Part shown: positions 1-64,000 of the stretch, one piece after another | Layout of the letters: each line of letters opens with the position of its first letter | Numbering within the stretch: position 1 is the first letter of the stretch | DNA from: Devosia sediminis | Lineage (GTDB): Bacteria > Pseudomonadota > Alphaproteobacteria > Rhizobiales > Devosiaceae | Length of the DNA: 64,000 bases | Direction: 5' to 3' | NCBI RefSeq assembly: GCF_016411825.1 | Contig: NZ_JAEKMH010000001.1 | Span: forward strand, 124,001 to 188,000 | Made by a program: the position numbers and the translations under genes | Notes under the pieces: generated by a model | What the model was told of the DNA's origin: nothing | Databases searched by the model: none | What the model saw: only the letters and a program-made list of their open reading frames with translations

Positions 1-381
1 GCTTTTCTCGATATTGAAATTGTAGTCATAACCGAGGGCGAGACGGGCGGCGGAGCTGGTGGAGGTGATGTCGTCGGCCACGGCATGCCAACGCAACACC
101 TCGGCGGTGATTGCCGGATCGTCCGGGAACCACAGGCCCGAGGTGTCATATTTTTTCGCGAGGTAAGCGAGGATGGCGCCAGAGTCCGAGAGGACCAGGT
201 CGTCATCCTTCAGCACCGGCAATTGCCCGAACGGGTTCAGCCTGAGGAACCAGTCGGCCTTGTGCTGGCGGCCGGGAAAGAAATCCACCGGCACGATGTC
301 ATAGGGCAGGTTGAGGATGCTCATCAGCAGTCGCAGCTTGTAGCAATTGCCGGAGAGCTCGAAGTCGTAAAGGGTGATCAT
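1..381 (-). CDS. Glutathione S-transferase family protein (3' end off the window)
   Basis: The first 127 residues of a thioredoxin-fold GST are visible; the C-terminal helical domain lies beyond base 1. The protein opens MITLYDFELSGNCYKLRLLM, the beta-alpha-beta start of a GST. It then has NPFGQLPVL, with the cis-proline loop that positions glutathione, and DSGAILAYLA, whose Asp-Ser contact the gamma-glutamyl group. The ATG at 379-381 is the only sensible start. It is the third gene in the same direction after a Rieske-less oxygenase and a Rieske-reductase fusion. In the caffeine N-demethylase system of Pseudomonas a GST-like protein (NdmE) stabilises such an oxygenase/reductase pair, so this GST may be a structural partner rather than a detoxification enzyme. 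That role is inference; an ordinary GST is the default alternative. Confidence 0.85.
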   Translation of the reverse strand, partial: MITLYDFELSGNCYKLRLLMSILNLPYDIVPVDFFPGRQHKADWFLRLNPFGQLPVLKDDDLVLSDSGAILAYLAKKYDTSGLWFPDDPAITAEVLRWHAVADDITSTSSAARLALGYDYNFNIEKS

Positions 382-405
382 GGGGTCACCAGATTGCCGT
401 TTGCC

Positions 406-491
406 GTCATTGCCCGGCTCGACCGGGCAATCCATGCCGCAAACGCGGAATGCGAGGAGAGATGGATCACCCGGTCAAGCCGGGTGATGAC
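406..491. repeat. Two-armed palindromic intergenic repeat
   Basis: Two imperfect palindromes, one centred on GCCCGGCTCGACCGGGC and one on CACCCGGTCAAGCCGGGTG, face each other with GTCAT and ATGAC at the outer ends. It fills the gap between the GST and the reductase gene. The layout resembles the mosaic REP/RPE elements of Rhizobiales. Nothing else is seen in 382-670 apart from the second repeat at 549-616. Confidence 0.7.
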
Positions 492-548
492 GAAGGAGGG
501 GATGGGAAGGGTGATTGCTCGAAGACCTAGGCTTCTGACCGGCACGGC

Positions 549-616
549 GTCATCCCCGCGAAAGCGGGGACCTCTGTCTGCGGACCAACAGGGGTTCCCG
601 CTTTCGCGGGAATGAC
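549..616. repeat. REP-like palindrome pair, family A copy 1
   Basis: The left arm GTCATCCCCGCGAAAGCGGG and the right arm CCCGCTTTCGCGGGAATGAC are inverted copies separated by a short variable centre. The same element recurs at 3611, 17206, 24649, 36599 and 44670, always between genes. Each arm is itself a hairpin (CCCGCGAAAGCGGG), so transcripts could fold into a double stem. Confidence 0.85.
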
Positions 617-670
617 CCGGTGGGTTTGAACGGTCCCGGATGACGGCTGCGCCAAAAATCTGCCGCACCA

Positions 671-2380
671 TCATATATCCAGCACCAGTCGATCCGACTT
701 CGCGCGGCTGACGCAGGTCATCATGCAGGTGTTGGAGGCCTTCTCGGTCTTGTTGAGATAGACGTCCTGGTGGTCGACCTCCCCTTCCATGACCGTAGTG
801 AGACAAGTGCCGCAGGCGCCCTGTTCGCAGGATGAGGGGACGGTTAGGCCGGCCTCGCGCATGGTTTCGAGAATGGTCTTTCCGGCCGGCACATGCAGGG
901 TCATGGCCGAGCGCGCCAGTTCCACGTCGAAGGCGCTCGATGAGTCGATGACCTTGTCGTTCTGGAAGTATTCGAAATGCACGGCCTCGTCGGGCCAGCC
1001 CAGGTCCGCGGCCACCTGCTGCACCATTTCGAGCATGGCGCCGGGGCCGCAGATATAGACGTGGTTGGCGAACTGATACGGCCCCATCACTGCGGCCACC
1101 TTGGCGCGGATGGCGTCGCGGGCTAGGCCGGCATGCCGCTCGACATGGCCATGGAGCACACCCAGTTCGCTCGAAAAGGCGGCGCTTTCATCGTTGCGGG
1201 TAAAGTAGTGCAGCTCGTAGGGAAGGCTAGACTTGTCTAGGAAACGCGCCATCGACAGTAGCGGGGTGATGCCGATGCCGCCGGCAATCAGCACGGTGCG
1301 GGTGGCGTCGCGCCTGAGCGGGAAATTGTTGCGCGGCTCGGAAATCTGCAGGAGGTCACCCTCCCGCACCGTCTCGACCAATACTTTCGATCCGCCCTTG
1401 GATGCGCTCTCGGCCTTGACGCCGATGACGTAGCGCGAGAGGTCGCCGGGGCCATTGGTCAGCGAATATTGCCGCACGAGGCCATTGGGCAGGTGCACGT
1501 CGATATGGGCGCCAGGCTGGAAAGTTGGCAGGTGCTTGCCGTCGCGATCGGCCAGTTCGAAGCCGATGACGCCATCTGCCGACTGCCATTTGCGCTTCAC
1601 CACGACCGTCAGGGTATTGCCGCGCGGCACCGCAATGTCGGGCATGGTGGAAAGGTCCGCCGAGACCTTTTCGAATACCGGCTGCAGCGGTTCGGGCGCC
1701 GGCTTCCTGGCCGCGGCGCGTTCGAGCCGGTCCCGCAGCTTGGTCAGCAACTCGTTGTAGTGGCGAAGCGTCGCCAGCTCGTCGGCAGGCTTTTCGGGCA
1801 GGAGACCGCGGATGACCGCGCGACCCGCATCGACCGGCTGCACGAACCAGGTGACGCCACCGACGCGCACCACCAAGGCGGGCAGGAGGTCGGCCGGCTC
1901 GTCATCGGGCGCAAGCCGGGCGAGTCCGGCCACCACGTCCTCGGGTGTGGCATTGACCGGCATGGGCCGAAGCGCGAACCAGTCGTGTCCGTCCGAACCA
2001 GGGAAGGGTGCATAGGCCTGGTCGTCATTGGCGGCCGACCAGATGAGGCCAAAGGCCTCGCGAATGGGATATTTGCGGTTCTCAATACGGCGGGCCGGGG
2101 CATCCGCGGGGTGGGCGGGAATATAGGTGCAGCCTGCCGACTGGTTGGCATAGCGCCAGCCATGATACTGGCACTTGAGCTCCTGGCCCTCATTGATGCC
2201 TATGGAAAGCCGCACGCCACGGTGGAGGCACCGGTTCTCCCAGACGTTCACATTGCCATCGTCGGCGCGCCAGACGGCGAGCTCGCGGCCAAGAAGCTGG
2301 CCCTGGTAGACGTGGCGAAAGGGTAGGTCCTCGCTCGAGGCGATGGGATACCAATTGGGGTCGGAGAGACTGAGGGGCAT
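671..2380 (-). CDS. Rieske / flavin reductase / [2Fe-2S] ferredoxin fusion, NdmD-like
   Basis: Electron-transfer protein of 569 residues with three modules. An N-terminal Rieske domain has C51-x-H53 and C70-x2-H73. A ferredoxin-NADP reductase-type unit follows, with RQYSLTN as the flavin-binding motif and VLIAGGIGITPLL as the start of the NAD(P) domain. The C-terminus is a plant-type ferredoxin with C518, C523, C526 and C556. Ordinary class IA oxygenase reductases have only the last two modules. The extra Rieske domain matches NdmD of Pseudomonas putida CBB5, which supplies the Rieske centre to the Rieske-less oxygenase NdmC. The gene beside it (2602-3498) is just such a truncated oxygenase, so the two probably form one enzyme. 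Residues 110-240 are a linker of unclear fold. The physiological substrate is unknown. Confidence 0.85.
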   Translation of the reverse strand: MPLSLSDPNWYPIASSEDLPFRHVYQGQLLGRELAVWRADDGNVNVWENRCLHRGVRLSIGINEGQELKCQYHGWRYANQSAGCTYIPAHPADAPARRIENRKYPIREAFGLIWSAANDDQAYAPFPGSDGHDWFALRPMPVNATPEDVVAGLARLAPDDEPADLLPALVVRVGGVTWFVQPVDAGRAVIRGLLPEKPADELATLRHYNELLTKLRDRLERAAARKPAPEPLQPVFEKVSADLSTMPDIAVPRGNTLTVVVKRKWQSADGVIGFELADRDGKHLPTFQPGAHIDVHLPNGLVRQYSLTNGPGDLSRYVIGVKAESASKGGSKVLVETVREGDLLQISEPRNNFPLRRDATRTVLIAGGIGITPLLSMARFLDKSSLPYELHYFTRNDESAAFSSELGVLHGHVERHAGLARDAIRAKVAAVMGPYQFANHVYICGPGAMLEMVQQVAADLGWPDEAVHFEYFQNDKVIDSSSAFDVELARSAMTLHVPAGKTILETMREAGLTVPSSCEQGACGTCLTTVMEGEVDHQDVYLNKTEKASNTCMMTCVSRAKSDRLVLDI

Positions 2381-2455
2381 GGTTCATCCGAGGTTTGATC
2401 GCGCCACGATCAGCTTCGGCTCAATCGCAGTCCTGGCGTACGGGACTGGATCTGA

Positions 2456-2590
2456 CTCCCTCCCCTTGACGGGGAGGGTTGGGTGGGGTGTGCAACGGAC
2501 TCAGTGCCCGCCAATCCCCCACCCAGCTTCGCTACGGCCTAGCGGGCCTAGCTCCGCTACCCTCCCCGCAAGGGGGAGGGAGGGCGCCGG
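2456..2590. repeat. Family B repeat (CCCTCCCC/GGGGAGGG inverted units)
   Basis: Two inverted C-rich/G-rich units, CTCCCTCCCCTTGACGGGGA and CCCTCCCCGCAAGGGGGAGG, flank a stretch containing CCCCACCCAGCTTCGC. Similar units occur at about 10540, 17137, 17400, 25970 and 30060. Here the element sits between the oxygenase and reductase genes of one probable operon and accounts for most of the 221-base gap. Confidence 0.75.
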
Positions 2591-2601
2591 TGGGCGCCAA
2601 A

Positions 2602-3498
2602 CTAAGAGGCCTGCGGAATCACCCCATAGGTAATCCCCTTCTGGCTCAGCCAGCGGCGATAGGCGATGGCGCTCTTGTCGGCGCGGATCGGGGTTTCCGA
2701 GCGCGGGTCGAGCGGCAGTTTCTTGGGGTACTGGTTTTCGAGGATCGGCTTGTCCTGGCCGAAAATCGTCTGCTGAAAGCGCCGCAGATCGGTGATGGTG
2801 GATGTCGAGTCGATCATCGATTGCAGGAGATGGGCGCGGCAGCGTTCCTCGGTCATGGGCTGGAGGAAAATGCCGATGACGTCGCGGCGTGTCTCGTCCT
2901 CGGGGCAGGACTTGTAGAGCACCGAGCAGAACGGATGCGGTACGCGGTAGACATATTCCACTTCCATCGCGCCGACGGCCGACTTGGCGGCCATGGGCTG
3001 GATGAAGCGGCATTTTGTGGCCAGAACTTCGTCGCGCTCTTCCGAAACCTCGACGTCGTATTCCTTGACCTCGGTATGCGGCTCGGACCCCAGAATGTCA
3101 GTATGGACATAGGGGAAATGACCCATGTCGAGGAAGTTTTCCACCGCCCGGGGCGCCGAGACGTGGATGCCGATGGAGCCGCAACTCATGTTGACGCGGT
3201 CGGGCTCGGCGAATTCGGGGATCGGGAACAGCTCGGCATCGGGCGTGCCGAGGCAGGTCCAGGTATAGCCATAGGCGGTGCGCACCGGCAGGCGCTCGAG
3301 CACGGAATCGGCGTCGATCTCGTCCCCGTTTTCCTCGTCCGTGCGCAGCCACACGACGGGCTCGCCATCGCTGCCACGGGTCAGCGCCAGGCGTGTATCG
3401 AGCAGCAGCGTGGTTTCGACGAGGCCGATAGGCAATTCATCGGTGGCAGCGACCACGTGCCAGAGGTTGCGCGTGATCGGATCGGGAGCTTGGGGCAT
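2602..3498 (-). CDS. Rieske-less non-haem iron oxygenase alpha subunit, NdmC-like
   Basis: A 298-residue protein that aligns by eye with the catalytic half of Rieske oxygenases. It has NLWHVVAATDELP, the usual N-terminal entry of the family, then jumps to YGYTWTCLG, the strand that normally closes the Rieske domain. No C-x-H...C-x2-H motif lies between. The mononuclear iron motif is intact: D124-x2-H127-x4-H132 in NFLDMGHFPYVHTDILG. Loss of the Rieske domain is exact and leaves an open frame, so it looks evolved rather than a broken gene. NdmC of P. putida CBB5 has the same build and depends on NdmD for its Rieske centre. It is first in a minus-strand run with the Rieske-reductase and a GST. 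Known NdmC removes the N7 methyl of 7-methylxanthine; that substrate should not be assumed here. Confidence 0.8.
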   Translation of the reverse strand: MPQAPDPITRNLWHVVAATDELPIGLVETTLLLDTRLALTRGSDGEPVVWLRTDEENGDEIDADSVLERLPVRTAYGYTWTCLGTPDAELFPIPEFAEPDRVNMSCGSIGIHVSAPRAVENFLDMGHFPYVHTDILGSEPHTEVKEYDVEVSEERDEVLATKCRFIQPMAAKSAVGAMEVEYVYRVPHPFCSVLYKSCPEDETRRDVIGIFLQPMTEERCRAHLLQSMIDSTSTITDLRRFQQTIFGQDKPILENQYPKKLPLDPRSETPIRADKSAIAYRRWLSQKGITYGVIPQAS

Positions 3499-3610
3499 GG
3501 GGCAGTCTCAACTTTGTCACATGAGCATAAACCCATGGGCGAGGTGTGCCAGCATAAAGTTGCGGACGGGCCATGCGTTGGGGGCATGGGGCTGTTATAC
3601 CCTCTGCAAC

Positions 3611-3685
3611 GTCATCCCCGCGAAAGCGGGGACCTCCGTTTGCGGACCCTGCGGCAACAGGGGTTCCCGCTTTCGCGGGAATGAC
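3611..3685. repeat. REP-like palindrome pair, family A copy 2
   Basis: GTCATCCCCGCGAAAGCGGG is paired with CCCGCTTTCGCGGGAATGAC, in the divergent gap between the oxygenase and Ldh2-type genes. It ends 22 bases before the plus-strand start codon, so any promoter for that gene must lie within or upstream of the repeat. Confidence 0.85.
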
Positions 3686-3707
3686 GCCGGGGAGGAAAGA
3701 GTTACAA

Positions 3708-4742
3708 ATGGCTATCGATAACGCTGCACGCTTCGACGCAGACCTGTTGCGACAGCGCGTCGACGAGCGCCTCGCCGAGGCCGGCGCCAGTGCCGAGTCC
3801 CGGCAGGCGGCCGTCAAGGCGATGCTCCATGCCTCGCTGGTTGGCGTTGACAGCCATGGCGTGCGGCTGGTCGCGCATTATTGCCGCATGCTGGGTGGTG
3901 GCCGCCTCAACAAGAATCCGCAACTGACCGTGGAAAAACGCGGCGCCGGTAGCGCCACCGTCCATGGCGACGACGGGCTCGGCCACTATGCGGCCTACAA
4001 GGCGGTCGAAGTGGGCATGGAGCTGGCCCGCGAGGCCGGGGTCGGTGCGGTCGGAGTCAAGCATTCCTCGCATCTGGGTGCGGCCGGCGCCTATGCGCTG
4101 GCAGGGGCCGAAGAGGGGTTTGTCACCTTTGCCACCACCAATACCGATTCGGTCGTGGCGCTATTCGATGGCGCGCAAAAATTCCACGGCACCAATCCGC
4201 TGGCCTTTGCCGCGCCGGTGCCTGGGCAAAGACCGTGGCTGCTCGACATGGCGACGAGCTCCATACCGCTCAACCGGGTGATGCTTCATCGCTCGCTCGA
4301 CAAAGCCCTGCCCGAAGGCGTGGCGGCGACATCGGCGGGCGAACCCACGACCGATCCGCATGAGGCCGAGATGCTGTTGCCCCTGGGCGGGGTCGACTAT
4401 GGCTACAAGGGCGCCGCGCTGGCTGGCGTCGCGACGCTGTTTTCGGCGCTGCTCAACGGTACCACGCTGGATGCCGATTTCCTGCCCATGTATGGCGGCG
4501 ACGATATTTCGACGCCCCGCAATATGGGCCATTTCGTGCTGGTCATCGATCCGGACAAGTTCGCCGGCCGCGCCCTGTTCGGGGCGGCAATGGCGCAGTA
4601 TCTGGCGAGCCTGCGCGGCTCGGCGGTGCGCGAGGGCGGCACGGTGATGGCGCCGGGCGATCGCGAATGGGCGGAGATGGACGCCCGCCGGGCGCGGGGC
4701 ATTCCCGTCGATCCGGATACGGTCAGGTTTCTGGGGCTTTGA
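3708..4742 (+). CDS. Ldh2 family NAD(P)-dependent malate/lactate/ureidoglycolate-type dehydrogenase
   Basis: A 344-residue oxidoreductase of the Ldh2/DpkA/AllD fold, distinct from classical Rossmann lactate dehydrogenases. Visible signatures are VDSHGVRLV near the N-terminus, KHSSHLGAAGAYA with the catalytic histidine, HGTNPLAFAAP and DYGYKGAALA. The ATG at 3708 follows AGGAAAG at a good distance; translation further upstream would run through the repeat. Members oxidise 2-hydroxyacids (malate, sulfolactate, ureidoglycolate) or reduce cyclic imino acids, and motifs alone do not separate these. Ureidoglycolate dehydrogenase, a purine-catabolic member, would fit the NdmC/NdmD-like neighbours, but this is only suggestive. 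The 3' end overlaps the convergent minus-strand gene by 20 bases. Confidence 0.85.
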   Translation: MAIDNAARFDADLLRQRVDERLAEAGASAESRQAAVKAMLHASLVGVDSHGVRLVAHYCRMLGGGRLNKNPQLTVEKRGAGSATVHGDDGLGHYAAYKAVEVGMELAREAGVGAVGVKHSSHLGAAGAYALAGAEEGFVTFATTNTDSVVALFDGAQKFHGTNPLAFAAPVPGQRPWLLDMATSSIPLNRVMLHRSLDKALPEGVAATSAGEPTTDPHEAEMLLPLGGVDYGYKGAALAGVATLFSALLNGTTLDADFLPMYGGDDISTPRNMGHFVLVIDPDKFAGRALFGAAMAQYLASLRGSAVREGGTVMAPGDREWAEMDARRARGIPVDPDTVRFLGL

Positions 4743-5643
4743 GCGTGTTGCCGTCGGCGTCGATATCGGGGCCGACATAGGCAATGGTACTGGGGTAGAT
4801 CGGCCCCTCGACATTGTCGGCACCGAAAACGGCGCGGAGCTCCGCGACGATCTCGTCGCCTTCGCGCCGGTGACGCGCCTCGTCCTCGCGATCCTCGAAC
4901 ACGGCCGTGAACGTGTCGCGCGTGCCGTCGAAGGTCATGGTCCACCAATGGATGCGGTTGGCCAGCTCGTCCGGCACATAAAGGTCGGGCTGGCAGTCCT
5001 CGTCGGTGTCGGCGTCGATCAGCCCATAGCAGCCCCAGCGCGGCTCGAGCCGCACACGCGTCACGACGGGGATGGGCCCGGGATCGGGATAGTAGATGTC
5101 GTCCTCTTCGTCGTCGGGCGGGAAGGCCATGCCCGGGGACTTTGCCTTCCAGAACAATTGCCGGCCGAAGGCGAAGAGCAGGAAGAGCCCGGCAGCCGGC
5201 GCTGCCAGAGCCCAGGGATCGAGCCAGGGCCGCAGGAGACCCGCCGAAGCCGCCGCAACCACACCCAAGGTCGCCACCGCATAGAGAAGCGCGGCATTGA
5301 TGGTCTGCCGGCGTCCTTTTTCCTCATCCGCATTTTCGGGCGGATAGGCGGTTCGCGCCCAGACCAGGTAGAAGGCCTGGGTGCCGAGGCCCACAAGGAA
5401 CAGCGGCACGGCCCAGAGGCTCAGCGCCATCAGCGCGCCGCCGCCCATGGCTATGGCCAGCGCCGAGACGGTCCACAGGGCGCGCCGTTGCCCTTCCCGC
5501 GCCGGCTGCGGTTCGAGGGTGAGCGCGCTCAGCATCAGGTCCATCATCCGGTCCGAGACGGCGCCATGCATGGCCAGGAACCCGGCCAGCACATAGAAGA
5601 CGCCGACCATGCGGAGCCCGATTTCGAGCGCGGTGAGCATCAT
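4723..5643 (-). CDS. Membrane protein of unknown function with acidic C-terminal domain
   Basis: A 306-residue protein with hydrophobic segments at roughly 10-30, 55-75, 78-95, 120-140 and 150-165. A soluble C-terminal half follows, beginning with the acidic stretch PDDEEDDIYYPDPGP and containing WGCYGLIDADTDEDCQPD and IHWWTMTFDGT. I recognise no family. Its ATG overlaps the TGA of the upstream secreted-protein gene (ATGA), so the two are translationally coupled. A longer frame exists to 5739 but would run inside the upstream gene. Multi-TM plus a cytoplasmic or periplasmic domain suggests an envelope role; nothing more specific is supported. Confidence 0.75.
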   Translation of the reverse strand: MMLTALEIGLRMVGVFYVLAGFLAMHGAVSDRMMDLMLSALTLEPQPAREGQRRALWTVSALAIAMGGGALMALSLWAVPLFLVGLGTQAFYLVWARTAYPPENADEEKGRRQTINAALLYAVATLGVVAAASAGLLRPWLDPWALAAPAAGLFLLFAFGRQLFWKAKSPGMAFPPDDEEDDIYYPDPGPIPVVTRVRLEPRWGCYGLIDADTDEDCQPDLYVPDELANRIHWWTMTFDGTRDTFTAVFEDREDEARHRREGDEIVAELRAVFGADNVEGPIYPSTIAYVGPDIDADGNTLKAPET

Positions 5644-6299
5644 TCCTCGGCGGGCGGAGTGTATTCGGCTTCCTTGCCGACCAGCTTGTCGCCCTGGATT
5701 TCGAGGCTGATCACCGCCGAGCCACCGCTGGGGCAGCAATTGCCATCGTCACCCTGCCAGAGCGAAGTGCGGGCGACATAGCCGGACCATGGATTGGAAA
5801 AGTCGAACTGGACGCCTTTCCAGATTTCCTTGCCCTCGGGCAGCTCGACGCCGTCGAGCCAGGTGCCCATGTTGATGCTGGTCCAGGTCGTGCCGTCTTC
5901 CTCGAGCCGGTAGAGCCGGTCGGTGTTGAACACGCCGGTGCCCTGCGAATAGCCGGGCACATGCAGCACATTGTCCTCGTTGAAAACGGGCACTTGGTAA
6001 AAGCCCTCGAAGCCGCTGTCGAGGAGGGTCCAGCCCTCGCCATCGTGCCGGAACAGCACGAAGCCGCCGATGACGCCGTCATCAGGGGTCGAGCCGGCCT
6101 GGGTCTGCCAGGCGATCAGCGGCTGGCCCTCGGCATCGCTGTAGTCGGCGCGGTTGAAATAGCCGGCCGTCAGCACCTTGCATTCGTCGAGTGCGGTTTC
6201 GAGGCAGGTATCGCCGATGGATTTGAGCGAGACCTGGGCAAAGGCCGGTGTGGCGAAGAGGGCGGCGAGCGGGAGAAGTCGGGCGAGCGTGGGCAGCAT
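5640..6299 (-). CDS. Secreted protein of unknown function
   Basis: 219 residues with a clear Sec signal peptide: MLPTLARLLPLAALFATPAF, cleavage probably after AFA. The start at 6297-6299 is preceded by a strong AGGAGG at ideal spacing; an upstream in-frame start at 6332 lacks this. Cysteines at the beginning of the mature part (DTCLETALDECK) and the pair in GNCCPSGG suggest disulfides. Tryptophan-rich segments such as GEGWTLLDSGFEGFYQV suggest a beta-rich fold. I recognise no family. It is coupled by a 4-base overlap to the membrane gene at 4723-5643. Confidence 0.75.
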   Translation of the reverse strand: MLPTLARLLPLAALFATPAFAQVSLKSIGDTCLETALDECKVLTAGYFNRADYSDAEGQPLIAWQTQAGSTPDDGVIGGFVLFRHDGEGWTLLDSGFEGFYQVPVFNEDNVLHVPGYSQGTGVFNTDRLYRLEEDGTTWTSINMGTWLDGVELPEGKEIWKGVQFDFSNPWSGYVARTSLWQGDDGNCCPSGGSAVISLEIQGDKLVGKEAEYTPPAEE

Positions 6300-6346
6300 G
6301 AAGTCCTCCTGATGGGGACGCATACTGCCCAAATGCCCGGCCGCTG

Positions 6347-7123
6347 TCAGCCCTCGCGATATATGTCGAATGGCCCGATAGCCTGGGTCGTCGCCATCAT
6401 CTCGATCTTGTTGATGTTGACATGCGCAGGCAGGCTCGTGGCCCAGAAGATGCTCTCGGCAATGTCTTCGGCATTCATCGCCTCGGTCCGCGCATAGGGC
6501 GCGGATGCCTTGCCCTCGTCGCCCTTGAAGCGGACCAGCGAGAATTCGGTTTCGGTCAGGCCCGGCTCGATATTGGTGACGCGGACCTTCTTGCCCTGCA
6601 GATCCGAGCGCAGGTTGAGCGCGAACTGCTTCACGAAGGCCTTGGTGGCGCCATAGACCGAGCCGCCGGGATAGGCATATTCGCCGGCCACCGAGCCCAA
6701 AGTCACCACATGACCGCCGCCGCGGGCAATCAGGCCGGGCAGCAGCAGGCGCACGGTATAGACGAGACCCTTGATGTTGGTGTCGATCATCGTCTCCCAG
6801 TCGTTGAGATCGGTTTCGGCGGCGGGCTGCAGGCCGAGCGCCAGACCGGCATTGGCGAGCACCACGTTGATCTGGTCGAAGGGCGCTGGAATGGCGGCAA
6901 TCGCCGCTTCCATGGCGGCGCGGTCGCGCACGTCGAGAGCGATGATGTGGCAGTGCTCGGCCCCCAGTTCATCGCGCAGGGCTTCGAGCCGGTCCTCGCG
7001 GCGGCCCGTCGCGATCACCTTGCCGCCGGCGGCGACATAGCGGCGGGCGGCGGCCTCGCCGAAGCCGGACGTGGCGCCGGTGATGAAGACGGTGAAGCGG
7101 CTGGGATCGAGCAGCGGATACAT
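6347..7123 (-). CDS. ydfG: NADP-dependent 3-hydroxy acid dehydrogenase, YdfG type (SDR)
   Basis: Classical short-chain dehydrogenase of 258 residues, very similar to E. coli YdfG, which oxidises L-serine, L-allo-threonine and 3-hydroxyisobutyrate and reduces malonic semialdehyde. The nucleotide loop is TGATSGFG. The arginine pair in ATGRREDRLEAL is typical of NADP preference. NAGLALG, DWETMIDTNIKGLVY and the catalytic YGATK follow, then NIEPGLTETEFS. The ATG at 7121-7123 gives the length expected for the family. A TTG at 7184-7186 would add 21 residues without homology and was not used. It stands alone, with its own 190-base divergent gap to macA. Confidence 0.9.
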   Translation of the reverse strand: MYPLLDPSRFTVFITGATSGFGEAAARRYVAAGGKVIATGRREDRLEALRDELGAEHCHIIALDVRDRAAMEAAIAAIPAPFDQINVVLANAGLALGLQPAAETDLNDWETMIDTNIKGLVYTVRLLLPGLIARGGGHVVTLGSVAGEYAYPGGSVYGATKAFVKQFALNLRSDLQGKKVRVTNIEPGLTETEFSLVRFKGDEGKASAPYARTEAMNAEDIAESIFWATSLPAHVNINKIEMMATTQAIGPFDIYREG

Positions 7124-7313
7124 GGCAAATCCATCGGGGAAGGCAGGGACAGCCCGCAGGGTGGACCGGGCCTGCCGGGAGGTCAACCACTCCCAAGCCT
7201 TTGATTGGCCACATCAGGCAAAGCTTGCCAACCTTACAAAGTGCTAACGTGTGCCATGGGGCCTTTCGTACTATCCTCATGGCAAATCAGATTTCTTGCG
7301 GGACCTCATTGTT

Positions 7314-8525
7314 TTGAAGACGTTTGCGAAATGGCTGGTCACGCTGGTCGTGCTGGGCGGTGCCGGAGCGGCGGCCTGGTGGTACTTCCTGGCGCCGACC
7401 CAGGCCAGCACCGTACCCGATACGGTCAGTGTCGGACGCGGCGACATCGAGACCACCGTCCTTGCCTCGGGCGTGCTCGAAGCCAGCGCGCTGGTCAGCG
7501 TCGGCGCGGAAGTCTCGGGCAGCATCAAGGCCGTGCATGTGACCCTGGGCCAGGCAGTCAAGAGAGGCGACCTCATCGCCGAGATCGACAGTCTCAATCA
7601 GGAAAACGCGGTCAAATCGGCCGAAGCCGCCTTGGCCGGCATCGAGGCGCAGATCCGCAACCAGGAGGCAAACCTGGTTACCGCCGAAGCCAGTCTCGTG
7701 CGCCAGCAGCAATTGAGCGCCAACAGCCTCGTTTCGCAGACGGCGCTGGAAACCGCGCAGGCCGCCGTGGAGCAGGGGAAGGCGCAGATCGACCAGCTCA
7801 AGGCGCAATTGGCGCAGGCCGAACTGACGGTCGAGTCGGCGGAGCTCAATCTGTCGCGCACCCAGATCGTCGCGCCGGCGGATGGCACGGTCGTCGCCCT
7901 CCTGGTCGAAGCGGGCCAGACCCTCAATGCCAATTCTGCGACTCCCACCATCGCCAAGATCGCCAATCTCGACACCATGGTCATCAAGGCCGAGATTTCC
8001 GAAGCCGATGTGGTCAAGGTCCGGCCGGGCCAGAAAGTCTATTTCACCATCCTCGGCGAACCGGATGCACGGATCGAGGCGACCCTGCGGGAGATCGAGC
8101 CGGCGCCCACCTCGATTGCCGACGAGACCGCGACCGCGGGCGGCAGCGCCGTCTACTACAATGGCCTTTTCGACGTGCCCAACCCGGACCATCGCCTGCG
8201 TATCTCGATGACGGCCTCGGTCACCATCGTTCTCGACGAAGCGCGCGACGTGCTGACGCTGCCCTCGACGCTGGTGTCCCTGCGCGGGCCGGATGGCATC
8301 ACGGTCATGGTCTACGATCCGGCCAGCGAAGAAACGCGTCCGGCGCAGGTCGAGGTGGGCCTCAACAACAATATCAGTGCCGAGATCGTTTCGGGCCTCA
8401 ATGAGGGCGACCTCGTGGTCAATGCCACTGGTGCGCGGCTCGGCTCGGGTGCCGGTGGCCCCGGCGGCGGCATGCGCATGGGTGGTGGCGGCATGGGCAT
8501 TGCCATGCCGCGTGGTGGCGGCTGA
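7314..8525 (+). CDS. macA: MacA-type periplasmic adaptor of an ABC efflux pump
   Basis: Membrane-fusion protein linking the MacB ABC transporter to an outer-membrane channel. It has one N-terminal membrane anchor (LVTLVVLGGAGAAAWWYFL). The lipoyl halves are seen in VSVGAEVSGSIKAVHVTLGQ and IVAPADGTVVALLVEAGQ. A helical hairpin rich in Ala/Gln/Glu lies between, and beta-barrel and membrane-proximal domains follow. The end is odd: about 26 residues of Gly and Met (such as GGGMRMGGGGMGIAMPRGGG), beyond the usual MacA. No ATG fits; the TTG at 7314 places the anchor at the N-terminus, and a GTG at 7251 is the alternative. Its stop overlaps the macB start by one base (TGATGA). No TolC gene is visible. 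Confidence 0.85.
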   Translation: MKTFAKWLVTLVVLGGAGAAAWWYFLAPTQASTVPDTVSVGRGDIETTVLASGVLEASALVSVGAEVSGSIKAVHVTLGQAVKRGDLIAEIDSLNQENAVKSAEAALAGIEAQIRNQEANLVTAEASLVRQQQLSANSLVSQTALETAQAAVEQGKAQIDQLKAQLAQAELTVESAELNLSRTQIVAPADGTVVALLVEAGQTLNANSATPTIAKIANLDTMVIKAEISEADVVKVRPGQKVYFTILGEPDARIEATLREIEPAPTSIADETATAGGSAVYYNGLFDVPNPDHRLRISMTASVTIVLDEARDVLTLPSTLVSLRGPDGITVMVYDPASEETRPAQVEVGLNNNISAEIVSGLNEGDLVVNATGARLGSGAGGPGGGMRMGGGGMGIAMPRGGG

Positions 8526-10522
8526 TGAACCGACCCTTCAGCCCGAAGGAGCGCGCCGGCGCTGAGGCGCAGGTCGACCAGCCGATCATTTCCATTTCCG
8601 GACTGGTCCGCCGCTTCCAGGCGGGCGGGGAGGCGGTGGCGGTGCTGAAGGGTGTCGATCTCGATATCCATCGCGGCGAGATGGTCGCCATCATCGGACA
8701 GTCCGGCTCTGGCAAGTCGACGCTGATGAACATTCTCGGGTGCCTCGACCGCGCCAGCGAGGGCACCTATCGCTTTGCCGGCCGTGACGTCAGCAAGCTC
8801 GATGCGGATGAGCTGGCGGCTTTGCGGCGCGAACATTTCGGCTTCATCTTCCAGCGCTACCAGTTGCTGCCCGATCTCGATGCGGTCGAGAACGTGGAAG
8901 TGCCCGCGGTCTATGCCGGCGCCGATGCCAAGGCGCGGCGCGAACGCGCTATTGCGCTTCTCACCCGGCTGGGCTTGGGCGAGCGGCTCGATCACCGGCC
9001 CAATGCCCTTTCCGGCGGCCAGCAGCAGCGCGTCAGCGTGGCGCGGGCGCTGATGAATGGTGGCGAGGTGATCCTGGCCGACGAGCCCACCGGCGCGCTC
9101 GACTCGCGCTCGGGCAAGGAATTGATGGCGCTGCTGAAGGAGCTTCATGCCGACGGGCACACCATCATCCTTGTGACCCATGACCAGAATATAGCGGCTC
9201 AGGCCGAGCGGGTGATCGAGATCGCCGACGGGGAGATCGTCGCCGACCGGCTCAATGTCGAGCCGCGGCGCTTTCCCGCTGCGGAAACCGAGATCAAGCC
9301 GGCGGCAAGCTGGCGGCGCGGCCTCGACAGCATGGGCGAGGCGCTACGCATGGCGCTGCGGGCCATGGGCGCGCACAAGCTCAGGACCTTCCTCACCATG
9401 CTCGGCATCATCATCGGCATCGCCTCGGTGGTGTCGGTCGTGGCGCTGGGGCAGGGCAGCCAGCAGACGGTGCTCGAAAACATCTCGTCGATCGGCACCA
9501 ATACGATCAATGTCTATCCCGGCTCCGGCTTCGGCGACATGCGCTCGGGCCGGGTGCGAACCCTGAGGCCATCAGACGCCGAGGCGCTTGCTGGCCAGCC
9601 CTTTGCCAATAGCGTCACGCCGCAGGTCAGCTCCAACGCCACGGCGCTCTATCGCAACACTGCCACCAGCGCTTCTGTGACGGGTGTCGGAGCAGACTAT
9701 TTCCAGGTCAACGGCCGCACCTTCACCGCCGGCTCCGGTTTCGGCCAGGCGAGCATCGATGCCATGGCGCAGGAGGCGGTGATCGACCAGAATGCCGTCA
9801 CCGCCATGTTCACCAATGGCGAGGACCCGGTCGGGCAGGTGATCATGCTCGGCAAGGTGCCGGTGCGGATCGTGGGCGTGGTGGCGACGGCGACCGGCTT
9901 CGGGGGCGGCCGCGACAATGCCAATGTCTACGTGCCCTATACTTCGGCCATGAGCCGCATCCTGGGCCAGAGCTGGCTCAATGCCATAGCCGTGCGGGTT
10001 TCGGACGATTACGACACGGCCGATGCCGAGGCCGAGATCACCGCGCTGCTCACGGGCCTCCATGGCGGCACGCAGGACTTCTTCCTCCAGAACACCGACA
10101 CGATCCGCGAGACCATCCAGTCCACATCGGCGACCCTGACGGTGCTGATCTCGACCATCGCCATCATCTCGCTGGTGGTGGGCGGCATTGGGGTCATGAA
10201 CATCATGCTGGTCTCGGTTTCCGAGCGCACCAAGGAGATCGGCATCCGCATGGCGGTCGGCGCGCGGCGCGGCGACATCCTGCGGCAGTTCCTGATCGAA
10301 GCCATTCTGGTCTGCTTTGCCGGAGGCGCGGCCGGCGTGGCGCTGAGCTTTGCCTTGGGGCAGGGGCTCACCACGATCGTCCAGGGTGCGCGGTTGGCCT
10401 ATTCCACCGAGTCCATCGTGCTGGCCATTGTCTCTGCCAGCCTCATCGGCATCATCTTCGGCTTCATGCCCGCCCGCTCCGCCTCGCGGCTCGACCCGGT
10501 CGAGGCGCTGGCGCGGGAGTAG
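8525..10522 (+). CDS. macB: MacB-type ABC transporter, fused ATPase and permease
   Basis: 665 residues, the normal MacB size. The N-terminal ATPase has Walker A GQSGSGKST near residue 57, the signature [15 protein letters not shown] and Walker B VILADEPTGALD. The first transmembrane helix follows KLRTFLTMLGIIIG near residue 285. A large periplasmic domain (about 310-540) comes next, and three C-terminal helices include the conserved GGIGVMNIMLVSVSERTKEIG. MacB works as a mechanotransmitter with MacA and TolC to expel macrolides, peptides or lipids from the periplasm. It is translationally coupled to macA. Substrate cannot be read from sequence. Confidence 0.92.
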   Translation: MNRPFSPKERAGAEAQVDQPIISISGLVRRFQAGGEAVAVLKGVDLDIHRGEMVAIIGQSGSGKSTLMNILGCLDRASEGTYRFAGRDVSKLDADELAALRREHFGFIFQRYQLLPDLDAVENVEVPAVYAGADAKARRERAIALLTRLGLGERLDHRPNALSGGQQQRVSVARALMNGGEVILADEPTGALDSRSGKELMALLKELHADGHTIILVTHDQNIAAQAERVIEIADGEIVADRLNVEPRRFPAAETEIKPAASWRRGLDSMGEALRMALRAMGAHKLRTFLTMLGIIIGIASVVSVVALGQGSQQTVLENISSIGTNTINVYPGSGFGDMRSGRVRTLRPSDAEALAGQPFANSVTPQVSSNATALYRNTATSASVTGVGADYFQVNGRTFTAGSGFGQASIDAMAQEAVIDQNAVTAMFTNGEDPVGQVIMLGKVPVRIVGVVATATGFGGGRDNANVYVPYTSAMSRILGQSWLNAIAVRVSDDYDTADAEAEITALLTGLHGGTQDFFLQNTDTIRETIQSTSATLTVLISTIAIISLVVGGIGVMNIMLVSVSERTKEIGIRMAVGARRGDILRQFLIEAILVCFAGGAAGVALSFALGQGLTTIVQGARLAYSTESIVLAIVSASLIGIIFGFMPARSASRLDPVEALARE

Positions 10523-10539
10523 GGATCAACCGACAGCGT

Positions 10540-10800
10540 CACCCCACCCTCATTCCCTCCCCATCAAGGCGAGGGAGGCGCAAGACCGCTGCGCGGGTGT
10601 TCATCGCCTCCCCTCCCCCTTGTGGGGAGGGACCAAGGGTGGGGGTGTCGGCCAATCCAAGTGCTCAGTGCCCGACCGTGGCCCATTGGCCACGCCTCGC
10701 CTCCTAAAACCGAACTCCTTCAACAGAATGGGTGGCCCTTCACCGGGCCCCGCCCTAAACTCGCCACGAAATCTTCGCCCTTTGGGCGGGGGGTGCGAAG
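10540..10800. repeat. Family B repeats in the macB-tamA gap
   Basis: The 327-base gap between macB and tamA carries inverted units CATTCCCTCCCCATCAAGGC and CTCCCCCTCCCCTTGTGGGG, and CACCCCACCC facing AAGGGTGGGGGTG. A second C/G-rich inverted patch follows near 10738-10800 (CTTCACCGGGCCCCGCC and CTTTGGGCGGGGGGTGCG). Long open frames cross this stretch on both strands, but they are made of repeat sequence and are not credible genes. Confidence 0.7.
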
Positions 10801-10849
10801 GATTAACGGAATCTTTCCGCCATTGCGGCAATATCGCAGGCAGCCCGGT

Positions 10850-12799
10850 TTGGTTGTCTGCGTAAAAGGGCGGGATAGAGCACTGAAAAGCGCGCGTCTT
10901 GGAACGAGTATTGGCGCCTTGTGCATCGGCCTGACCATGCTGGTCGGGGCGACGTCGCCCACTTATGCCTTCGAACTCTTCGGCATGAAATTCTTCGAAG
11001 ATCAGGCCGAGGAAGACGCCGCGGCCGTGATCGTTGATCCGCAGCCCTATTTTGTGACGTTCACCTCCAGCGAAGGCGGCGCCGTCGAGAACGCGTTGCG
11101 CAATGCCTCCGCACTGATCGCCGAGGAGGCCGAACCCGCCTCCGGCGCGGCCGGGCTCATTGCCAGGGCCCGCGGCGATTATCGGCGCCTCCTGGCCGCC
11201 CTTTATGCCGAGGGCCATTATGGCGGCACCGTCAGCATCCGAATTGCCGGGGCGGAAGCGGCCACACTGGCGCCCGACACCAATCTGCCGGACCCGGTCG
11301 ACGTCACCATTGCCGTCACGGCAGGTCCGCTGTTCCGCTTCAACTCCGTGTCCATCGCCAACCAGGCGCCGCTCACCGACGATCCGGATGACCAGGTCGA
11401 GCTGCCGGTGCTGCGCGGCTACGGCACAGGCGAAATCGCCAAATCCTCTGTCATCACCGCCGCTGAACTGCTGGCGGTGGAAGCCTGGCGCCAGCAGGGC
11501 TATGCCAAGGCCGAGGTGGTGTCGCGCGAAGTCATCGCCGACCATGCCACCAATACGGTCGATGCCGTCATCACGGTCAATCCCGGCCGACTGGCCGCCT
11601 TCGGCCCGGTGAGCGTGACCGGCACGGAGCGCATGAACCCCGAATTCGTGGCGCAGCAGACCGGTCTTGCCGTCGGCCAGGAATACGATCCCGACGACAT
11701 CGATCGCGCTCACAAGCGCCTCGACCGGCTCGAAGTGTTCCGCGCGGCGCGCCTGGAAGCCGCCGAGGATATCGGCAGCGACGGGCTTCTGCCCTACAAC
11801 CTGATCGTCGAGGAATTGCCAGGCCGCCGCTTCGGCTTTGGCGCCACCTATTCCACCGTCGATGGCCTCGGGGTGGAGGGCTACCATCTCTGGCGCAATC
11901 TCTTCGGCCAGGCCGAGCGGCTGCGGCTTGATGCGCGCATCGCCAGCATCGGCTATCCGATCGACACCACCCAGTTCGACTATTTCATCGGCGGAACGTT
12001 CACCAAGCCCGGCTTCTTCCACCCGGACGTCGACCTCGTCGCGACGGTTTCGGCCGAACGCACCATCTATCCCAAATATACCGAGACCTCGGCAGGCGGC
12101 CGCGTCGGCCTGAGCTGGTTCTTCTCTGACGAGCTGACCTTCGAAGGCGGCGCCAGCTTCGAGGTCGCGCGGTTCGACGACCATTTCGGCATTCGCGATT
12201 TCAACACCGCCGGGCTCTATGCCGGGGTGGTCTATGATGGCCGCGACAGCTCGGTGGATCCCACCGAGGGCTGGTATGCCGCGGCCAACCTCGCCCCTTA
12301 TTTCGACCTCCGCGGCGGCACCCCCGGCGCCCAGTTCGTGGTCGAGGGACGCACCTATTTCGGCTTCGGCGAAGAAGATCCCTTCGTGCTGGCCGGACGC
12401 ATCAAGGCGGGTGCCCTCTTGGGGCCCGACCTCGTCGACATTCCGCCCGACAAGCTGTTCTTCGCCGGTGGCGGTGGTTCGGTGCGAGGCTATGGCTACA
12501 AGTCCATCGGTGTCGACGATGGCGCCGGCAACGTGACCGGCGGGCGCTACCTGCTCGAAGCCTCGCTCGAGGCGCGCGCCAAGGTGACCAATGACATCGG
12601 CGTCGTCGCCTTCATCGATGGCGGTTATGTCGCGGCCGATACCTTCCCGGGACTCGAAGACCTTCGGCTCGGCGCAGGCCTGGGCGTGCGCTACTATACC
12701 GGCCTGGGGCCGCTGCGCCTCGACGTCGCCGTGCCGCTTAACCGCAAGTCGGACGATCCGCACTACGCCATCTATGCCGGCATCGGGCAGGCATTCTGA
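10850..12799 (+). CDS. tamA: TamA, Omp85-family outer membrane translocation/assembly protein
   Basis: Outer-membrane half of the TAM complex, which helps insert some beta-barrel proteins and takes part in envelope lipid homeostasis. After a signal peptide (hydrophobic IGALCIGLTMLVG, cleavage near PTYA) come POTRA-like segments, for example FGPVSVTGTERMNPEFV and KAEVVSREVIADHATNTVD. A C-terminal barrel follows with the lid-loop motif GGGGSVRGYGYKSIG, which is diagnostic for Omp85, and a final phenylalanine (IYAGIGQAF). No ATG precedes the signal peptide in frame outside repeat DNA. The TTG at 10850 is the best start, giving 649 residues, and is uncertain by tens of bases. Its TGA overlaps the tamB ATG. 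Confidence 0.88.
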   Translation: MVVCVKGRDRALKSARLGTSIGALCIGLTMLVGATSPTYAFELFGMKFFEDQAEEDAAAVIVDPQPYFVTFTSSEGGAVENALRNASALIAEEAEPASGAAGLIARARGDYRRLLAALYAEGHYGGTVSIRIAGAEAATLAPDTNLPDPVDVTIAVTAGPLFRFNSVSIANQAPLTDDPDDQVELPVLRGYGTGEIAKSSVITAAELLAVEAWRQQGYAKAEVVSREVIADHATNTVDAVITVNPGRLAAFGPVSVTGTERMNPEFVAQQTGLAVGQEYDPDDIDRAHKRLDRLEVFRAARLEAAEDIGSDGLLPYNLIVEELPGRRFGFGATYSTVDGLGVEGYHLWRNLFGQAERLRLDARIASIGYPIDTTQFDYFIGGTFTKPGFFHPDVDLVATVSAERTIYPKYTETSAGGRVGLSWFFSDELTFEGGASFEVARFDDHFGIRDFNTAGLYAGVVYDGRDSSVDPTEGWYAAANLAPYFDLRGGTPGAQFVVEGRTYFGFGEEDPFVLAGRIKAGALLGPDLVDIPPDKLFFAGGGGSVRGYGYKSIGVDDGAGNVTGGRYLLEASLEARAKVTNDIGVVAFIDGGYVAADTFPGLEDLRLGAGLGVRYYTGLGPLRLDVAVPLNRKSDDPHYAIYAGIGQAF

Positions 12800-15700
12800 T
12801 GGCCCTGTCGATCACAACCCGTCGCCGCCTCTTCATCGCTGCGCTGCTCCTGGCGCCGGCTGCCGTGCCCGTGGCGCTGGTGGCACAGGACATGAACAAT
12901 GAAGAGCAGAAGGACTGGCTGACCAATTTCGTCCAGGATCGCCTTTCGACGCCCGAGCGGCAGATTCGCCTTTCCAATATCGAGGGTGTGCTGAGTTCGG
13001 ACGTGTCGATCCGCGAGATCACCATTTCCGACGCCGAAGGCGTGTGGCTGCGCGTCAACAATGCCAGCCTCAACTGGAACCAGGCAGCGCTGTTCACCGG
13101 CCGGCTCGAAGTCAATTCGCTCACTGCCGACTCCATCGACTACCTGCGCAATCCCGTGCCGGTGGAAGGCGCCGTCGACCTGCCACCGCCCGAGGCTGGC
13201 GGCCTGGAGATCCCCGAATTCCCGGTCGCCATCCGGATCGGCGAATTGAACGTTCCCAGCGTTACGTTCGGCGAAGGCGTATTCGGCCTCGGCTCGCAAA
13301 TCTCGCTTGCCGGCTCGATGGCCCTTGAGAGCGGCAATCTCGATACCGTGCTCGACATTGTCCGCCTCGACGGACCCGGTGGCACGCTTGATCTCGATGT
13401 CGCCTATCGCCGCGAGGGCAACACGATCGACCTGGGCCTGTCGCTGGTCGAGCCGCCGAACGGCGTCCTGGCGAACCTGCTCAATATCGAAGGGCGTCCG
13501 GCCATGGAGCTGACGCTTGAGGGTGCAGGGCCGGTGTCCGACCTGACCGCGCAGATGCAGTTGCTCGCCAACGAACAGGTGGCGCTCGCCGGCACGGCGA
13601 CCATCGCCCAGTCCGATGCCGGCTTCGAGATCGACGCCAATCTGGGCGGGCCTCTCTCGACCCTCGTCGCTGAGCCCTATCGCGATTTCTTCGGCGCCGA
13701 TACGCGGCTGACGCTCGATGCTCTGGTCAAGAGCGGCGGCGGGCTCGACATTGCCAATCTGACCCTCAGCGGCGGCCAGCTTGGGCTGACCACGCGAGCC
13801 CAGACCACGCCGGACAATTTCCTGTCGCTGCTCGATCTCACCGCCACCGTCGCCGATCCTGCGGGCGGCCAGGTGTTGTTGCCGGTGCCGGGCAACGCGA
13901 CCCGCGTGCAGGGTGCGCAGGTGCGCATCGCCTATGGTGCCGGTGCCGGAGAAACCTGGCAGGCGCAGATGGATATCGAGGGTTTCGAGACCGACGGCTT
14001 CGCCGCCCGTACGCTCACCTTCGGCATGGATGGCGTGGCCCGCAACCTGTCCGATCCGTCCACACGCATGGTCACCTTCAATGGTGATGGGGCGCTTTCG
14101 GGCATCACCGCCGATCCGGCCGTCGAAGCGGCCCTGGGCGACAGCGTCGGCCTCGGCCTTGCCGGGCTCTGGAATGCCGGGCAGCCCATCGAGCTGGCCG
14201 AGCTGCGGATTGTCGGCGAGGCGCTGGTGGCCGAAGCGACCGGGCAGATCGACGGTACCGAGTTCAATGGGCGTATCGAGATCGATACCGACAGTATCGC
14301 GCCTTTCTCCGGCCTCGCCGATCGCGACCTGACCGGAGCGCTCAACCTCGTCGCCAACGGATCGATCATGCCGGTCACCGGCGGCTTCGACCTCACCTTC
14401 GACGGCACCGGCACCGACCTCGCGGTGGACGACCCGGCCCTTGATCGGCTGCTGGCCGGCACGGTCGACCTCTCCGGCCGCCTGGCCCGCACCACGGCTG
14501 GCATCACCGCCGACGATTTCCGCATTGCCAACCAGCAAGTGCAGTTCACCGCCGATGGTGCGTTTGCCAGCGATGTGTCCGATTTCAACATCGCGCTCGA
14601 TCTCTCCGATCTGGCGCTGATCTCCGAACAGGCAAGCGGCGCTCTTTCCGTGCGCGGCTCGGCCCGCTCGACCACCCCGGAAGCGCCGCTGGTGCTGGTG
14701 CTCGATGGTCGGGTGGGGAGTGGTACACTGGGGCAATACCAGCTCGGCGACGCCCGTGTCGGCATTGCGGCGAGCCTCCTCAACGGCACTGTCACCGGCG
14801 ATCTCACCGGCAGCGCAATGCTCGACGGGCACCGTGCCCAGCTTGCCGCGCATCTTGAAACCGATGCCGCGCAGCAGAGTATATCCGATATCGGCTTCGA
14901 GATTGCCGGCACCCGCATAACCGGCGCGCTGACCCGAATGGTGGAAACCGGTCTCATCGACGGGCGCCTCGATGTTGCCGCCAATGACATTTCGCTGGCC
15001 GCCGCGCTGCTCCTGATGGACGCCTCGGGTGCCATCAATGCCGCGGTCGAGCTGACGCCCATGGACGGCAAGCAGGGCGCCGGTATCACCGCCAACGTGT
15101 CGGATCTCACCATCAACGACATTTCTGTCGGCCGTGCCGAACTCTCCGCCGGCATTGCCGATCTCTTTGGCGTGCCCATGGTCAATGGCTCGGCCACGGC
15201 CAGCAACGTGGCTGCGGCCGGGGTCGAGGTGGAAACGCTCACGGCCCGCGCCAGCCAGAGCGGCGACACGACAAACTTCGATGCCCAGGCGGCGCTCGCC
15301 ACCGGCACCGATATCGACGTTTCCGGCGCCCTGAGCCCGGTCGAAGGCGGCTATCGCCTGGCGCTTGATCGCGCCAATCTGGAACAGGGCGCGCTTTCCG
15401 CCCGTCTCGCCAATCCGGCCACGCTGATGGTGCGCGGCGACAGCGTCGCGCTCGACGCCATCCGCTTCAATGTCGGCTCGGGCAGCATCACTGCGTCGGG
15501 CACGGCCGGCACCGCTCTCGACATGGTGGTGGATATCACCGCCCTCCCGCTCTCCATTGCCAATGCGGTGGCTCCCGATCTCGGCCTATCCGGTACGGTC
15601 AATGGCCGCGCCACCGTTTCGGGCACCGGCTCCGACCCGCGCGTCAGTTTCGAAGCGCGCGCCAGTGGCGTCGGTGCCACGGCGATCGCACCCTTCGGCA

Positions 15701-17127
15701 TCGCGCCGCTCACCCTTGCCGCCTCCGGCAGTTTCGCGAACCAGGTGGTGACGCTCACCAGTGTCACCGCCAATGGCAATGGCGGTCTCTCCGTTGCCGG
15801 TTCGGGTTCGGTGCCGTTGGCAGGCAATGGCCTTTCGCTGGCGCTGACCGGTTCGGCGCCACTGGCGCTGGCCAACCAGTTCCTCGCCGATCGCGGTGCG
15901 CGGGTCTCGGGCACGGCCAATATCGACGCGCGCGTGGCGGGAAGCCTCGCCAATCCGCAATTCTCCGGTGCCGTCACCACGGCCGGCGCCGGCTATGTCG
16001 ATCCGGAGCTCAACCTGCGGCTCACCGACATTGCCGGCCGCGTCTCGCTCAACGGAACGACCGCCACTGTCGAACGCCTGACCGGCAATCTTGCCACTGG
16101 CGGCAGCCTCTCCGCTTCCGGTACCGTCGGTCTCTCGAACGGCTTTCCGGCCAATCTCAGCGCGACTATCAATTCGGCCCGCTATGCCGATGGCAATCTC
16201 TTCGTCGCGACGCTGTCGGGCGGGTTGACCCTCACCGGTCCCATCGCTGCCGGACCGCTGCTGGCGGGCAATATCCGCATCGAGGAAGCCAATATCACCG
16301 TGCCGGAAAACCTCGGCGGCGCGGCCGAGCTCATCGATGTCGAGCATGTCCATACTCCTGCCGATGTCGAGCGCACGCTGGACCGGGCCCGCATCGACGA
16401 ACGCACCGGCATGGCGGCCGGCAGCAATTCGCAACTCCGGCTCGATATCGCGCTCGAGGCGCCCAACCAGGTCTATATCCGTGGCCGCGGGCTCGATGCG
16501 GAAGTCGGCGGCTCGGTGCGGCTGACCGGCCCGGTCAATGCCATCCAGCCGGTCGGTGCCTTCACCCTCATCCGCGGGCGCCTCGACATTCTCGGGCCGC
16601 GCCTCGTATTCGAGAGCGGCTCGGTGACGCTGCTTGGCGATCTCGATCCGCAGCTCAATTTCGTTGCGCGCGCCGAGGGCGACGGCATCACCGTTTTCGT
16701 GACCCTGACCGGCCGCGCTTCGGCGCCCGATATCGAGTTCAGCTCCAACCCGGTGCTGCCACAGGACGAGGTGCTGAGCCGCCTGGTCTTCAACCGTTCC
16801 ATGGGCGAGCTTTCACCCATCCAGTTGGCACAGCTCGCGGCCGCTGCGGCTGAACTGGCGGGCGGTGGCGGCGGGAGCCTTGCCGAAAGCCTGCGCGGTC
16901 TGGCGGGTCTTGCCGATCTCGACGTGGTCACCGACGACCAGGGCAATGTCGGCGTGACCGCCGGCACCTATATCCAGGACAATGTCTATCTGGGGGTCAC
17001 GGCCGGGGCCACTGGCCAGTCGAAGGTGACCATCAACCTCGACGTCACCAACGACCTCACTATCAAGGGCGCCGCCGGCCAGGACGGCAATACAAGCCTC
17101 GGTGTCTTCTACGAGCGGGACTACTGA
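12799..17127 (+). CDS. tamB: TamB, inner membrane-anchored translocation/assembly protein
   Basis: A 1442-residue AsmA-like/TamB protein that spans the periplasm and docks on TamA. It has an N-terminal signal anchor (LFIAALLLAPAAVPVALVA). A very long, repetitive beta-rich body of short strands with Gly, Asp, Thr and Ala follows. The C-terminal TamB domain (old DUF490) is recognisable by VGAFTLIRGRLDILGPRLVF, PDIEFSSNPVLPQDEVLSRL and the final GVFYERDY. The start codon overlaps the tamA stop by one base, indicating coupled synthesis. Length is within the range of alphaproteobacterial TamB. Confidence 0.92.
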   Translation: MALSITTRRRLFIAALLLAPAAVPVALVAQDMNNEEQKDWLTNFVQDRLSTPERQIRLSNIEGVLSSDVSIREITISDAEGVWLRVNNASLNWNQAALFTGRLEVNSLTADSIDYLRNPVPVEGAVDLPPPEAGGLEIPEFPVAIRIGELNVPSVTFGEGVFGLGSQISLAGSMALESGNLDTVLDIVRLDGPGGTLDLDVAYRREGNTIDLGLSLVEPPNGVLANLLNIEGRPAMELTLEGAGPVSDLTAQMQLLANEQVALAGTATIAQSDAGFEIDANLGGPLSTLVAEPYRDFFGADTRLTLDALVKSGGGLDIANLTLSGGQLGLTTRAQTTPDNFLSLLDLTATVADPAGGQVLLPVPGNATRVQGAQVRIAYGAGAGETWQAQMDIEGFETDGFAARTLTFGMDGVARNLSDPSTRMVTFNGDGALSGITADPAVEAALGDSVGLGLAGLWNAGQPIELAELRIVGEALVAEATGQIDGTEFNGRIEIDTDSIAPFSGLADRDLTGALNLVANGSIMPVTGGFDLTFDGTGTDLAVDDPALDRLLAGTVDLSGRLARTTAGITADDFRIANQQVQFTADGAFASDVSDFNIALDLSDLALISEQASGALSVRGSARSTTPEAPLVLVLDGRVGSGTLGQYQLGDARVGIAASLLNGTVTGDLTGSAMLDGHRAQLAAHLETDAAQQSISDIGFEIAGTRITGALTRMVETGLIDGRLDVAANDISLAAALLLMDASGAINAAVELTPMDGKQGAGITANVSDLTINDISVGRAELSAGIADLFGVPMVNGSATASNVAAAGVEVETLTARASQSGDTTNFDAQAALATGTDIDVSGALSPVEGGYRLALDRANLEQGALSARLANPATLMVRGDSVALDAIRFNVGSGSITASGTAGTALDMVVDITALPLSIANAVAPDLGLSGTVNGRATVSGTGSDPRVSFEARASGVGATAIAPFGIAPLTLAASGSFANQVVTLTSVTANGNGGLSVAGSGSVPLAGNGLSLALTGSAPLALANQFLADRGARVSGTANIDARVAGSLANPQFSGAVTTAGAGYVDPELNLRLTDIAGRVSLNGTTATVERLTGNLATGGSLSASGTVGLSNGFPANLSATINSARYADGNLFVATLSGGLTLTGPIAAGPLLAGNIRIEEANITVPENLGGAAELIDVEHVHTPADVERTLDRARIDERTGMAAGSNSQLRLDIALEAPNQVYIRGRGLDAEVGGSVRLTGPVNAIQPVGAFTLIRGRLDILGPRLVFESGSVTLLGDLDPQLNFVARAEGDGITVFVTLTGRASAPDIEFSSNPVLPQDEVLSRLVFNRSMGELSPIQLAQLAAAAAELAGGGGGSLAESLRGLAGLADLDVVTDDQGNVGVTAGTYIQDNVYLGVTAGATGQSKVTINLDVTNDLTIKGAAGQDGNTSLGVFYERDY

Positions 17128-17136
17128 CCGCTCTAC

Positions 17137-17505
17137 GCCTCACCCTTGATCCCTCCCCACGAGGGGGAGAGGACGGTGCCCGCTAATCTGGCCCAGACCC
17201 ACAGTGTCATTCCCGCGAAAGCGGGAACCCCTGTTTGCTGCGACATCCCGAAACGGAGGTTCCCGCCTTCGCGGGAATGACACAGTGAAGGCTCTCCGAC
17301 AGCGCCGTCCTCGGGCTTGACCCGAGGACCTGCTTCCACGTCTGCGCTGTTTTGAGTGGCCCTCGCGTCAGCCCCAGGGTGATGCGTGGGTGTGGCGAAG
17401 CCCCCACCCTTGATCCCTCCCCACAAGGGGGAGGGAGACGATGAACACTATCGTCGCAACCTGCGCCTCCCTCCCCTTGATGGGGAGGGAACGAGGGTGG
17501 GGTGG
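17137..17505. repeat. Composite repeat region downstream of tamB
   Basis: The 412-base convergent gap between tamB and yejA holds no gene. It contains family B units near 17137-17170 (TTGATCCCTCCCCACGAGGG) and 17398-17505 (two units, one pointing each way), a family A copy at 17206-17281, and a short palindrome TCCTCGGGCTTGACCCGAGG near 17310. The symmetry suggests that it also ends transcription from both sides. Confidence 0.7.
17206..17281. repeat. REP-like palindrome pair, family A copy 3
   Basis: The left arm GTCATTCCCGCGAAAGCGGG and the right arm CCCGCCTTCGCGGGAATGAC surround a centre with CGAAACGGAGG. It lies within the tamB-yejA convergent gap. Confidence 0.85.
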
Positions 17506-17539
17506 GTCGCGCTCTCGATGGTCGAGGCGGGGCCGGGCG

Positions 17540-19405
17540 CTACTGCACCGCCCCGCCGGTCTTTGCCGCCTTGGCCTCGTCCCACCACCAGAGGCTCGGG
17601 AAGCCGGAGGAAAACTCCGGCAATTCTTCGGGCCGACTGAAGCGGTCCCAGCGGGCCGAGCGCGTGGTGCGCAGGGTGTAGCTGGGGATGACGAAATGCT
17701 TGTTGAGCAGCACGCGGTCGAGCGCCTTGGTGATGGCTTCCTGGCTCTCGCGGTCATCGGCCACGATCAGCTGTTCGATCAGCGCGTCGACGGCCGGGTC
17801 GGCAACGCCGGCATAGTTCTGCGAGCCTTCTTCTTCGGCGGTCGAAGAGCCGAAGAAGAAGCGCTGCTCGTTGCCCGGCGAATAGGACTGGGTCCAACCC
17901 GCATAGATCACGTCATAATCGAAGCTGCGCGCGCGGTTGATGAATTGCGGGCTGTCGACGGTGCGGATGGTGGCGGTGACGCCGATTTGCGCCAGGTTGG
18001 TCACGAGGTTCTGCGCCACCGGCTCGATGGTGGGGCCATTGAGCAGGATTTCGAAGGTGAAGGGCTGCCCGTCGGGGCCCAGCATCTGGTTGCCTTCGAG
18101 CCGGTATCCCGCCTGGGTGAAAAGGTCGAGCGCAGTGCGGAGGTTGGCACGCAGCTTGGCCGGATCACCGCTGACCGGATTGGTGTAGGGCGTGTCGAAG
18201 ACCTTGGCCGGGATCTGGTCGCGGACGCTTTCGAGCACTTCCAGTTCCTCGCCTTCGGGCAGGCCCGAGGACTTGAAGGGCAGGCCGAAGAAGAAACTGT
18301 CGATGCGCTCATATTGCCCATAGAACAGGGTATTGCTCAGCTCCTCGAAGTCGAAGGCATAGTTGAGCGCCTCGCGCACCAGCGGATCGGCGAACTTGTC
18401 GCGCCGCAGGTTCATGACGAAGCCCACCAGCACGCCCGAGCCGTTGTAGTCCTGCGGGAAAAGTTCCTGGACGACACGGCCTTCGGTGACAGCGGGGAAG
18501 TCGTAGGCGGTGGCCCAGCGGCGTGCCTGGTTCTCGGCCCACCAGTCGAACTGGTCGCCCTTGAAGGCCTCGAACTGCACGGTCAGGTCGAGGAAATATT
18601 CGATGTGATATTCGTCGAAATTGTTCTGCCCGACCTGGGTCGGGTGGTCCACGCCCCAATAATCCTCGACGCGCTCGAAAACCAGCGACTGGCCGGCTTC
18701 GAAGCTGGCGAGGCGATAGGGGCCGGAGCCCAGTGGCGGCTCCAGGGTCGACTCGCCTATATTGCGCTGGTTGCCTTCGGCATCGGTGCCTTCCCACCAG
18801 TGCTGCGGCAGCACCAGCAACTGTCCCAGGATCAGCGGCAGTTCGCGATTGTTGGTCTGGTCGAAGGTGAAGGTCACTTCGCCTGGCGCCGTCACCTCGG
18901 CCGAGGTGATGTTGGCATAGTATTGCGCCCGGTCGGGATTGACCTCGATGAGCTTTTCAAAGGTCCAGACCACGTCCTCGGCGGTGACGGGCTTGCCATC
19001 GTGCCACCTGGCATCGGGGTCCATGCGAAAGGTCACGGCGCCATAGTCTGGCGCGATCTTCAGCGCCTCCGCGAGGTGGACATAATAGGTATTGTCCTCG
19101 TCCAGGGACGGCGTCATCAGCGTCTCGAACAGCAGGCCGATACCGCCCGCCACTTCGCCCTTGGGCAGGATGGGGTTGAAGGTGTCGAAGCCGCCAAGAT
19201 CACCCAGCCGAACCGTGCCGCCCTTGGGCGCGTCGACATTGACGTAGTCGAAATGTGTGTATTCGAGGCCATACTTGGCCTCGCCGTCGAGGGTGAAGGA
19301 ATTGGTCCACACATCGGTCGGGGTCTGCGCCGTGGCGGGCAGGGCAAGGCCCAGCGCCATAAGGCCGGAGAGCAGAAGCGAAGTAGGCTTGAAAGCGAGC
19401 GTCAT
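17540..19405 (-). CDS. yejA: Family 5 extracellular solute-binding protein, YejA-like
   Basis: Periplasmic peptide-binding protein of 621 residues with a Sec signal (ending ALPATAQ), close to the size of E. coli YejA. Family 5 features include the lobe-I entry FDTFNPILPKGEV, DPDARWHDGKPVTAEDVVWT and GSGPYRLASFEAGQSLVFER. Many tryptophans (HWWEG, QFDWWAENQARRW, SLWWWDEAK) are typical of the YejA branch. It is last in the operon, 33 bases after yejF, whereas enterobacterial yej operons start with yejA. The Yej system imports microcin C in E. coli and helps Sinorhizobium tolerate host NCR peptides. Peptide import is the likely role; the true ligand is unknown. Confidence 0.85.
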   Translation of the reverse strand: MTLAFKPTSLLLSGLMALGLALPATAQTPTDVWTNSFTLDGEAKYGLEYTHFDYVNVDAPKGGTVRLGDLGGFDTFNPILPKGEVAGGIGLLFETLMTPSLDEDNTYYVHLAEALKIAPDYGAVTFRMDPDARWHDGKPVTAEDVVWTFEKLIEVNPDRAQYYANITSAEVTAPGEVTFTFDQTNNRELPLILGQLLVLPQHWWEGTDAEGNQRNIGESTLEPPLGSGPYRLASFEAGQSLVFERVEDYWGVDHPTQVGQNNFDEYHIEYFLDLTVQFEAFKGDQFDWWAENQARRWATAYDFPAVTEGRVVQELFPQDYNGSGVLVGFVMNLRRDKFADPLVREALNYAFDFEELSNTLFYGQYERIDSFFFGLPFKSSGLPEGEELEVLESVRDQIPAKVFDTPYTNPVSGDPAKLRANLRTALDLFTQAGYRLEGNQMLGPDGQPFTFEILLNGPTIEPVAQNLVTNLAQIGVTATIRTVDSPQFINRARSFDYDVIYAGWTQSYSPGNEQRFFFGSSTAEEEGSQNYAGVADPAVDALIEQLIVADDRESQEAITKALDRVLLNKHFVIPSYTLRTTRSARWDRFSRPEELPEFSSGFPSLWWWDEAKAAKTGGAVQ

Positions 19406-19438
19406 GATGCAGCTCCACAGCAGTGTTCGGATGGGAGG

Positions 19439-21060
<1,622 letters not shown>

Positions 21061-21064
<4 letters not shown>

Positions 21065-22191
21065 CTGAACGTCTTCCGCGGGTCGAACGCGTCGCGCACC
21101 GCTTCGCCGATGAAGACCAAGAGGGTCATCATGATGGCGATGGTGAAAAAGCCGGTGAGGCCGAGCCAGGGCGCCTGGAGGTTGTTCTTGCCCTGGGCCA
21201 GGAGTTCCCCAAGGGACGGCGAGCCAGGTGGCAGGCCGAAACCGAGAAAGTCGAGCGAGGTCAGCGTCGCCACCGAGCCCGAGAGAATGAAGGGCATGAA
21301 GGTCAGCGTCGCGACCATGGCGTTGGGCAAGAGGTGCCGCCACATGATCACGCGATTGGAGACGCCCAAGGCGCGCGCCGCGTTGACATATTCGAAGTTG
21401 CGGGCGCGCAGGAATTCGGCGCGCACGATGCCCACCAGGGTCACCCAGGAGAATAGCAGCAATATGCCCAGCAAGACCCAGAAGCTGGGGGCGATGACGC
21501 TGGAGATGATCAGCAGCAGGTAGAGCGCGGGGATCGAGGTCCAGATTTCGATGAGGCGCTGGGCGATGAGATCGACCCAGCCGCCGAAATAGCCCTGCAT
21601 CGCGCCGGCGACGACGCCAATCACCGAGGAAACGACGGTGAGGACGAGACCGAACAGCACCGAGATGCGGAAGCCGTAGATGAGCCGTGCCAGCACGTCG
21701 CGACCGCGATCGTCGGTGCCGAGGAAATGGAAATTGCCCGGCACGCAATTGGGGTCCTCGACGCCCAGCGGATAGCGCTGGCACAATTGCTCGCGCGTCA
21801 GCAGCCAGCTCGGCGGATTGGCGCCCGAAAAAGCGACGTAGCTGTCCACGGTGTTGTAGCTGAAGCGAACGGGAGGCCAGAGCATCCAGCCATTGGCCGC
21901 GATCTCCTCGGCGATAAAGGGGTCGCGGAAATTGGTGGTGGCAAAAAAGCCGCCAAACTTGGATTCCGGGTAATCGACGAGCGCCGGCACCATCAGCTCG
22001 CCCTTGTAGGAGACGAGGATTGGCCGGTCATTGGCGATGAATTCGGCGCCAAGGGTGACGACGAAGATCACGAGGAAAATCCAGAGGCTCCACCAACCGC
22101 GGCGATTGGCGCGAAAGTTAGCCAGGCGTCGCTGGTTGAGCGGCGAGAGCAGCGCGGGCTTTTCCGGGGCCAGGTCGATCGCCGTGCTCAT
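21061..22191 (-). CDS. yejE: Peptide ABC transporter permease (YejE-like)
   Basis: 376-residue DppC-class permease. An N-terminal cytoplasmic segment (NFRANRRGWWSLWIFL) leads into the first helix. A long periplasmic loop of about 130 residues has RFSYNTVDSYVAFSG and YPLGVEDPNCVPGN, followed by FLGTDDRGRDVLARLIYGFR, the entry of the permease core. The EAA loop reads NAARALGVSNRVIMWRHLLP. The ATG at 22189-22191 overlaps the yejB stop. The loop between the first two helices is typical of the YejE branch. Confidence 0.92.
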
Positions 22192-23285
22192 ACGTCGCGG
22201 CTTTCGAAATCGAGGCGCGGATCGACCCACATATAGGCGAGGTCGGAGATGAGCCCGATGACAAGGCCGAGCAGCGAGAAGATGTAGAGCGTGGCAAAAA
22301 CCACCGGATAATCGCGGTTGGCGATGGATTGGAAGCCGAGAAGCCCGAGGCCATCGAGCGAAAAGATGGTTTCGATGAGGATCGAGCCGCCGAAAAAGAC
22401 GCCGATAAAGGCGCCGGGAAAACCGGCAATGATCAGCATCATGGCATTGCGGAAGACGTGGCCGTAAAGCACCTGATGCTCGGTCAGCCCCTTGGCCCGG
22501 GCCGTCACCACATACTGTTTGCCGATCTCGTCGAGGAACGAATTCTTGGTCAGCAGGGTCGCGGTGGCGAAGGCCCCGAGGCCCATGGCGATGATGGGCA
22601 GCACGAGGTGCCAGAAGTAATCAAGGATCTGCCGCCACCATGGAAAGGCCGCCCAACCGGGAGAGGTGAGCCCGCGGAGTGGAAAGATCGACCAGAAGCT
22701 GCCGCCGGCGAACAGCACCACCAGCGCTATGGCCACGAGAAAGCCGGGCACGGCATAGCCGATGATGACCACGGTCGAGGTCCAGACATCGAAGCGCGAG
22801 CCGTCACGCATGGCCTTGGCGATGCCGAGGGGGATGGAGACCGCATAGGCGATCAGCGTCATCCACAGCCCGAGCGAGATCGACACCGGCATCTTTTCGA
22901 GGATGAGGTCGATCACCGAGATGTCGCGATAATAGCTCTCGCCGAAATCGAAGCGCAGATAGTTGCCCATCATGGAAAAGAAGCGCTCGAGCGGCGGCTT
23001 GTCGAAGCCGAACTGCTTTTCGATCCGCTCCACCAGTTCGGGTGGCAGGCCCTGGCTGCCGCGATAGCCCGATCCATTGCCTTGCTGTCCGGGCTGGGCG
23101 GCAAAATCACCCGCCTCGCTGCCGGTGATGCGTTCGGTGAGGTTGACATTCTGGCCCGAGAGATTGGCCAGCGCCTGTTCGACCGGACCGCCGGGAGCGA
23201 ATTGGGTAATGAGAAAACTCACCGCCATGATACCGAACACGGTCGGGATCATCAGCAAGAGACGGCGGAGAATATAGGCGCCCAT
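22188..23285 (-). CDS. yejB: Peptide ABC transporter permease (YejB-like), first gene of the operon
   Basis: 365-residue DppB-class permease, almost the length of E. coli YejB. It starts MGAYILRRLLLMIPTVFGIM and continues with the usual APGGPVEQ. A Gly/Gln-rich periplasmic insertion (FAAQPGQQGNGSGYRGSQG), characteristic of YejB, follows. The EAA loop is TARAKGLTEHQVLYGHVFRN, and the protein ends YMWVDPRLDFESRDV. The ATG at 23283-23285 has GGAG upstream; a start at 23357 would add a non-homologous tail. Promoter elements must lie in 23286-23484, but I see no convincing -35/-10 pair. Confidence 0.92.
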   Translation of the reverse strand: MGAYILRRLLLMIPTVFGIMAVSFLITQFAPGGPVEQALANLSGQNVNLTERITGSEAGDFAAQPGQQGNGSGYRGSQGLPPELVERIEKQFGFDKPPLERFFSMMGNYLRFDFGESYYRDISVIDLILEKMPVSISLGLWMTLIAYAVSIPLGIAKAMRDGSRFDVWTSTVVIIGYAVPGFLVAIALVVLFAGGSFWSIFPLRGLTSPGWAAFPWWRQILDYFWHLVLPIIAMGLGAFATATLLTKNSFLDEIGKQYVVTARAKGLTEHQVLYGHVFRNAMMLIIAGFPGAFIGVFFGGSILIETIFSLDGLGLLGFQSIANRDYPVVFATLYIFSLLGLVIGLISDLAYMWVDPRLDFESRDV

Positions 23286-23484
23286 CGCTGCTCCGGCGGG
23301 TATGTCGCTCTCACGGTGCGCAAATGCGTGCCGGGCGGATTTCTCACAATGCAACACTTCGGTGACGCCTTGGCAAGTTCACCAGGGACCTCCGTGCTGC
23401 ACAAAGTTTTGCGAGCGTTTCACCTGACCCGCGCTTGCGCCCGTTAATGGTGTGGGTCACGATATCGGGAACATGGAGTTCTCG

Positions 23485-23718
23485 ATGAAATTCGCGCCTA
23501 TCGTCCAGGTCAGAAGTCGCTCCGCCGCGCAGGTGCTGATGGTGGCTCTGCGGGCTCACGGCTTTCACCCAATGGAGCCGCGCGAAGGCGGATTGCCCGG
23601 CGTGCCCAACATTTTCGGGCCGGATGGGTTTGTGGTGGAAGTGCCCGAGGATGAGGTGACGGATGCGACGCTGCTCGCCACGGACCTGCTCAAAGACATG
23701 GAAGCGTCGAAAACCTAA
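23485..23718 (+). CDS. Small DUF2007-like protein
   Basis: 77 residues: a compact alpha/beta domain starting MKFAPIVQVRSRSAAQVLMV, then LRAHGFHPMEP and GFVVEVPEDEVTDATLL. The pattern resembles DUF2007, described as a putative signal-transducing domain, with an A-x2-L helix and a closing strand-helix. The ATG at 23485 has GGAG six bases upstream, better than ATG 23473 or GTG 23452. It is divergent from yejB. No function can be assigned. Confidence 0.65.
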   Translation: MKFAPIVQVRSRSAAQVLMVALRAHGFHPMEPREGGLPGVPNIFGPDGFVVEVPEDEVTDATLLATDLLKDMEASKT

Positions 23719-23763
23719 ATCAGCCACATTGGTGTGAGAGCGGAAGTTATGCGGGACGGGCAA

Positions 23764-23792
23764 TTGAACCACACGGCGGCTTTGGGTATAAG
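23764..23792 (+). promoter_or_regulatory. Candidate housekeeping promoter of the omp19-like gene
   Basis: TTGAAC (23764-23769), a 17-base spacer and TATAAG (23787-23792) lie 50 bases before the lipoprotein ATG. The same stretch contains the inverted repeat GGCGGCTT/AAGCCGCC (23775-23797), which could instead end the DUF2007-like transcript; the two readings are not exclusive. Confidence 0.5.
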
Positions 23793-23841
23793 CCGCCACA
23801 AGTGTTAACATGCCTTAAGCCTATTTCGGCAGGAGTGATCA

Positions 23842-24456
23842 ATGCAGGATTGGAAGCGCGGCGCTTCATCCATAGCCGGCCTGGTGGCCGTCGCCTTCGT
23901 GGTGGCAGCCTGTTCCCCGTCCAGCCGGACCAACACCGCCAATCTCAACGTCGTGGGGCAGTCGCCCCAGCAGTTGCAGCCGGTGCAGAATTCCACCGTG
24001 CAGCAGACCACGCTGCCGGCCATCGGCGCCACCGGCACGCCGGCTCCCGGTCTTGCCGGCCAGCCGGTTCTGGGTGGACAGACGACCAGCACCACCACCA
24101 CTGTCGCCACGGCACCGACGCCGGGTGTTGGTACCAACAGCTCGATTACCTCGGTCGGCGCGCCGCTGACCACGGGTGTGTCGACGGGGCCGGAAGGCGC
24201 CTGGAATGTCGTGGCCGCAGGCCAGACCTGCCGCCTCAATCTGCCGCTGACGGCCAAGACCGGCACCAACTACTATCGCGCCTCCGCGCCGGGCTGCACT
24301 CTGCCGCAGATTGCTTCGGTGACGGGCTGGCAGCAGGTGGGCTCGCAGCTCCAGCTCTATGATGAAAACGGCAATATCGCCGCTTTCCTCGCTCCCTCAG
24401 GCGGCCGCTACATCGGCACCATGGGCGGCGGCCAGGCCGTCTCGATGGCCCGCTAG
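23842..24456 (+). CDS. omp19: Omp19-type outer membrane lipoprotein with protease-inhibitor (Inh) domain
   Basis: 204 residues with a lipoprotein signal whose lipobox ends VVAAC (Cys24). A low-complexity Thr/Pro/Gly linker (about 30-115) follows, then a C-terminal AprI/Inh-like domain. That domain matches Brucella Omp19 in order and spacing: GAWNVVAAGQTCRL, YRASAPGC, LQLYDENGNIAAFLAPSGGR and GGGQAVSMAR. The two cysteines probably pair. Brucella Omp19 inhibits host proteases and sits in the outer membrane; the same location is likely here. The ATG has a good AGGAG upstream. A hairpin terminator follows directly. Confidence 0.88.
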   Translation: MQDWKRGASSIAGLVAVAFVVAACSPSSRTNTANLNVVGQSPQQLQPVQNSTVQQTTLPAIGATGTPAPGLAGQPVLGGQTTSTTTTVATAPTPGVGTNSSITSVGAPLTTGVSTGPEGAWNVVAAGQTCRLNLPLTAKTGTNYYRASAPGCTLPQIASVTGWQQVGSQLQLYDENGNIAAFLAPSGGRYIGTMGGGQAVSMAR

Positions 24457-24466
24457 GGTTTTGGTG

Positions 24467-24493
24467 AAGCCGGCCTGCAAAGGCCGGCTTTCT
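24467..24493 (+). terminator. Rho-independent terminator after omp19
   Basis: A perfect 10-bp stem AAGCCGGCCT/AGGCCGGCTT closes on a GCAA tetraloop and is followed by TCT. It lies 11 bases past the stop codon. Confidence 0.75.
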
Positions 24494-24648
24494 GCGCTTC
24501 CGGTGCTCACGTACTGATGTACGCTCCGCTCCGGTTCTCGATAGCCAGCCTTTTCGGCTCTGCTTGACCAACCCCGTGCTCCCCACCACCACCGTGCCGC
24601 CCTCGGGCTTGACCCGGGGCCACTCTCGACGCATTGCTCACCCACGAT

Positions 24649-24720
24649 GTCACCCCCGCGCAGGCGGGGGCCTCTGTTTGGAACGGCAGAAACAGGGGTT
24701 CCCGCTTTCGCGGGAATGAC
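24649..24720. repeat. REP-like palindrome pair, family A copy 4
   Basis: A diverged left arm GTCACCCCCGCGCAGGCGGG is paired with a canonical right arm CCCGCTTTCGCGGGAATGAC, 31 bases before the zapE start. A fragment CCTCGGGCTTGACCCGGGGC lies just upstream at 24601-24620. The 295-base gap otherwise holds only the omp19 terminator. Confidence 0.8.
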
Positions 24721-24751
24721 CCGGCAATGGATCACTGCCCGCGAAGATGCG

Positions 24752-25888
24752 ATGGCCACCTCAACCTCTTCCCCCGTTCGCGCCGCCTATGACGAGCTCG
24801 TCGCCCGTGGCGCCCTGACGCCCGATCCGGCGCAGGTGGCAGCGACAGGCGAACTCGACCGGGTGCTGGCCGACCTTCTCGCCGCAAAGCCGAAGAAGCT
24901 CTTCGGCCTTTTTGAAAGGCCTGCCGAAGCTGTGCGCGGCCTGTACCTCCACGGCGAAGTCGGGCGCGGCAAGACCATGCTGATGGATTTGTTCTATGCG
25001 GCCGCGCCCTTCCCCGAGAAGCGCCGCGTGCATTTCCATGAATTCATGGACGAGGTTCATGCCGGCATCGCCGCCTTTCGCAAATCGGTACGGGGCAAGG
25101 ATGAGGACGCCGATCCGGTCGAAGCGGTGACCAAGCCGATCCTCCGGTCCGGCCTGCGGGTCCTCTGCCTCGACGAATTCCACGTGCATGACATTGCCAA
25201 TGCCATGCTGCTAGACCGGCTGTTCTCAAAGCTCTTTGCCGGCGGCGTAACGCTGGTGGCGACGTCCAATGTCGTTCCCGACGGGCTCTACAAGGACGGT
25301 CTCAACCGCCAGCTCTTCCTCCCCTTCATCGCGCTGCTCAAGGAAAAGACGGTCGTGGCCGACCTCCCCTCCAGCCAGGATTACCGCCGGCTGAAATTCG
25401 CGGGGCAGCACGTCTACGCCTTCGGGACCGGTCCGGATGTCAGGGCCGCCATGGACCAGATGTGGCTCAGGATTACCGGCGGCGAAAGGGGCGCGCCGGG
25501 TATCGTCGAAAGCATCGGCCGGCAGATTCCAGTGCCCTTGGTGGCCATGGGCGCGGCACGCTTCGGGTTTGCCGATCTCTGCGAGAAGCCGCTCGGCACG
25601 CGCGACTTCGTGCGCATCGCCCACCAGTTCGACAGCATTGTGCTCGACAATGTGCCCCAGATGGACCGCACCAAGTCGGATGCCGCCAAGCGCTTCATCC
25701 TCCTCATCGACTCGCTTTACGACCGCGGGGTGAAACTGGCCGCCAGCTTTGCCGTGCCGCTCGAGCAACTGGGCGCCGACGACAAAACGGCCTTCGAGTT
25801 TCAGCGTACCCTCTCGCGGCTGACCGAGATGCAGTCGGAGGAGTATCTGCAGAAGGGGCTCCGCGACTTCGAGCCATCCGTCGGCTGA
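24752..25888 (+). CDS. zapE: AFG1/ZapE-family ATPase
   Basis: 378-residue P-loop ATPase. Visible motifs are Walker A GEVGRGKTML, RRVHFHEFMDEVH, the Walker B-like VLCLDEFHVHDIANAML, the sensor segment LVATSNVVPDGLY and LPFIALLKEKTVV. The closing SLYDRGVKLAASF and EFQRTLSRLTEMQS are typical. E. coli ZapE acts at the division ring under stress; mitochondrial Afg1 works in respiratory-complex quality control. The ATG at 24752 is the first in frame outside the repeat. The position just upstream of mdh is common in Rhizobiales. Confidence 0.9.
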   Translation: MATSTSSPVRAAYDELVARGALTPDPAQVAATGELDRVLADLLAAKPKKLFGLFERPAEAVRGLYLHGEVGRGKTMLMDLFYAAAPFPEKRRVHFHEFMDEVHAGIAAFRKSVRGKDEDADPVEAVTKPILRSGLRVLCLDEFHVHDIANAMLLDRLFSKLFAGGVTLVATSNVVPDGLYKDGLNRQLFLPFIALLKEKTVVADLPSSQDYRRLKFAGQHVYAFGTGPDVRAAMDQMWLRITGGERGAPGIVESIGRQIPVPLVAMGAARFGFADLCEKPLGTRDFVRIAHQFDSIVLDNVPQMDRTKSDAAKRFILLIDSLYDRGVKLAASFAVPLEQLGADDKTAFEFQRTLSRLTEMQSEEYLQKGLRDFEPSVG

Positions 25889-25909
25889 TCGCTCCAGTGA
25901 AGCGATCAG
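25885..25909. other. Hairpin overlapping the zapE stop codon
   Basis: CTGATCGCT and AGCGATCAG form a perfect 9-bp stem around CCAGTGA, with the zapE TGA inside the left arm. There is no U-run, so it is only a possible terminator or 3' end stabiliser. Confidence 0.45.
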
Positions 25910-25969
25910 AGGCGAGGAGGCCATGAGCGCTACGCGCGAATGGCGCGCGGAAACGTCTTTGCCCTAGCC

Positions 25970-26133
25970 ACCGGACCACCCCTCACCCCTTGCGGGATAG
26001 GGTAGTTTTTCGCGTTCAGCGAAAAACCGGGTGAGGGGTTCTCTCAGCGCACTCGGCGTGTGTTTGAGATCGCAAAACCCCTCATCCATCCTTCGGGCAC
26101 CTTCTCCCGCAAGGGGAGAAGGGGGTGCCATGG
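25970..26133. repeat. Family B repeat variant upstream of mdh
   Basis: The 410-base zapE-mdh gap is mostly repeat. CCACCCCTCACCCCTTGCGG faces CCGGGTGAGGGGTTCTC, with the perfect hairpin TTTTTCGCGTTCAGCGAAAAA in the middle (26005-26026). A second unit follows, CACCTTCTCCCGCAAGGGGA with GAAGGGGGTG. The mdh promoter should lie in 26134-26298; I could not pick a convincing one. Confidence 0.65.
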
Positions 26134-26292
26134 ATGTGGCACCATCTGAGATGGTCGAGTTCACCAATGCCCATCCGGCATACCCCCTTCGCTCATCGGC
26201 AAGGGCGTTTTGCCGGTTACGACGAAGGGTTCACTTGCCCCCCTGCGCTGCTAGGGTTAAGACGTGCGCCAATTCAACGCAGTCTGGGATGA

Positions 26293-27261
<969 letters not shown>

Positions 27262-27268
27262 ACACTCG

Positions 27269-27296
27269 AAGCCGCTGGCACTGCCCAGCGGCTTTT
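27269..27296 (+). terminator. Terminator-like hairpin between mdh and sucC
   Basis: The stem GCCGCTGG/CCAGCGGC has flanking A/T pairs, a CACTGC loop and a TTTT run. It could end or attenuate mdh transcripts before sucC. Confidence 0.7.
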
Positions 27297-27351
27297 GGCT
27301 TTCCGGCTCCAGAAATGCCGGATTTCTGTCTGCCCATCCAAGGGGAATTGA

Positions 27352-28545
27352 ATGAACATCCATGAACACCAGGCCAAGGCGCTGCTGAAAGAATATGGCG
27401 CGCCCGTCGCTTCCGGCGTTGCCATCTTCTCGGCTGACGAAGCCGAAGCTGCGGCAAAGTCGCTGCCGGGCCCGCTCTATGTGGTCAAGAGCCAGATCCA
27501 TGCGGGCGGCCGCGGCAAGGGCAAGTTCAAGGAACTCGGTGCCGACGCCAAGGGCGGCGTGCGCCTCGCCAAGTCCGTCGAGGACGTGGTGAAGAACGCC
27601 AAGGAAATGCTGGGCAACACGCTCGTGACCAAGCAGACCGGCGACGCCGGCAAGCAGGTCAACCGCCTCTACATCGAAGACGGCGCCGACATTGCTCGCG
27701 AACTCTACTGCTCGCTGCTGGTTGATCGCGCCACCTCGCGCGTGTCCTTCGTGGTGTCCACCGAAGGCGGCATGGATATCGAGGCCGTGGCGGAGCATAC
27801 GCCCGAGAAGATCATCACCGTCGCCATCGACCCGGTTGCCGGTGTCACTGAGGCCGACGTTGCCAAGATCAATTCGGCGCTGGCCCTCGACGGCGACGCT
27901 GCCAATGACGGCAAGATGCTGTTCCCAATCCTCTACAAGGCCTTCACCGAGAAGGACATGAGCCTCCTCGAAGTGAACCCGCTGATCGTCATGACGGACG
28001 GCAGGCTGCGCGTCCTCGACGCCAAGGTTTCGTTCGACAACAACGCATCCTTCCGCCACGAAGAGCTCAAGCCGCTGCGCGACCTCACCGAGGAAGACGC
28101 CAAGGAAATCGAAGCCTCCAAGTACGACCTCGCCTATGTGGCGCTGGACGGCAATATCGGCTGCATGGTCAATGGCGCGGGACTGGCCATGTCCACCATG
28201 GACATCATCAAGCTCTACGGCGCCGAGCCGGCCAACTTCCTCGACGTCGGCGGCGGCGCGAGCAAGGAAAAGGTCACTGCGGCCTTCAAGATCATCACCG
28301 CCGATCCGGCCGTGAAGGGCATTCTGGTAAATATCTTCGGCGGCATCATGCGCTGCGACGTCATTGCCGAGGGCGTGATCGCCGCGGTCAAGGAAGTCGG
28401 CCTCAAGGTGCCGCTGGTGGTTCGCCTCGAAGGTACCCGCGTCAAGGAAGGCAAGGAAATCCTCGACAATTCGGGCCTCGACGTGATCTCGGCCGATGAC
28501 CTCGACGACGCGGCCCAGAAGATCGTCAAGGCAGTGCAGGGCTAA
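27352..28545 (+). CDS. sucC: Succinyl-CoA synthetase beta subunit
   Basis: 397 residues with an N-terminal ATP-grasp domain. [38 protein letters not shown] and LEVNPLIVM (metal/nucleotide site) are followed by a flavodoxin-like C-terminal domain with [12 protein letters not shown] and [17 protein letters not shown]. It pairs with SucD to make succinate and ATP/GTP from succinyl-CoA. A good GGGGAA ribosome site lies before the ATG. An unrelated secreted-protein gene starts 4 bases after its stop, before sucD. Confidence 0.97.
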
Positions 28546-28549
28546 GGCG

Positions 28550-29080
28550 ATGCGCTTGGGCCTCGCTCTCGTCACGGGTCTGGCGCTGCTGGCAACGCCG
28601 GCATTGGCCCAGACCAAGACCAAGGCTTCCGCGGCCAATGAGGCCGTGGCGGCGCTGGAAGTGTGCGAGACCTTCGCGCGCGGTGGCGAGGGCGCCCTGG
28701 ATGCAGCCATCGCCGCCGGTTGGGACGCTTATGACGAGCAGGGCGAAAGCCCCTTCATTCGTCAGTTCAGCGCCAGCCGTGACATTCCGGTCATGGGTTG
28801 GGGCGACATCTTCGTGCTGGTGGAAAGCTATCCGGATGCGACGCTGGGCTATTGCCGGCTCGATCTGATGGAGCCCGCCGGCAATGGCAAGGCGGTGATC
28901 GAGGCGCTGGCCGCACTCGACCGTTACGAAGGTGAAGTCGTCACCGAGAGCGGCGCCCACTATGCTAGCCTCTCGGGCACCGGCGAGGATCAGTCCCTGC
29001 TCGCGACCCATTGGGACGGCGAGAGCTTCGTGCTCCAGCTCACCATCATCACGCCCAAATCCGCTTCGAGCGAACAGTAA
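28550..29080 (+). CDS. Small secreted protein inserted between sucC and sucD
   Basis: 176 residues with a Sec signal: [20 protein letters not shown], mature part beginning [10 protein letters not shown]. Two cysteines ([10 protein letters not shown] and [11 protein letters not shown]) may form a disulfide. The rest alternates helix and strand, with [17 protein letters not shown] and a C-terminal strand [12 protein letters not shown] recognise no family. It starts 4 bases after sucC and ends 61 bases before sucD, so it is almost certainly co-transcribed with TCA enzymes, although it is exported. Codon use looks like its neighbours. Confidence 0.8.
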
Positions 29081-29141
29081 CACCACCCGCTGCGGCGGGC
29101 TTGAATACGGGCCTCAGCGCCCAGAGACGGAAGAGAAACAC

Positions 29142-30050
29142 ATGTCCATTCTCGTCAACAAAGACACCAAGGTTCTCGTGCAGGGCCTCACCGGCAAGAC
29201 CGGTACCTTCCATACCGAACAGGCACTGGCCTATTTCGGCACCCAGATGGTGGGCGGCGTGAACCCCAAGAAGGCTGGCGAAGTCTGGACCTCGGGCCTC
29301 GACGCCTCGGCCACCCTGCCGGTTTTCGCCACCGTTGCCGAAGGCCGCGAAAAGACCGGCGCCAATGCCTCGGTCATCTATGTGCCGCCTCCGGGTGCCG
29401 CTGCCGCCATCGAGGAAGCCATCGACGCGGAAATCCCGCTGATCGTGTGCATCACCGAAGGCGTGCCGGTCATGGACATGGTCCGCGTCAAGGCCAAGCT
29501 GGAAAAATCGAAGTCCCGCCTGATCGGGCCGAACTGCCCCGGCGTCCTCACCCCGGAAGAATGCAAGATCGGCATCATGCCGGGCTCGATCTTCTCCAAG
29601 GGTTCGGTGGGCATTGTTTCGCGCTCGGGCACGCTTACCTATGAAGCAGTGTTCCAGACCACCAATGAAGGTCTCGGCCAGACCACCGCTGTCGGCATCG
29701 GCGGCGACCCGGTCAAGGGCACCGAATTCATCGACGTGCTCGAAATGTTCCTGGCCGATGAAGCCACCAAGTCTATCGTCATGATCGGCGAAATCGGCGG
29801 CTCGGCCGAAGAAGAAGCGGCGCAGTTCCTGATCGACGAGGCCAAGCGCGGCCGCAAGAAGCCGATGGCCGGTTTCATCGCCGGTCGTACCGCTCCGGCA
29901 GGCCGCACCATGGGCCATGCCGGTGCCGTGATTTCCGGTGGCAAGGGTGGCGCGGAAGAAAAGATCGCGGCCATGGAAGCGGCCGGCATCAAGGTCTCGT
30001 CCTCGCCGGCCCGCATCGGCAAGACCCTGGTGGAAGTGCTTAAAGGCTAA
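29142..30050 (+). CDS. sucD: Succinyl-CoA synthetase alpha subunit
   Basis: 302 residues. The CoA-binding Rossmann domain starts [20 protein letters not shown], with [20 protein letters not shown]-type spacing. [20 protein letters not shown] follows, and the phosphorylated active-site histidine lies in [13 protein letters not shown]. The ATG at 29142 gives the family N-terminus; the open frame upstream overlaps the secreted-protein gene in another phase and is not coding. Confidence 0.97.
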
Positions 30051-30057
30051 CGAGAAT

Positions 30058-30318
30058 ACCCCCACCTAGCCTCCCCCTGATAGGGGGAGGGATACATCGT
30101 GGATGGGGCACTATCGAGCGTCATACGCCACACTGTCCCTTCCCCTCCTTCAGGGGGAGGCTAAGTGGGGGATCAGCCGACTGGCCCTCGGGTCGAGCCC
30201 GAGGGCGGCGCGGAGTTCGGGGTGAGATCATGCTCATCCGCACCCCTTTCACCCTCCCCCTCGAGGGGAGGTACCGAAGCTTGGCCGTGAGCCTGAGCGA
30301 AGGTAGGGAGGGGGTGTT
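30058..30318. repeat. Family B repeats in the sucD-sucA gap
   Basis: The 577-base gap starts with a long inverted pair: CCTCCCCCTGATAGGGGGAG with CCCACCTAGCC on one side, CCTCCTTCAGGGGGAGG with GGCTAAGTGGGGG on the other. The palindrome GGCCCTCGGGTCGAGCCCGA comes next near 30182. A third unit (CACCCTCCCCCTCGAGGGG ... GGTAGGGAGGGGGTG) follows. From 30319 to 30627 no gene is seen; this stretch presumably carries the sucA promoter, which I could not define. Confidence 0.7.
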
Positions 30319-30627
30319 CAAAAAGACAAGACGGACTGGACGCAAAGGGCCAGAATCGTCCATCTGCGACCAATGTCGGTCGCGCTTCGGTCACGGTTCG
30401 GTGTTAATCGGGACCGCGTCGGCCGGACAGGCTAGGCTGCCACGCCGAACGGGTCGGCAACGACTGGAAATCTATACGAGCCGCGGCCCTGCTCAGGGGT
30501 CGCTACACTTAACAGGATACTAAGGATAAGCGGTCAGTATCCGCACAAAATTCAGGGACCGCATGAAACCGGCTTGGCCGGTTCGTTGAGAAGGATGGCA
30601 GGGCGCAAGGTCCTGCGACACAAAGCG

Positions 30628-33600
30628 ATGACACGACAGGAAAAGAACGACACGTTCTTGCTGACCTCGTTCCTCTATGGGGGGAACGCCGACTACATCG
30701 AGCAACTTTACTCCCAGTTCAAGACTGATCCTTCCAGCGTCGATCCGACCTGGTCGAGCTTCTTCTCCCGGCTCGACGACAGCCAGGCCGAGGCCCAGAA
30801 GAGCGCCGACGGCCCGAGCTGGGGCCGCAAGGACTGGCCGCGCGCCGAGGGTGGCGATCTGGTCAGCGCCATGGATGGCGACTGGGGCCAGGTGGCCCTG
30901 AAGGTCGAAAAGGCTGCGGGCAAGAAGGCCGCTGCCGAGGGCAAGCCGGCGCCCGCCGCTGCCGATGTGCTGCAGGCCACCCGCGATTCGATCCGCGCCA
31001 TCATGATGATCCGTGCCTATCGCATGCGCGGGCACCTGCATGCCGATCTCGACCCGCTGCGCCTGAAGACCGACGATCCGGCGCCCGAACTCGATCCGGC
31101 AAGCTACGGCTTCACCGAGGCCGATTACGGCCGCAAGATCTTCATCGACAACGTGCTGGGCCTCGAATACGCCACCGTCCCCGAGATGCTGGCCATTCTC
31201 AAGCGCACCTATTGCGGCACTGTCGGCATCGAGTTCATGCATATCTCGGATCCCGAAGCCAAGCAGTGGATCCAGGAGCGCATCGAGGGGCCGGACAAGG
31301 AAATCACCTTCACTGCCGAAGGCAAGAAGGCCATTCTCTCCAAGCTGGTCGAGGCTGAAGGCTTCGAAAAATTCCTCGACGTCAAGTATACCGGCACCAA
31401 GCGTTTCGGCCTCGATGGCGGCGAAGCGACCATTCCGGCGCTCGAGCAGATCATCAAGCGCGGCGGCGCCCTGGGCATCAAGGATATCGTGCTGGGCATG
31501 GCCCATCGCGGCCGTCTCAACGTCCTGACCCAGGTCATGCAGAAGCCGCATCGGGCCCTGTTTCACGAATTCAAGGGCGGCGCTTTCTACCCCGACGACG
31601 TCGAGGGTTCGGGCGACGTGAAGTACCACCTGGGTGCTTCCTCAGACCGCGATTTTGACGGCAACAAGGTGCACCTGTCGCTGACCGCCAACCCGTCCCA
31701 CCTCGAGATCGTCGATCCGGTGGTGCTGGGCAAGTCGCGCGCCAAGCAGGACCAGCATATTTCGCCCGAGCACAAGCTCATCGACATCGCCACCGAAGGC
31801 AAGCCGGACCGCTCCATGGTCCTGCCGCTCCTGATCCATGGCGATGCGGCCTTTGCCGGCCAGGGCGTCATCGCAGAGTGTCTGGGGCTTTCCGGCCTCA
31901 AGGGGCACCGCACCGGCGGGTCGATCCACTTCGTCATCAACAACCAGATCGGCTTCACCACGAGCCCGATGTTCTCGCGCTCGTCGCCGTACCCGACCGA
32001 CGTTGCCAAGATGATCGAGGCACCGGTCTTCCACGTGAACGGCGATGATCCGGAAGCGGTGGTGTTTGCTGCCAAGGTGGCTGTCGAGTACCGCCAGAAG
32101 TTCGGCCGCCCCGTCGTCATCGACATGTTCTGCTATCGCCGCTTCGGCCACAATGAAGGCGATGAGCCCAGCTTCACCCAGCCGCTCATGTACTCCAAGA
32201 TCCGGAGCCACAAGACCACGCTGGAACTCTATTCGGAAAAGCTGATCGGCGAGGGTCTGGTCAACCAGGCCGATGTCGACAAGCTCAAGGCCGATTGGAA
32301 GGCCAAGCTCGAGACCGAGTTCGAGGCCGGCCAGGACTATCGGCCGAACAAGGCCGACTGGCTCGACGGCCAGTGGAAGAGCTTCAAGCCGGCGCTGGAC
32401 GAAGGTCCGCGTCGTGGCGAGACCGGCGTCGATCTCGACAAGCTCGTCGCCATCGGCACCCAGCTCACCAAGGTCCCGCCCGACTTCAACGTCCACAAGA
32501 CGGTGAAGCGCTTCATGGACAATCGCCTCAACATCATCGAGAGCGGCGAGGGCGTCGATTGGGCGACCGCCGAGGCCCTGGCCTTCGGCACCCTGGTCAT
32601 GGAAGGCCATCCGGTGCGTCTGTCCGGCCAGGATTGCGAACGCGGCACGTTCAGCCAGCGCCATTCGGTCCTCAATGACCAGCAGGTGGACGGCAAGACC
32701 TATACGCCGCTCAACAACCTCTCGCCCGACCAGTCGCGCTACGAGGTCATCAACTCCATGCTCTCGGAAGAGGCGGTGCTGGGCTTTGAATACGGCTACT
32801 CGCTGGCCGAGCCCAAGGCGCTGACCTTGTGGGAAGCGCAGTTCGGCGATTTCGTGAATGGTGCGCAGGTCGTCATCGACCAGTTCATCTCCTCGGGCGA
32901 GCGCAAGTGGTTCCGCATGTCGGGCCTCGTGATGCTGTTGCCGCATGGCTATGAAGGGCAGGGGCCGGAGCACTCTTCCGCGCGTCCGGAACGCTTCCTG
33001 CAGCTTTGCGCTGAAGACAATATGCAGGTCGCCAACTGCACGACGCCGGCCAACTACTTCCACATCCTGCGCCGTCAGTTGAAGCGCGACTTCCGCAAGC
33101 CGCTGATCCTGATGACCCCCAAGAGCCTGCTGCGCCACAAGCGTGCCGTCTCTGGCCTCGTGGAACTGGGTCCGGACAGCGTCTTCCATCGTCTCCTCTG
33201 GGACGATGCCGAGGCCCCGGGCCTGCCCAAGACCACGATCAAGCTGGCTTCCGACGAGAAGATCCGCCGCGTCGTGCTCTGCACCGGCAAGGTCTATTAT
33301 GATCTGCTCGAAGACCGCGAGAAGAAGGGCATCGACGATGTCTATCTCCTGCGCATCGAACAGCTCTACCCGTTCCCGGCCAAGGCGCTGCTCGACGAAC
33401 TCAGCCGCTTCCCCAATGCGGAAGTGGTCTGGTGCCAGGAAGAGCCGCGCAACATGGGTGCATGGGCCTTTATCCAGCCCTATGTTGAATGGGTGTTCGA
33501 CCAGATGGGTCGTGGCAACCAGCGTGTCCGCTATGTCGGTCGCGCCGCTGCCGCCTCGCCGGCCACCGGCCGCATGAGCGTGCACCTGGAACAGCTCCAG

Positions 33601-33630
33601 GCGTTCCTCGACGACGCGTTCGCGCAGTAA
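30628..33630 (+). CDS. sucA: 2-oxoglutarate dehydrogenase E1 component
   Basis: 1000-residue thiamine-diphosphate enzyme that decarboxylates 2-oxoglutarate and passes succinyl to SucB. Landmarks are NDTFLLTSFLYGGNADYIEQ at the N-terminus, MAHRGRLNVL, HLGASSDR, IHGDAAFAGQGVIAECL, NNQIGFTTSP and the thiamine site through CYRRFGHNEGDEPSFTQP. LLPHGYEGQGPEHSSARPER lies in the C-terminal half. The ATG at 30628 gives the usual short N-terminal leader; an ATG at 30595 would add 11 residues and has its purine run too close. It is followed by sucB after 24 bases. Confidence 0.96.
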   Translation: MTRQEKNDTFLLTSFLYGGNADYIEQLYSQFKTDPSSVDPTWSSFFSRLDDSQAEAQKSADGPSWGRKDWPRAEGGDLVSAMDGDWGQVALKVEKAAGKKAAAEGKPAPAAADVLQATRDSIRAIMMIRAYRMRGHLHADLDPLRLKTDDPAPELDPASYGFTEADYGRKIFIDNVLGLEYATVPEMLAILKRTYCGTVGIEFMHISDPEAKQWIQERIEGPDKEITFTAEGKKAILSKLVEAEGFEKFLDVKYTGTKRFGLDGGEATIPALEQIIKRGGALGIKDIVLGMAHRGRLNVLTQVMQKPHRALFHEFKGGAFYPDDVEGSGDVKYHLGASSDRDFDGNKVHLSLTANPSHLEIVDPVVLGKSRAKQDQHISPEHKLIDIATEGKPDRSMVLPLLIHGDAAFAGQGVIAECLGLSGLKGHRTGGSIHFVINNQIGFTTSPMFSRSSPYPTDVAKMIEAPVFHVNGDDPEAVVFAAKVAVEYRQKFGRPVVIDMFCYRRFGHNEGDEPSFTQPLMYSKIRSHKTTLELYSEKLIGEGLVNQADVDKLKADWKAKLETEFEAGQDYRPNKADWLDGQWKSFKPALDEGPRRGETGVDLDKLVAIGTQLTKVPPDFNVHKTVKRFMDNRLNIIESGEGVDWATAEALAFGTLVMEGHPVRLSGQDCERGTFSQRHSVLNDQQVDGKTYTPLNNLSPDQSRYEVINSMLSEEAVLGFEYGYSLAEPKALTLWEAQFGDFVNGAQVVIDQFISSGERKWFRMSGLVMLLPHGYEGQGPEHSSARPERFLQLCAEDNMQVANCTTPANYFHILRRQLKRDFRKPLILMTPKSLLRHKRAVSGLVELGPDSVFHRLLWDDAEAPGLPKTTIKLASDEKIRRVVLCTGKVYYDLLEDREKKGIDDVYLLRIEQLYPFPAKALLDELSRFPNAEVVWCQEEPRNMGAWAFIQPYVEWVFDQMGRGNQRVRYVGRAAAASPATGRMSVHLEQLQAFLDDAFAQ

Positions 33631-33654
33631 CCCGAACAAGAAGGACAATTTTCA

Positions 33655-34947
33655 ATGTCGACAGAAATCCGCGTCCCGACCCTGGGTGAAAGCGTGACCG
33701 AGGCCACCATCGGCCAGTGGTTCAAGAAGGTGGGTGACAGCGTCGCCGCCGACGAGCCCATCGTTGAGCTCGAGACCGACAAGGTCACTATCGAAGTCCC
33801 GGCGCCCGCCGCCGGCGTGCTCGAAGCCATCGCTGCTCAGCCGGGCGAAACCGTCGATGTGGGCGCTCTCCTCGGCGCCATCGGCGTTGGCGCCGGCGCA
33901 ACGGCCACGGCGCCTGCCGCTGCCCCGGCTCCGGCCAAGGCCGAAGTGCCTGCCGCCAATGCCGCCGGTCCCGAACCGGTCAAGCCGGCCGCCCCCACTT
34001 TTGGCACCGACCGCGCTCCCGCGCCCTCGGCCCAGAAGCTGATCAACGAGAACAATCTCGATGCCGGCAATATCGCGGGTTCGGGCAAGTCGGGCCAGGT
34101 GCTCAAGGAAGACGTGCTCGCCTCGCTGGCTCGGCCGGCCGCTGCCGCTTCGGCTCCTGCCGCTGCACCCGCTGCCGCTCCTGCACCAGCCCCGGCTGCT
34201 GCCAAGGCTCCGGCCGCGCCGCGCGCCCCGGTCTCGGCTGACGATGCTGCCCAGGAAGAACGGGTCAAGATGACCCGCCTGCGCCAGACCATTGCCCGCC
34301 GCCTCAAGGACGCGCAGAACACCGCCGCCATGCTCACCACCTTCAACGAGGTGGACATGAAGCCGGTGATGGACCTGCGCAACTCCTACAAGGAGCTCTT
34401 CGAGAAGAAGCATGGCGTCAAGCTGGGCTTCATGGGCTTCTTCACCAAGGCCGTGGTGCACGCACTCAAGGAAATCCCGGCCGTCAATGCCGAGATCGAC
34501 GGCGATGACCTGATCTACAAGAAGTACGCCCATATCGGCGTGGCCGTCGGCACCGACAAGGGCCTCGTCGTTCCGGTCGTGCGCAATGCCGACCAGATGT
34601 CGATTGCCGAGATCGAAAAGGAAATCGGCAATCTCGGCAAGAAGGCCCGTGATGGTCAGCTTTCCATGGCCGACATGCAGGGCGGCACCTTCACCATCTC
34701 CAATGGTGGTGTCTATGGCTCGCTGATGTCGACACCGATCCTCAATGCCCCGCAGTCTGGCATCCTGGGCATGCACAAGATCCAGGAGCGTCCGGTCGTG
34801 GTCGGCGGCCAGATCGTCATCCGTCCGATGATGTACCTGGCGCTGAGCTACGATCACCGCATCGTCGATGGCAAGGAAGCCGTGACCTTCCTCGTGCGCG
34901 TCAAGGAATCGCTCGAGGCGCCCGAGCGCCTCGTGCTCGACCTCTAA
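33655..34947 (+). CDS. sucB: 2-oxoglutarate dehydrogenase E2, dihydrolipoyl succinyltransferase
   Basis: 430 residues with one lipoyl domain (lipoylated K43 in [14 protein letters not shown]) and an Ala/Pro linker. The peripheral subunit-binding domain reads [14 protein letters not shown]...[14 protein letters not shown] second Ala/Pro linker leads to the catalytic core, ending in the active-site [15 protein letters not shown]. It forms the core of the complex with SucA and Lpd. A hairpin terminator follows, so the lpd gene 2.5 kb downstream probably has a separate transcript. Confidence 0.96.
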
Positions 34948-34971
34948 AGTCGCCACAGTTTTGCTGTCTTG

Positions 34972-35003
34972 AGGGGCCCGCATCGCGGGCCTCTCTCGTA
35001 TTT
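34972..35003 (+). terminator. Rho-independent terminator after sucB
   Basis: GAGGGGCCCGC, an ATC loop and GCGGGCCTCTC form a strong stem followed by a T-rich tail (TCGTATTT), 24 bases after the sucB stop. Confidence 0.8.
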
Positions 35004-35092
35004 GACGTTAAGGTGACCGGCGCGATGGCTGGCGGTAACAATGTGTTAGCGAATTATGCCGCTATGCAGAGCCGAAGTTACGGAGTGATGCG

Positions 35093-35539
35093 TTGCGCGC
35101 ACCTAGAATTCTGACCGTGCTGGTCCTCGCCCTGCCGCTCCCCGTCGCGGCACAGGACCAGGCCGACGTCGACCTCATAGGCGAACTCATGGCCTTCCAT
35201 GGCTCCAAAGCCATTGTCGAGGTGATGAGCACCCATTGCTACGAAACCACGGGGCTCGACGGCGCCTATAAGGACGCGGCAGCCAACTGGTATCTCAGGA
35301 ATATCGGCTATCTGGACCTGGCCGACCGGGTGATCGCCCGGCTGGGCGGCGGGGTCGAAGGCCAGCAAAAGGCTGCAGAGACCTATGGCGGCACGCAGAT
35401 CATGACCGCCTATAACCAGGCGCCGGACAAGGACAGCTTCTGCCGCACCTTTCTCGAACAGGTCCAGAGCGAAAGCCTCGACATCGACCAGCAACTGCCC
35501 GACATCCTCAAGCGGGCACAGGATATTTCTGCATCCTGA
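35093..35539 (+). CDS. Small secreted helical protein of unknown function
   Basis: 148 residues with a signal peptide (ILTVLVLALPLPVAAQ). A mostly helical mature domain has two cysteines (STHCYETTG and DSFCRTFLEQV) that may pair. The start is TTG at 35093, supported by GGAG seven bases upstream; the nearby ATG at 35088 is out of frame. I recognise no family. It lies after the sucB terminator, the first of four small envelope genes between sucB and lpd. Confidence 0.75.
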   Translation: MRAPRILTVLVLALPLPVAAQDQADVDLIGELMAFHGSKAIVEVMSTHCYETTGLDGAYKDAAANWYLRNIGYLDLADRVIARLGGGVEGQQKAAETYGGTQIMTAYNQAPDKDSFCRTFLEQVQSESLDIDQQLPDILKRAQDISAS

Positions 35540-35605
35540 CCCGTCCGGGGACTGGTCAGACTTCCCGCAGCCGCGCTAATCTGCAGCGATCTTGGGGAGA
35601 TTTAC

Positions 35606-36103
35606 ATGCGCCTGCCGCTGATTATTGCCCTGTCACTTGCCGTCGTCCTGCCTTCGACTGCCGGTGAGTGCACGCTCTACAATGCTCGCTACAAGCAACC
35701 CGATGCACCCTGGTGGCTGACATTCACGCAGGTGCCGCAATTCGGTGCGCCCAACCAGACGGCGGCCTTCTATATCGAACTGCCCAATTCCGGCGTGACC
35801 ATTGACGGTGGCGTCAGCGTACCCAACGGCTTCGGCGCGCCGCTCTGGTCCATTTCCGGGCCGTGCAGCGGCGAAGAAGGCGCCGAGACCTGCACCTTCC
35901 TCACCGAAGACAGCAATCCCTCCATCTACGGCATCTATGACGGCAAGGTAACATTCCTCAGTTCCGAACGCGGCTCGGCAGCGCCCGAACAGGTGATCCT
36001 GCCGCAACTATCCGTCAGCCTTTGGTATTCCAGCTACCGCCAGGATGAGTGGGACGGCGACGTTTCGCCCGGCGATGCCTTCGAACTGGTCGGCTGCGAC
36101 TAA
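35606..36103 (+). CDS. Cysteine-containing secreted protein of unknown function
   Basis: 165 residues: a signal peptide (LPLIIALSLAVVLPSTAG) and then a beta-rich domain with five cysteines (GECTLY, GPCSGEEGAETCTF and VGCD at the very end among them). Aromatic strands include APWWLTFTQVPQFG and VSLWYSSYRQDEWDGD. I recognise no family. GGGGAGA lies upstream of the ATG. The cysteine arrangement, with one at the extreme C-terminus, suggests a disulfide-stabilised periplasmic domain. Confidence 0.7.
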   Translation: MRLPLIIALSLAVVLPSTAGECTLYNARYKQPDAPWWLTFTQVPQFGAPNQTAAFYIELPNSGVTIDGGVSVPNGFGAPLWSISGPCSGEEGAETCTFLTEDSNPSIYGIYDGKVTFLSSERGSAAPEQVILPQLSVSLWYSSYRQDEWDGDVSPGDAFELVGCD

Positions 36104-36133
36104 CCCTTCTCTTCCCAACACAGCGATTTTGAC

Positions 36134-36523
36134 ATGAGCATTGAACTCACGCTCCTCATCTGGAGCGCCGTCCTGGCCTTTGCCTATCTCGGCGTGCAGT
36201 CGACCCTCTACCGGATGGATTATGGCGTTGCCCATGCCAATAGCCAGCGCGACAATGAGCGCCCACCCAACAAGTGGACCGTGCGGGCGCAGCGGGCGCT
36301 GAGCAATTTTCTCGAGACCTATGCCATCTTCATCGCACTGGCGGTGGCGACCCAAATTTCGGGCCGCTCCGACGGCCTCACCCAATGGGGCGCGATCATC
36401 TGGTTCGCGGCGCGCTGGGCTTACCTCCCAGCCTATTTCATCGACATCAAGCAGTTGCGCTCAGGCATCTGGTCGATCTCGCTGATCGGTCTCCTGCTGC
36501 TGTTCGTCGGCGTGGCGTTTTAG
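36134..36523 (+). CDS. MAPEG-family membrane protein
   Basis: 129 residues with four predicted helices: ELTLLIWSAVLAFAYLGVQS, the region around NFLETYAIFIALAVATQISG, WGAIIWFAARWAYLPAYF, and SIWSISLIGLLLLFVGVAF-like at the end. The cytoplasmic loop RAQRALSNFLETY with Arg and Glu and the RWAYLPAYFI helix match the MAPEG glutathione/eicosanoid-metabolism fold as it occurs in bacteria. The catalytic role in bacteria is generally unproven. It starts 30 bases after the previous gene. Confidence 0.85.
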   Translation: MSIELTLLIWSAVLAFAYLGVQSTLYRMDYGVAHANSQRDNERPPNKWTVRAQRALSNFLETYAIFIALAVATQISGRSDGLTQWGAIIWFAARWAYLPAYFIDIKQLRSGIWSISLIGLLLLFVGVAF

Positions 36524-36598
36524 GGCTGGTCCAAAGCTCGATTGTCACCCCGGCGCAAGAACGGGACGACACAAGGTATTTTGCCCTCCTCACACAGC

Positions 36599-36675
36599 GT
36601 TATTCCCGCGAAAGCGGGAACCCCTGTTTCCCTTGCAGCGTCGCGAACCGAGGTTCCCGCTTTCGCGGGAATGAC
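36599..36675. repeat. REP-like palindrome pair, family A copy 5
   Basis: GTTATTCCCGCGAAAGCGGG and CCCGCTTTCGCGGGAATGAC flank a centre with TCGCGAACCGAGG. It occupies the middle of the 290-base gap before the LysE-type gene; nothing else is seen there. Confidence 0.85.
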
Positions 36676-36813
36676 CCGGCGTTTTTTGCGTTCGCTAGGG
36701 CCGGACCGCACCCGGCCATGCCTAACCGGCAGGGGTGCGCCGCCGACCCTGCGTTGCTCCGTGCACGGCTCTGGTGTAACCGTTACCGCGCTTTCTCGTG
36801 GTGGTGGCGGGCG

Positions 36814-37446
36814 ATGAATTTTCCCTGGTTCGAGTTTCTGGGCCTGATGCTGGCCTTTGGCATCAACGCGGTCATCCCTGGCGCCGATTTTGCCATGGTG
36901 CTGCGGCAGGCGGTGGTGCATGGACGCCGCGAGGCGCTGCTGACCTCGGCCGGCATTGCCACCTCGATCCTCGTCCACGGCACCTATACCCTGCTCGGTG
37001 TCGGCGTCATCGTCGGGCAGTCGCTGCTCTTATTCAATATCCTCAAATGGGCCGGCGCGGCCTATCTCGTCTGGCTTGCCATCTCGGCCCTGCGCAGCCC
37101 ACCGCCGCAGCCGCCCGTGGTGGGCGATGGCGCTCCGGCCCGTAAGGGCGACATGGCGGCCTTTGCGCTCGGCTTCCTCACCAATCTGCTCAATCCCAAG
37201 GCCGTGCTGTTCTTCCTCGCGCTGTTCACCTCGCTGGTGTCGGTTCGGACGGCGGGCGAAGTGAAGGTGATTTATGTGGGCAGCATGAGCCTCATGCTTT
37301 TTGCCTGGTTCGCATTGGTCTCGGTTTTCTTTACGACCCCTTCGGTGCGGCAGGGCTTTTTCCGTTTCGGCCGGTGGTTTAATCGGGTCACCGGCATTAC
37401 ATTCCTGGCGCTGGCTGTGCGTGTCGCACTCGCGCAGCAGCGCTGA
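36814..37446 (+). CDS. LysE/RhtB-family amino acid exporter
   Basis: 210-residue inner-membrane exporter with about six helices. The diagnostic N-terminal motif is AFGINAVIPGADFAMVLRQA (the family's PGPD region, here PGAD), followed by RREALLTSAGIATSILVHG. LKWAGAAYLVWLAI and LGFLTNLLNPKAVLFFLALF follow. It would export an amino acid or derivative by proton exchange. The start at 36814 puts the family N-terminus first; the frame upstream is repeat DNA. It ends 21 bases before lpd and may share its transcript. Confidence 0.88.
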   Translation: MNFPWFEFLGLMLAFGINAVIPGADFAMVLRQAVVHGRREALLTSAGIATSILVHGTYTLLGVGVIVGQSLLLFNILKWAGAAYLVWLAISALRSPPPQPPVVGDGAPARKGDMAAFALGFLTNLLNPKAVLFFLALFTSLVSVRTAGEVKVIYVGSMSLMLFAWFALVSVFFTTPSVRQGFFRFGRWFNRVTGITFLALAVRVALAQQR

Positions 37447-37467
37447 CAACTTCGCTGAGGCAAGACA

Positions 37468-38877
37468 ATGGCTGACCAATTCGACCTTACCATCATCGGC
37501 TCGGGCCCGGGCGGCTATGTCTGCGCCATCCGCGCAGCGCAGCTTGGCATGAAGGTGGCCGTTGTGGAGAAGTGGCCGACCCTCGGTGGCACCTGCCTCA
37601 ATATCGGCTGCATTCCCTCCAAGGCGCTGCTGCATGCTTCCGAACTGTTCGAGGAAGCGGGCCATGGCTTCAAGGCTATGGGCATCGACATTCCGGCCCC
37701 GGTGCTCAACCTCAAGCAGATGCAGAACCATCGCGCCGAGACCGTCGCCTCCAATGTCGGCGGCGTCGATTACCTGTTCAAGAAAAACAAGATCACCGTC
37801 TTCCGCGGCATCGGATCGATCCCGTCGGCCGGCAAGGTGCTGGTGACGCCGCAGAGCGGCGCGCAGCAGGAAATCGCCACCAAGAACATCGTCATCGCCA
37901 CCGGTTCGGTTTCGGCCAACCTGCCGGGCATCGAGATCGACGAGAAGCAGATCGTCACCTCGACCGGCGGCCTCGTCCTCGACCAGGTCCCGAACAAGCT
38001 GGTCGTCATTGGCGCCGGCGTCATCGGCCTCGAGCTTGGCTCGGTCTGGATGCGCCTTGGCGCCCAGGTCACCGTGGTGGAATATCTCGACCGCATCCTG
38101 CCCGGTATGGACAGCGAAGTGGCTCGCCAGTTCCAGCGCATGCTGCAAAAGCAGGGAATGGAGTTCAAGCTCTCGAGCAAGGTCGCGGGCATCGACAAGC
38201 AGGAAGACGGCTCGCTCAAGCTGCGCGTCGAGCCCGCCAAGGGCGGCGAGGCCGAACTGCTCGACGCCGATGTGGCGCTGGTCGCCATCGGCCGCAAGCC
38301 GTTCACCGAGGGCCTTGGCCTCGACCTTGCCGGCGTGGCGCTGGACGAGCGTGGCCGCGTGCGCGTGGATGCGCACTACAAGAGTTCGGTCGATGGCATC
38401 TACGCCATTGGCGACGTCATCACCGGTCCGATGCTCGCCCACAAGGCCGAGGACGAAGGCATTGCCGTGGCCGAAATCCTGGCAGGGCAGGCGGGGCACG
38501 TGAATTATGCGGCCATCCCGGCGGTGGTCTACACCAATCCGGAAGTCGCTTCGGTCGGCAAGACCGAGGACGAATTGAAGGCCGAGGGCGTGAATTACAA
38601 AATCGGGAAATTCCCCTTTACGGCCAATGGTCGCGCCAAGGCGATGCTGGCGACGCAGGGCTTCGTGAAGATCCTCGCCGATGTCGATACCGACCGCGTT
38701 CTGGGCGCGCATATCGTGGGCAAGAATGCCGGCGAAATGATCCATGAGCTTGTAACGCTTATGGAATTTTCGGGCGCCTCGGAAGACCTCGCCCGCACGA
38801 CCCATGCCCATCCGACGCTCAGCGAGGCCATCCGCGAGGCGGCGCTTTCGCTCGGCGATGGGGCCATCCACATCTAA
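37468..38877 (+). CDS. lpd: Dihydrolipoyl dehydrogenase (E3)
   Basis: 469-residue flavoprotein that reoxidises lipoyl groups of SucB. It has the FAD loop [17 protein letters not shown], the redox disulfide in [17 protein letters not shown] and the NAD domain [38 protein letters not shown] and the C-terminal dimer motif [15 protein letters not shown] with the catalytic His-Glu pair follow. It is separated from sucAB by four small genes and a terminator, so it probably has its own promoter or shares one with the LysE-type gene. It could also serve other 2-oxoacid complexes. Confidence 0.96.
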
Positions 38878-38913
38878 CCGGAGGGGGTCCTGGACCCCTT
38901 TGATGAACAGCAA

Positions 38914-38937
38914 AACCCCGGGGTCAGCCCCGGGGTT
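38914..38937. terminator. Terminator after lpd
   Basis: A perfect 10-bp stem AACCCCGGGG/CCCCGGGGTT with a TCAG loop starts 36 bases after the lpd stop and is followed by CTTCGTC. A strong GC stem with a short T-containing tail. Confidence 0.75.
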
Positions 38938-38957
38938 CTTCGTCAAAAGTCATCATA

Positions 38958-38981
38958 CAACATACCATTTATTGTATGTTG
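38958..38981. promoter_or_regulatory. Inverted repeat, likely GntR-type operator of the uronate TRAP operon
   Basis: CAACATAC, an 8-base A/T-rich spacer and GTATGTTG form a perfect inverted repeat in a conspicuously AT-rich island. It overlaps a possible -35 TTGACT (38979-38984). It lies 121 bases before the dctP-type ATG and downstream of the lpd terminator. The GntR/FCD regulator gene at 41970-42710 in the same operon is the natural candidate ligand-responsive repressor. Seen: the symmetry. Inferred: the regulator. Confidence 0.55.
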
Positions 38982-39102
38982 ACTTGTCACTTCTTCTTCC
39001 ATACCAGTTTACGCAAGACCCGTGGATCGGCGAACGAAAACCGGGTCGGGCGGCAAGGGGGTGGGACCCCGGCGCCGCAAGGGACCTTTTGGGAGGACTA
39101 CC

Positions 39103-40083
39103 ATGTTTCATCTGCCTAAGATGGCGGCTGCCGCCGTCGTCGCAACCAGCCTTATGATGTCTGCCGCCAGCGCCCAGACGGTGCTGCGCTCCTCGGATAC
39201 CCATCCCGATGGCTATCCGACCGTCGAAGCCGTCAAGAAGTTCGGCGAGCTTCTTTCGGAAAAGACCGATGGCCGCTATTCGGTCGAAGTGTTCCACTCG
39301 GCCCAGCTCGGCCAGGAAGCGGACACGATCGAGCAGACCCAGTTCGGCGTGATCGACCTCAATCGTATCTCGATCGGCGCCTTCGGCACCCAGGTTCCGG
39401 CCGCGACCGTGACCCAGCTGCCCTATATCTTCCGCTCGGCTGAGCACTTCCACAACGTGCTCGACGGTCCGATCGGCGAAGAAATCCTCGCCGCCTTCGA
39501 CGCTGTCGATGTTGTTGCACTGGCCTTCTATGACGGCGGCGCCCGTTCGTTCTACAACAGCCAGAAGCCAATCACGTCGCTGGCCGACATGGAAGGCATG
39601 AAGTTCCGCGTCATGGGCTCGGACATTTTCGTGGACATGGTTGCGGCCCTTGGCGGCAATGCCACGCCGATGCCCTATGGTGAAGTCTATTCGGGTATCC
39701 AGACCGGCGTTATCGACGGCGCCGAGAACAACTATCCGAGCTATGACACTGCCGGCCACGCCGAAGTCGCCAAGTACTATTCGCTCGACGAACACCTGAT
39801 GGTTCCGGAAGTCCTCGTGGTTTCCAAGGTCATCTGGGATGGCCTTACTCCGGAAGACCAGGCTGCCATGCGCGAAGCCGCCAAGGAGTCGGTGGCCTAC
39901 CAGCGTGAGCTCTGGACCGCCAAGGAAGTGGAATCCAAGGCCAAGGTCGAAGCGCTCGGCGCCGAGATCAACGAAGTCGACAAGCAGCCCTTCATCGATG
40001 CGATGAAGCCGGTCTACGAGAAGTATGTCACCGATCCGGCCCTGCAGGACCTGGTTGCCCGTATCCAGGCGACCGAGGGCTAA
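39103..40083 (+). CDS. TRAP transporter solute-binding protein, DctP family
   Basis: 326-residue periplasmic binding protein with a signal peptide (ending MSAASAQ). DctP features are [39 protein letters not shown], the substrate-carboxylate arginine region [39 protein letters not shown], and the hinge helix. GGAGGA precedes the ATG. The operon also encodes KduI, KduD and KdgF, so the ligand is probably an unsaturated or keto-uronate; this is inference from context. Confidence 0.92.
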
Positions 40084-40103
40084 GGCTCGCGACTGACCAG
40101 CGT

Positions 40104-40128
40104 CCGGGCCGGCTCGCAGCCGGCCCGG
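40104..40128 (+). other. Intercistronic hairpin between dctP and dctQ
   Basis: CCGGGCCGGCT, a CGC loop and AGCCGGCCCGG form a perfect 11-bp stem with no U-run. In transporter operons such hairpins protect the upstream message and keep binding protein in excess over permease. Confidence 0.7.
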
Positions 40129-40149
40129 TTCGTCTTGAGGAGACTTCCT

Positions 40150-40677
40150 ATGAGAAATGGCCTTCTGGCGTTCAGCCGTGCCTTGCACGCGCTTTCGACC
40201 GCTGCCCTTTGGGTCGCCGGTATCGGGCTGGTCTCCATGACCATCATCGTCGCCTATCAGGTCTTCATGCGCTACGTGGTCAATGCATCTCCGGCCTGGA
40301 CCGAGTCCGGCTCGATCATGATCATGAGCTGGTTCATTTTCCTGGGCGCCGCAGTGGGCGTGCGTGAAAACTTCCATATGGGCTTTGACGTCCTCCTCTA
40401 CGTGCTGCCGAGGGGCGGCAAGGCCTGGCTGCGCGCCATCAGCGACATCGCCATCTTCGCCTTCGCTTTCGGCATGGTCTATTACGGCGGCGAGCTCGCC
40501 CTGCGTGGCTGGAGCGTGCGCATCCCGGTTCTCGGCCTGCCGCAGACCTTCACCTATCTTCCCATCGTGTTGTCGGGCGTCTTGATGTGCCTGTTCTCGC
40601 TCGAGCGCCTGCTGAGACGGGCTGCCGGCGACAATGTCGACGACGTCGAAACCGACGCCACCGTGACGGCGGACTGA
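40150..40677 (+). CDS. TRAP transporter small permease, DctQ family
   Basis: 175 residues with four helices. The first is WVAGIGLVSMTIIVAYQVFM, then RYVVNASPAWTESGSIMIM with the conserved W-E pair of DctQ proteins, IFLGAAVGVRENFHMGFDVL, and a last helix from FTYLPIVLSGVLMCLFSL. The ATG at 40150 follows AGGAG; a start 15 bases upstream lacks a ribosome site. It works with the binding protein and the large subunit encoded on either side. Confidence 0.9.
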   Translation: MRNGLLAFSRALHALSTAALWVAGIGLVSMTIIVAYQVFMRYVVNASPAWTESGSIMIMSWFIFLGAAVGVRENFHMGFDVLLYVLPRGGKAWLRAISDIAIFAFAFGMVYYGGELALRGWSVRIPVLGLPQTFTYLPIVLSGVLMCLFSLERLLRRAAGDNVDDVETDATVTAD

Positions 40678-40684
40678 GGACGAA

Positions 40685-41965
40685 ATGGAATACTGGATTC
40701 TCTTCGGCGTCTTCACGGCGCTCATGCTGGTGGGTACGCCCATCGCCTTCTGTCTCGGCATCGCGAGCTTTGCCACCGTCGTCTATCTGGGTCGCCCGGC
40801 CATCGTGGTGTTCCAGCAGCTCAATTCCGGCGTCAGCGCCTTTACGCTGATGGCTATCCCCTTCTTCATCTTCGCCGGCGACCTCATGATGCGCGGCGGC
40901 ATTGCGGCCCGTATCATCCAGTTCGCGGGATCGCTGATCGGCCATGTGCGCGGCGGCCTTGGTCAGGTCAATGTCGCAGCCTCGACACTGTTCGGCGGCA
41001 TTTCCGGTTCGGCCGTGGCGGAAGCGGCGGCGGTGGGCGGCATCATGATCCCGCAGATGAAGGCGCGCGGTTATGGCGCCGACTATGCCGTCAACGTCAC
41101 CTCTATGGCGGCGCTGATCGCCCTCCTGCTGCCGCCCAGCCACAACATGATCATCTACTCGCTCTCGGGTGGTGGACGCATCTCCATCGCCGACCTCTTT
41201 ACCGCCGGCATCATCCCAGGCCTGCTGCTGGCAGCGGCGCTGAGCGTCACCGCCTATATCGTGGCGGTGAAGCGCGGCTATCCGACCGAGCCTTTCCCCG
41301 GCTTCTCGCGCGCGTTCCAGTATTTCCTGATCTCGATCCCCGGCCTGCTGCTGATTGCCATCATCTTTGGCGGCGTGCGTTCGGGCATTTTCACGGCGAC
41401 CGAGAGTTCGTGCATCGCCGTCATCTACGCCTTCCTCGTGACGCTGCTGGTCTATCGCAGCATGGGCTGGCGGGAATTCGTGCATTGCGTCACCGGCGCG
41501 GTGCGGACCACGGCCATGGTGCTGTTCATCATCGGCGCCGCCGCCTCGTTCGGCTGGCTGATGGCCTATATGCGGGTGGCGCCGATCCTGACGGAAGCGA
41601 TCTCGCAACTCACCAGCGATCCGCTGATGGTGCTGCTGCTCATCAACGTGATGCTGCTTCTGCTCGGCACCTTCATGGACATGGGACCGCTGATCGTCAT
41701 CACCACGCCGATCTTCCTGCCCATGGTTTCGGCCTTCGGTGTCGATCCGGTGCATTTCGGCGTGATCATGATTCTCAACCTGGGTATCGGCCTCAACACG
41801 CCGCCGCTGGGACCGGTGCAGTTCGTGGCCGCTGCCGTGGCCAAGATATCGGTGTGGGACGCCATGAAGAGCGTCTGGCCATTCTACCTGGCTGGGTTGA
41901 TCGTCCTGGGTCTCGTCACCTACATCCCGGCGCTGTCGCTGTGGCTGCCGAGCCTGTTCAGGTAG
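40685..41965 (+). CDS. TRAP transporter large permease, DctM family
   Basis: 426-residue multi-helix transporter subunit using a sodium gradient. Recognisable segments are IPFFIFAGDLMMRGGIAARI, STLFGGISGSAVAEAAAVGG, ALIALLLPPSHNMIIYSLSG, GIFTATESSCIAVIYA and FMDMGPLIVITTPIFLPMV. Eight bases separate it from the dctQ stop. The following regulator gene starts 4 bases after its stop, so the operon continues. Confidence 0.93.
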   Translation: MEYWILFGVFTALMLVGTPIAFCLGIASFATVVYLGRPAIVVFQQLNSGVSAFTLMAIPFFIFAGDLMMRGGIAARIIQFAGSLIGHVRGGLGQVNVAASTLFGGISGSAVAEAAAVGGIMIPQMKARGYGADYAVNVTSMAALIALLLPPSHNMIIYSLSGGGRISIADLFTAGIIPGLLLAAALSVTAYIVAVKRGYPTEPFPGFSRAFQYFLISIPGLLLIAIIFGGVRSGIFTATESSCIAVIYAFLVTLLVYRSMGWREFVHCVTGAVRTTAMVLFIIGAAASFGWLMAYMRVAPILTEAISQLTSDPLMVLLLINVMLLLLGTFMDMGPLIVITTPIFLPMVSAFGVDPVHFGVIMILNLGIGLNTPPLGPVQFVAAAVAKISVWDAMKSVWPFYLAGLIVLGLVTYIPALSLWLPSLFR

Positions 41966-41969
41966 TGCC

Positions 41970-42710
41970 ATGTCCCTGATCGACATTTCGCCCCCGGCCC
42001 GAAAACCCAAACTCGCTGAAATGGTGGTCGATGCGCTGCGCAAGCGCATCGGTGCCGGCGAGTTCGGGCCGGGAGAGAAACTGCCGACCGAAAGTCAGTT
42101 GACCACCCATTTCGGGGTCAGCCGCACAGTGGTGCGCGAGGCCATAGCGGCCCTGGCCGCCGATGGCATGGTGCAGCCGCGCCAGGGGGCGGGCGTCTTC
42201 GTGATGGCGCAGGCCACCTCGGCCTTCAGCGCCATTGCCGGGGAGCGTTCCAACAAGATCTCCGTTGCCCTCAACGTGCTCGAAGTGCGCATGGGCATCG
42301 AGATCGAGTCGGCGGGCCTTGCCGCCCAGCGCCACAGCACCAGCCAGGTCGCGGCGATCCATGAATCATGGAACGAGTTCGGACGGCTCCTCAAAATCGG
42401 CAATCCGACCGGCAAGACCGACTTCTCGTTTCACCGCGCCATTGCGGCGGCCACCAACAATCCATTCTACCTCGAAGTGCTCGACGCGCTGGGGAGCCGC
42501 ACCATTCCGTGCGACGTGGCTTCGCCCTGGGGCACGGAGAGCGTGCTCACCTACGAATATCAGGTGGGCCTCCACGACGAACATCGCCGCATTCTCAATG
42601 CCATATCCGCCCGCGACGCCGATGGCGCCCGCGAGGCGATGCGCGACCACCTGTCGCGCAGCCAGGATCGCTATCGCGCGCGCCTGGCCGAACAAAGTCA
42701 GACCAACTAG
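41970..42710 (+). CDS. GntR-family regulator with FCD domain (FadR subfamily)
   Basis: 246 residues. The winged-helix domain runs from PKLAEMVVDALRKRIGAGEF to VQPRQGAGVFV, with the recognition helix in GVSRTVVREAIAALAADG. A C-terminal FCD helical domain follows, whose metal/ligand residues include the Arg of EVRMGIEIESAGLAA and His residues in SFHRAIAAATNNPFYLE and GLHDEHRRILNAI. FCD regulators of this type (UxuR, ExuR, LldR relatives) sense sugar acids. It lies between transporter and catabolic genes, and the inverted repeat at 38958-38981 is its likely site. Confidence 0.9.
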   Translation: MSLIDISPPARKPKLAEMVVDALRKRIGAGEFGPGEKLPTESQLTTHFGVSRTVVREAIAALAADGMVQPRQGAGVFVMAQATSAFSAIAGERSNKISVALNVLEVRMGIEIESAGLAAQRHSTSQVAAIHESWNEFGRLLKIGNPTGKTDFSFHRAIAAATNNPFYLEVLDALGSRTIPCDVASPWGTESVLTYEYQVGLHDEHRRILNAISARDADGAREAMRDHLSRSQDRYRARLAEQSQTN

Positions 42711-42719
42711 GACCTTTTC

Positions 42720-43544
42720 ATGAGCACCGAATTCGACATTCGCTTCGCCATCGATCCCAGCACGGCCGCGGCCATGGGCACGGGCGAACTGCGCGAGAAT
42801 TTCCTGATCGACGACCTGTTCGCCGCAGGTCAGGTGCGCTGGACCTATACCCATTACGACCGCATGGCCGTTGGTGGCGCCGTGCCCCATGGCGGCGCGC
42901 TGACCCTCGAGGTGATCAAGCCGACCGGCACGGCCAATTTCCTCGACCGTCGCGAGCTGATCGCCGTCAATATCGGCGAGGCCGGCACGATCTCGGTCGA
43001 TGGCACCGACCATGCCGTCGGTCCCCGCGACATGCTTTATGTCGGCATGGGCAGCAAGGACGTGCGTTTTGCCGGCGAGGGTGCGAAATATTACCTGCTC
43101 AGCGCCCCGGCCCATGCCAGCCATCCGACGACGCTGCTGCAGCAGTCGGGTGCCAAGCGCCTCGACATGGGCAGCGCCGAAACGGCCAATGAGCGCTCGA
43201 TCTATCAGTACACCAACAGCCTCAAGAGCTGCCAGCTCGTGGTCGGCCTCACCCAGTTCGCGCCCGGTTCGGTGTGGAACACCATGCCGGCCCATGTGCA
43301 TGACCGCCGCATGGAGGCCTATCTCTATTTCGACCTCAAGCCCGATGCCTTTGTCGTGCACCTGATGGGCGAGCCCGATGAAACGCGGCACATGATCGTG
43401 CGCAACGAGCAGGCGATCCTCTCGCCGCCATGGTCGATCCATTGCGGCGCCGGCACCGGCTCCTACACCTTCATCTGGGCCATGGCCGGCGACAATATCG
43501 ACTATACCGACGCCGAAAAGGTGCCGATGGAAGAGCTGCGCTGA
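42720..43544 (+). CDS. kduI: 5-dehydro-4-deoxy-D-glucuronate isomerase
   Basis: 274-residue cupin isomerase converting 5-keto-4-deoxyuronate to 3-deoxy-D-glycero-2,5-hexodiulosonate in pectin and glycosaminoglycan breakdown. KduI landmarks are WTYTHYDRMAVGGAVP, FLDRRELIAVNIG, YVGMGSKDV, SVWNTMPAHVHDRRMEAYLY with the metal-binding H-x-H and Glu, and PPWSIHCGAGTGSYTFIWAM with the last His. Length is near the E. coli enzyme (278). Its TGA overlaps the kduD ATG by one base. Confidence 0.95.
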   Translation: MSTEFDIRFAIDPSTAAAMGTGELRENFLIDDLFAAGQVRWTYTHYDRMAVGGAVPHGGALTLEVIKPTGTANFLDRRELIAVNIGEAGTISVDGTDHAVGPRDMLYVGMGSKDVRFAGEGAKYYLLSAPAHASHPTTLLQQSGAKRLDMGSAETANERSIYQYTNSLKSCQLVVGLTQFAPGSVWNTMPAHVHDRRMEAYLYFDLKPDAFVVHLMGEPDETRHMIVRNEQAILSPPWSIHCGAGTGSYTFIWAMAGDNIDYTDAEKVPMEELR

Positions 43545-44305
43545 TGGACCTGTCTGCATTCGGCCTCAGCGGCAAGACGGTTCTGGTCACCGGGGCCAAT
43601 ACCGGCATCGGGCAGGGCATTGCCCTCTCGATCGGCAGGGCTGGCGGCAAGGTGATCGGCGTCGGACGCTCATCCATGGAAGAAACTGCCTCGCTGATGG
43701 CGGGGCAAGGCGCCGATTTCGTCGAAATGCGCGCCGACCTCGGCTCGACAAGCGCGGCGCAGGCCATGTTCGACGCGGCCTGGGAAAGCCACGGCCCCAT
43801 CGATGGCCTCGTCAACAATGCCGGCATCATCAAACGCGTGGACGCGGTGGATTTCACCGAGGCCGACTGGGACCAGGTGATGGACATCAACCTGAAGTCG
43901 ATGTTCTTTCTCTGCCAGTCCATCGGCCGCAAGGCCATTGCGGCCGGACGCCCGGCGCGGGTGGTCAACATCGCCTCGATGCTGAGCTTCCAGGGCGGCA
44001 TTCGCGTCGCCAGCTATACGGCCTCGAAAAGCGGGGTGCTGGGGATCACGCGGCTGCTCGCCAATGAATGGGCGGCCAAGGGCATCAATGTGAATGCGGT
44101 GGCGCCCGGCTATATCGAAACCAACAATACCGAGGCGCTGCGCAACGATCCGGACCGTTCGGCCGCGATCCTGGGGCGTATTCCGGCGGGCCGCTGGGGC
44201 GTTCCGAGCGATATCGGGGATGCCGCGGTGTTCCTCCTGGCGCCCGCTTCCAACTACATGCACGGCGCCGTCATCCCGGTCGATGGCGGCTGGCTCGCGA
44301 GGTAA
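43544..44305 (+). CDS. kduD: 2-dehydro-3-deoxy-D-gluconate 5-dehydrogenase (SDR)
   Basis: 253-residue short-chain dehydrogenase reducing 2,5-diketo-3-deoxygluconate to KDG, the step after KduI. Motifs are FGLSGKTVLVTGANTGIGQG, NNAGIIKRVDAVDFTEADWD, NIASMLSFQGGIRVASYTAS with the catalytic Tyr and Lys in SYTASKSG, NAVAPGYIETNNTEALR and the closing GAVIPVDGGWLAR. The start overlaps the kduI stop. Gene order and sequence both support KduD over a generic SDR. Confidence 0.93.
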   Translation: MDLSAFGLSGKTVLVTGANTGIGQGIALSIGRAGGKVIGVGRSSMEETASLMAGQGADFVEMRADLGSTSAAQAMFDAAWESHGPIDGLVNNAGIIKRVDAVDFTEADWDQVMDINLKSMFFLCQSIGRKAIAAGRPARVVNIASMLSFQGGIRVASYTASKSGVLGITRLLANEWAAKGINVNAVAPGYIETNNTEALRNDPDRSAAILGRIPAGRWGVPSDIGDAAVFLLAPASNYMHGAVIPVDGGWLAR

Positions 44306-44310
44306 GACAC

Positions 44311-44646
44311 ATGACTGAACAGCAGCTTTTCGCGCAACCCAATGCCACCGAATGGACCACGCTCGGGCCCGGCAATACCCGCCGCGTGCTGATCCACACC
44401 CCTGAACTGATGCAGGTGGAATTCGGCTTCGACAAGGGCGCCGTGGGCGCGCCGCACAGCCACCCGCATATCCAGGTGAGCTATGTGGCCGAGGGCAGCT
44501 TCGAAGTGACCATCGACGGCAAGGTCGAAGTGGTCGGGCAGGGCGGCAGCTTCATCGTGCCATCCGGGCTCGTCCATAGCGTCGTGGCCTTGGAAAAGGG
44601 CCGGCTTGTCGACGTGTTCACGCCGCACCGGGCGGATTTTCTCTAG
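44311..44646 (+). CDS. kdgF: Small cupin, KdgF-type unsaturated uronate linearisation protein
   Basis: 111 residues forming a single cupin barrel: VEFGFDKGAVGAPHSHPHIQ carries the metal-binding histidines, VAEGSFEVTIDGK the turn, and FIVPSGLVHSVVALEKGR the last histidine. Size and motifs match KdgF, which helps convert 4,5-unsaturated monouronates to the linear ketouronate used by KduI. It starts 5 bases after kduD. A generic cupin is the alternative, but operon position favours KdgF. Confidence 0.88.
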   Translation: MTEQQLFAQPNATEWTTLGPGNTRRVLIHTPELMQVEFGFDKGAVGAPHSHPHIQVSYVAEGSFEVTIDGKVEVVGQGGSFIVPSGLVHSVVALEKGRLVDVFTPHRADFL

Positions 44647-44669
44647 GAGCCAGACGTGACCACCGGGCC

Positions 44670-44738
44670 GTCATCCTCGCGAAAGCGGGGACCTCTGTTC
44701 ACGGTCAAAACAGAGGTTCCCGCCTTCGCGGGAATGAC
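44670..44738. repeat. REP-like palindrome pair, family A copy 6
   Basis: GTCATCCTCGCGAAAGCGGG is paired with CCCGCCTTCGCGGGAATGAC in the convergent gap after kdgF. It marks the boundary between the uronate operon and the following minus-strand gene. Confidence 0.85.
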
Positions 44739-44763
44739 CCTGTGGTCGTCTGCCGACATGTAC

Positions 44764-45384
44764 TCAGCCCACCTCTCGAAGCAGGTCCTCGTAGCTCTCC
44801 GCGTGCCGTCCCGCCCAATTCTCCATGCCGGGCTTGGTCAGCCAGCCGCGACGGGGCGGGATCATGCTGTAGACCTGGCGGACCGAGTCCTCGCGCCATT
44901 GCAGATTGAAGGCGGCGAACTTGGGGAAGAACTCCATGTGGTGATAGGGCAGGTGATCGTGCACCCACCAGGCCATGGCTTCCCAATCCCCGGTCCGCTC
45001 GTAATAGGGAATGAAGCGGTTGATGATCACGCAGGCGGTTGCGCCCATGCGGCCGGATGCGTCGCGCCGGTCCCAGATGTGGTGGGCGAAATTCTTCTCG
45101 TTGGTGGCGCAGTTGAAGCCGTTGGCATTGCCGAAGCCATTAACCTCGGGCGAGCGATAGGACGAGCGCACCGAGATGCGGCCGAACTTTTCCTGCAGGG
45201 GTTCGAGCAGTTCCTCGCAGAGGCGCCCGCCGGCGGCGATGGCGAGGTCCGGATCGTCGGGCAGGTTGGTGAAGCCATTGATGACGGCGATTTCCGAATA
45301 GAGGAAATCGCGCATGAAGAAGCTCTCGGAGAGGCGCACGCGGCTGAGCGTTTCGAGCGCGCGGACGGAGCTGGGCTGGCGCAT
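44764..45384 (-). CDS. Conserved protein resembling M15-type peptidases
   Basis: 206 residues. The core has LCEELLEPLQEKFGRISVRS and YRSPEVNGFGNANGFNCATN, then AHHIWDRRDASGRMGATACV, the D/H arrangement seen in M15A-like peptidases. WWVHDHLPYHHMEFFPKFAA follows, supplying further His and Glu residues. Proteins of this shape occur widely in Rhizobiales and are often labelled peptidase M15, but activity is not established. The ATG at 45382-45384 has GGAAG upstream; the frame continues to 45489 through the divergent promoter region. No signal peptide is seen, so a cytoplasmic location is likely. Confidence 0.7.
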   Translation of the reverse strand: MRQPSSVRALETLSRVRLSESFFMRDFLYSEIAVINGFTNLPDDPDLAIAAGGRLCEELLEPLQEKFGRISVRSSYRSPEVNGFGNANGFNCATNEKNFAHHIWDRRDASGRMGATACVIINRFIPYYERTGDWEAMAWWVHDHLPYHHMEFFPKFAAFNLQWREDSVRQVYSMIPPRRGWLTKPGMENWAGRHAESYEDLLREVG

Positions 45385-45478
45385 AGGACTTGCTTCCCTT
45401 TGGCACGACGGGCACATGCTGGTGGGACAAAGCCGTCGGGGCAACCCGGTTCCGACGGGGGACTGCAAGGACGCCGCC

Positions 45479-46096
45479 ATGCTCACCATTGCCTTCTATA
45501 TTGCCGTCACCGCCGAAGCGATGACCGCGGCCCTGGCCGCCGGGCGGCGCAACATGGACTGGTTCGGCGTGTGCCTTCTCGCCTGGGTGACGGCGCTGGG
45601 TGGCGGCACGATCCGCGATATCCTGCTCGATCACTATCCGCTGGTCTGGGTGGAAAACCCCTATCTCGTGCTCCTGGTCTGCGGGGCGGCGCTGGCGACG
45701 ATCGCGCTGGCGCGAGTGGTGGACAAGCTCCGGTGGCCGTTCCTGCTGCTCGACGCGCTGGGGCTCGTGGTCTTCACCATTATCGGCTGCAATATCGGCA
45801 TCGAGAGCGGCGCGCATCCGATCATCGTCATCGTGGCGGGGATGATCACCGGCGCGGCGGGTGGCATCCTGCGCGACGTGCTCTGCAACGACATTCCGCT
45901 GATCTTCAGGGGCGAGCTCTATGCCACGGTTTCGATCCTCACGGGCGTGATCTATTCGCTGGGGCTGATGGCCGGCCTGCCGGTGGACCTGATGGTCATC
46001 GTGTCGATCGTCATCGGCTTCACGCTGCGGGTGCTGGCCATCGCCTTCAAATGGGAAATGCCGAAGTTCGTCTACGATCGCGAGATGCGCAAATGA
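45479..46096 (+). CDS. TRIC-type cation channel family (UPF0126) membrane protein
   Basis: 205 residues with seven helices built from two internally related halves, the hallmark of bacterial TRIC channels. VTALGGGTIRDILLDHYPLVWV in the first half is matched by ITGAAGGILRDVLCNDIPLIFRG in the second. These channels conduct K+ and other monovalent cations in related proteins; the physiological role in bacteria is unclear, and glycine transport has been proposed for some. AAGG lies before the ATG at 45479. The next gene overlaps its stop (ATGA). Confidence 0.88.
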   Translation: MLTIAFYIAVTAEAMTAALAAGRRNMDWFGVCLLAWVTALGGGTIRDILLDHYPLVWVENPYLVLLVCGAALATIALARVVDKLRWPFLLLDALGLVVFTIIGCNIGIESGAHPIIVIVAGMITGAAGGILRDVLCNDIPLIFRGELYATVSILTGVIYSLGLMAGLPVDLMVIVSIVIGFTLRVLAIAFKWEMPKFVYDREMRK

Positions 46097-46440
46097 GGCC
46101 GGCGCGCATCGTGCTGTCGCGGCGCGCGGGTTTTGACCTGCAGGCGATCTCGCGGGCGCTCAATGGCCTGCCGGCGCAGTCGGTGGCGCGGCCGGGGCCT
46201 TGGGGCAATCCGTTTAGCATCGATGCGGTGATGGCCGAGACGGGCCTGGGCAAGGATGCGGCGCAGGCCGAGGCGGTGGCCCGGCATGGACGCTGGCTGC
46301 GCGGCGAGATCGAGGCCGAGAGGCCCCGTCCGTCACGGGACGATATTCGCGCGGCGCTCGGGGGTAAGAACCTTGCCTGCTGGTGCCGCGAAGGCACGCC
46401 CTGCCACGTGGATACCCTTATTGCCCTGGCCAATGACTGA
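46093..46440 (+). CDS. DUF4326 domain protein
   Basis: 115 residues. The N-terminus ARIVLSRRAGFDLQA leads to VARPGPWGNPFSID and ends in the conserved GKNLACWCREGTPCHVDTLI, a Cys-x-Cys...Cys-His cluster that could bind metal. This is the DUF4326 pattern, common in phage and bacterial genomes, of unknown biochemical function. It overlaps the TRIC gene by four bases, so the two are translationally coupled. Confidence 0.85.
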   Translation: MRPARIVLSRRAGFDLQAISRALNGLPAQSVARPGPWGNPFSIDAVMAETGLGKDAAQAEAVARHGRWLRGEIEAERPRPSRDDIRAALGGKNLACWCREGTPCHVDTLIALAND

Positions 46441-46482
46441 CGTGGCCGGCGCCTGGACTGATTTTTGATACGGAGACGGAAG

Positions 46483-47703
46483 TTGCGACAGACATGGCGA
46501 TGGTTCGGCCCCAAGGACCTCACCACCATTGACGATATCACCCAGGCCGGAGCGGTCGGGGTGGTGAGCGCGCTGCATCATGTGCCCAATGGCCAGGTGT
46601 GGACGCCCGAGGAAATCGCCAAGCGGCACCGGGAAATCGCCACCCGCAAGGATGGCAGCGATTCTGGCCTCACCTGGGACGTGGTGGAGAGCTTGCCCGT
46701 CAGCGAGGACGTCAAGAAGCAGAAGGGTAACTGGCGCGAGCACATTGCCAATTACAAGATCTCGATGCGGCACCTGGCCGAGAGCGGCATCGAGACCATC
46801 TGCTATAATTTCATGCCGGTGCTGGACTGGACCCGCACGGACCTCAGGTGGACCGTGCCGCATGGCGGCTCGTGCATGCGATTCGACATCAACGACTTCG
46901 CCGCCTTCGACATCCATATCCTCAAGCGTCCCGGCGCGGCGGCGGACTTCACCAATGCCATTGCCGATGAGGCGGCTCGCCGCTTCGAGCAGATGAGCGA
47001 CGACGACAAGAAGCAGCTCGCGCGCAACGTTACCATGGGTCTGCCGGGCTCGACCGAGTCGATGTCGCTCGAGGACGTGCAGGCGCATCTCGACGAATAT
47101 GGCGCGATCAGCCGCGAGCAGTTGCGCGCCAATTTCGTCGCCTTCCTCGAAGAAGTCGTGCCGGTCGCCGAGGACCTCGGCATGCGCCTCTGCTGCCATC
47201 CCGACGATCCGCCGTTTGCCCTTCTCGGGCTGCCGCGCATCATGTCGACGGCCGAGGACTACCAGCACATCCTCGACGCAGTCGACAGCCCTGCCAACGG
47301 CATGACCTTCTGCACCGGCTCGCTCGGCGCCCGGCCGGATAATGACCTGCCGGCGATTTTCGAGCAGTTCGCGTCCAAGGTGCATTTCCTGCATCTGCGC
47401 AACGTCAAGCGCGACGGCGCGGAGATTGCCGGCTCCTTCTACGAGGCCGAGCATCTGGGTGGCGACACCGACATGGTGGCTGTCATCGCGGCCGTGCTCA
47501 CCGAAGAGCGCCGCCGCAAGGCCGAGGGCCGCAAGGATTGGGAAATCCCGATGCGCCCGGACCACGGGCAGGACATCATGGACGATCTCGGGCGGCGCTC
47601 GCAGCCGGGCTATCCGACCATCGGGCGGATGAAGGGCCTCGCCGAACTGCGCGGGGTGATGACCGCCCTCGACCACGCCCAATGGGGTCTGCGTCAGGGC
47701 TGA
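46483..47703 (+). CDS. uxuA: D-mannonate dehydratase
   Basis: 406 residues converting D-mannonate to 2-keto-3-deoxygluconate, the compound also made by KduD. The N-terminus RQTWRWFGPKDLTTIDDITQ-type, QAGAVGVVSALHHVPNGQVW and ICYNFMPVLDWTRTDLRW match UxuA. MRLCCHPDDPPFALLGLPRI contains metal ligands, and FLHLRNVKRDG and MRPDHGQDIMDD follow. The TTG at 46483 is chosen because GGAG lies seven bases upstream and the family begins here; a TTG at 46465 is the alternative. Three unrelated genes separate it from the kdu genes. Confidence 0.93.
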   Translation: MRQTWRWFGPKDLTTIDDITQAGAVGVVSALHHVPNGQVWTPEEIAKRHREIATRKDGSDSGLTWDVVESLPVSEDVKKQKGNWREHIANYKISMRHLAESGIETICYNFMPVLDWTRTDLRWTVPHGGSCMRFDINDFAAFDIHILKRPGAAADFTNAIADEAARRFEQMSDDDKKQLARNVTMGLPGSTESMSLEDVQAHLDEYGAISREQLRANFVAFLEEVVPVAEDLGMRLCCHPDDPPFALLGLPRIMSTAEDYQHILDAVDSPANGMTFCTGSLGARPDNDLPAIFEQFASKVHFLHLRNVKRDGAEIAGSFYEAEHLGGDTDMVAVIAAVLTEERRRKAEGRKDWEIPMRPDHGQDIMDDLGRRSQPGYPTIGRMKGLAELRGVMTALDHAQWGLRQG

Positions 47704-47718
47704 GGCGCCAGAGCAATT

Positions 47719-47745
47719 GCCGGGACCGGATCGACTGGTCCCGGC
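47719..47745 (+). other. Hairpin after uxuA
   Basis: GCCGGGACC and GGTCCCGGC pair around a 9-base loop, 15 bases after the uxuA stop. It lacks a U-run, so it is a weak terminator candidate. The rest of the 158-base gap turns AT-rich just before the next gene and may hold its promoter. Confidence 0.5.
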
Positions 47746-47861
47746 GCAATCAATCGACATCGAAGCCCAATCGAAATGACCGAATTGACTGCAACCGCAT
47801 CGGGCTCAATGCGGCATTTCAAAAATACGCAATTTTAAGGCGAATACCGGACAATGCACCT

Positions 47862-50234
47862 ATGTCCGCGCCTGGAGCCATTTTTTCCCGGATCAATGGG
47901 TTTGTCGACCGTGCCATAGGCGCGGACGGCCTGTCGCCTGCTGTTCGCGAAAAGCTGCTCGGCCATCAACTGGCCTCGGTGGCGCTGATGGCGCCGGCCC
48001 TGATGGCCACCTCTCTGATCGTCTCCGTCGTCTTTATGGTCGTGACCTGGGGCCTGCCGGTCTTCGGCCTGCTGGCGGCGCTGTTGAGCATGATCAACGT
48101 CATCCACTTCTCCGCCACCATCGTGGCCTCGCGGATCGAGGCCGGGCGCGCCGACAGCGATGCCGCATCACGGGTCGTGCTAATGGCGCTGGCGACAGGG
48201 GTGTTGTGGGCGACTGTCCTCTCCATGCTGCCGGTCGACCAGGACATGGCCATCCGCACCGTCGCGCTGCTGGGGGCGGGAGGCCTGCTCTGCATTTCGC
48301 TCATCGCGCTGATCAATTTCCCGCAGGCGCTCGCCGCGCTGACCATTCCCATCGTCGTCGGGTCGCTGCGCGGGCTGACCGGTCTGGGGCAATCGGGCGA
48401 CATTCTTGTTCAGGGCACGCTGATCGGCGGCTTCACCTTCATTCTCGTGACCGTGGTGTTCAATCACGCCTCGTCCTTCGTGGCGCTGCGGGCCTCGGAA
48501 ATGCTGGTCGAGGAAAAGGGGCAGATCATCGGCCTCTTGCTGCGCGAATTCGAACAGGCTGCCTCGGACTGGATCTGGGGCATCGACCAGACCGGCGCCG
48601 TCAACCGGCTGTCGGGCGGCTTCACCCGGGCGACCGGGGCCACGGAGGCCGACCTGACAGGGGCCGATTTCCTCGATTTCATGCAGCAGGTCACGGCGCC
48701 GTCCGATCCGCTGCTGCGGGAGATCGAGCGTGCCATCGCCACGCGCGAAACCTTCCAGGACGTGGAAGTGCGGATCACAGCCGGCGCCCAGGAATGCTGG
48801 TGGCGGCTGACTGGCAAACCGATTTTCGACGAGGCGGGGCAGTATCTGGGCTATCTCGGGACCGGCTCCGACATCAGCGACCGCAAGATCGCCGAGCGCC
48901 GCATCACCATGCTGGCGCATCATGACTCACTGACCGGCCTGCTCAACCGCACCCGGTTCACCGAACAGCTTGCGCTCAACGTGGCGCGGCTCGAGCGCTA
49001 TGGCACGCCCTTCGCCGCCATGTTCCTGGACCTCGATCAGTTCAAGGGTGTCAACGACACCAAGGGCCATATGATCGGCGACCGGCTGCTCGTGGAAGTG
49101 GCCGCGCGCATCCAGGCGCAATTGAAGGAAACCGATGTCGCGGCGCGCTTCGGCGGCGACGAATTCGCCATTCTCCTGCCCGATACCGGCGACAAGGCCG
49201 ATGTCGATGCCGTGGCGGCGCGGCTTGTCGCCCGCATGCGCGAGCCGTTCTTCATCGAAGACGACATGTTCCTGATCGGCGCCAGCGTCGGCATTGCCAT
49301 GGCGCCCGACGACGGCATCCGTCCGGATCACCTGTTACGCAATGCCGATCTGGCGCTTTACCGCGCCAAGGCGGACGGACGCTCGACCCACCGCTTCTTT
49401 GAAAGCCAGATGGATTCCGAGCAGCGCGAGCGCCGGTTGATCGAGGCCGACCTGCGCGGCGCCATTGCCCGCAACGAGCTGGTGCTGCACTACCAGCCGC
49501 TGGTCAGTGCCATCGACGGACTGCCGACGGGCTTTGAAGCGCTGATCCGCTGGAACCACCCCACGCGCGGCCTCGTGCCTCCGGCCGAATTCATCGCCAT
49601 TGCCGAACAGTCCGACCTGATCGTCGATATCGGCGACTGGACCATCAACCAGGCCTGCATGGCCGCAGCCGAATGGCCGGATCACCTGACCGTGGCGGTC
49701 AACCTCTCGGCCCGGCATTTCCGGCGTTCCGATATCGGCCGGGTGGTGCAGCAGGCGCTGCGGCATTCAGGTCTTGCGTCCCACCGGCTCGAAATCGAGA
49801 TCACCGAGGGCCTGCTGATCGAAAACCCGGAAGAAGTGATCGAAAAGCTCGGGGAAATCCGGGCGCTGGGCGTCACCATCGCCATGGACGATTTCGGCAC
49901 CGGTTATTCGTCGCTGAGCTATCTGCTGAAGTTTCCCTTCGACAAGATCAAGATCGACCGGTCCTTTGTCGAGGCGTCCACCAATGACCCGATCGCGCGC
50001 GATATTCTGCGTGCCATCGCCACCATGGCCAAGACGCTCAAGCTGCGGATCACCGCCGAGGGGGTGGAAACCGCGGAGCAGGCGGCATTCCTGTCGGAAA
50101 TCGCCTGCCACCAGTTGCAGGGCTTCTACTTCGCCCGACCCCTGGCGCGCGCGGATCTGCCCGCTTACCTGCTGACAACCTTTGTCGGACCAAAGCAGGC
50201 GCTGATCGAGCCTTCTCAGGCGCTGGCCAGCTAG
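47862..50234 (+). CDS. Membrane-bound PAS-GGDEF-EAL cyclic-di-GMP protein
   Basis: 790 residues. About five or six hydrophobic helices lie between residues 35 and 200 (for example LMAPALMATSLIVSVVFMVV). A PAS-like sensor (about 225-345; DWIWGIDQTGAVNRLSGGF) follows, then a GGDEF domain with an intact RFGGDEFAILLP (G431) and an EAL domain with intact EALIRWNHP (E559), DDFGTGYSSLSYL and ITAEGVET. Both catalytic motifs look complete, so it could be a synthase, a phosphodiesterase or switch between them. The N-terminal membrane region may sense a signal. No partner gene lies beside it. Its stop overlaps the convergent deacylase stop. Confidence 0.92.
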   Translation: MSAPGAIFSRINGFVDRAIGADGLSPAVREKLLGHQLASVALMAPALMATSLIVSVVFMVVTWGLPVFGLLAALLSMINVIHFSATIVASRIEAGRADSDAASRVVLMALATGVLWATVLSMLPVDQDMAIRTVALLGAGGLLCISLIALINFPQALAALTIPIVVGSLRGLTGLGQSGDILVQGTLIGGFTFILVTVVFNHASSFVALRASEMLVEEKGQIIGLLLREFEQAASDWIWGIDQTGAVNRLSGGFTRATGATEADLTGADFLDFMQQVTAPSDPLLREIERAIATRETFQDVEVRITAGAQECWWRLTGKPIFDEAGQYLGYLGTGSDISDRKIAERRITMLAHHDSLTGLLNRTRFTEQLALNVARLERYGTPFAAMFLDLDQFKGVNDTKGHMIGDRLLVEVAARIQAQLKETDVAARFGGDEFAILLPDTGDKADVDAVAARLVARMREPFFIEDDMFLIGASVGIAMAPDDGIRPDHLLRNADLALYRAKADGRSTHRFFESQMDSEQRERRLIEADLRGAIARNELVLHYQPLVSAIDGLPTGFEALIRWNHPTRGLVPPAEFIAIAEQSDLIVDIGDWTINQACMAAAEWPDHLTVAVNLSARHFRRSDIGRVVQQALRHSGLASHRLEIEITEGLLIENPEEVIEKLGEIRALGVTIAMDDFGTGYSSLSYLLKFPFDKIKIDRSFVEASTNDPIARDILRAIATMAKTLKLRITAEGVETAEQAAFLSEIACHQLQGFYFARPLARADLPAYLLTTFVGPKQALIEPSQALAS

Positions 50235-51370
50235 TCTTCCAGGAGATAGCCGCCGGCGCGCGCCGGGAGAATTTCGCTGCCCACGATCTTGGCTACCGAA
50301 GCGTTGATTGCGACAAACTTGGCGCTGGCGCGCGAGAGAATGATGCCATCGGTACCGGCACGGAGCGGCGTGCGGGCAAGGAAGGCGTCCGGCCCGTCCA
50401 TGGCGATGATGTCGGCGACGACGTCGCCTTTTTTGACCCTGTCCCCGAGCTCGACGCGATAGGCCAGGAGGCCCGGCCTATCGGCGCGCAGCACTTCGGT
50501 CGCCTCGAACGGCGTCGGCCCGGGAGCCGGTTGGGCCGGGGCGGGCGAGGCGGCGATAATGCCGCGACCGGCGAAGAAATCGAACAGTCCCTGTGCATCC
50601 TCGGCGCCGACGGCATCGTGCGTATCGGCCTGGCCGCGATATTCAAGCGTCGCCGTTTCCGCGCCCATTGGGATGGGGAAGCCCGGATGGGCACGCTGGG
50701 CCTTGCGATAGAGATTGGGCAGGACCTCGTCGAAGGAGCCGCCGCCGCTGTCTTCGGCGGTGAGGGTGGCCGCCACCTGCATGCGATCGGCCAGGTCCTG
50801 CAGGCCGGGCATAAGGTCCGGCGAGGTGAAGATGTGCTTGAGGCTCTCGTCGTCGCAATGGAGATCGAGCACGATATCGGCGTCATAGGCGGATTTGAGG
50901 ATGTGGAGCCGCAGGCGCTGGGCCGCAGTCACCGGCCGTTGTTCGTCGAGCCAGGCGCCGACAGCCTCACGGATAAGGGCGAGGTTGGCGCCGGTGTCGC
51001 TAGTCAGCTTGCCCGCTATGGCTTGGGCAATTTGCGGATAGAGATCGGGCCAGCGGCGGTTGAAATTGACGCCGGTTTCGAGGTCGTAGCGGCCGATATG
51101 GCGGCGCTGCACGCGGGTGGCAAGCCCCAGCGGGTTGACCGAGGGATAGATGACGAAGCGGGCGTTGAGCTTGCCCGCCGCATCGGCATCGCGGAGCATG
51201 GGCAGGAGGTGATGGAGGGCCATGGTGCCCGGCTGCTCGTCGGCATGGAGCGCGGCCTGGAGGTGCACCTTGGTTGGCGCGTCGTCCGGGCCGACCGTGT
51301 ACCAGTAAAGGGTGGTGGTCTGGCCAGGGGCGTCGCCTGCAAGGTCGAGATGATGCTGTCTGAAGGTCAT
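50231..51370 (-). CDS. Succinylglutamate desuccinylase/aspartoacylase-family (M14) deacylase
   Basis: 379-residue zinc carboxypeptidase-fold amidohydrolase. Zinc ligands are in QAALHADEQPGTMALHHLLP (H-x2-E) and VLDLHCDDES (His), with substrate arginines in RRHIGRYDLETGVNFNRRW and the catalytic Glu in ETATLEYRGQ. A C-terminal barrel-like domain follows (about 300-379; LGDRVKKGDVVADIIAMDG). Members remove acyl groups from amino acids. As the last gene of a polar amino acid ABC operon it may deacylate the imported compound; the substrate is not identifiable. The ATG at 51368-51370 is preferred over a TTG at 51391. Confidence 0.85.
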   Translation of the reverse strand: MTFRQHHLDLAGDAPGQTTTLYWYTVGPDDAPTKVHLQAALHADEQPGTMALHHLLPMLRDADAAGKLNARFVIYPSVNPLGLATRVQRRHIGRYDLETGVNFNRRWPDLYPQIAQAIAGKLTSDTGANLALIREAVGAWLDEQRPVTAAQRLRLHILKSAYDADIVLDLHCDDESLKHIFTSPDLMPGLQDLADRMQVAATLTAEDSGGGSFDEVLPNLYRKAQRAHPGFPIPMGAETATLEYRGQADTHDAVGAEDAQGLFDFFAGRGIIAASPAPAQPAPGPTPFEATEVLRADRPGLLAYRVELGDRVKKGDVVADIIAMDGPDAFLARTPLRAGTDGIILSRASAKFVAINASVAKIVGSEILPARAGGYLLED

Positions 51371-51394
51371 GCTGTGTGAGGCCTTGGGCAATCG

Positions 51395-51682
51395 TCAGGC
51401 GAGGCGAGCAAGCTTGTCCGCCATGGCTTGCGGCTTGTCGATGCGAGTCGAGAAATGCATGGTGCAGAAGATGCGCTCCACGCCCAGTTCGTGCAAGCGC
51501 TGGCAGCAGGCTTCGACGGCGGCGCTGACGGCGCTCATCTCGCCCTCGATATTGGTGCCGTTGGCATGCATTTCATGGGTCAGCGCGGTGGTGGCGAGGA
51601 CCTCGCGCACCTCCCGAATATAGGCCGAGACCGAGGGCCCGACGCCCATCGGGACGATGCAGAGATCGGCGATTACCTTCAT
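51395..51682 (-). CDS. MTH1187-family (thiamine-binding fold) small protein
   Basis: 95 residues, one ferredoxin-like domain. KVIADLCIVPMGVGPSVSAY, the ALTHEMHANGTNIEGEMSAV strand-turn with conserved His and Thr, and a final helix after RIFCTMHFSTRID are typical of the MTH1187/YkoF group. Some relatives bind thiamine or hydroxymethylpyrimidine, but many are uncharacterised, and no TPP riboswitch is visible here. It is embedded in an amino acid ABC operon, 13 bases after the permease stop, an unusual partner. Confidence 0.85.
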   Translation of the reverse strand: MKVIADLCIVPMGVGPSVSAYIREVREVLATTALTHEMHANGTNIEGEMSAVSAAVEACCQRLHELGVERIFCTMHFSTRIDKPQAMADKLARLA

Positions 51683-51695
51683 GGCTGCTCCTTGA

Positions 51696-52430
51696 TCAGC
51701 GCCACCAGCTCGGCACGTAGCGCAGCCGCGGCTGGGCCGGCAGATGGCGCATCAGGTGCTGATAGACGAGGCCGAACAGGAAAAAGACCACGAGCGAGAC
51801 AGCCAGGAAGTAGAGCGCGGCGACCGAAAAATGCAGGAAGGCATTATAGTCGCGCTCGAACAGGGTCTTGGCGGTCATCATCAGGTCTGCCTGTGCGCCA
51901 ACCACGGGCAGGGCGAAATAGACGATGGCCGTGGCGTGGAACAGGAACACCACCTCGTTGGTATAGGCGGGCCAGGCGAGGCGGATGAGATTGGGCCAGA
52001 CGACGCGGCGGAACTGCTGGCTGCGGCTCATGCCGAAGGCACGGGCCGCCTCGACCGCACCGCGCGGCACGGCGCGGAGCGCGCCATAGAAAATCTCCGC
52101 CGTATAGGCGGCGGTGTTGAGCACCAGAACCAGCGGACCGATGAAGAGCGGGTGCAGCACGAAGCCAGAAATGCCCAGTGGCTTCCACACCGTCAGGTTG
52201 AGCGACAGGGCCAGCGAATAGAACATGAAGAACTGGATAAAGAGCGGCGAGCCCCGGAAGGCGTAGATATAGCCGCGCGACAATCGGGTGATGACCGGAT
52301 TGCTCGACGCCTTGCCCAGCGCCAGGAACACCGCCATGACGAAGCCCAGCGGGATGGAGGCGGCGGCGAAGTAGATGTTGAACATCACCGCCGGCAGCAT
52401 GATCTGGAGATCGTTGAAGATGGCCTCCAT
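51696..52430 (-). CDS. Polar amino acid/opine ABC transporter permease (HisM/OccM type)
   Basis: 244 residues with about five helices. The N-terminus MEAIFNDLQIMLPAVMFNIY leads to IYAFRGSPLFIQFFMFY, and the EAA loop is AVEAARAFGMSRSQQFRRVV, followed by WPNLIRLAWPAYTNEVVFLF. The longer N-terminal loop (VWKPLGISGFVLHPLF) resembles the histidine/octopine branch. The start shares one base with the stop of the upstream permease gene (TGATG), so the two are coupled. Confidence 0.9.
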   Translation of the reverse strand: MEAIFNDLQIMLPAVMFNIYFAAASIPLGFVMAVFLALGKASSNPVITRLSRGYIYAFRGSPLFIQFFMFYSLALSLNLTVWKPLGISGFVLHPLFIGPLVLVLNTAAYTAEIFYGALRAVPRGAVEAARAFGMSRSQQFRRVVWPNLIRLAWPAYTNEVVFLFHATAIVYFALPVVGAQADLMMTAKTLFERDYNAFLHFSVAALYFLAVSLVVFFLFGLVYQHLMRHLPAQPRLRYVPSWWR

Positions 52431-53242
52431 CAGGCGGGCACCTCGCTGAGGATGCCGCGGCCGGCCCGGCGCATAATGGCCTCGAAGGCGCGCTCGGAGA
52501 GCCAGGTGACGAGGATGTAGAAGAGGAACAGCACGAGGTAATAGCGCCAGCGCCAGTCGTCGTGGACGAGCCCCACGGTGGGCAGGAAATTGGGGGCACC
52601 GAGCCGGTCGGCCCAGAGCACGATATCGGCGATCTGCAGCAGCGAAAGCAGCGACGTCGCCTTGACGATCAGCATCCAGACATTGCTGAGGCCGGGCAGG
52701 GCATAGACCCACATCTGGCGGATATGGACGCGCCACAGCACCTGGCTGGCGCTCATGCCATAGGCGCGCGCCGCCTCGAGCTGTCCGGCGGGAACGGCGC
52801 GCATGGCGCCATGGATGACATTGGTGGCGAAGGCGCCATAGACCAGGCCGAGCGAGACGCTGGCCAGCAGCAGATATTCGGTGGTGCCCAGGAACCAGTT
52901 GGCTTCACGGCAGGGCGGCCAGGGCGAAGTCTGGGCGGCGATGCTCTCGGGCGTACAGACCTGGGTGGCAACGAACCACTCCACGGCCTGTTCGAAGGCC
53001 AGCGGGAAAAACAGGAAGAACAGCACATCGGGCACGCCGCGGACGATGGACGAATAGATTGTGCCGATGAGGCGGAGGACGGCGAAGCGAGAATTCTTGA
53101 GCGTGGCGCCGGTGAGACCGAAGATCACGGCGAGGGCGCCGCCCAGCAGCGCGGCATAGATCGTGAACTGGAAACTCGCGTACCAGGTCAGGTGCTTGCC
53201 ATTGGTGATGTAGCTGACCCAGAAGGCGAGGTCTTCGAACAT
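52430..53242 (-). CDS. Polar amino acid/opine ABC transporter permease (HisQ/OccQ type)
   Basis: 270 residues. The first helix is LTWYASFQFTIYAALLGGAL, then IYSSIVRGVPDVLFFLFFPL. The EAA loop reads QLEAARAYGMSASQVLWRVH, followed by IRQMWVYALPGLSNVWMLIV and TSLLSLLQIADI. A periplasmic insertion with two Cys (QVCTPESIAAQTSPWPPCRE) is longer than in E. coli HisQ and may contact the binding protein. It is preceded by a hairpin after the binding-protein gene. Confidence 0.9.
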   Translation of the reverse strand: MFEDLAFWVSYITNGKHLTWYASFQFTIYAALLGGALAVIFGLTGATLKNSRFAVLRLIGTIYSSIVRGVPDVLFFLFFPLAFEQAVEWFVATQVCTPESIAAQTSPWPPCREANWFLGTTEYLLLASVSLGLVYGAFATNVIHGAMRAVPAGQLEAARAYGMSASQVLWRVHIRQMWVYALPGLSNVWMLIVKATSLLSLLQIADIVLWADRLGAPNFLPTVGLVHDDWRWRYYLVLFLFYILVTWLSERAFEAIMRRAGRGILSEVPA

Positions 53243-53259
53243 GCCGCAGTCTCGGTTGA

Positions 53260-53283
53260 GCCTCTCCCGCGAACGGGAGAGGC
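53260..53283 (-). other. Intercistronic hairpin after the binding-protein gene
   Basis: GCCTCTCCCG, a CGAA loop and CGGGAGAGGC form a perfect 10-bp stem in the 60-base gap between binding protein and first permease. As with the TRAP operon, it probably raises binding-protein yield relative to the permeases. Confidence 0.65.
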
Positions 53284-53302
53284 AGGATTGAGCCGGTAAG
53301 GC

Positions 53303-54055
53303 TTATTCGGCGAAGAACGGACCCATGCCGTCGAACCATTCGGCGATGAGCTTGTCGACGGTGCCGTCGGCCTTGAGCGTGGCCAGGGCTTCGTTGACCT
53401 TGGCCTTGAGCTCGGCATCTTCCTTGCGGATGCCGGCGCCCACGCCGTCGCCGATCATGACGTCTTCACCGACGAATTCGATGGCGCCGTTGGAGGCGGT
53501 CACGACCGGGTCGAGGTAGGCGCCGTCGGCCAGGATGGTGTCGAGATTGCCGGCGGCGAGGTCAGCCATGGCCTGGTCGGCGGTGGCGAAGGTCACGACG
53601 GTGTTGGCGCCGCCGAGATTTTCCTCGGCATAGGCAGCCTGGATGGTGCCGCCCTGAACGCCGACGCGGGCGCCCGAGAGGTTGGCGAAATCGAGGGTGG
53701 CGCCGGCTGCGGCGACATACTTGGACGGATCGGGCGGGAAATAGTTGTCCGAGAAGTCGATGGTTTCGAGGCGCTCGTCGGTGATCGACATGCCGGCCAT
53801 GATCAGGTCGTAGTTGCCGGCCAGCAGGTTCGGGATGATCGAATCCCAGTCGTTGATGATCCACTCGCAGGTGAGGCCGGCGGTTTCGCAGATGGCGTTG
53901 CCGAGCGCGATTTCGTAGCCGGCCGGCTCGCCGGCATCGTTGAGGAAGTTCCAGGGGGCGTAGGCGCCTTCGGTGGCGATGCGCACGGTTTCCTGGGCGA
54001 AGGCAGGGGTGCCGAGAGCCAGGACCGCCGCGGCGGCCAGCATCGTCTTCTTCAT
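53303..54055 (-). CDS. Polar amino acid ABC transporter substrate-binding protein (family 3)
   Basis: 250 residues: signal peptide MKKTMLAAAAVLALGTPAFA, then VRIATEGAYAPWNFLNDAGE, the ligand-site opening of family 3 proteins. GYEIALGNAICETAGLTCEW and DWDSIIPNLLAGNYDLIMAG follow, then GVQGGTIQAAYAEEN and the hinge. The Cys pair (AICETAGLTCE) matches the disulfide of lysine/arginine/ornithine-binding proteins. The site has Trp and Asp, compatible with a cationic or opine-like ligand. Start at 54053-54055 with GGAGAA upstream. Confidence 0.92.
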   Translation of the reverse strand: MKKTMLAAAAVLALGTPAFAQETVRIATEGAYAPWNFLNDAGEPAGYEIALGNAICETAGLTCEWIINDWDSIIPNLLAGNYDLIMAGMSITDERLETIDFSDNYFPPDPSKYVAAAGATLDFANLSGARVGVQGGTIQAAYAEENLGGANTVVTFATADQAMADLAAGNLDTILADGAYLDPVVTASNGAIEFVGEDVMIGDGVGAGIRKEDAELKAKVNEALATLKADGTVDKLIAEWFDGMGPFFAE

Positions 54056-54122
54056 GGTCGTTCTCCGGTTGTTTGGTTCATATGCGATTGCGCCCGGTTT
54101 TCCGGGTCGGTTCCCAATGTCG

Positions 54123-54929
54123 TCACGCATGGTTGGCAGCATTGAGGAATTGCTTGAGACGGGCGGATTTGGTCGCGCCGAACACTTCGTCGGGCGTGCC
54201 CTCCTCCTCGATCAGCCCCTGATGGAGGAAGATGACCCGGTCCGAGACCGAGCGGGCGAAATCCATGTCATGGGTCACGAGGATCATGGTGCGGCCCTCG
54301 TCGGCGAGCAGCTTAATGACGCGCAGCACCTCGACTTCGAGCTCGGGATCGAGCGCGGAGGTGGGTTCGTCGAACAGCATGACGCGCGGATTGATGCAGA
54401 GGGCGCGGGCAATGGCGGCGCGCTGCTGCTGGCCGCCCGAAAGCTGTGCCGGATAGGCGTCGGCCTTGGAGCCGATGCCGACCTTGTCGAGCATGGCGCG
54501 CGCTTCCGCCTCGACCTCGGCCCTGTCGCGCTTCTGCACGACCAGCGGCGCTTCCATGACATTGCCCAGGACGGTCATGTGGGCCCAGAGATTGAAGGAC
54601 TGGAACACCATGCCCAGTTCCGAGCGGATGCGCCGGATCTGGTTTTCGTCGCCGATGCGGCGGGCCGGGCCATCGCCGGAAAGGGCAACGGCCTCGCCAT
54701 CGATCAGCACGTCGCCCCGGTCCGGGACTTCGAGCATGTTGATGCAGCGCAGCAGGGTGGATTTGCCCGAGCCCGATGAGCCGATGAGGGAGACCACCTG
54801 TCCCTCGCGCGCCGTGAAGGAAATGCCCTTGAGCACTTCGAGCGCACCGAAGGATTTGTGAATATCGCGCAGTTCGACGACCGGCGATGCCCCCGCGGTG
54901 ACGGGTTCAGCCTGCTTCATGCTCACCAT
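54123..54929 (-). CDS. Polar amino acid ABC transporter ATP-binding protein (HisP/OccP type)
   Basis: 268 residues. Walker A is [18 protein letters not shown], the Q-loop [20 protein letters not shown], the signature [15 protein letters not shown] and Walker [33 protein letters not shown] and the NLWAHMTVL segment are typical of the HisP/OccP subgroup rather than GlnQ. First gene of the operon, so its promoter lies in the 142-base divergent gap up to 55071. The ATG at 54927-54929 has AAGGG upstream; frames reaching 55151 would run into the divergent gene. Confidence 0.92.
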
Positions 54930-55071
54930 TTGGCCCTTTTGGGCGCCTTCCTGACTCGGCGATCGCCTTATTGTGGCTGGCAATCTTGACCGTCTGGTAG
55001 AAAACCAGAAGCGAGTGAGATAGCAAGCGAAAAAGCGGGTTTTGCCCGCACCGACGGAGGTGAGCCGGTCC

Positions 55072-55863
55072 ATGTTCTTTGCAGTCTCGAAAGTGTTCTG
55101 GCTCCTGGTGCAGCCGATCAGCCTGGTGCTGCTGCTGATCCTCGCGGCCATCGCGCTGGTGGCATTCCACCGCCGCCGGCTGGCGATCGGTGCTCTCAGC
55201 GTGGCCGCGCTGATCGTGGGCTTCGGCGCTTTTACCAGTCTTGGCTACGTGCTGATCCAGCCGCTGGAGGACAGGTTCGCGCTGCCGCAGGCGGAGCCTG
55301 CCTCCGTCCGGGCCATCGTCATGCTCGGTGGCGCGACCAAGGCGCGGCCCAGCACGGCGCGGCAGACGGTGGCGCTCAACGATGCCGGCGAGCGGCTGAC
55401 GACCACGCTATGGCTGGCCCGGCGCTATCCGGAGGCGTCGATCGTGCTGTCGGGCGGTGGCGGGCTCCTGGCCGGCGACACCGAGAGCGAGGCCGAGACG
55501 GCGCGCCGGTTCTTTCTCTCCATGGGGATTGCGGACGAACGGCTGGTGCTCGAGGGCGAGTCGCGCAACACGATCGAGAATGCCGAGTTCACGCGCGCCC
55601 TGATCGGCTCCGGCACGGGCGAGACGGTCTTGGTCACCTCGGCTTTTCACATGCCGCGCTCGGTGGGGCTGTTTCGCGCGCAGGGCGTCGATGTCATCCC
55701 CTGGCCGACCGACTATCGCAGCACCGGAAGCCAGACCCTGTGGCTCGATGTTGCCGACCCTAACGGCAATTTCGATACGGCGGCCACGGCCATGCGCGAG
55801 TGGATCGGGCTTGCCGTCTACCGGCTGACCGGCCAGATCGAGGATTTATTTCCGGCCCCATAA
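55072..55863 (+). CDS. YdcF/ElyC-like DUF218 membrane protein
   Basis: 263 residues with two N-terminal helices ([20 protein letters not shown] and [20 protein letters not shown]), then the DUF218 fold. [14 protein letters not shown] supplies the GG loop, [20 protein letters not shown] the conserved SGG and E, and [15 protein letters not shown] the SRNT-x2-NA signature. [20 protein letters not shown] follows. Homologues such as E. coli ElyC are linked to envelope and peptidoglycan maintenance. GGAGG lies ten bases before the ATG. A strong terminator follows. Confidence 0.9.
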
Positions 55864-55867
55864 GCGA

Positions 55868-55893
55868 AAACGGCGCCCGGGGGGGCGCCGTTT
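55868..55893. terminator. Terminator after the DUF218 gene
   Basis: A perfect 10-bp stem AAACGGCGCC/GGCGCCGTTT with a CGGGGG loop starts 4 bases after the stop. Runs of A and T at the ends let it work in both directions, serving the convergent DUF1328 gene too. Confidence 0.8.
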
Positions 55894-55915
55894 AGATGCT
55901 TCAGCTCTTATTCCT

Positions 55916-56080
55916 TCACGTCCTGCGGAACAGGCCCACGACGAGCGAGATGACCAGGAAGGCGAGGAACAGGAAGAACAGGACCTGCGCAATGCCGGCC
56001 GACGCACCGGCGATACCGCCAAAGCCGAGGATGCCAGCGATCAGCGCGATCACGAGAAAGACGAGCGCATAGTAGAGCAT
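55916..56080 (-). CDS. DUF1328 (YtjA-like) small membrane protein
   Basis: 54 residues, two helices: [20 protein letters not shown] and [20 protein letters not shown], ending LFRRT. This is the DUF1328/YtjA family, often induced by stress, of unknown biochemical function. The ATG at 56078-56080 has GGAG six bases upstream; an ATG 12 bases earlier does not. An exact EcfG-type promoter (GGAAC-N17-CGTT) lies 32-57 bases upstream. Confidence 0.9.
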
Positions 56081-56111
56081 GGGAAACTCCATGATTAGAA
56101 CTTGCAGGTAT

Positions 56112-56137
56112 AACGAATGCGCAAGTTCAAGAGTTCC
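56112..56137 (-). promoter_or_regulatory. EcfG-type promoter of the DUF1328 gene
   Basis: On the minus strand GGAAC (56137-56133), 17 bases and CGTT (56115-56112) match the alphaproteobacterial EcfG consensus exactly. The predicted transcript start falls about 25 bases before the ATG. Confidence 0.8.
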
Positions 56138-56148
56138 GTTCCAAAGCA

Positions 56149-56174
56149 AAAAGGCCAGCACGTGCTGGCCTTTT
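56149..56174. terminator. Bidirectional terminator downstream of phyR
   Basis: A 26-base perfect palindrome, AAAAGGCCAGCAC followed by GTGCTGGCCTTTT, lies 18 bases past the phyR stop. On the minus strand it ends in TTTTTGCTTT, a good U-run. Confidence 0.85.
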
Positions 56175-56192
56175 CTATTATGTCCCGGCAGA

Positions 56193-56987
56193 TCAGGCCG
56201 CGGCGCGCGAGCCTTCGTCGAAGAACAGCGCCTGGCTGATGAGAGCCTTCACCATTTCCGGATTGAACGGCTTGGTGACGAGGAAGGTGGGTTCCGGGCG
56301 TTCGCCGGTCAGCAGCCGCTCGGGGAAGGCGGTGATGAAGATCACCGGCACCGAATGGGTGTTGAGGATGTCGTTGACCGCGTCGATGCCCGAGCTGCCG
56401 TCGGCGAGCTGGATATCGGCAAGGATCATGCGCGGCTGGGTCTGGTTGAACAGATTGACCGCTTCCTTGTGGGTGCGGGCAATGCTCACCACCTTGTGGC
56501 CGAGGCTTTCCACCATCTGCTCGATATCCATGGCGATCAGAGGTTCGTCCTCGATGATCATGATCTCGGTCGCAACCTGGCGGGAGATATCGTTGGAGGC
56601 TTCGTCCAGGAGCGCGGTGAATTCAGCGTCGGAGATGCCGAGGATTTCGGCCGCCTGCGCATGGTTGAAGCCTTCGACGGCGACCAGCAGGAAGGCCTGG
56701 CGGGCGCGGGGGGCAAGGTTGGCGAGGTTGGCTGCTGCGCGCTTTTCCCAGGCAAAGCTGGAGCTTGGCTGGGGGATGGAGACGGCCGAGGAGGTGAACA
56801 AAGCCGAGAAGAGCTTGTAGAGCGAGATTCGATCGCTCGAAGCCTCGGGGAACAGCGTGATGTCGGCGATCAGTGCTTCAAGCGTGGCGGCGACATACGC
56901 ATCGCCCGAAGTCTGTGATCCCGTGACAGCGCGCGAAAACCGACGCAGGTACGGCAGATGCGGAGCGATCCGCGTGGACAATGACAT
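56193..56987 (-). CDS. phyR: PhyR, anti-anti-sigma response regulator of the general stress response
   Basis: 264 residues: a sigma-like N-terminal domain (about 1-130; [20 protein letters not shown] and [20 protein letters not shown]) fused to a C-terminal receiver (about 140-260). The receiver has acidic [13 protein letters not shown], the phospho-acceptor Asp in [12 protein letters not shown], the Thr in [11 protein letters not shown] and Lys in LVTKPFNPE. When phosphorylated, PhyR binds NepR and frees EcfG. It is divergent from nepR-ecfG, and an exact EcfG-type promoter lies upstream, so it is probably autoregulated. Confidence 0.97.
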
Positions 56988-57040
56988 TGAAGAAGACTCC
57001 CAGGTGACGCTTTATGGTTCTGAACCTCACGAAGGGCCAC

Positions 57041-57065
57041 AACGCCGGGTTGCAATTAAAGTTCC
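57041..57065 (-). promoter_or_regulatory. EcfG-type promoter of phyR
   Basis: On the minus strand GGAAC (57065-57061), 16 bases and CGTT (57044-57041) match the consensus exactly, 54 bases before the phyR ATG. Confidence 0.85.
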
Positions 57066-57072
57066 CGTCGCT

Positions 57073-57097
57073 GGAACTTTTCCATTTTCGGCGCATT
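57073..57097 (+). promoter_or_regulatory. Candidate EcfG-type promoter of nepR-ecfG
   Basis: GGAAC (57073-57077), 16 bases and CATT (57094-57097) match the consensus with one substitution in the -10. It points at nepR and sits back to back with the phyR promoter, eight bases apart. Confidence 0.6.
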
Positions 57098-57143
57098 TCG
57101 CTGACTGGGCAAGCCGATACAGGCTGATCGGTCGGGATACAGG

Positions 57144-57371
57144 ATGAAGAAGGATAATCTGGTGACGCAGCAACGTGTGCGTATGCAGGCGGGGCGGGCG
57201 GAAGATGGGCTCGGTCCGACATCGGACATCGGGTCGCGTCTGCGCGCGCTCTATGGTGCTGTGCAGGACGAGGGGGTTCCCAACCAACTCCTGGACCTGC
57301 TCGAAAAGCTCGACAATGCCGAACAGGCTCAATCCCAGGCCGCCAAGAGCGCGCCCCGGGACGGGGAGTGA
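57144..57371 (+). CDS. nepR: NepR, anti-sigma factor for EcfG
   Basis: 75 residues. The conserved core is IGSRLRALYGAVQDEGVPNQ followed by LLDLLEKLDNAE, the two helices that bind either EcfG or the PhyR sigma-like domain. The tails are disordered, as usual for NepR. It lies between phyR (divergent) and ecfG (4-base gap), the canonical arrangement. Confidence 0.95.
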   Translation: MKKDNLVTQQRVRMQAGRAEDGLGPTSDIGSRLRALYGAVQDEGVPNQLLDLLEKLDNAEQAQSQAAKSAPRDGE

Positions 57372-57375
57372 CGGC

Positions 57376-57927
57376 ATGGCCGCCGAGGGAACCTCGTTCA
57401 AGCGAGAAATGCTCGCAACCCTGCCGAGCCTGCGCGCCTTTGCCGTCTCCCTGACGGGCAAGCACGACAAGGCTGACGACCTGGTGCAGGACACTGTCAT
57501 GAAGGCCTGGGCCAAGCAGTCCAGCTTCGAAATGGGCACCAATATCAAGGCCTGGCTCTTCACCATCCTGCGCAACGAATTCTACAGCCAGATGCGCAAG
57601 CGCGGACGCGAAGTGCAGGACACCGACGGCGTCTTCACCGAAAGGCTTGCTGTGCACCCGTCCCAGTATGGCTCGATGGACCTTGAAGATTTCAAGGCCG
57701 CGCTGTCCAAGCTGCCGGACGACCAGCGCGAAGCCATCATTCTGATCGGCGCCTCGGGCTTTTCCTATGAGGAAGCCGCCTCGATCTGCGAATGTGCCGT
57801 GGGCACGATGAAGAGCCGCGTCAGCCGCGCACGCACCCGCCTCACTGAACTGCTCAAGATCAGCGGCGAGTCCGACTATGGTCCGGATGCGGTTTCCGCC
57901 CAGGTGACATCGGGCAACAGCTTCTAG
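57376..57927 (+). CDS. ecfG: EcfG, general stress response ECF sigma factor (ECF15)
   Basis: 183 residues with region 2 (KADDLVQDTVMKAWAKQSSF, IKAWLFTILRNEFYSQMRKR) and region 4 (LPDDQREAIILIGASGFSYE, CAVGTMKSRVSRARTRL). It directs RNA polymerase to GGAAC-N16/17-CGTT promoters, several of which lie within 6 kb. GGGGAG precedes the ATG. The stop codon overlaps the convergent receiver gene in CTAG. Confidence 0.96.
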   Translation: MAAEGTSFKREMLATLPSLRAFAVSLTGKHDKADDLVQDTVMKAWAKQSSFEMGTNIKAWLFTILRNEFYSQMRKRGREVQDTDGVFTERLAVHPSQYGSMDLEDFKAALSKLPDDQREAIILIGASGFSYEEAASICECAVGTMKSRVSRARTRLTELLKISGESDYGPDAVSAQVTSGNSF

Positions 57928-58352
57928 CCGCCGATATCCCGGATGGCGGCCTCGATGGTGTCGTCCGGGACCGGCTTTATGAGTATGGGTGTGCCGGGCA
58001 ATCCCGGCACGCCGGATGCCAACCTCGAATCGGCGCTGAGGCCGAGCACCCGGATGCCGCTCTGCGAAATCGAGCGCGCCAGTTCGATCAGATCCGGCCG
58101 GTTGGATTCCAGCTCGATCACGGCCAGCGACGCGCTGGACCACTCGGCCGCCCGGTCGAACGCCTCCGAAGCGCTGCGGCACACGACCGGATGCGCGGCA
58201 AAGCGCGTTTCCAGCACGGAAGAAATGCCCAGTCCGATGATGAATTCGGTCTCGACGATGAGAACCGTGCGGCCGGCATGCATGGGCGGACTTTCTACGC
58301 GTTGACCCGCTTGATGGCTGTGCTCGCGGAAACTGTCATTTAACTTTGACAT
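57924..58352 (-). CDS. Degenerate receiver-domain protein beside the stress locus
   Basis: 142 residues; from about residue 28 the fold is a single CheY-like receiver (RTVLIVETEFIIGLGISSVL, LSADSRLASG, ILIKPVPDDTIEAAIRD). Key residues differ. The acidic pocket reads VETE in place of DD/DE, and the strand that should end in the phospho-acceptor Asp reads ASLAVIELESN, with Glu at that place. The conserved Lys (IKPVP) and Ser (LSAD) remain. It may therefore be a phosphorylation-independent receiver, or one that mimics the active form. No ribosome site is obvious before the ATG at 58352; ATG 58283 (119 residues) is an alternative start. It converges on ecfG. Confidence 0.75.
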   Translation of the reverse strand: MSKLNDSFREHSHQAGQRVESPPMHAGRTVLIVETEFIIGLGISSVLETRFAAHPVVCRSASEAFDRAAEWSSASLAVIELESNRPDLIELARSISQSGIRVLGLSADSRLASGVPGLPGTPILIKPVPDDTIEAAIRDIGG

Positions 58353-58354
58353 GT

Positions 58355-58380
58355 GGAACGGGCGGCGCGGCTCCAGCGTT
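58355..58380 (+). promoter_or_regulatory. EcfG-type promoter of the Crp/Fnr gene
   Basis: GGAAC (58355-58359), 17 bases and CGTT (58377-58380) are an exact match. Transcription would start near 58387, just past an in-frame ATG at 58385, which favours the GTG at 58415 as the translation start. Confidence 0.8.
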
Positions 58381-58414
58381 TGGAATGCGGTCTTTCCAAG
58401 CGTCAGGAAATCCA

Positions 58415-59167
58415 GTGAACTTCCTCCTTCCCATTTCAGGTCGCAGGGTAGCCTGCGAAAACTGTCCGTTGCGCCCGTTGTCGGCGTTCCGGGACTTTTC
58501 TCCCGCCGAACTCAGTTTCATTTCCGGTTTCAAAACCAGCGAGATAAGCGTCGATGCGGGCTCGGTCATTCTCGCCGAAGGCTCCAGCAGCGCGCATCTT
58601 TATACCCTGCTGTCGGGCTGGGCGTTCCGCTTCAAGGTGCTCGACGATGGCCGCCGGCAGATCCTCAATTATCTGTTGCCGGGCGACCTTGTGGGCCTCC
58701 AGGGATCGGTGATCGGAGAAATGGACCACTCGGTCGAAGCGCTTTCGCCGGCGGTGCTTTGTGTATTCCAGCGCGATCGGCTCGATGAATTGTTCTGCAA
58801 TCATCCCGGCCTGGGTTTCGACGTCACCTGGCTCGCGTCCCGCGAGGAGCGGATGCTGGACGATCACTTGCTGAGTGTGGGGCGTCGCACTGCACTCGAG
58901 CGAGCCGCCTATCTCCTGGCATTCCTGCACGAACGCGCGGTGGCCGTGGGTCTCGGCCAGTTCAGCGGTTTTATCCCGCTGACCCAGCAGCACGTGGCCG
59001 ACACGCTCGGCCTCTCGATCGTTCACACCAACAAGACATTGCGCAAGCTGGCAAATCGCGGTCTCATCGAATGGCTCGGGCGCAGTTGCCGGGTGCTCGA
59101 TCCCGTCGAACTGGCCCGCGTCGCGGGTTGGGACGGGCCGGGCGAACGCCTGCGGCCGCTGATCTAG
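58415..59167 (+). CDS. Crp/Fnr-family transcription regulator
   Basis: 250 residues. An N-terminal CENCPLRPLSAF with two cysteines precedes a cyclic-nucleotide-like beta-roll (VILAEGSSSAHLYTLLSGWA, ILNYLLPGDLVGLQGSVIGE) and the C-terminal HTH: IPLTQQHVADTLGLSIVHTN followed by KTLRKLANRGLIE. The cAMP-binding signature is not intact. The Fe-S cysteine set of true Fnr is incomplete, so the ligand is unknown. GTG at 58415 has GGAAA upstream and fits the promoter position. Regulators of this type often lie near HisKA_2 kinases in Rhizobiales. Confidence 0.88.
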   Translation: MNFLLPISGRRVACENCPLRPLSAFRDFSPAELSFISGFKTSEISVDAGSVILAEGSSSAHLYTLLSGWAFRFKVLDDGRRQILNYLLPGDLVGLQGSVIGEMDHSVEALSPAVLCVFQRDRLDELFCNHPGLGFDVTWLASREERMLDDHLLSVGRRTALERAAYLLAFLHERAVAVGLGQFSGFIPLTQQHVADTLGLSIVHTNKTLRKLANRGLIEWLGRSCRVLDPVELARVAGWDGPGERLRPLI

Positions 59168-59188
59168 GGGGCCTCAATGCTGCCACGG

Positions 59189-59213
59189 GGGACAGGCAAA
59201 GCTGCGCTTCGTT
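59189..59213 (+). promoter_or_regulatory. Weak EcfG-type promoter before the kinase gene
   Basis: GGGAC, 16 bases and CGTT differ from the consensus at one position of the -35, 28 bases before the kinase ATG. Without the surrounding exact sites it would not be worth calling. Confidence 0.4.
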
Positions 59214-59241
59214 CGAGGCCTGTCGTCATTGGGCGCTGGAG

Positions 59242-60669
59242 ATGAGCGTCGTGACCGACCGGGCGCAGAGATCGGATGCAATCAAGCCGGGCCGGCGCGC
59301 GACGAGGCGCCTGGCCATCTGGGTTTCCCTGGGGCTGTTGTGCCTGGCTGCGGTGGCGGCGCTGATGCTCATGCAGGGCATCGACCGGCAGCTCAACGAC
59401 ATCACCAAGACCTATGCCGTGCGCAATGCCGCGCGCGAATTGACCCACGCCCTCAGCCAGGCCGAAGCGAGCCAGCGCGGCTACATGCTGACGGCCGATC
59501 CACAATTCCTGCAGCTTTATCGGGACGCCGTCTCCGGCCTCGACAGCCGGGTGGCGACGCTGCTCGACATGACCGCCGACGACCAGGGGCAAAGTGCCCG
59601 CGTCGCCAGCATTACCGGCGATATTTCCAGCAAGATGGCGGAGATGAACCGGACGGTCGAACTAGTGACCACCGAGCGGGGCGAGGAAGCACAGACGCTG
59701 ACCGAGACCGGCATGGGCGCCCGCCTGATGGCGGAAGTCAGCGCGACGCTGGAAGACTTCATCGCCGAGGAAGACGCCAAGCTGGCGAGCCGCAACGCCG
59801 CCATCGACCAGACCCGCACCGGGCTGGTGGCCGCGCTGATCGCGGCTTTGGTGGCGGCCGCCATCCTCGCCTATGCGCTGTTGATGCGGTCGCAAAAGCA
59901 GGTGAGCACGCTGACCCAGCGCCAGCGCGGCCTGCTGACCCAGAACGAGGCGCTCGAGGCGGAAGTGGCGGAGCGTACCCGTGACATCGAGGAGGCCCGG
60001 GCCCGTGCCGAGCGCGAGCGGCAGCGGGTGGAGGCACTGTTGCAGGACACCAATCACCGCATCGGCAATTCTTTGGCCACGGTGTCGTCGCTCCTGGCGC
60101 TGCAGATGATGCGCAGCGGCTCGGAGGCGGTCCGTACGGCGCTGGAAGCCGCCCGCCTCCGCGTGCACGCGGTCGCCTCGGCCCATCGCCGCCTGCGCCT
60201 GGGCAGCGATCTCGAAACCGCGAGTGCCGACGAATTCCTCTCGGCCGTGCTGGAGGATCTCGCCGAGACCCAGACGGATGGCGGACGGGTCAAGCTGCGC
60301 CATGACCTGGCGCCGATCGAGGTGAGCGCGCGCGACGCGACGACCCTTGGCATCCTGGTCGGGGAACTGGTCACCAATGCGCTCAAATACGCCTTTCCGG
60401 ACAATGGTCGCGGCGAGATTGCCGTCACGTTCGGGCGCAATGACGAAGGTATTCCGGTGCTTACGGTCAAAGACGACGGCGTCGGCATGCCACCAGCCGA
60501 CGATGCGGGCGAGCCCGGGCTGGGCTCGGTCATCATTCGCCAGCTTTCCGAGCAGTTCGGCGGCAATCCCGGCTATCGGACGCCAGCAGAAGGCGGTACG
60601 GAAGTGGTTATCGTGTTGCCCGAACTCGGGCCGGCGCCTGCCCCGTCCCAGAAGGATGATCTGCTTTGA
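59242..60669 (+). CDS. CHASE3 - HisKA_2 sensor histidine kinase
   Basis: 475 residues: a first helix (LAIWVSLGLLCLAAVAALML), a periplasmic CHASE3 domain (about 48-195; ALSQAEASQRGYMLTADPQF is the diagnostic stretch) and a second helix near 198-220. A coiled coil follows (EALEAEVAERTRDIEEARAR), then the HisKA_2 dimerisation/phosphotransfer domain with H272 in DTNHRIGNSLATVSSLL, and an ATPase domain (ILVGELVTNALKYAFPDNG, VKDDGVGMPP). HisKA_2/HWE kinases are the ones known to phosphorylate PhyR, so this is the prime local candidate. Start ATG 59242; GTG 59251 is possible. Confidence 0.9.
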   Translation: MSVVTDRAQRSDAIKPGRRATRRLAIWVSLGLLCLAAVAALMLMQGIDRQLNDITKTYAVRNAARELTHALSQAEASQRGYMLTADPQFLQLYRDAVSGLDSRVATLLDMTADDQGQSARVASITGDISSKMAEMNRTVELVTTERGEEAQTLTETGMGARLMAEVSATLEDFIAEEDAKLASRNAAIDQTRTGLVAALIAALVAAAILAYALLMRSQKQVSTLTQRQRGLLTQNEALEAEVAERTRDIEEARARAERERQRVEALLQDTNHRIGNSLATVSSLLALQMMRSGSEAVRTALEAARLRVHAVASAHRRLRLGSDLETASADEFLSAVLEDLAETQTDGGRVKLRHDLAPIEVSARDATTLGILVGELVTNALKYAFPDNGRGEIAVTFGRNDEGIPVLTVKDDGVGMPPADDAGEPGLGSVIIRQLSEQFGGNPGYRTPAEGGTEVVIVLPELGPAPAPSQKDDLL

Positions 60670-61586
60670 AGATCCGAGCCATTCTCAATCGCGACGGCGG
60701 CACGCTGAGGACGATGGACCTCGACGCGTTCTGCACCAGGGCCAAGGAAATATTCGCCGCCGAGGGCCACGAGCTCGATTGCCGTGTCGTCGCCGGCAAG
60801 TCGGTGGAGGCGGAATTGCGCAAGGCCGTCGGCGATCCCGCGGTCGAGGCGGTGCTGGCCGGCGGGGGCGACGGGACGATATCGGCCGCGGCTGCCATGG
60901 CCTTCAAGCACGGCAAGCCACTGGCTGTGCTGCCTGCGGGGACGATGAACCTTTTTGCGCGATCGCTCGGCATGCCGCTCGAGCTCGACAGGGCGCTCCT
61001 GGCCATTGCCCGAGGGACGGTAGGGCGTGTCGATATCGCGACCGCCAATGGACGGCCGTTCGTCCATCAATACGGGGTCGGCATCCATGCGCGGCTTGTG
61101 CGCATCCGCGACGGGATGGTCTATCGCAGCCGGGTCGGCAAGATGCTCGCGAGCCTGCGGGCCATCATGGCCTCAGCCCTCAATCCCCCGGAATTCGACG
61201 TGGACTTCCACACCGAAAAAGGCGATCGGACCATGACGGTGTCGGGGATCGCGGTGTCGAACAATCCGCTCGACGACAGCCCGGTTCCTGTCGCTGAAAC
61301 GCTCGATGGCGGCCGTCTCGGGGTCTATGTCGCCCAGAAGGTCACGAGCCGCGAATTGCTCAGCCTTGCCTTCGACGTCATGACGGGACGCTGGCGCGCC
61401 AATCCGGCGGTCAGCGAGACCGAGGTGCGCGACCTGGTGCTACGCTTTCCCAAGCGTAAGCGCGGGACCCATGCGGTGGTGGATGGCGAGCTGATCGATC
61501 TCGAACAGGCGGTGACCCTGCAGATTCATCCGCAGGGCCTGCCCGTTATCCTTCCTGCAAAAGACCTGCCGCCGCGCGTGGGCTAG
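60666..61586 (+). CDS. Diacylglycerol kinase-family lipid kinase
   Basis: 306 residues with the DAGK catalytic domain: MKIRAILNRDGGTLR at the start, AVLAGGGDGTISAAAAMAF as the nucleotide loop, and VLPAGTMNLFARSLGMPLEL, the conserved PxGTxN. A beta-sandwich C-terminal half ends VVDGELIDLEQAVTLQIHP. Members phosphorylate diacylglycerol or related lipids. The TTG start at 60666 overlaps the kinase stop, so it is co-translated with the sensor kinase. Its stop overlaps the convergent membrane gene in CTAG. Confidence 0.88.
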   Translation: MKIRAILNRDGGTLRTMDLDAFCTRAKEIFAAEGHELDCRVVAGKSVEAELRKAVGDPAVEAVLAGGGDGTISAAAAMAFKHGKPLAVLPAGTMNLFARSLGMPLELDRALLAIARGTVGRVDIATANGRPFVHQYGVGIHARLVRIRDGMVYRSRVGKMLASLRAIMASALNPPEFDVDFHTEKGDRTMTVSGIAVSNNPLDDSPVPVAETLDGGRLGVYVAQKVTSRELLSLAFDVMTGRWRANPAVSETEVRDLVLRFPKRKRGTHAVVDGELIDLEQAVTLQIHPQGLPVILPAKDLPPRVG

Positions 61587-62023
61587 TCGCGGTCGCCATC
61601 CTGCGGCGTGTCCCGCAGAAAGGCGAAGGCCGCCACAGCGGCCAGCGGCAGCCCGACCTTGAGGAAAAGCGGCGACCTGGCCACGATGGGCAGGGCCGTG
61701 ATCGCGGCTGTGGTGATGAGGGCGCTGGTTTCGCTTGCGCGCCGCTTCTGGGCGACTTCGCGCTGGCGCTTGCTGCGGCCAATCAGGGAACCCAGATAAA
61801 CCGCCAGCGCCAGCAGAAGGAAAGTGCCGGCAAAAATCAGCGCCGAGTAGATCGGGCCCACTATATCGGCCAGCGCCATGTAGCCGGCCGCCAGCAGGAA
61901 GCCGACGGCCACGAGGCTGAAGAGACCGACCAGGCCATAGACCAGGATGGCCGATTTAGCGCGGGCCGTCAGCCCCTCGACTTCAAGGCCAAGGAGCGCG
62001 GCAAGCGGGGCAATGAGACCCAT
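61583..62023 (-). CDS. Holin-like (Phage_holin_3_6-type) membrane protein
   Basis: 146 residues with two central helices (AILVYGLVGLFSLVAVGFLL and IYSALIFAGTFLLLALAVYL), a basic cytoplasmic stretch (GRSKRQREVAQKRR) and two weaker C-terminal hydrophobic segments. The two-helix core resembles the holin-X superfamily annotated in many non-phage operons with DUF883 genes; no phage genes are near. It starts 2 bases after the DUF883 gene and shares its EcfG promoter. Confidence 0.8.
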   Translation of the reverse strand: MGLIAPLAALLGLEVEGLTARAKSAILVYGLVGLFSLVAVGFLLAAGYMALADIVGPIYSALIFAGTFLLLALAVYLGSLIGRSKRQREVAQKRRASETSALITTAAITALPIVARSPLFLKVGLPLAAVAAFAFLRDTPQDGDRD

Positions 62024-62025
62024 GT

Positions 62026-62436
62026 TCAGTGCCGGGTGAGAAGGGCCAGAACAAATCCGATGCCGGCCGCGGCGGCCACGGCGGTCAGCGGCTTTTCGCG
62101 AATGGTATCCTTGAGCTGCTTTTCTGCTTCACCGGCCTGGTCCTGCGCGTCGCTCAGGAGGCGTTCGCCCTGCACCTGCAGGTTGCCCACCTGAGCCTTG
62201 GCCAGGCTCTTGGCCTCGTTGACCTTCTCGCCGGTCAGCTTCGTCAGCGTGTCGCGGATGGCCTTGAGGTCGGACTGCAACTGGGCAACCTGCGCCTCGA
62301 GTTCGCGCTCGGAGAGGTTAGCCTCGGCGGAGGCGGCTGCCTTCTCGATGCGCGCCTCGGCGGCGCTGGCGCGGGCAGCGCGGGTGCCGTTGCTGGTCTT
62401 GGCGCGATTGGGTGCCATGTCGGGGGTAGATGCCAT
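62026..62436 (-). CDS. DUF883 (ElaB/YqjD-like) membrane-anchored protein
   Basis: 136 residues. A long amphipathic, Ala/Glu/Lys-rich coiled coil (about 25-110; SERELEAQVAQLQSDLKAIR) is followed by EKPLTAVAAAAGIGFVLALL, the C-terminal membrane anchor with the family's E/R-x-P motif. YqjD and ElaB bind ribosomes at the membrane in stationary phase in E. coli. GGAG lies six bases before the ATG. An exact EcfG promoter is 28 bases upstream, which fits a stress role. Confidence 0.92.
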   Translation of the reverse strand: MASTPDMAPNRAKTSNGTRAARASAAEARIEKAAASAEANLSERELEAQVAQLQSDLKAIRDTLTKLTGEKVNEAKSLAKAQVGNLQVQGERLLSDAQDQAGEAEKQLKDTIREKPLTAVAAAAGIGFVLALLTRH

Positions 62437-62463
62437 TGGACGCTCCTGTGTGGTTGTCCGCTA

Positions 62464-62488
62464 AACGCAGCCAGGCGGGGGAAGTTCC
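62464..62488 (-). promoter_or_regulatory. EcfG-type promoter of the DUF883-holin-like operon
   Basis: On the minus strand GGAAC (62488-62484), 16 bases and CGTT (62467-62464) are an exact match. Predicted start about 20 bases before the ATG. Confidence 0.8.
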
Positions 62489-62645
62489 CGCAATTGCGGA
62501 CCTCGAAAAAAGGCGGTCCCGGCAAGCGGGGGGGCGAGCCGGGACCACGAGCGCGGACGGAACGGGGGCGACCATCTGTCCGCTGAAGGGCACGTTCCTT
62601 GACGGAAGACCAGAGGGACCTGGCGTGCCCGATTGGATTTGCCGG

Positions 62646-62804
62646 CTAAATTCGGCCCATCAGCACGAGGATCAGCACGACGACGAGGACGACGCCGAGG
62701 ATGCCGGACGGGAAATAGCCGAAGCCACGCGAATATCCCCAGGTCGGTAGCGCGCCGATCAGCAGGAGAATGAGAATGATGATGAGAATAGTGCTCAGTG
62801 TCAT
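62646..62804 (-). CDS. DUF3309-like small membrane protein
   Basis: A 52-residue gene below the usual ORF size cutoff: MTLSTILIIILILLLIGALP, then TWGYSRGFGYFPSG, then ILGVVLVVVLILVLMGRI. Two helices with the central W-G-Y/S-x-G-x-G-Y-x-P-S-G loop are the DUF3309 pattern, common in stress-linked loci of alphaproteobacteria. GGAGG lies nine bases before the ATG at 62802-62804. It is 87 bases after the small gene at 62892 and probably on the same transcript. Confidence 0.88.
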   Translation of the reverse strand: MTLSTILIIILILLLIGALPTWGYSRGFGYFPSGILGVVLVVVLILVLMGRI

Positions 62805-62891
62805 GAGCTAAGCCCTCCAGGATTGCTTTGTGCGCCGGTGTTTCGATGTGCCGCCCGACCCTGAGCTGCACATCCCGACGCGGGTCTCTTC

Positions 62892-63059
62892 TTAGATCAG
62901 GACCACCAGCAGTGCCGTGGCCGCCGCAAGGATGAGCGATGCGGGCAGCATGGCAACGGCGAGCTCGGCAAACCGGGGCTGATGACCGTACTCGCCATCC
63001 CACGTAGCGGTGGTGGCGCGAGCGCGTTTTTCATATGTCCTGGCTTGTGCGTAGTTCAT
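62892..63059 (-). CDS. 55-residue single-helix membrane protein, stress-linked
   Basis: Short gene: MNYAQARTYEKRARATTATW, a hydrophilic Gly/His stretch, then one C-terminal helix AELAVAMLPASLILAAATAL ending LLVVLI. GGAGG lies seven bases before the ATG, a strong ribosome site that supports translation. An exact EcfG promoter lies 67-91 bases upstream. I recognise no family. The tail-anchored topology, with a basic cytoplasmic part, is like other small stress membrane proteins. Confidence 0.75.
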   Translation of the reverse strand: MNYAQARTYEKRARATTATWDGEYGHQPRFAELAVAMLPASLILAAATALLVVLI

Positions 63060-63125
63060 CCTGACCTCCTGCGACCCGGACCACCGGGTCTTCGTGGCGG
63101 AGGCTCAACCCCCGCGTGCCAAGAG

Positions 63126-63150
63126 AACGGAAAGACGGCGATTTGGTTCC
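63126..63150 (-). promoter_or_regulatory. EcfG-type promoter of the small membrane genes
   Basis: On the minus strand GGAAC (63150-63146), 16 bases and CGTT (63129-63126) are an exact match in the 99-base gap after the transglutaminase stop. It gives a leader of about 60 bases before the 55-residue gene. Confidence 0.75.
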
Positions 63151-63158
63151 GTAAGGCC

Positions 63159-64000
63159 CTATTCGACCCGCAGCACGTCGACCGATTGGCTGGTCTCATG
63201 CGAGCCATGGGTGCGCAGCACCCCGACAATGGGGGAAATGTCGGCATAGTCCCGGCCGTGGCCGATGGAGATGTGATCCGGCCCCGCCACCATTGCATTG
63301 GTCGGGTCGAACTCGACCCAACCGACATGCTGGCCACACCATGCACGCACCCAGGCATGCATGGCATCGGCGCCTTCGAGGCGCGGCTTGCCGGGCGGCG
63401 GATTGGTGCGCAGGAATCCGGAAACATAGCCCGCCGGTATGCCCAGGCCACGCAGCCCGGCAATCATGACATGGGCGAAATCCTGGCACACGCCCTTGCG
63501 CAGGGCAAAAGCCTCGGCTGGCCGCGTTTCGACATCGGTGGCCTTGGGGTCGTATTTGAAATCGCGGTTGATGGCCATGCAGATCGCCGTGGCCACGGCC
63601 AGTGTGGTCGGCTCGCTTGCTGCCACTTGCATGGCATAATTGGTGATATCGGGCACGAGCTGGACACGTGGCGACGCGGCGAGAAAATGCTGTGGGCTGG
63701 CCGGCGCGATCGACCAATATTGCGCGACTTCCCGCGCCAGTTGCGGCAGCGGCGGGGAGAGATCGGCCGGCGGGGTCAGATCTTCCACCTGGACGCGGGC
63801 CGCCAGGCGAATGGTCAACTTGTCATGCGGCTCCACCATGGTGATGGCGGTGACCGTATTGCCGAAGAAATCGAGAAACCCGCTTTGCAGCGATGGGGCG
63901 GGATCGACGGTGAGCGAGGAGGCAATGACCCGCTGCACGCCCGGCACGTTGGCGGGGGAGACGCGAATATGGTGACGACCGCCATGGACCGGGGCGTCGT
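63159..64000 (-). CDS. Bacterial transglutaminase-like protein (5' end off the window)
   Basis: 280 residues are visible; the start codon lies beyond base 64000, and the frame stays open to the edge through DAPVHGGRHHIRVSPANVPG, the N-terminal beta domain typical of this family. The catalytic triad is present: Cys in RKGVCQDFAHVMIAGLRGLG, His in DAMHAWVRAW and Asp in WVEFDPTNAM. Such proteins are cytoplasmic cysteine hydrolases or transglutaminases of uncertain substrate, often encoded with alpha-E and circularly permuted ATP-grasp proteins. Those genes, if present, would be to the right of the window. Confidence 0.9.
   Translation of the reverse strand, partial: DAPVHGGRHHIRVSPANVPGVQRVIASSLTVDPAPSLQSGFLDFFGNTVTAITMVEPHDKLTIRLAARVQVEDLTPPADLSPPLPQLAREVAQYWSIAPASPQHFLAASPRVQLVPDITNYAMQVAASEPTTLAVATAICMAINRDFKYDPKATDVETRPAEAFALRKGVCQDFAHVMIAGLRGLGIPAGYVSGFLRTNPPPGKPRLEGADAMHAWVRAWCGQHVGWVEFDPTNAMVAGPDHISIGHGRDYADISPIVGVLRTHGSHETSQSVDVLRVE

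Follow-up and report, generated by a model that had tools for sequence, protein, structure and literature searches.

A two-centre oxygenase divided over two proteins, with a GST partner: an NdmCDE-like operon of Devosia sediminis

NdmC, NdmD and NdmE of Pseudomonas putida CBB5 constitute a 7-methylxanthine N7-demethylase. Two papers describe a stable complex, with the GST required for solubility and activity (PMC4408171, PMC10380055), and assign it a 3:3:3 composition and a mass of 360 kDa (PMC10380055); they place frmA/frmB on the flanks of the ndm genes and refer to ndmCDE-like clusters, chiefly in Sinorhizobium/Mesorhizobium, that have no assigned function (PMC4408171). For ndmE, PMC13237722 names GenBank KC778191. 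The NdmC/D/E layout is already known, and the operon considered here adds a member to this reported kind: a Rieske-less oxygenase, a Rieske-flavin-ferredoxin reductase and a GST are encoded by neighbouring genes, so that the three-part likeness claimed in an earlier note on this DNA is borne out by domain content and gene order. The rhizobial homologues probably belong to the same family.

The operon lies at one end of the window, which is the whole 64,000-nucleotide stretch of DNA of the soil bacterium Devosia sediminis that was analysed. Its three open reading frames, for the oxygenase (OX), the reductase (RED) and the GST, are all on the minus strand. The features referred to below are:

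2602..3498, minus strand: OX, Rieske-less oxygenase (NdmC-like), 298 aa (open reading frame; Pfam; AF2 model)
3274..3498, minus strand: OX residues 1-75, stump of a Rieske fold, lacking the cluster ligands (profile matches)
3103..3129, minus strand: D124-x2-H127-x4-H132 of OX, the Asp probably bridging and the two His probably iron ligands (alignment A1)
2752..2754, minus strand: D249 of OX, probable third iron ligand (invariant in 42/42 rows)
671..2380, minus strand: RED, Rieske-FMN-NAD-ferredoxin reductase (NdmD-like), 569 aa (Pfam; phmmer; motifs)
2108..2356, minus strand: Rieske domain of RED, with C51, H53, C70 and H73 (PF00355 over residues 9-91, E 9e-19; motif)
1694..2029, minus strand: RED residues 118-229, probably an oxygenase catalytic domain reduced in size and lacking the iron motif (AF2; structural alignment; profile)
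674..1615, minus strand: RED residues 256-569, FMN/NAD/plant-type ferredoxin reductase (phmmer to 2pia)
543..622, no strand assigned: palindromic dispersed repeat within the RED-GST gap
1..381, minus strand: GST (NdmE-like), truncated by the window edge (GST_N and GST_C by Pfam; conserved neighbour)

The GST gene runs from base 381 of the window down past base 1; in full it encodes 214 aa (L001:15738-16382, which is G000:C8:123737-124381), and the start at 435 given earlier for its open reading frame is probably 18 codons too far upstream, as judged by alignment of relatives. Rfam yields no match at gathering scores in the window, and a promoter/terminator scan of positions 1-3800 gave no signal exceeding chance.

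Relatives number 256 in genome contigs, and the loci studied are the best 80 of these. In 76 of the best 80 the order OX, Rieske part, reductase part, GST is kept on one strand, with median gaps of 52 and 14 bases; the four loci without the full order (L010, L019, L025 and L057) stop at contig edges. Since the order is kept in 76 of these 80 related loci, the arrangement is more than chance. By assignment, the best 80 include 35 Devosia, 15 Mesorhizobium and two Sinorhizobium loci. Rarity, which had also been claimed, does not survive the census: OX is present in 59 of the 75 genomes of the genus, quite apart from the 256 relatives.

OX retains the iron site and has no Rieske motif, as had been proposed. 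Pfam assigns VanA_C to it (E 3.4e-22), with KshA_C weak and below cut-off, and finds no Rieske family; the C-x-H...C-x2-H motif is absent on reading the sequence, in which cysteines occur only at 82, 106, 163, 191, 198 and 220. The idea of a diverged but complete Rieske domain was dropped on the absence of this ligand motif. D124, H127 and H132 are invariant in all 42 rows of alignment A1; by their roles in the family, we take D124 to be the bridging Asp, H127 and H132 to be iron ligands and D249 the third ligand. The AF2 model of OX can be aligned from end to end with SxtT, a Rieske oxygenase (Z 27.0, 276 residues). The stump is recognizable by its kinship: residues 8-74 match the Rieske half of unsplit oxygenases (profile E 1.1e-17), and the stump also matches the N-terminus of RED (E 7.5e-12). 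Neither OX nor OX2 of L064 matches an NCBIfam family at E<=1e-5, OX2 being a second Rieske-less oxygenase present in 34 of the best 80 of 256 loci and in none of the 35 Devosia loci.

The N-terminal Rieske, flavin and ferredoxin modules attributed to RED are all there, by Pfam, phmmer and motifs. Fer2 occupies residues 488-561, with a Cys4 ferredoxin-type motif, and the C-terminal 309 residues (261-569) resemble phthalate dioxygenase reductase (2PIA; phmmer E 1.1e-67), a 321-residue chain that is matched from its residue 13 by this part of RED only and has neither a Rieske nor an oxygenase-like part. Between Rieske and reductase modules, residues 131-230 of the AF2 model form a block with pLDDT 93-98, and the model of residues 2-229 aligns with residues 3-291 of GxtA (Z 18.1, 220 residues) and with NdmA (Z 16.9). 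The middle of RED matches the OX catalytic domain by profile (E 1.2e-5; controls 0.17-0.33). RED 2-229 thus has the modelled fold of a complete oxygenase subunit on a reduced scale, its Rieske centre live and its iron motif absent. The modelled folds of OX and RED 2-229 are those of SxtT, GxtA and NdmA, in which, in contrast, a single polypeptide holds both centres.

What the computations show is which domains each protein has, the conserved gene order, the modelled folds of OX and RED 2-229 and a single tree branch holding the 52 Rieske-less oxygenases; a mechanism can be added by analogy. OX would have a dead Rieske and a live iron centre, the first 230 residues of RED a live Rieske and a dead iron site; reciprocally decayed, each would therefore require the other. 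Electrons would pass from NADH to FMN, to the plant-type ferredoxin and to the Rieske cluster, all within RED, and from there to the non-haem iron of OX. This last transfer, by way of the conserved Asp124, would cross a protein-protein interface that corresponds to the usual inter-subunit step of Rieske oxygenases. The GST would be a scaffold and not a catalyst. On balance we favour an NdmCDE-like complex of OX, RED and GST that takes the N-methyl group off a methylated purine, the 7-methylxanthine/7-methylguanine type being the likeliest, and yields xanthine or guanine and formaldehyde; complex formation, electron path, demethylation and purine substrate are all our inference.

The GST beside RED has both Pfam domains (GST_N and GST_C), and its standing as a special partner, proposed earlier, holds up. 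In the GST tree it lies apart from five other GST_N_3 proteins of the same genome (branch support 94), and 14 fused-type GSTs, including that of L085, form one group (support 99); the gene lies beside the pair in 76 of the best 80 of 256 loci. The idea of an ordinary detoxification gene was dropped because of this placement apart from the genome's other GST_N_3 proteins. A catalytic GST was dropped likewise: of residues 10 and 67, presumably the glutathione-binding positions, Ser occupies the former in 32 of 38 rows, the latter in only 14 of 38.

In one form of the family the Rieske protein stands by itself, together with an oxygenase and a GST. The GST is found in all 15 free-Rieske loci and (by tblastn) near none of eight unsplit oxygenases, a count that omits the single-chain oxygenases L054, L085 and L101, which share their locus, and hence a GST, with a split operon. 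In trees made by a quick method on subsets of 62, 55 and 34 rows, one branch (SH-aLRT 100) separates all 52 Rieske-less oxygenases from 10 unsplit ones. The L085 oxygenase (Klebsiella plasmid), which is only a stand-in for CBB5 NdmC, is 44% identical to the window OX and belongs to a different subgroup: it clusters with the free-Rieske oxygenases (support 88) and not with OX1, although its Rieske part and its GST fall among those of the fused type. The free Rieske proteins carry the same tail as RED (profile E 7.4e-12), a tail that hardly matches general oxygenase catalytic domains (probability 0.5). The accessible passages of PMC8055839, PMC4408171, PMC12445004, PMC13237722 and PMC10380055 mention neither a remnant of an oxygenase in NdmD nor the free-standing Rieske form.

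How did the split come about? A Rieske domain that moved from oxygenase to reductase, as the earlier note had it, is also the view of NdmCDE given in a review: one oxygenase would have lost the domain, which fused to a reductase, and a second oxygenase subunit would have had no part in it. The weakness of the sequence match between RED 118-235 and general oxygenase catalytic domains (profile probability 3, E 0.014) would suit such a relocation. Nevertheless, we consider it unlikely: OX shares the Rieske N-terminal segment with RED (E 7.5e-12), RED continues into a region modelled as a shrunken catalytic domain, and the same tail stands behind the free Rieske proteins (E 7.4e-12). "Moved" is inaccurate for an OX that retains a Rieske-fold stump and a RED whose residues 2-229 model as a whole subunit. 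Because the N-terminal segment is in both proteins and RED 2-229 models whole (Z 18.1), duplication and reciprocal loss fits better, making OX and the N-terminal 230 residues of RED presumptive, reciprocally decayed oxygenase copies. More tentatively, and at somewhat less than even odds, we suggest that the split arose once: that a single-chain oxygenase was duplicated beside a purine-type BMP transporter, that the copies decayed reciprocally and that a GST became their obligatory scaffold. Two outcomes would have followed, the fused NdmD form and an unfused one in which free Rieske subunit, oxygenase, GST and reductase are separate proteins. The family's real job would be to recover methylated purines released by nucleic-acid turnover, with caffeine degradation a side branch.

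The neighbours of the operon's relatives, read from sequence, point to a methylpurine substrate. A BMP transporter is found in 36 of the best 80 of 256 loci; its binding protein is in 36 of the 45 non-Devosia loci and in eight of the 15 free-Rieske loci. One conserved neighbour family is an ABC permease. As with ndmCDE, formaldehyde genes adjoin many relatives: a class III alcohol dehydrogenase directly follows the GST in 18 of the best 80 of 256 loci (E<=1e-10; 14 of the 18 at >=200 bits), with TIGR02818 above cut-off in L060 and FghA in L064, but these loci are mostly from related rhizobia and hence not independent. In L032, whose OX is 81% identical to that of the window, the adjoining transporter has an 83%-identical homologue in the D. 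sediminis genome, clustered there with xdhB, xdhC, guanine deaminase and allantoinase/OHCU decarboxylase. XdhB and this purine-cluster transporter are each present in 72 of the 75 genomes of the genus, so that co-occurrence of OX with either is uninformative. The Devosia loci have neither BMP (0/35) nor AdhC (0/35), with nothing related to purines or formaldehyde beside the operon, and FrmA of D. sediminis is unlinked to it. The earlier note saw no ndmA/ndmB, and the genome-wide check agrees: a PF00355 search of the genome (listed as 99.47% complete) gives three matches, RED and two other Rieske proteins, which by motifs read by eye we take to be a cytochrome bc1 subunit and a NirD-type ferredoxin. 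Since these read as non-oxygenase, no NdmA/NdmB-like oxygenase is seen, a difference from the NdmCDE system.

Other substrates have to be weighed. HpxDE is a molybdenum-independent xanthine hydroxylase, and an enzyme of that sort, hydroxylating a purine or other heterocyclic ring and removing no methyl group, with deaminases feeding urate catabolism, would account for the deaminase-like genes in seven of the 15 free-Rieske loci (one, in L087, above the 8-oxoguanine deaminase cut-off) and for the HpxD-annotated proteins among the matches (28-31% identity over the catalytic part). It would not explain formaldehyde-oxidation genes straight after the GST in 18 of the best 80 of 256 loci; moreover, both HpxD fall outside the split group in the tree, HpxD has its own Rieske domain, whereas OX has no Rieske motif, and 72 of the 75 genomes of the genus already have a xanthine dehydrogenase, XdhB. 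Ring hydroxylation is accordingly judged quite improbable. Little more can be said for N- or O-demethylation or hydroxylation of a non-purine nutrient (a vitamin B6-like compound, betaine, pyrimidine or plant alkaloid), which we doubt. The named NCBIfam models nearest to the transporter are parts of a "putative B6 ABC transporter", but they score below cut-off; no gene beside the Devosia operon fixes the substrate, but the 83%-identical binding protein lies in the purine cluster of D. sediminis, and the L087 deaminase and a xanthine permease in L085 are above cut-off. Methylpurine demethylation is the reading that we prefer.

What had been a curiosity of caffeine-eating Pseudomonas becomes part of a broad family found mainly in Alphaproteobacteria, with a concrete picture of a two-centre enzyme divided over two proteins, its inter-subunit electron step kept. 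The need for a GST and the role of the many unassigned ndmCDE homologues of rhizobia and Devosia thereby become testable questions.

The operon consists of three genes on one strand, in the order oxygenase (OX), reductase (RED), glutathione-S-transferase-like partner (GST):

2602-3498, minus strand: OX, the Rieske-less oxygenase, first gene
671-2380, minus strand: RED, the Rieske-containing reductase, second gene
381 to beyond base 1, minus strand: GST, third gene, whole in the region L001

The window (G000:C8:124001-188000) is part of a 4.09-Mb genome, whose closest named relatives are Devosia. OX matches VanA_C and no Rieske family in Pfam; its top PDB sequence matches are SxtT (E 1.9e-26) and SxtDIOX (9e-26), with NdmA next (9.3e-9). 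RED combines a Rieske domain, a part resembling phthalate dioxygenase reductase and a plant-type ferredoxin. The Rieske motif is found in RED only and D-x2-H-x4-H in OX only, bearing out the three-gene split oxygenase that the earlier note had described. Divergent from OX lies a malate/lactate/ureidoglycolate-dehydrogenase-type protein (3573-4742, under every listed cut-off), a similar family being seen again in 22 loci. A palindromic repeat is also dispersed through the window:

549-616, 3611-3685, 17206-17281, 24698-24720, 36599-36675, 44670-44738: palindromic repeat

It has 11 matches with at most 3 mismatches in the 64 kb and none in 100 shuffles; one pair lies in the RED-GST gap and one adjoins OX.

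A scan of genome contigs yielded 256 OX relatives, and the best 80 serve as the loci described here. The order OX-Rieske part-reductase part-GST on one strand holds in 76 of these 80, the other four (L010, L019, L025 and L057) being cut at contig edges. The RED frame is interrupted in three of the ordered loci (L006:10078-11786, L038:9918-11608 and L044:10076-11841), which may reflect assembly error or real decay. Within the genus, 59 of 75 genomes have OX at E<=1e-40 (among good-quality genomes, 56 of 68), and with so many relatives the system is not the rarity that the earlier note had taken it for. Of 297 genomes drawn evenly across the order, 50 have a match at E<=1e-30, and at least two of these matches are unsplit oxygenases. 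When a free-Rieske-type oxygenase was used to search the phylum, 23 of 398 genomes matched at E<=1e-25, counted by oxygenase match, split or unsplit.

Sixteen regions picked for spread from the 50 matching genomes, with L085-L087 from plasmid hits, show how the parts are otherwise arranged. Thirteen of the sixteen, with L086 and L087, make up 15 free-Rieske loci: a stand-alone Rieske protein (189-240 aa as called) that has the ligand motif and lacks the iron motif, a Rieske-less oxygenase (divergent in L093 and L095, 7 and 3 kb off in L100 and L104) and a GST. A PDR-type reductase is near three of the 15 (L087, L098 and L101), that of L101 perhaps belonging to an adjoining unsplit oxygenase. 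The fused type is seen in L106 and L085. L107 and L108 each have an unsplit oxygenase of 336 aa adjoining genes for BMP transporters, and on a Leptolyngbya (cyanobacterial) plasmid an unsplit one comes after a BMP transporter operon (L109:3995-4969). No GST was found in the eight loci with unsplit oxygenases, L107-L114, by tblastn with three GST queries at E<=1e-6. A second Rieske-less oxygenase, OX2 (~45-55% to OX), lies directly upstream in 34 of the best 80 of 256 (e.g. L064:8086-8952), so that one RED would have to serve both OX and OX2; a third such oxygenase lies farther away in L060, L066 and L068.

All trees were built by a quick method, and their deeper branching order is unsure because branches are long and columns few. 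In the 62-row tree of the catalytic part, a branch with SH-aLRT 100 has all 52 Rieske-less oxygenases to one side. OX2 (16 rows, 98) and 14 of the 15 free-Rieske rows (95) form subgroups; that of the window OX (OX1, 17 rows) has support 55, rising to 91 once L106 joins. Since the review PMC4408171 counts a cluster of K. pneumoniae as one of the closest, the Klebsiella plasmid oxygenase of L085 serves as an assumed stand-in for NdmC, the review's cluster being from another strain; the L085 oxygenase groups with L098 and the free-Rieske type (support 88). In the tree of Rieske parts, which has 109 columns, weak resolution and an outgroup not on one side of a branch, the fused type (30 rows, among them L085) and the free type (15 rows) form one group each (95). 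The 29 operon-type GSTs stand apart from five other GSTs of the window genome (94), 14 fused-type ones together at 99, so that the operon GST, conserved beside the pair, does not branch with those five, in keeping with the partner role given it in the earlier note.

Was the Rieske domain moved from oxygenase to reductase, as had been proposed? OX residues 9-50 are homologous to RED 6-47 (hhalign probability 97.5, pairwise E 7.5e-12), so that both proteins have the N-terminal segment. A profile of OX 8-74 matches most of the Rieske half in ten unsplit oxygenases but lacks the part that bears the ligands (E 1.1e-17). The AlphaFold2 models rest on 39-row and 28-row alignments. That of OX (pLDDT 83.8) superposes on almost all of the SxtT chain (Z 27.0, rmsd 2.8, 276 residues). 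That of RED 1-260 (pLDDT 78.6) scores low in the cluster loops and at its end, and 93-98 by blocks across 131-230; its residues 2-229 match GxtA 3-291 (Z 18.1, rmsd 3.3, 220 residues), dicamba monooxygenase 2-309 (Z 18.1) and NdmA 8-300 (Z 16.9), although structure prediction can drift to a known fold when a Rieske domain stands in front. On these matches RED models as starting with an entire but shrunken oxygenase subunit. Sequence lends the catalytic remnant modest support: E 1.2e-5 (probability 81, 40 columns) against the OX catalytic domain versus 0.17-0.33 for controls (reductase pieces, GST), but only E 0.014 (probability 3) against general oxygenases. The free Rieske proteins have a tail homologous to this region (E 7.4e-12), and that tail itself hardly matches oxygenases. 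The earlier interpretation was right in kind, but wrong on relocation as on rarity.

The substrate of OX-RED-GST we infer from neighbouring genes in relatives, which point to formaldehyde release and to purines. A class III alcohol dehydrogenase follows GST in 18 of the best 80 of 256 loci at E<=1e-10 (14 at >=200 bits, several loci being cut by contig ends); L060 scores above the TIGR02818 cut-off (584 vs 544) and L064 above that of FghA (462 vs 282), with FghA-like matches in 6 of 45 loci. The loci with formaldehyde genes are not independent, as most are from related rhizobia. BMP binding proteins occur near 36 of the 45 loci not assigned to Devosia (best 80 of 256) and near 8 of the 15 free-Rieske loci, seven of which have deaminase-like matches; of two checked against the 8-oxoguanine-deaminase cut-off of 532, L087 passes (669) and L086 falls below (369). 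It speaks against this reading that among the 35 Devosia loci of the best 80 of 256 neither a BMP transporter nor AdhC adjoins the operon, and FrmA is unlinked to it in the window genome. L032 has an OX with 81% identity to that of the window, and its operon runs divergently to a BMP transporter. The binding protein of this transporter has an 83% identical homologue in the window genome, clustered with xdhB (over cut-off), xdhC, guanine deaminase, a PuuE/OHCU-decarboxylase fusion and, read by eye, xdhA. Amid insertion sequences, the Klebsiella plasmid (L085:9593-23771) has OX-RED-GST together with a full-length oxygenase, a TIM-barrel gene, a 2-oxoglutarate oxygenase and a xanthine permease that scores 515 against a cut-off of 414; the stretch looks like a methylxanthine cluster.

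NdmCDE is described as a 360-kDa assembly with three copies of every subunit (PMC10380055), with a structural GST (PMC10380055, PMC13237722), and the normal inter-subunit distance is put at ~12 A (PMC12445004). By analogy with that enzyme and from that distance, OX, RED and GST would form a complex with a comparable electron path, with which the invariance of D124, H127, H132 and D249 of OX in 42 of 42 oxygenases is consistent.
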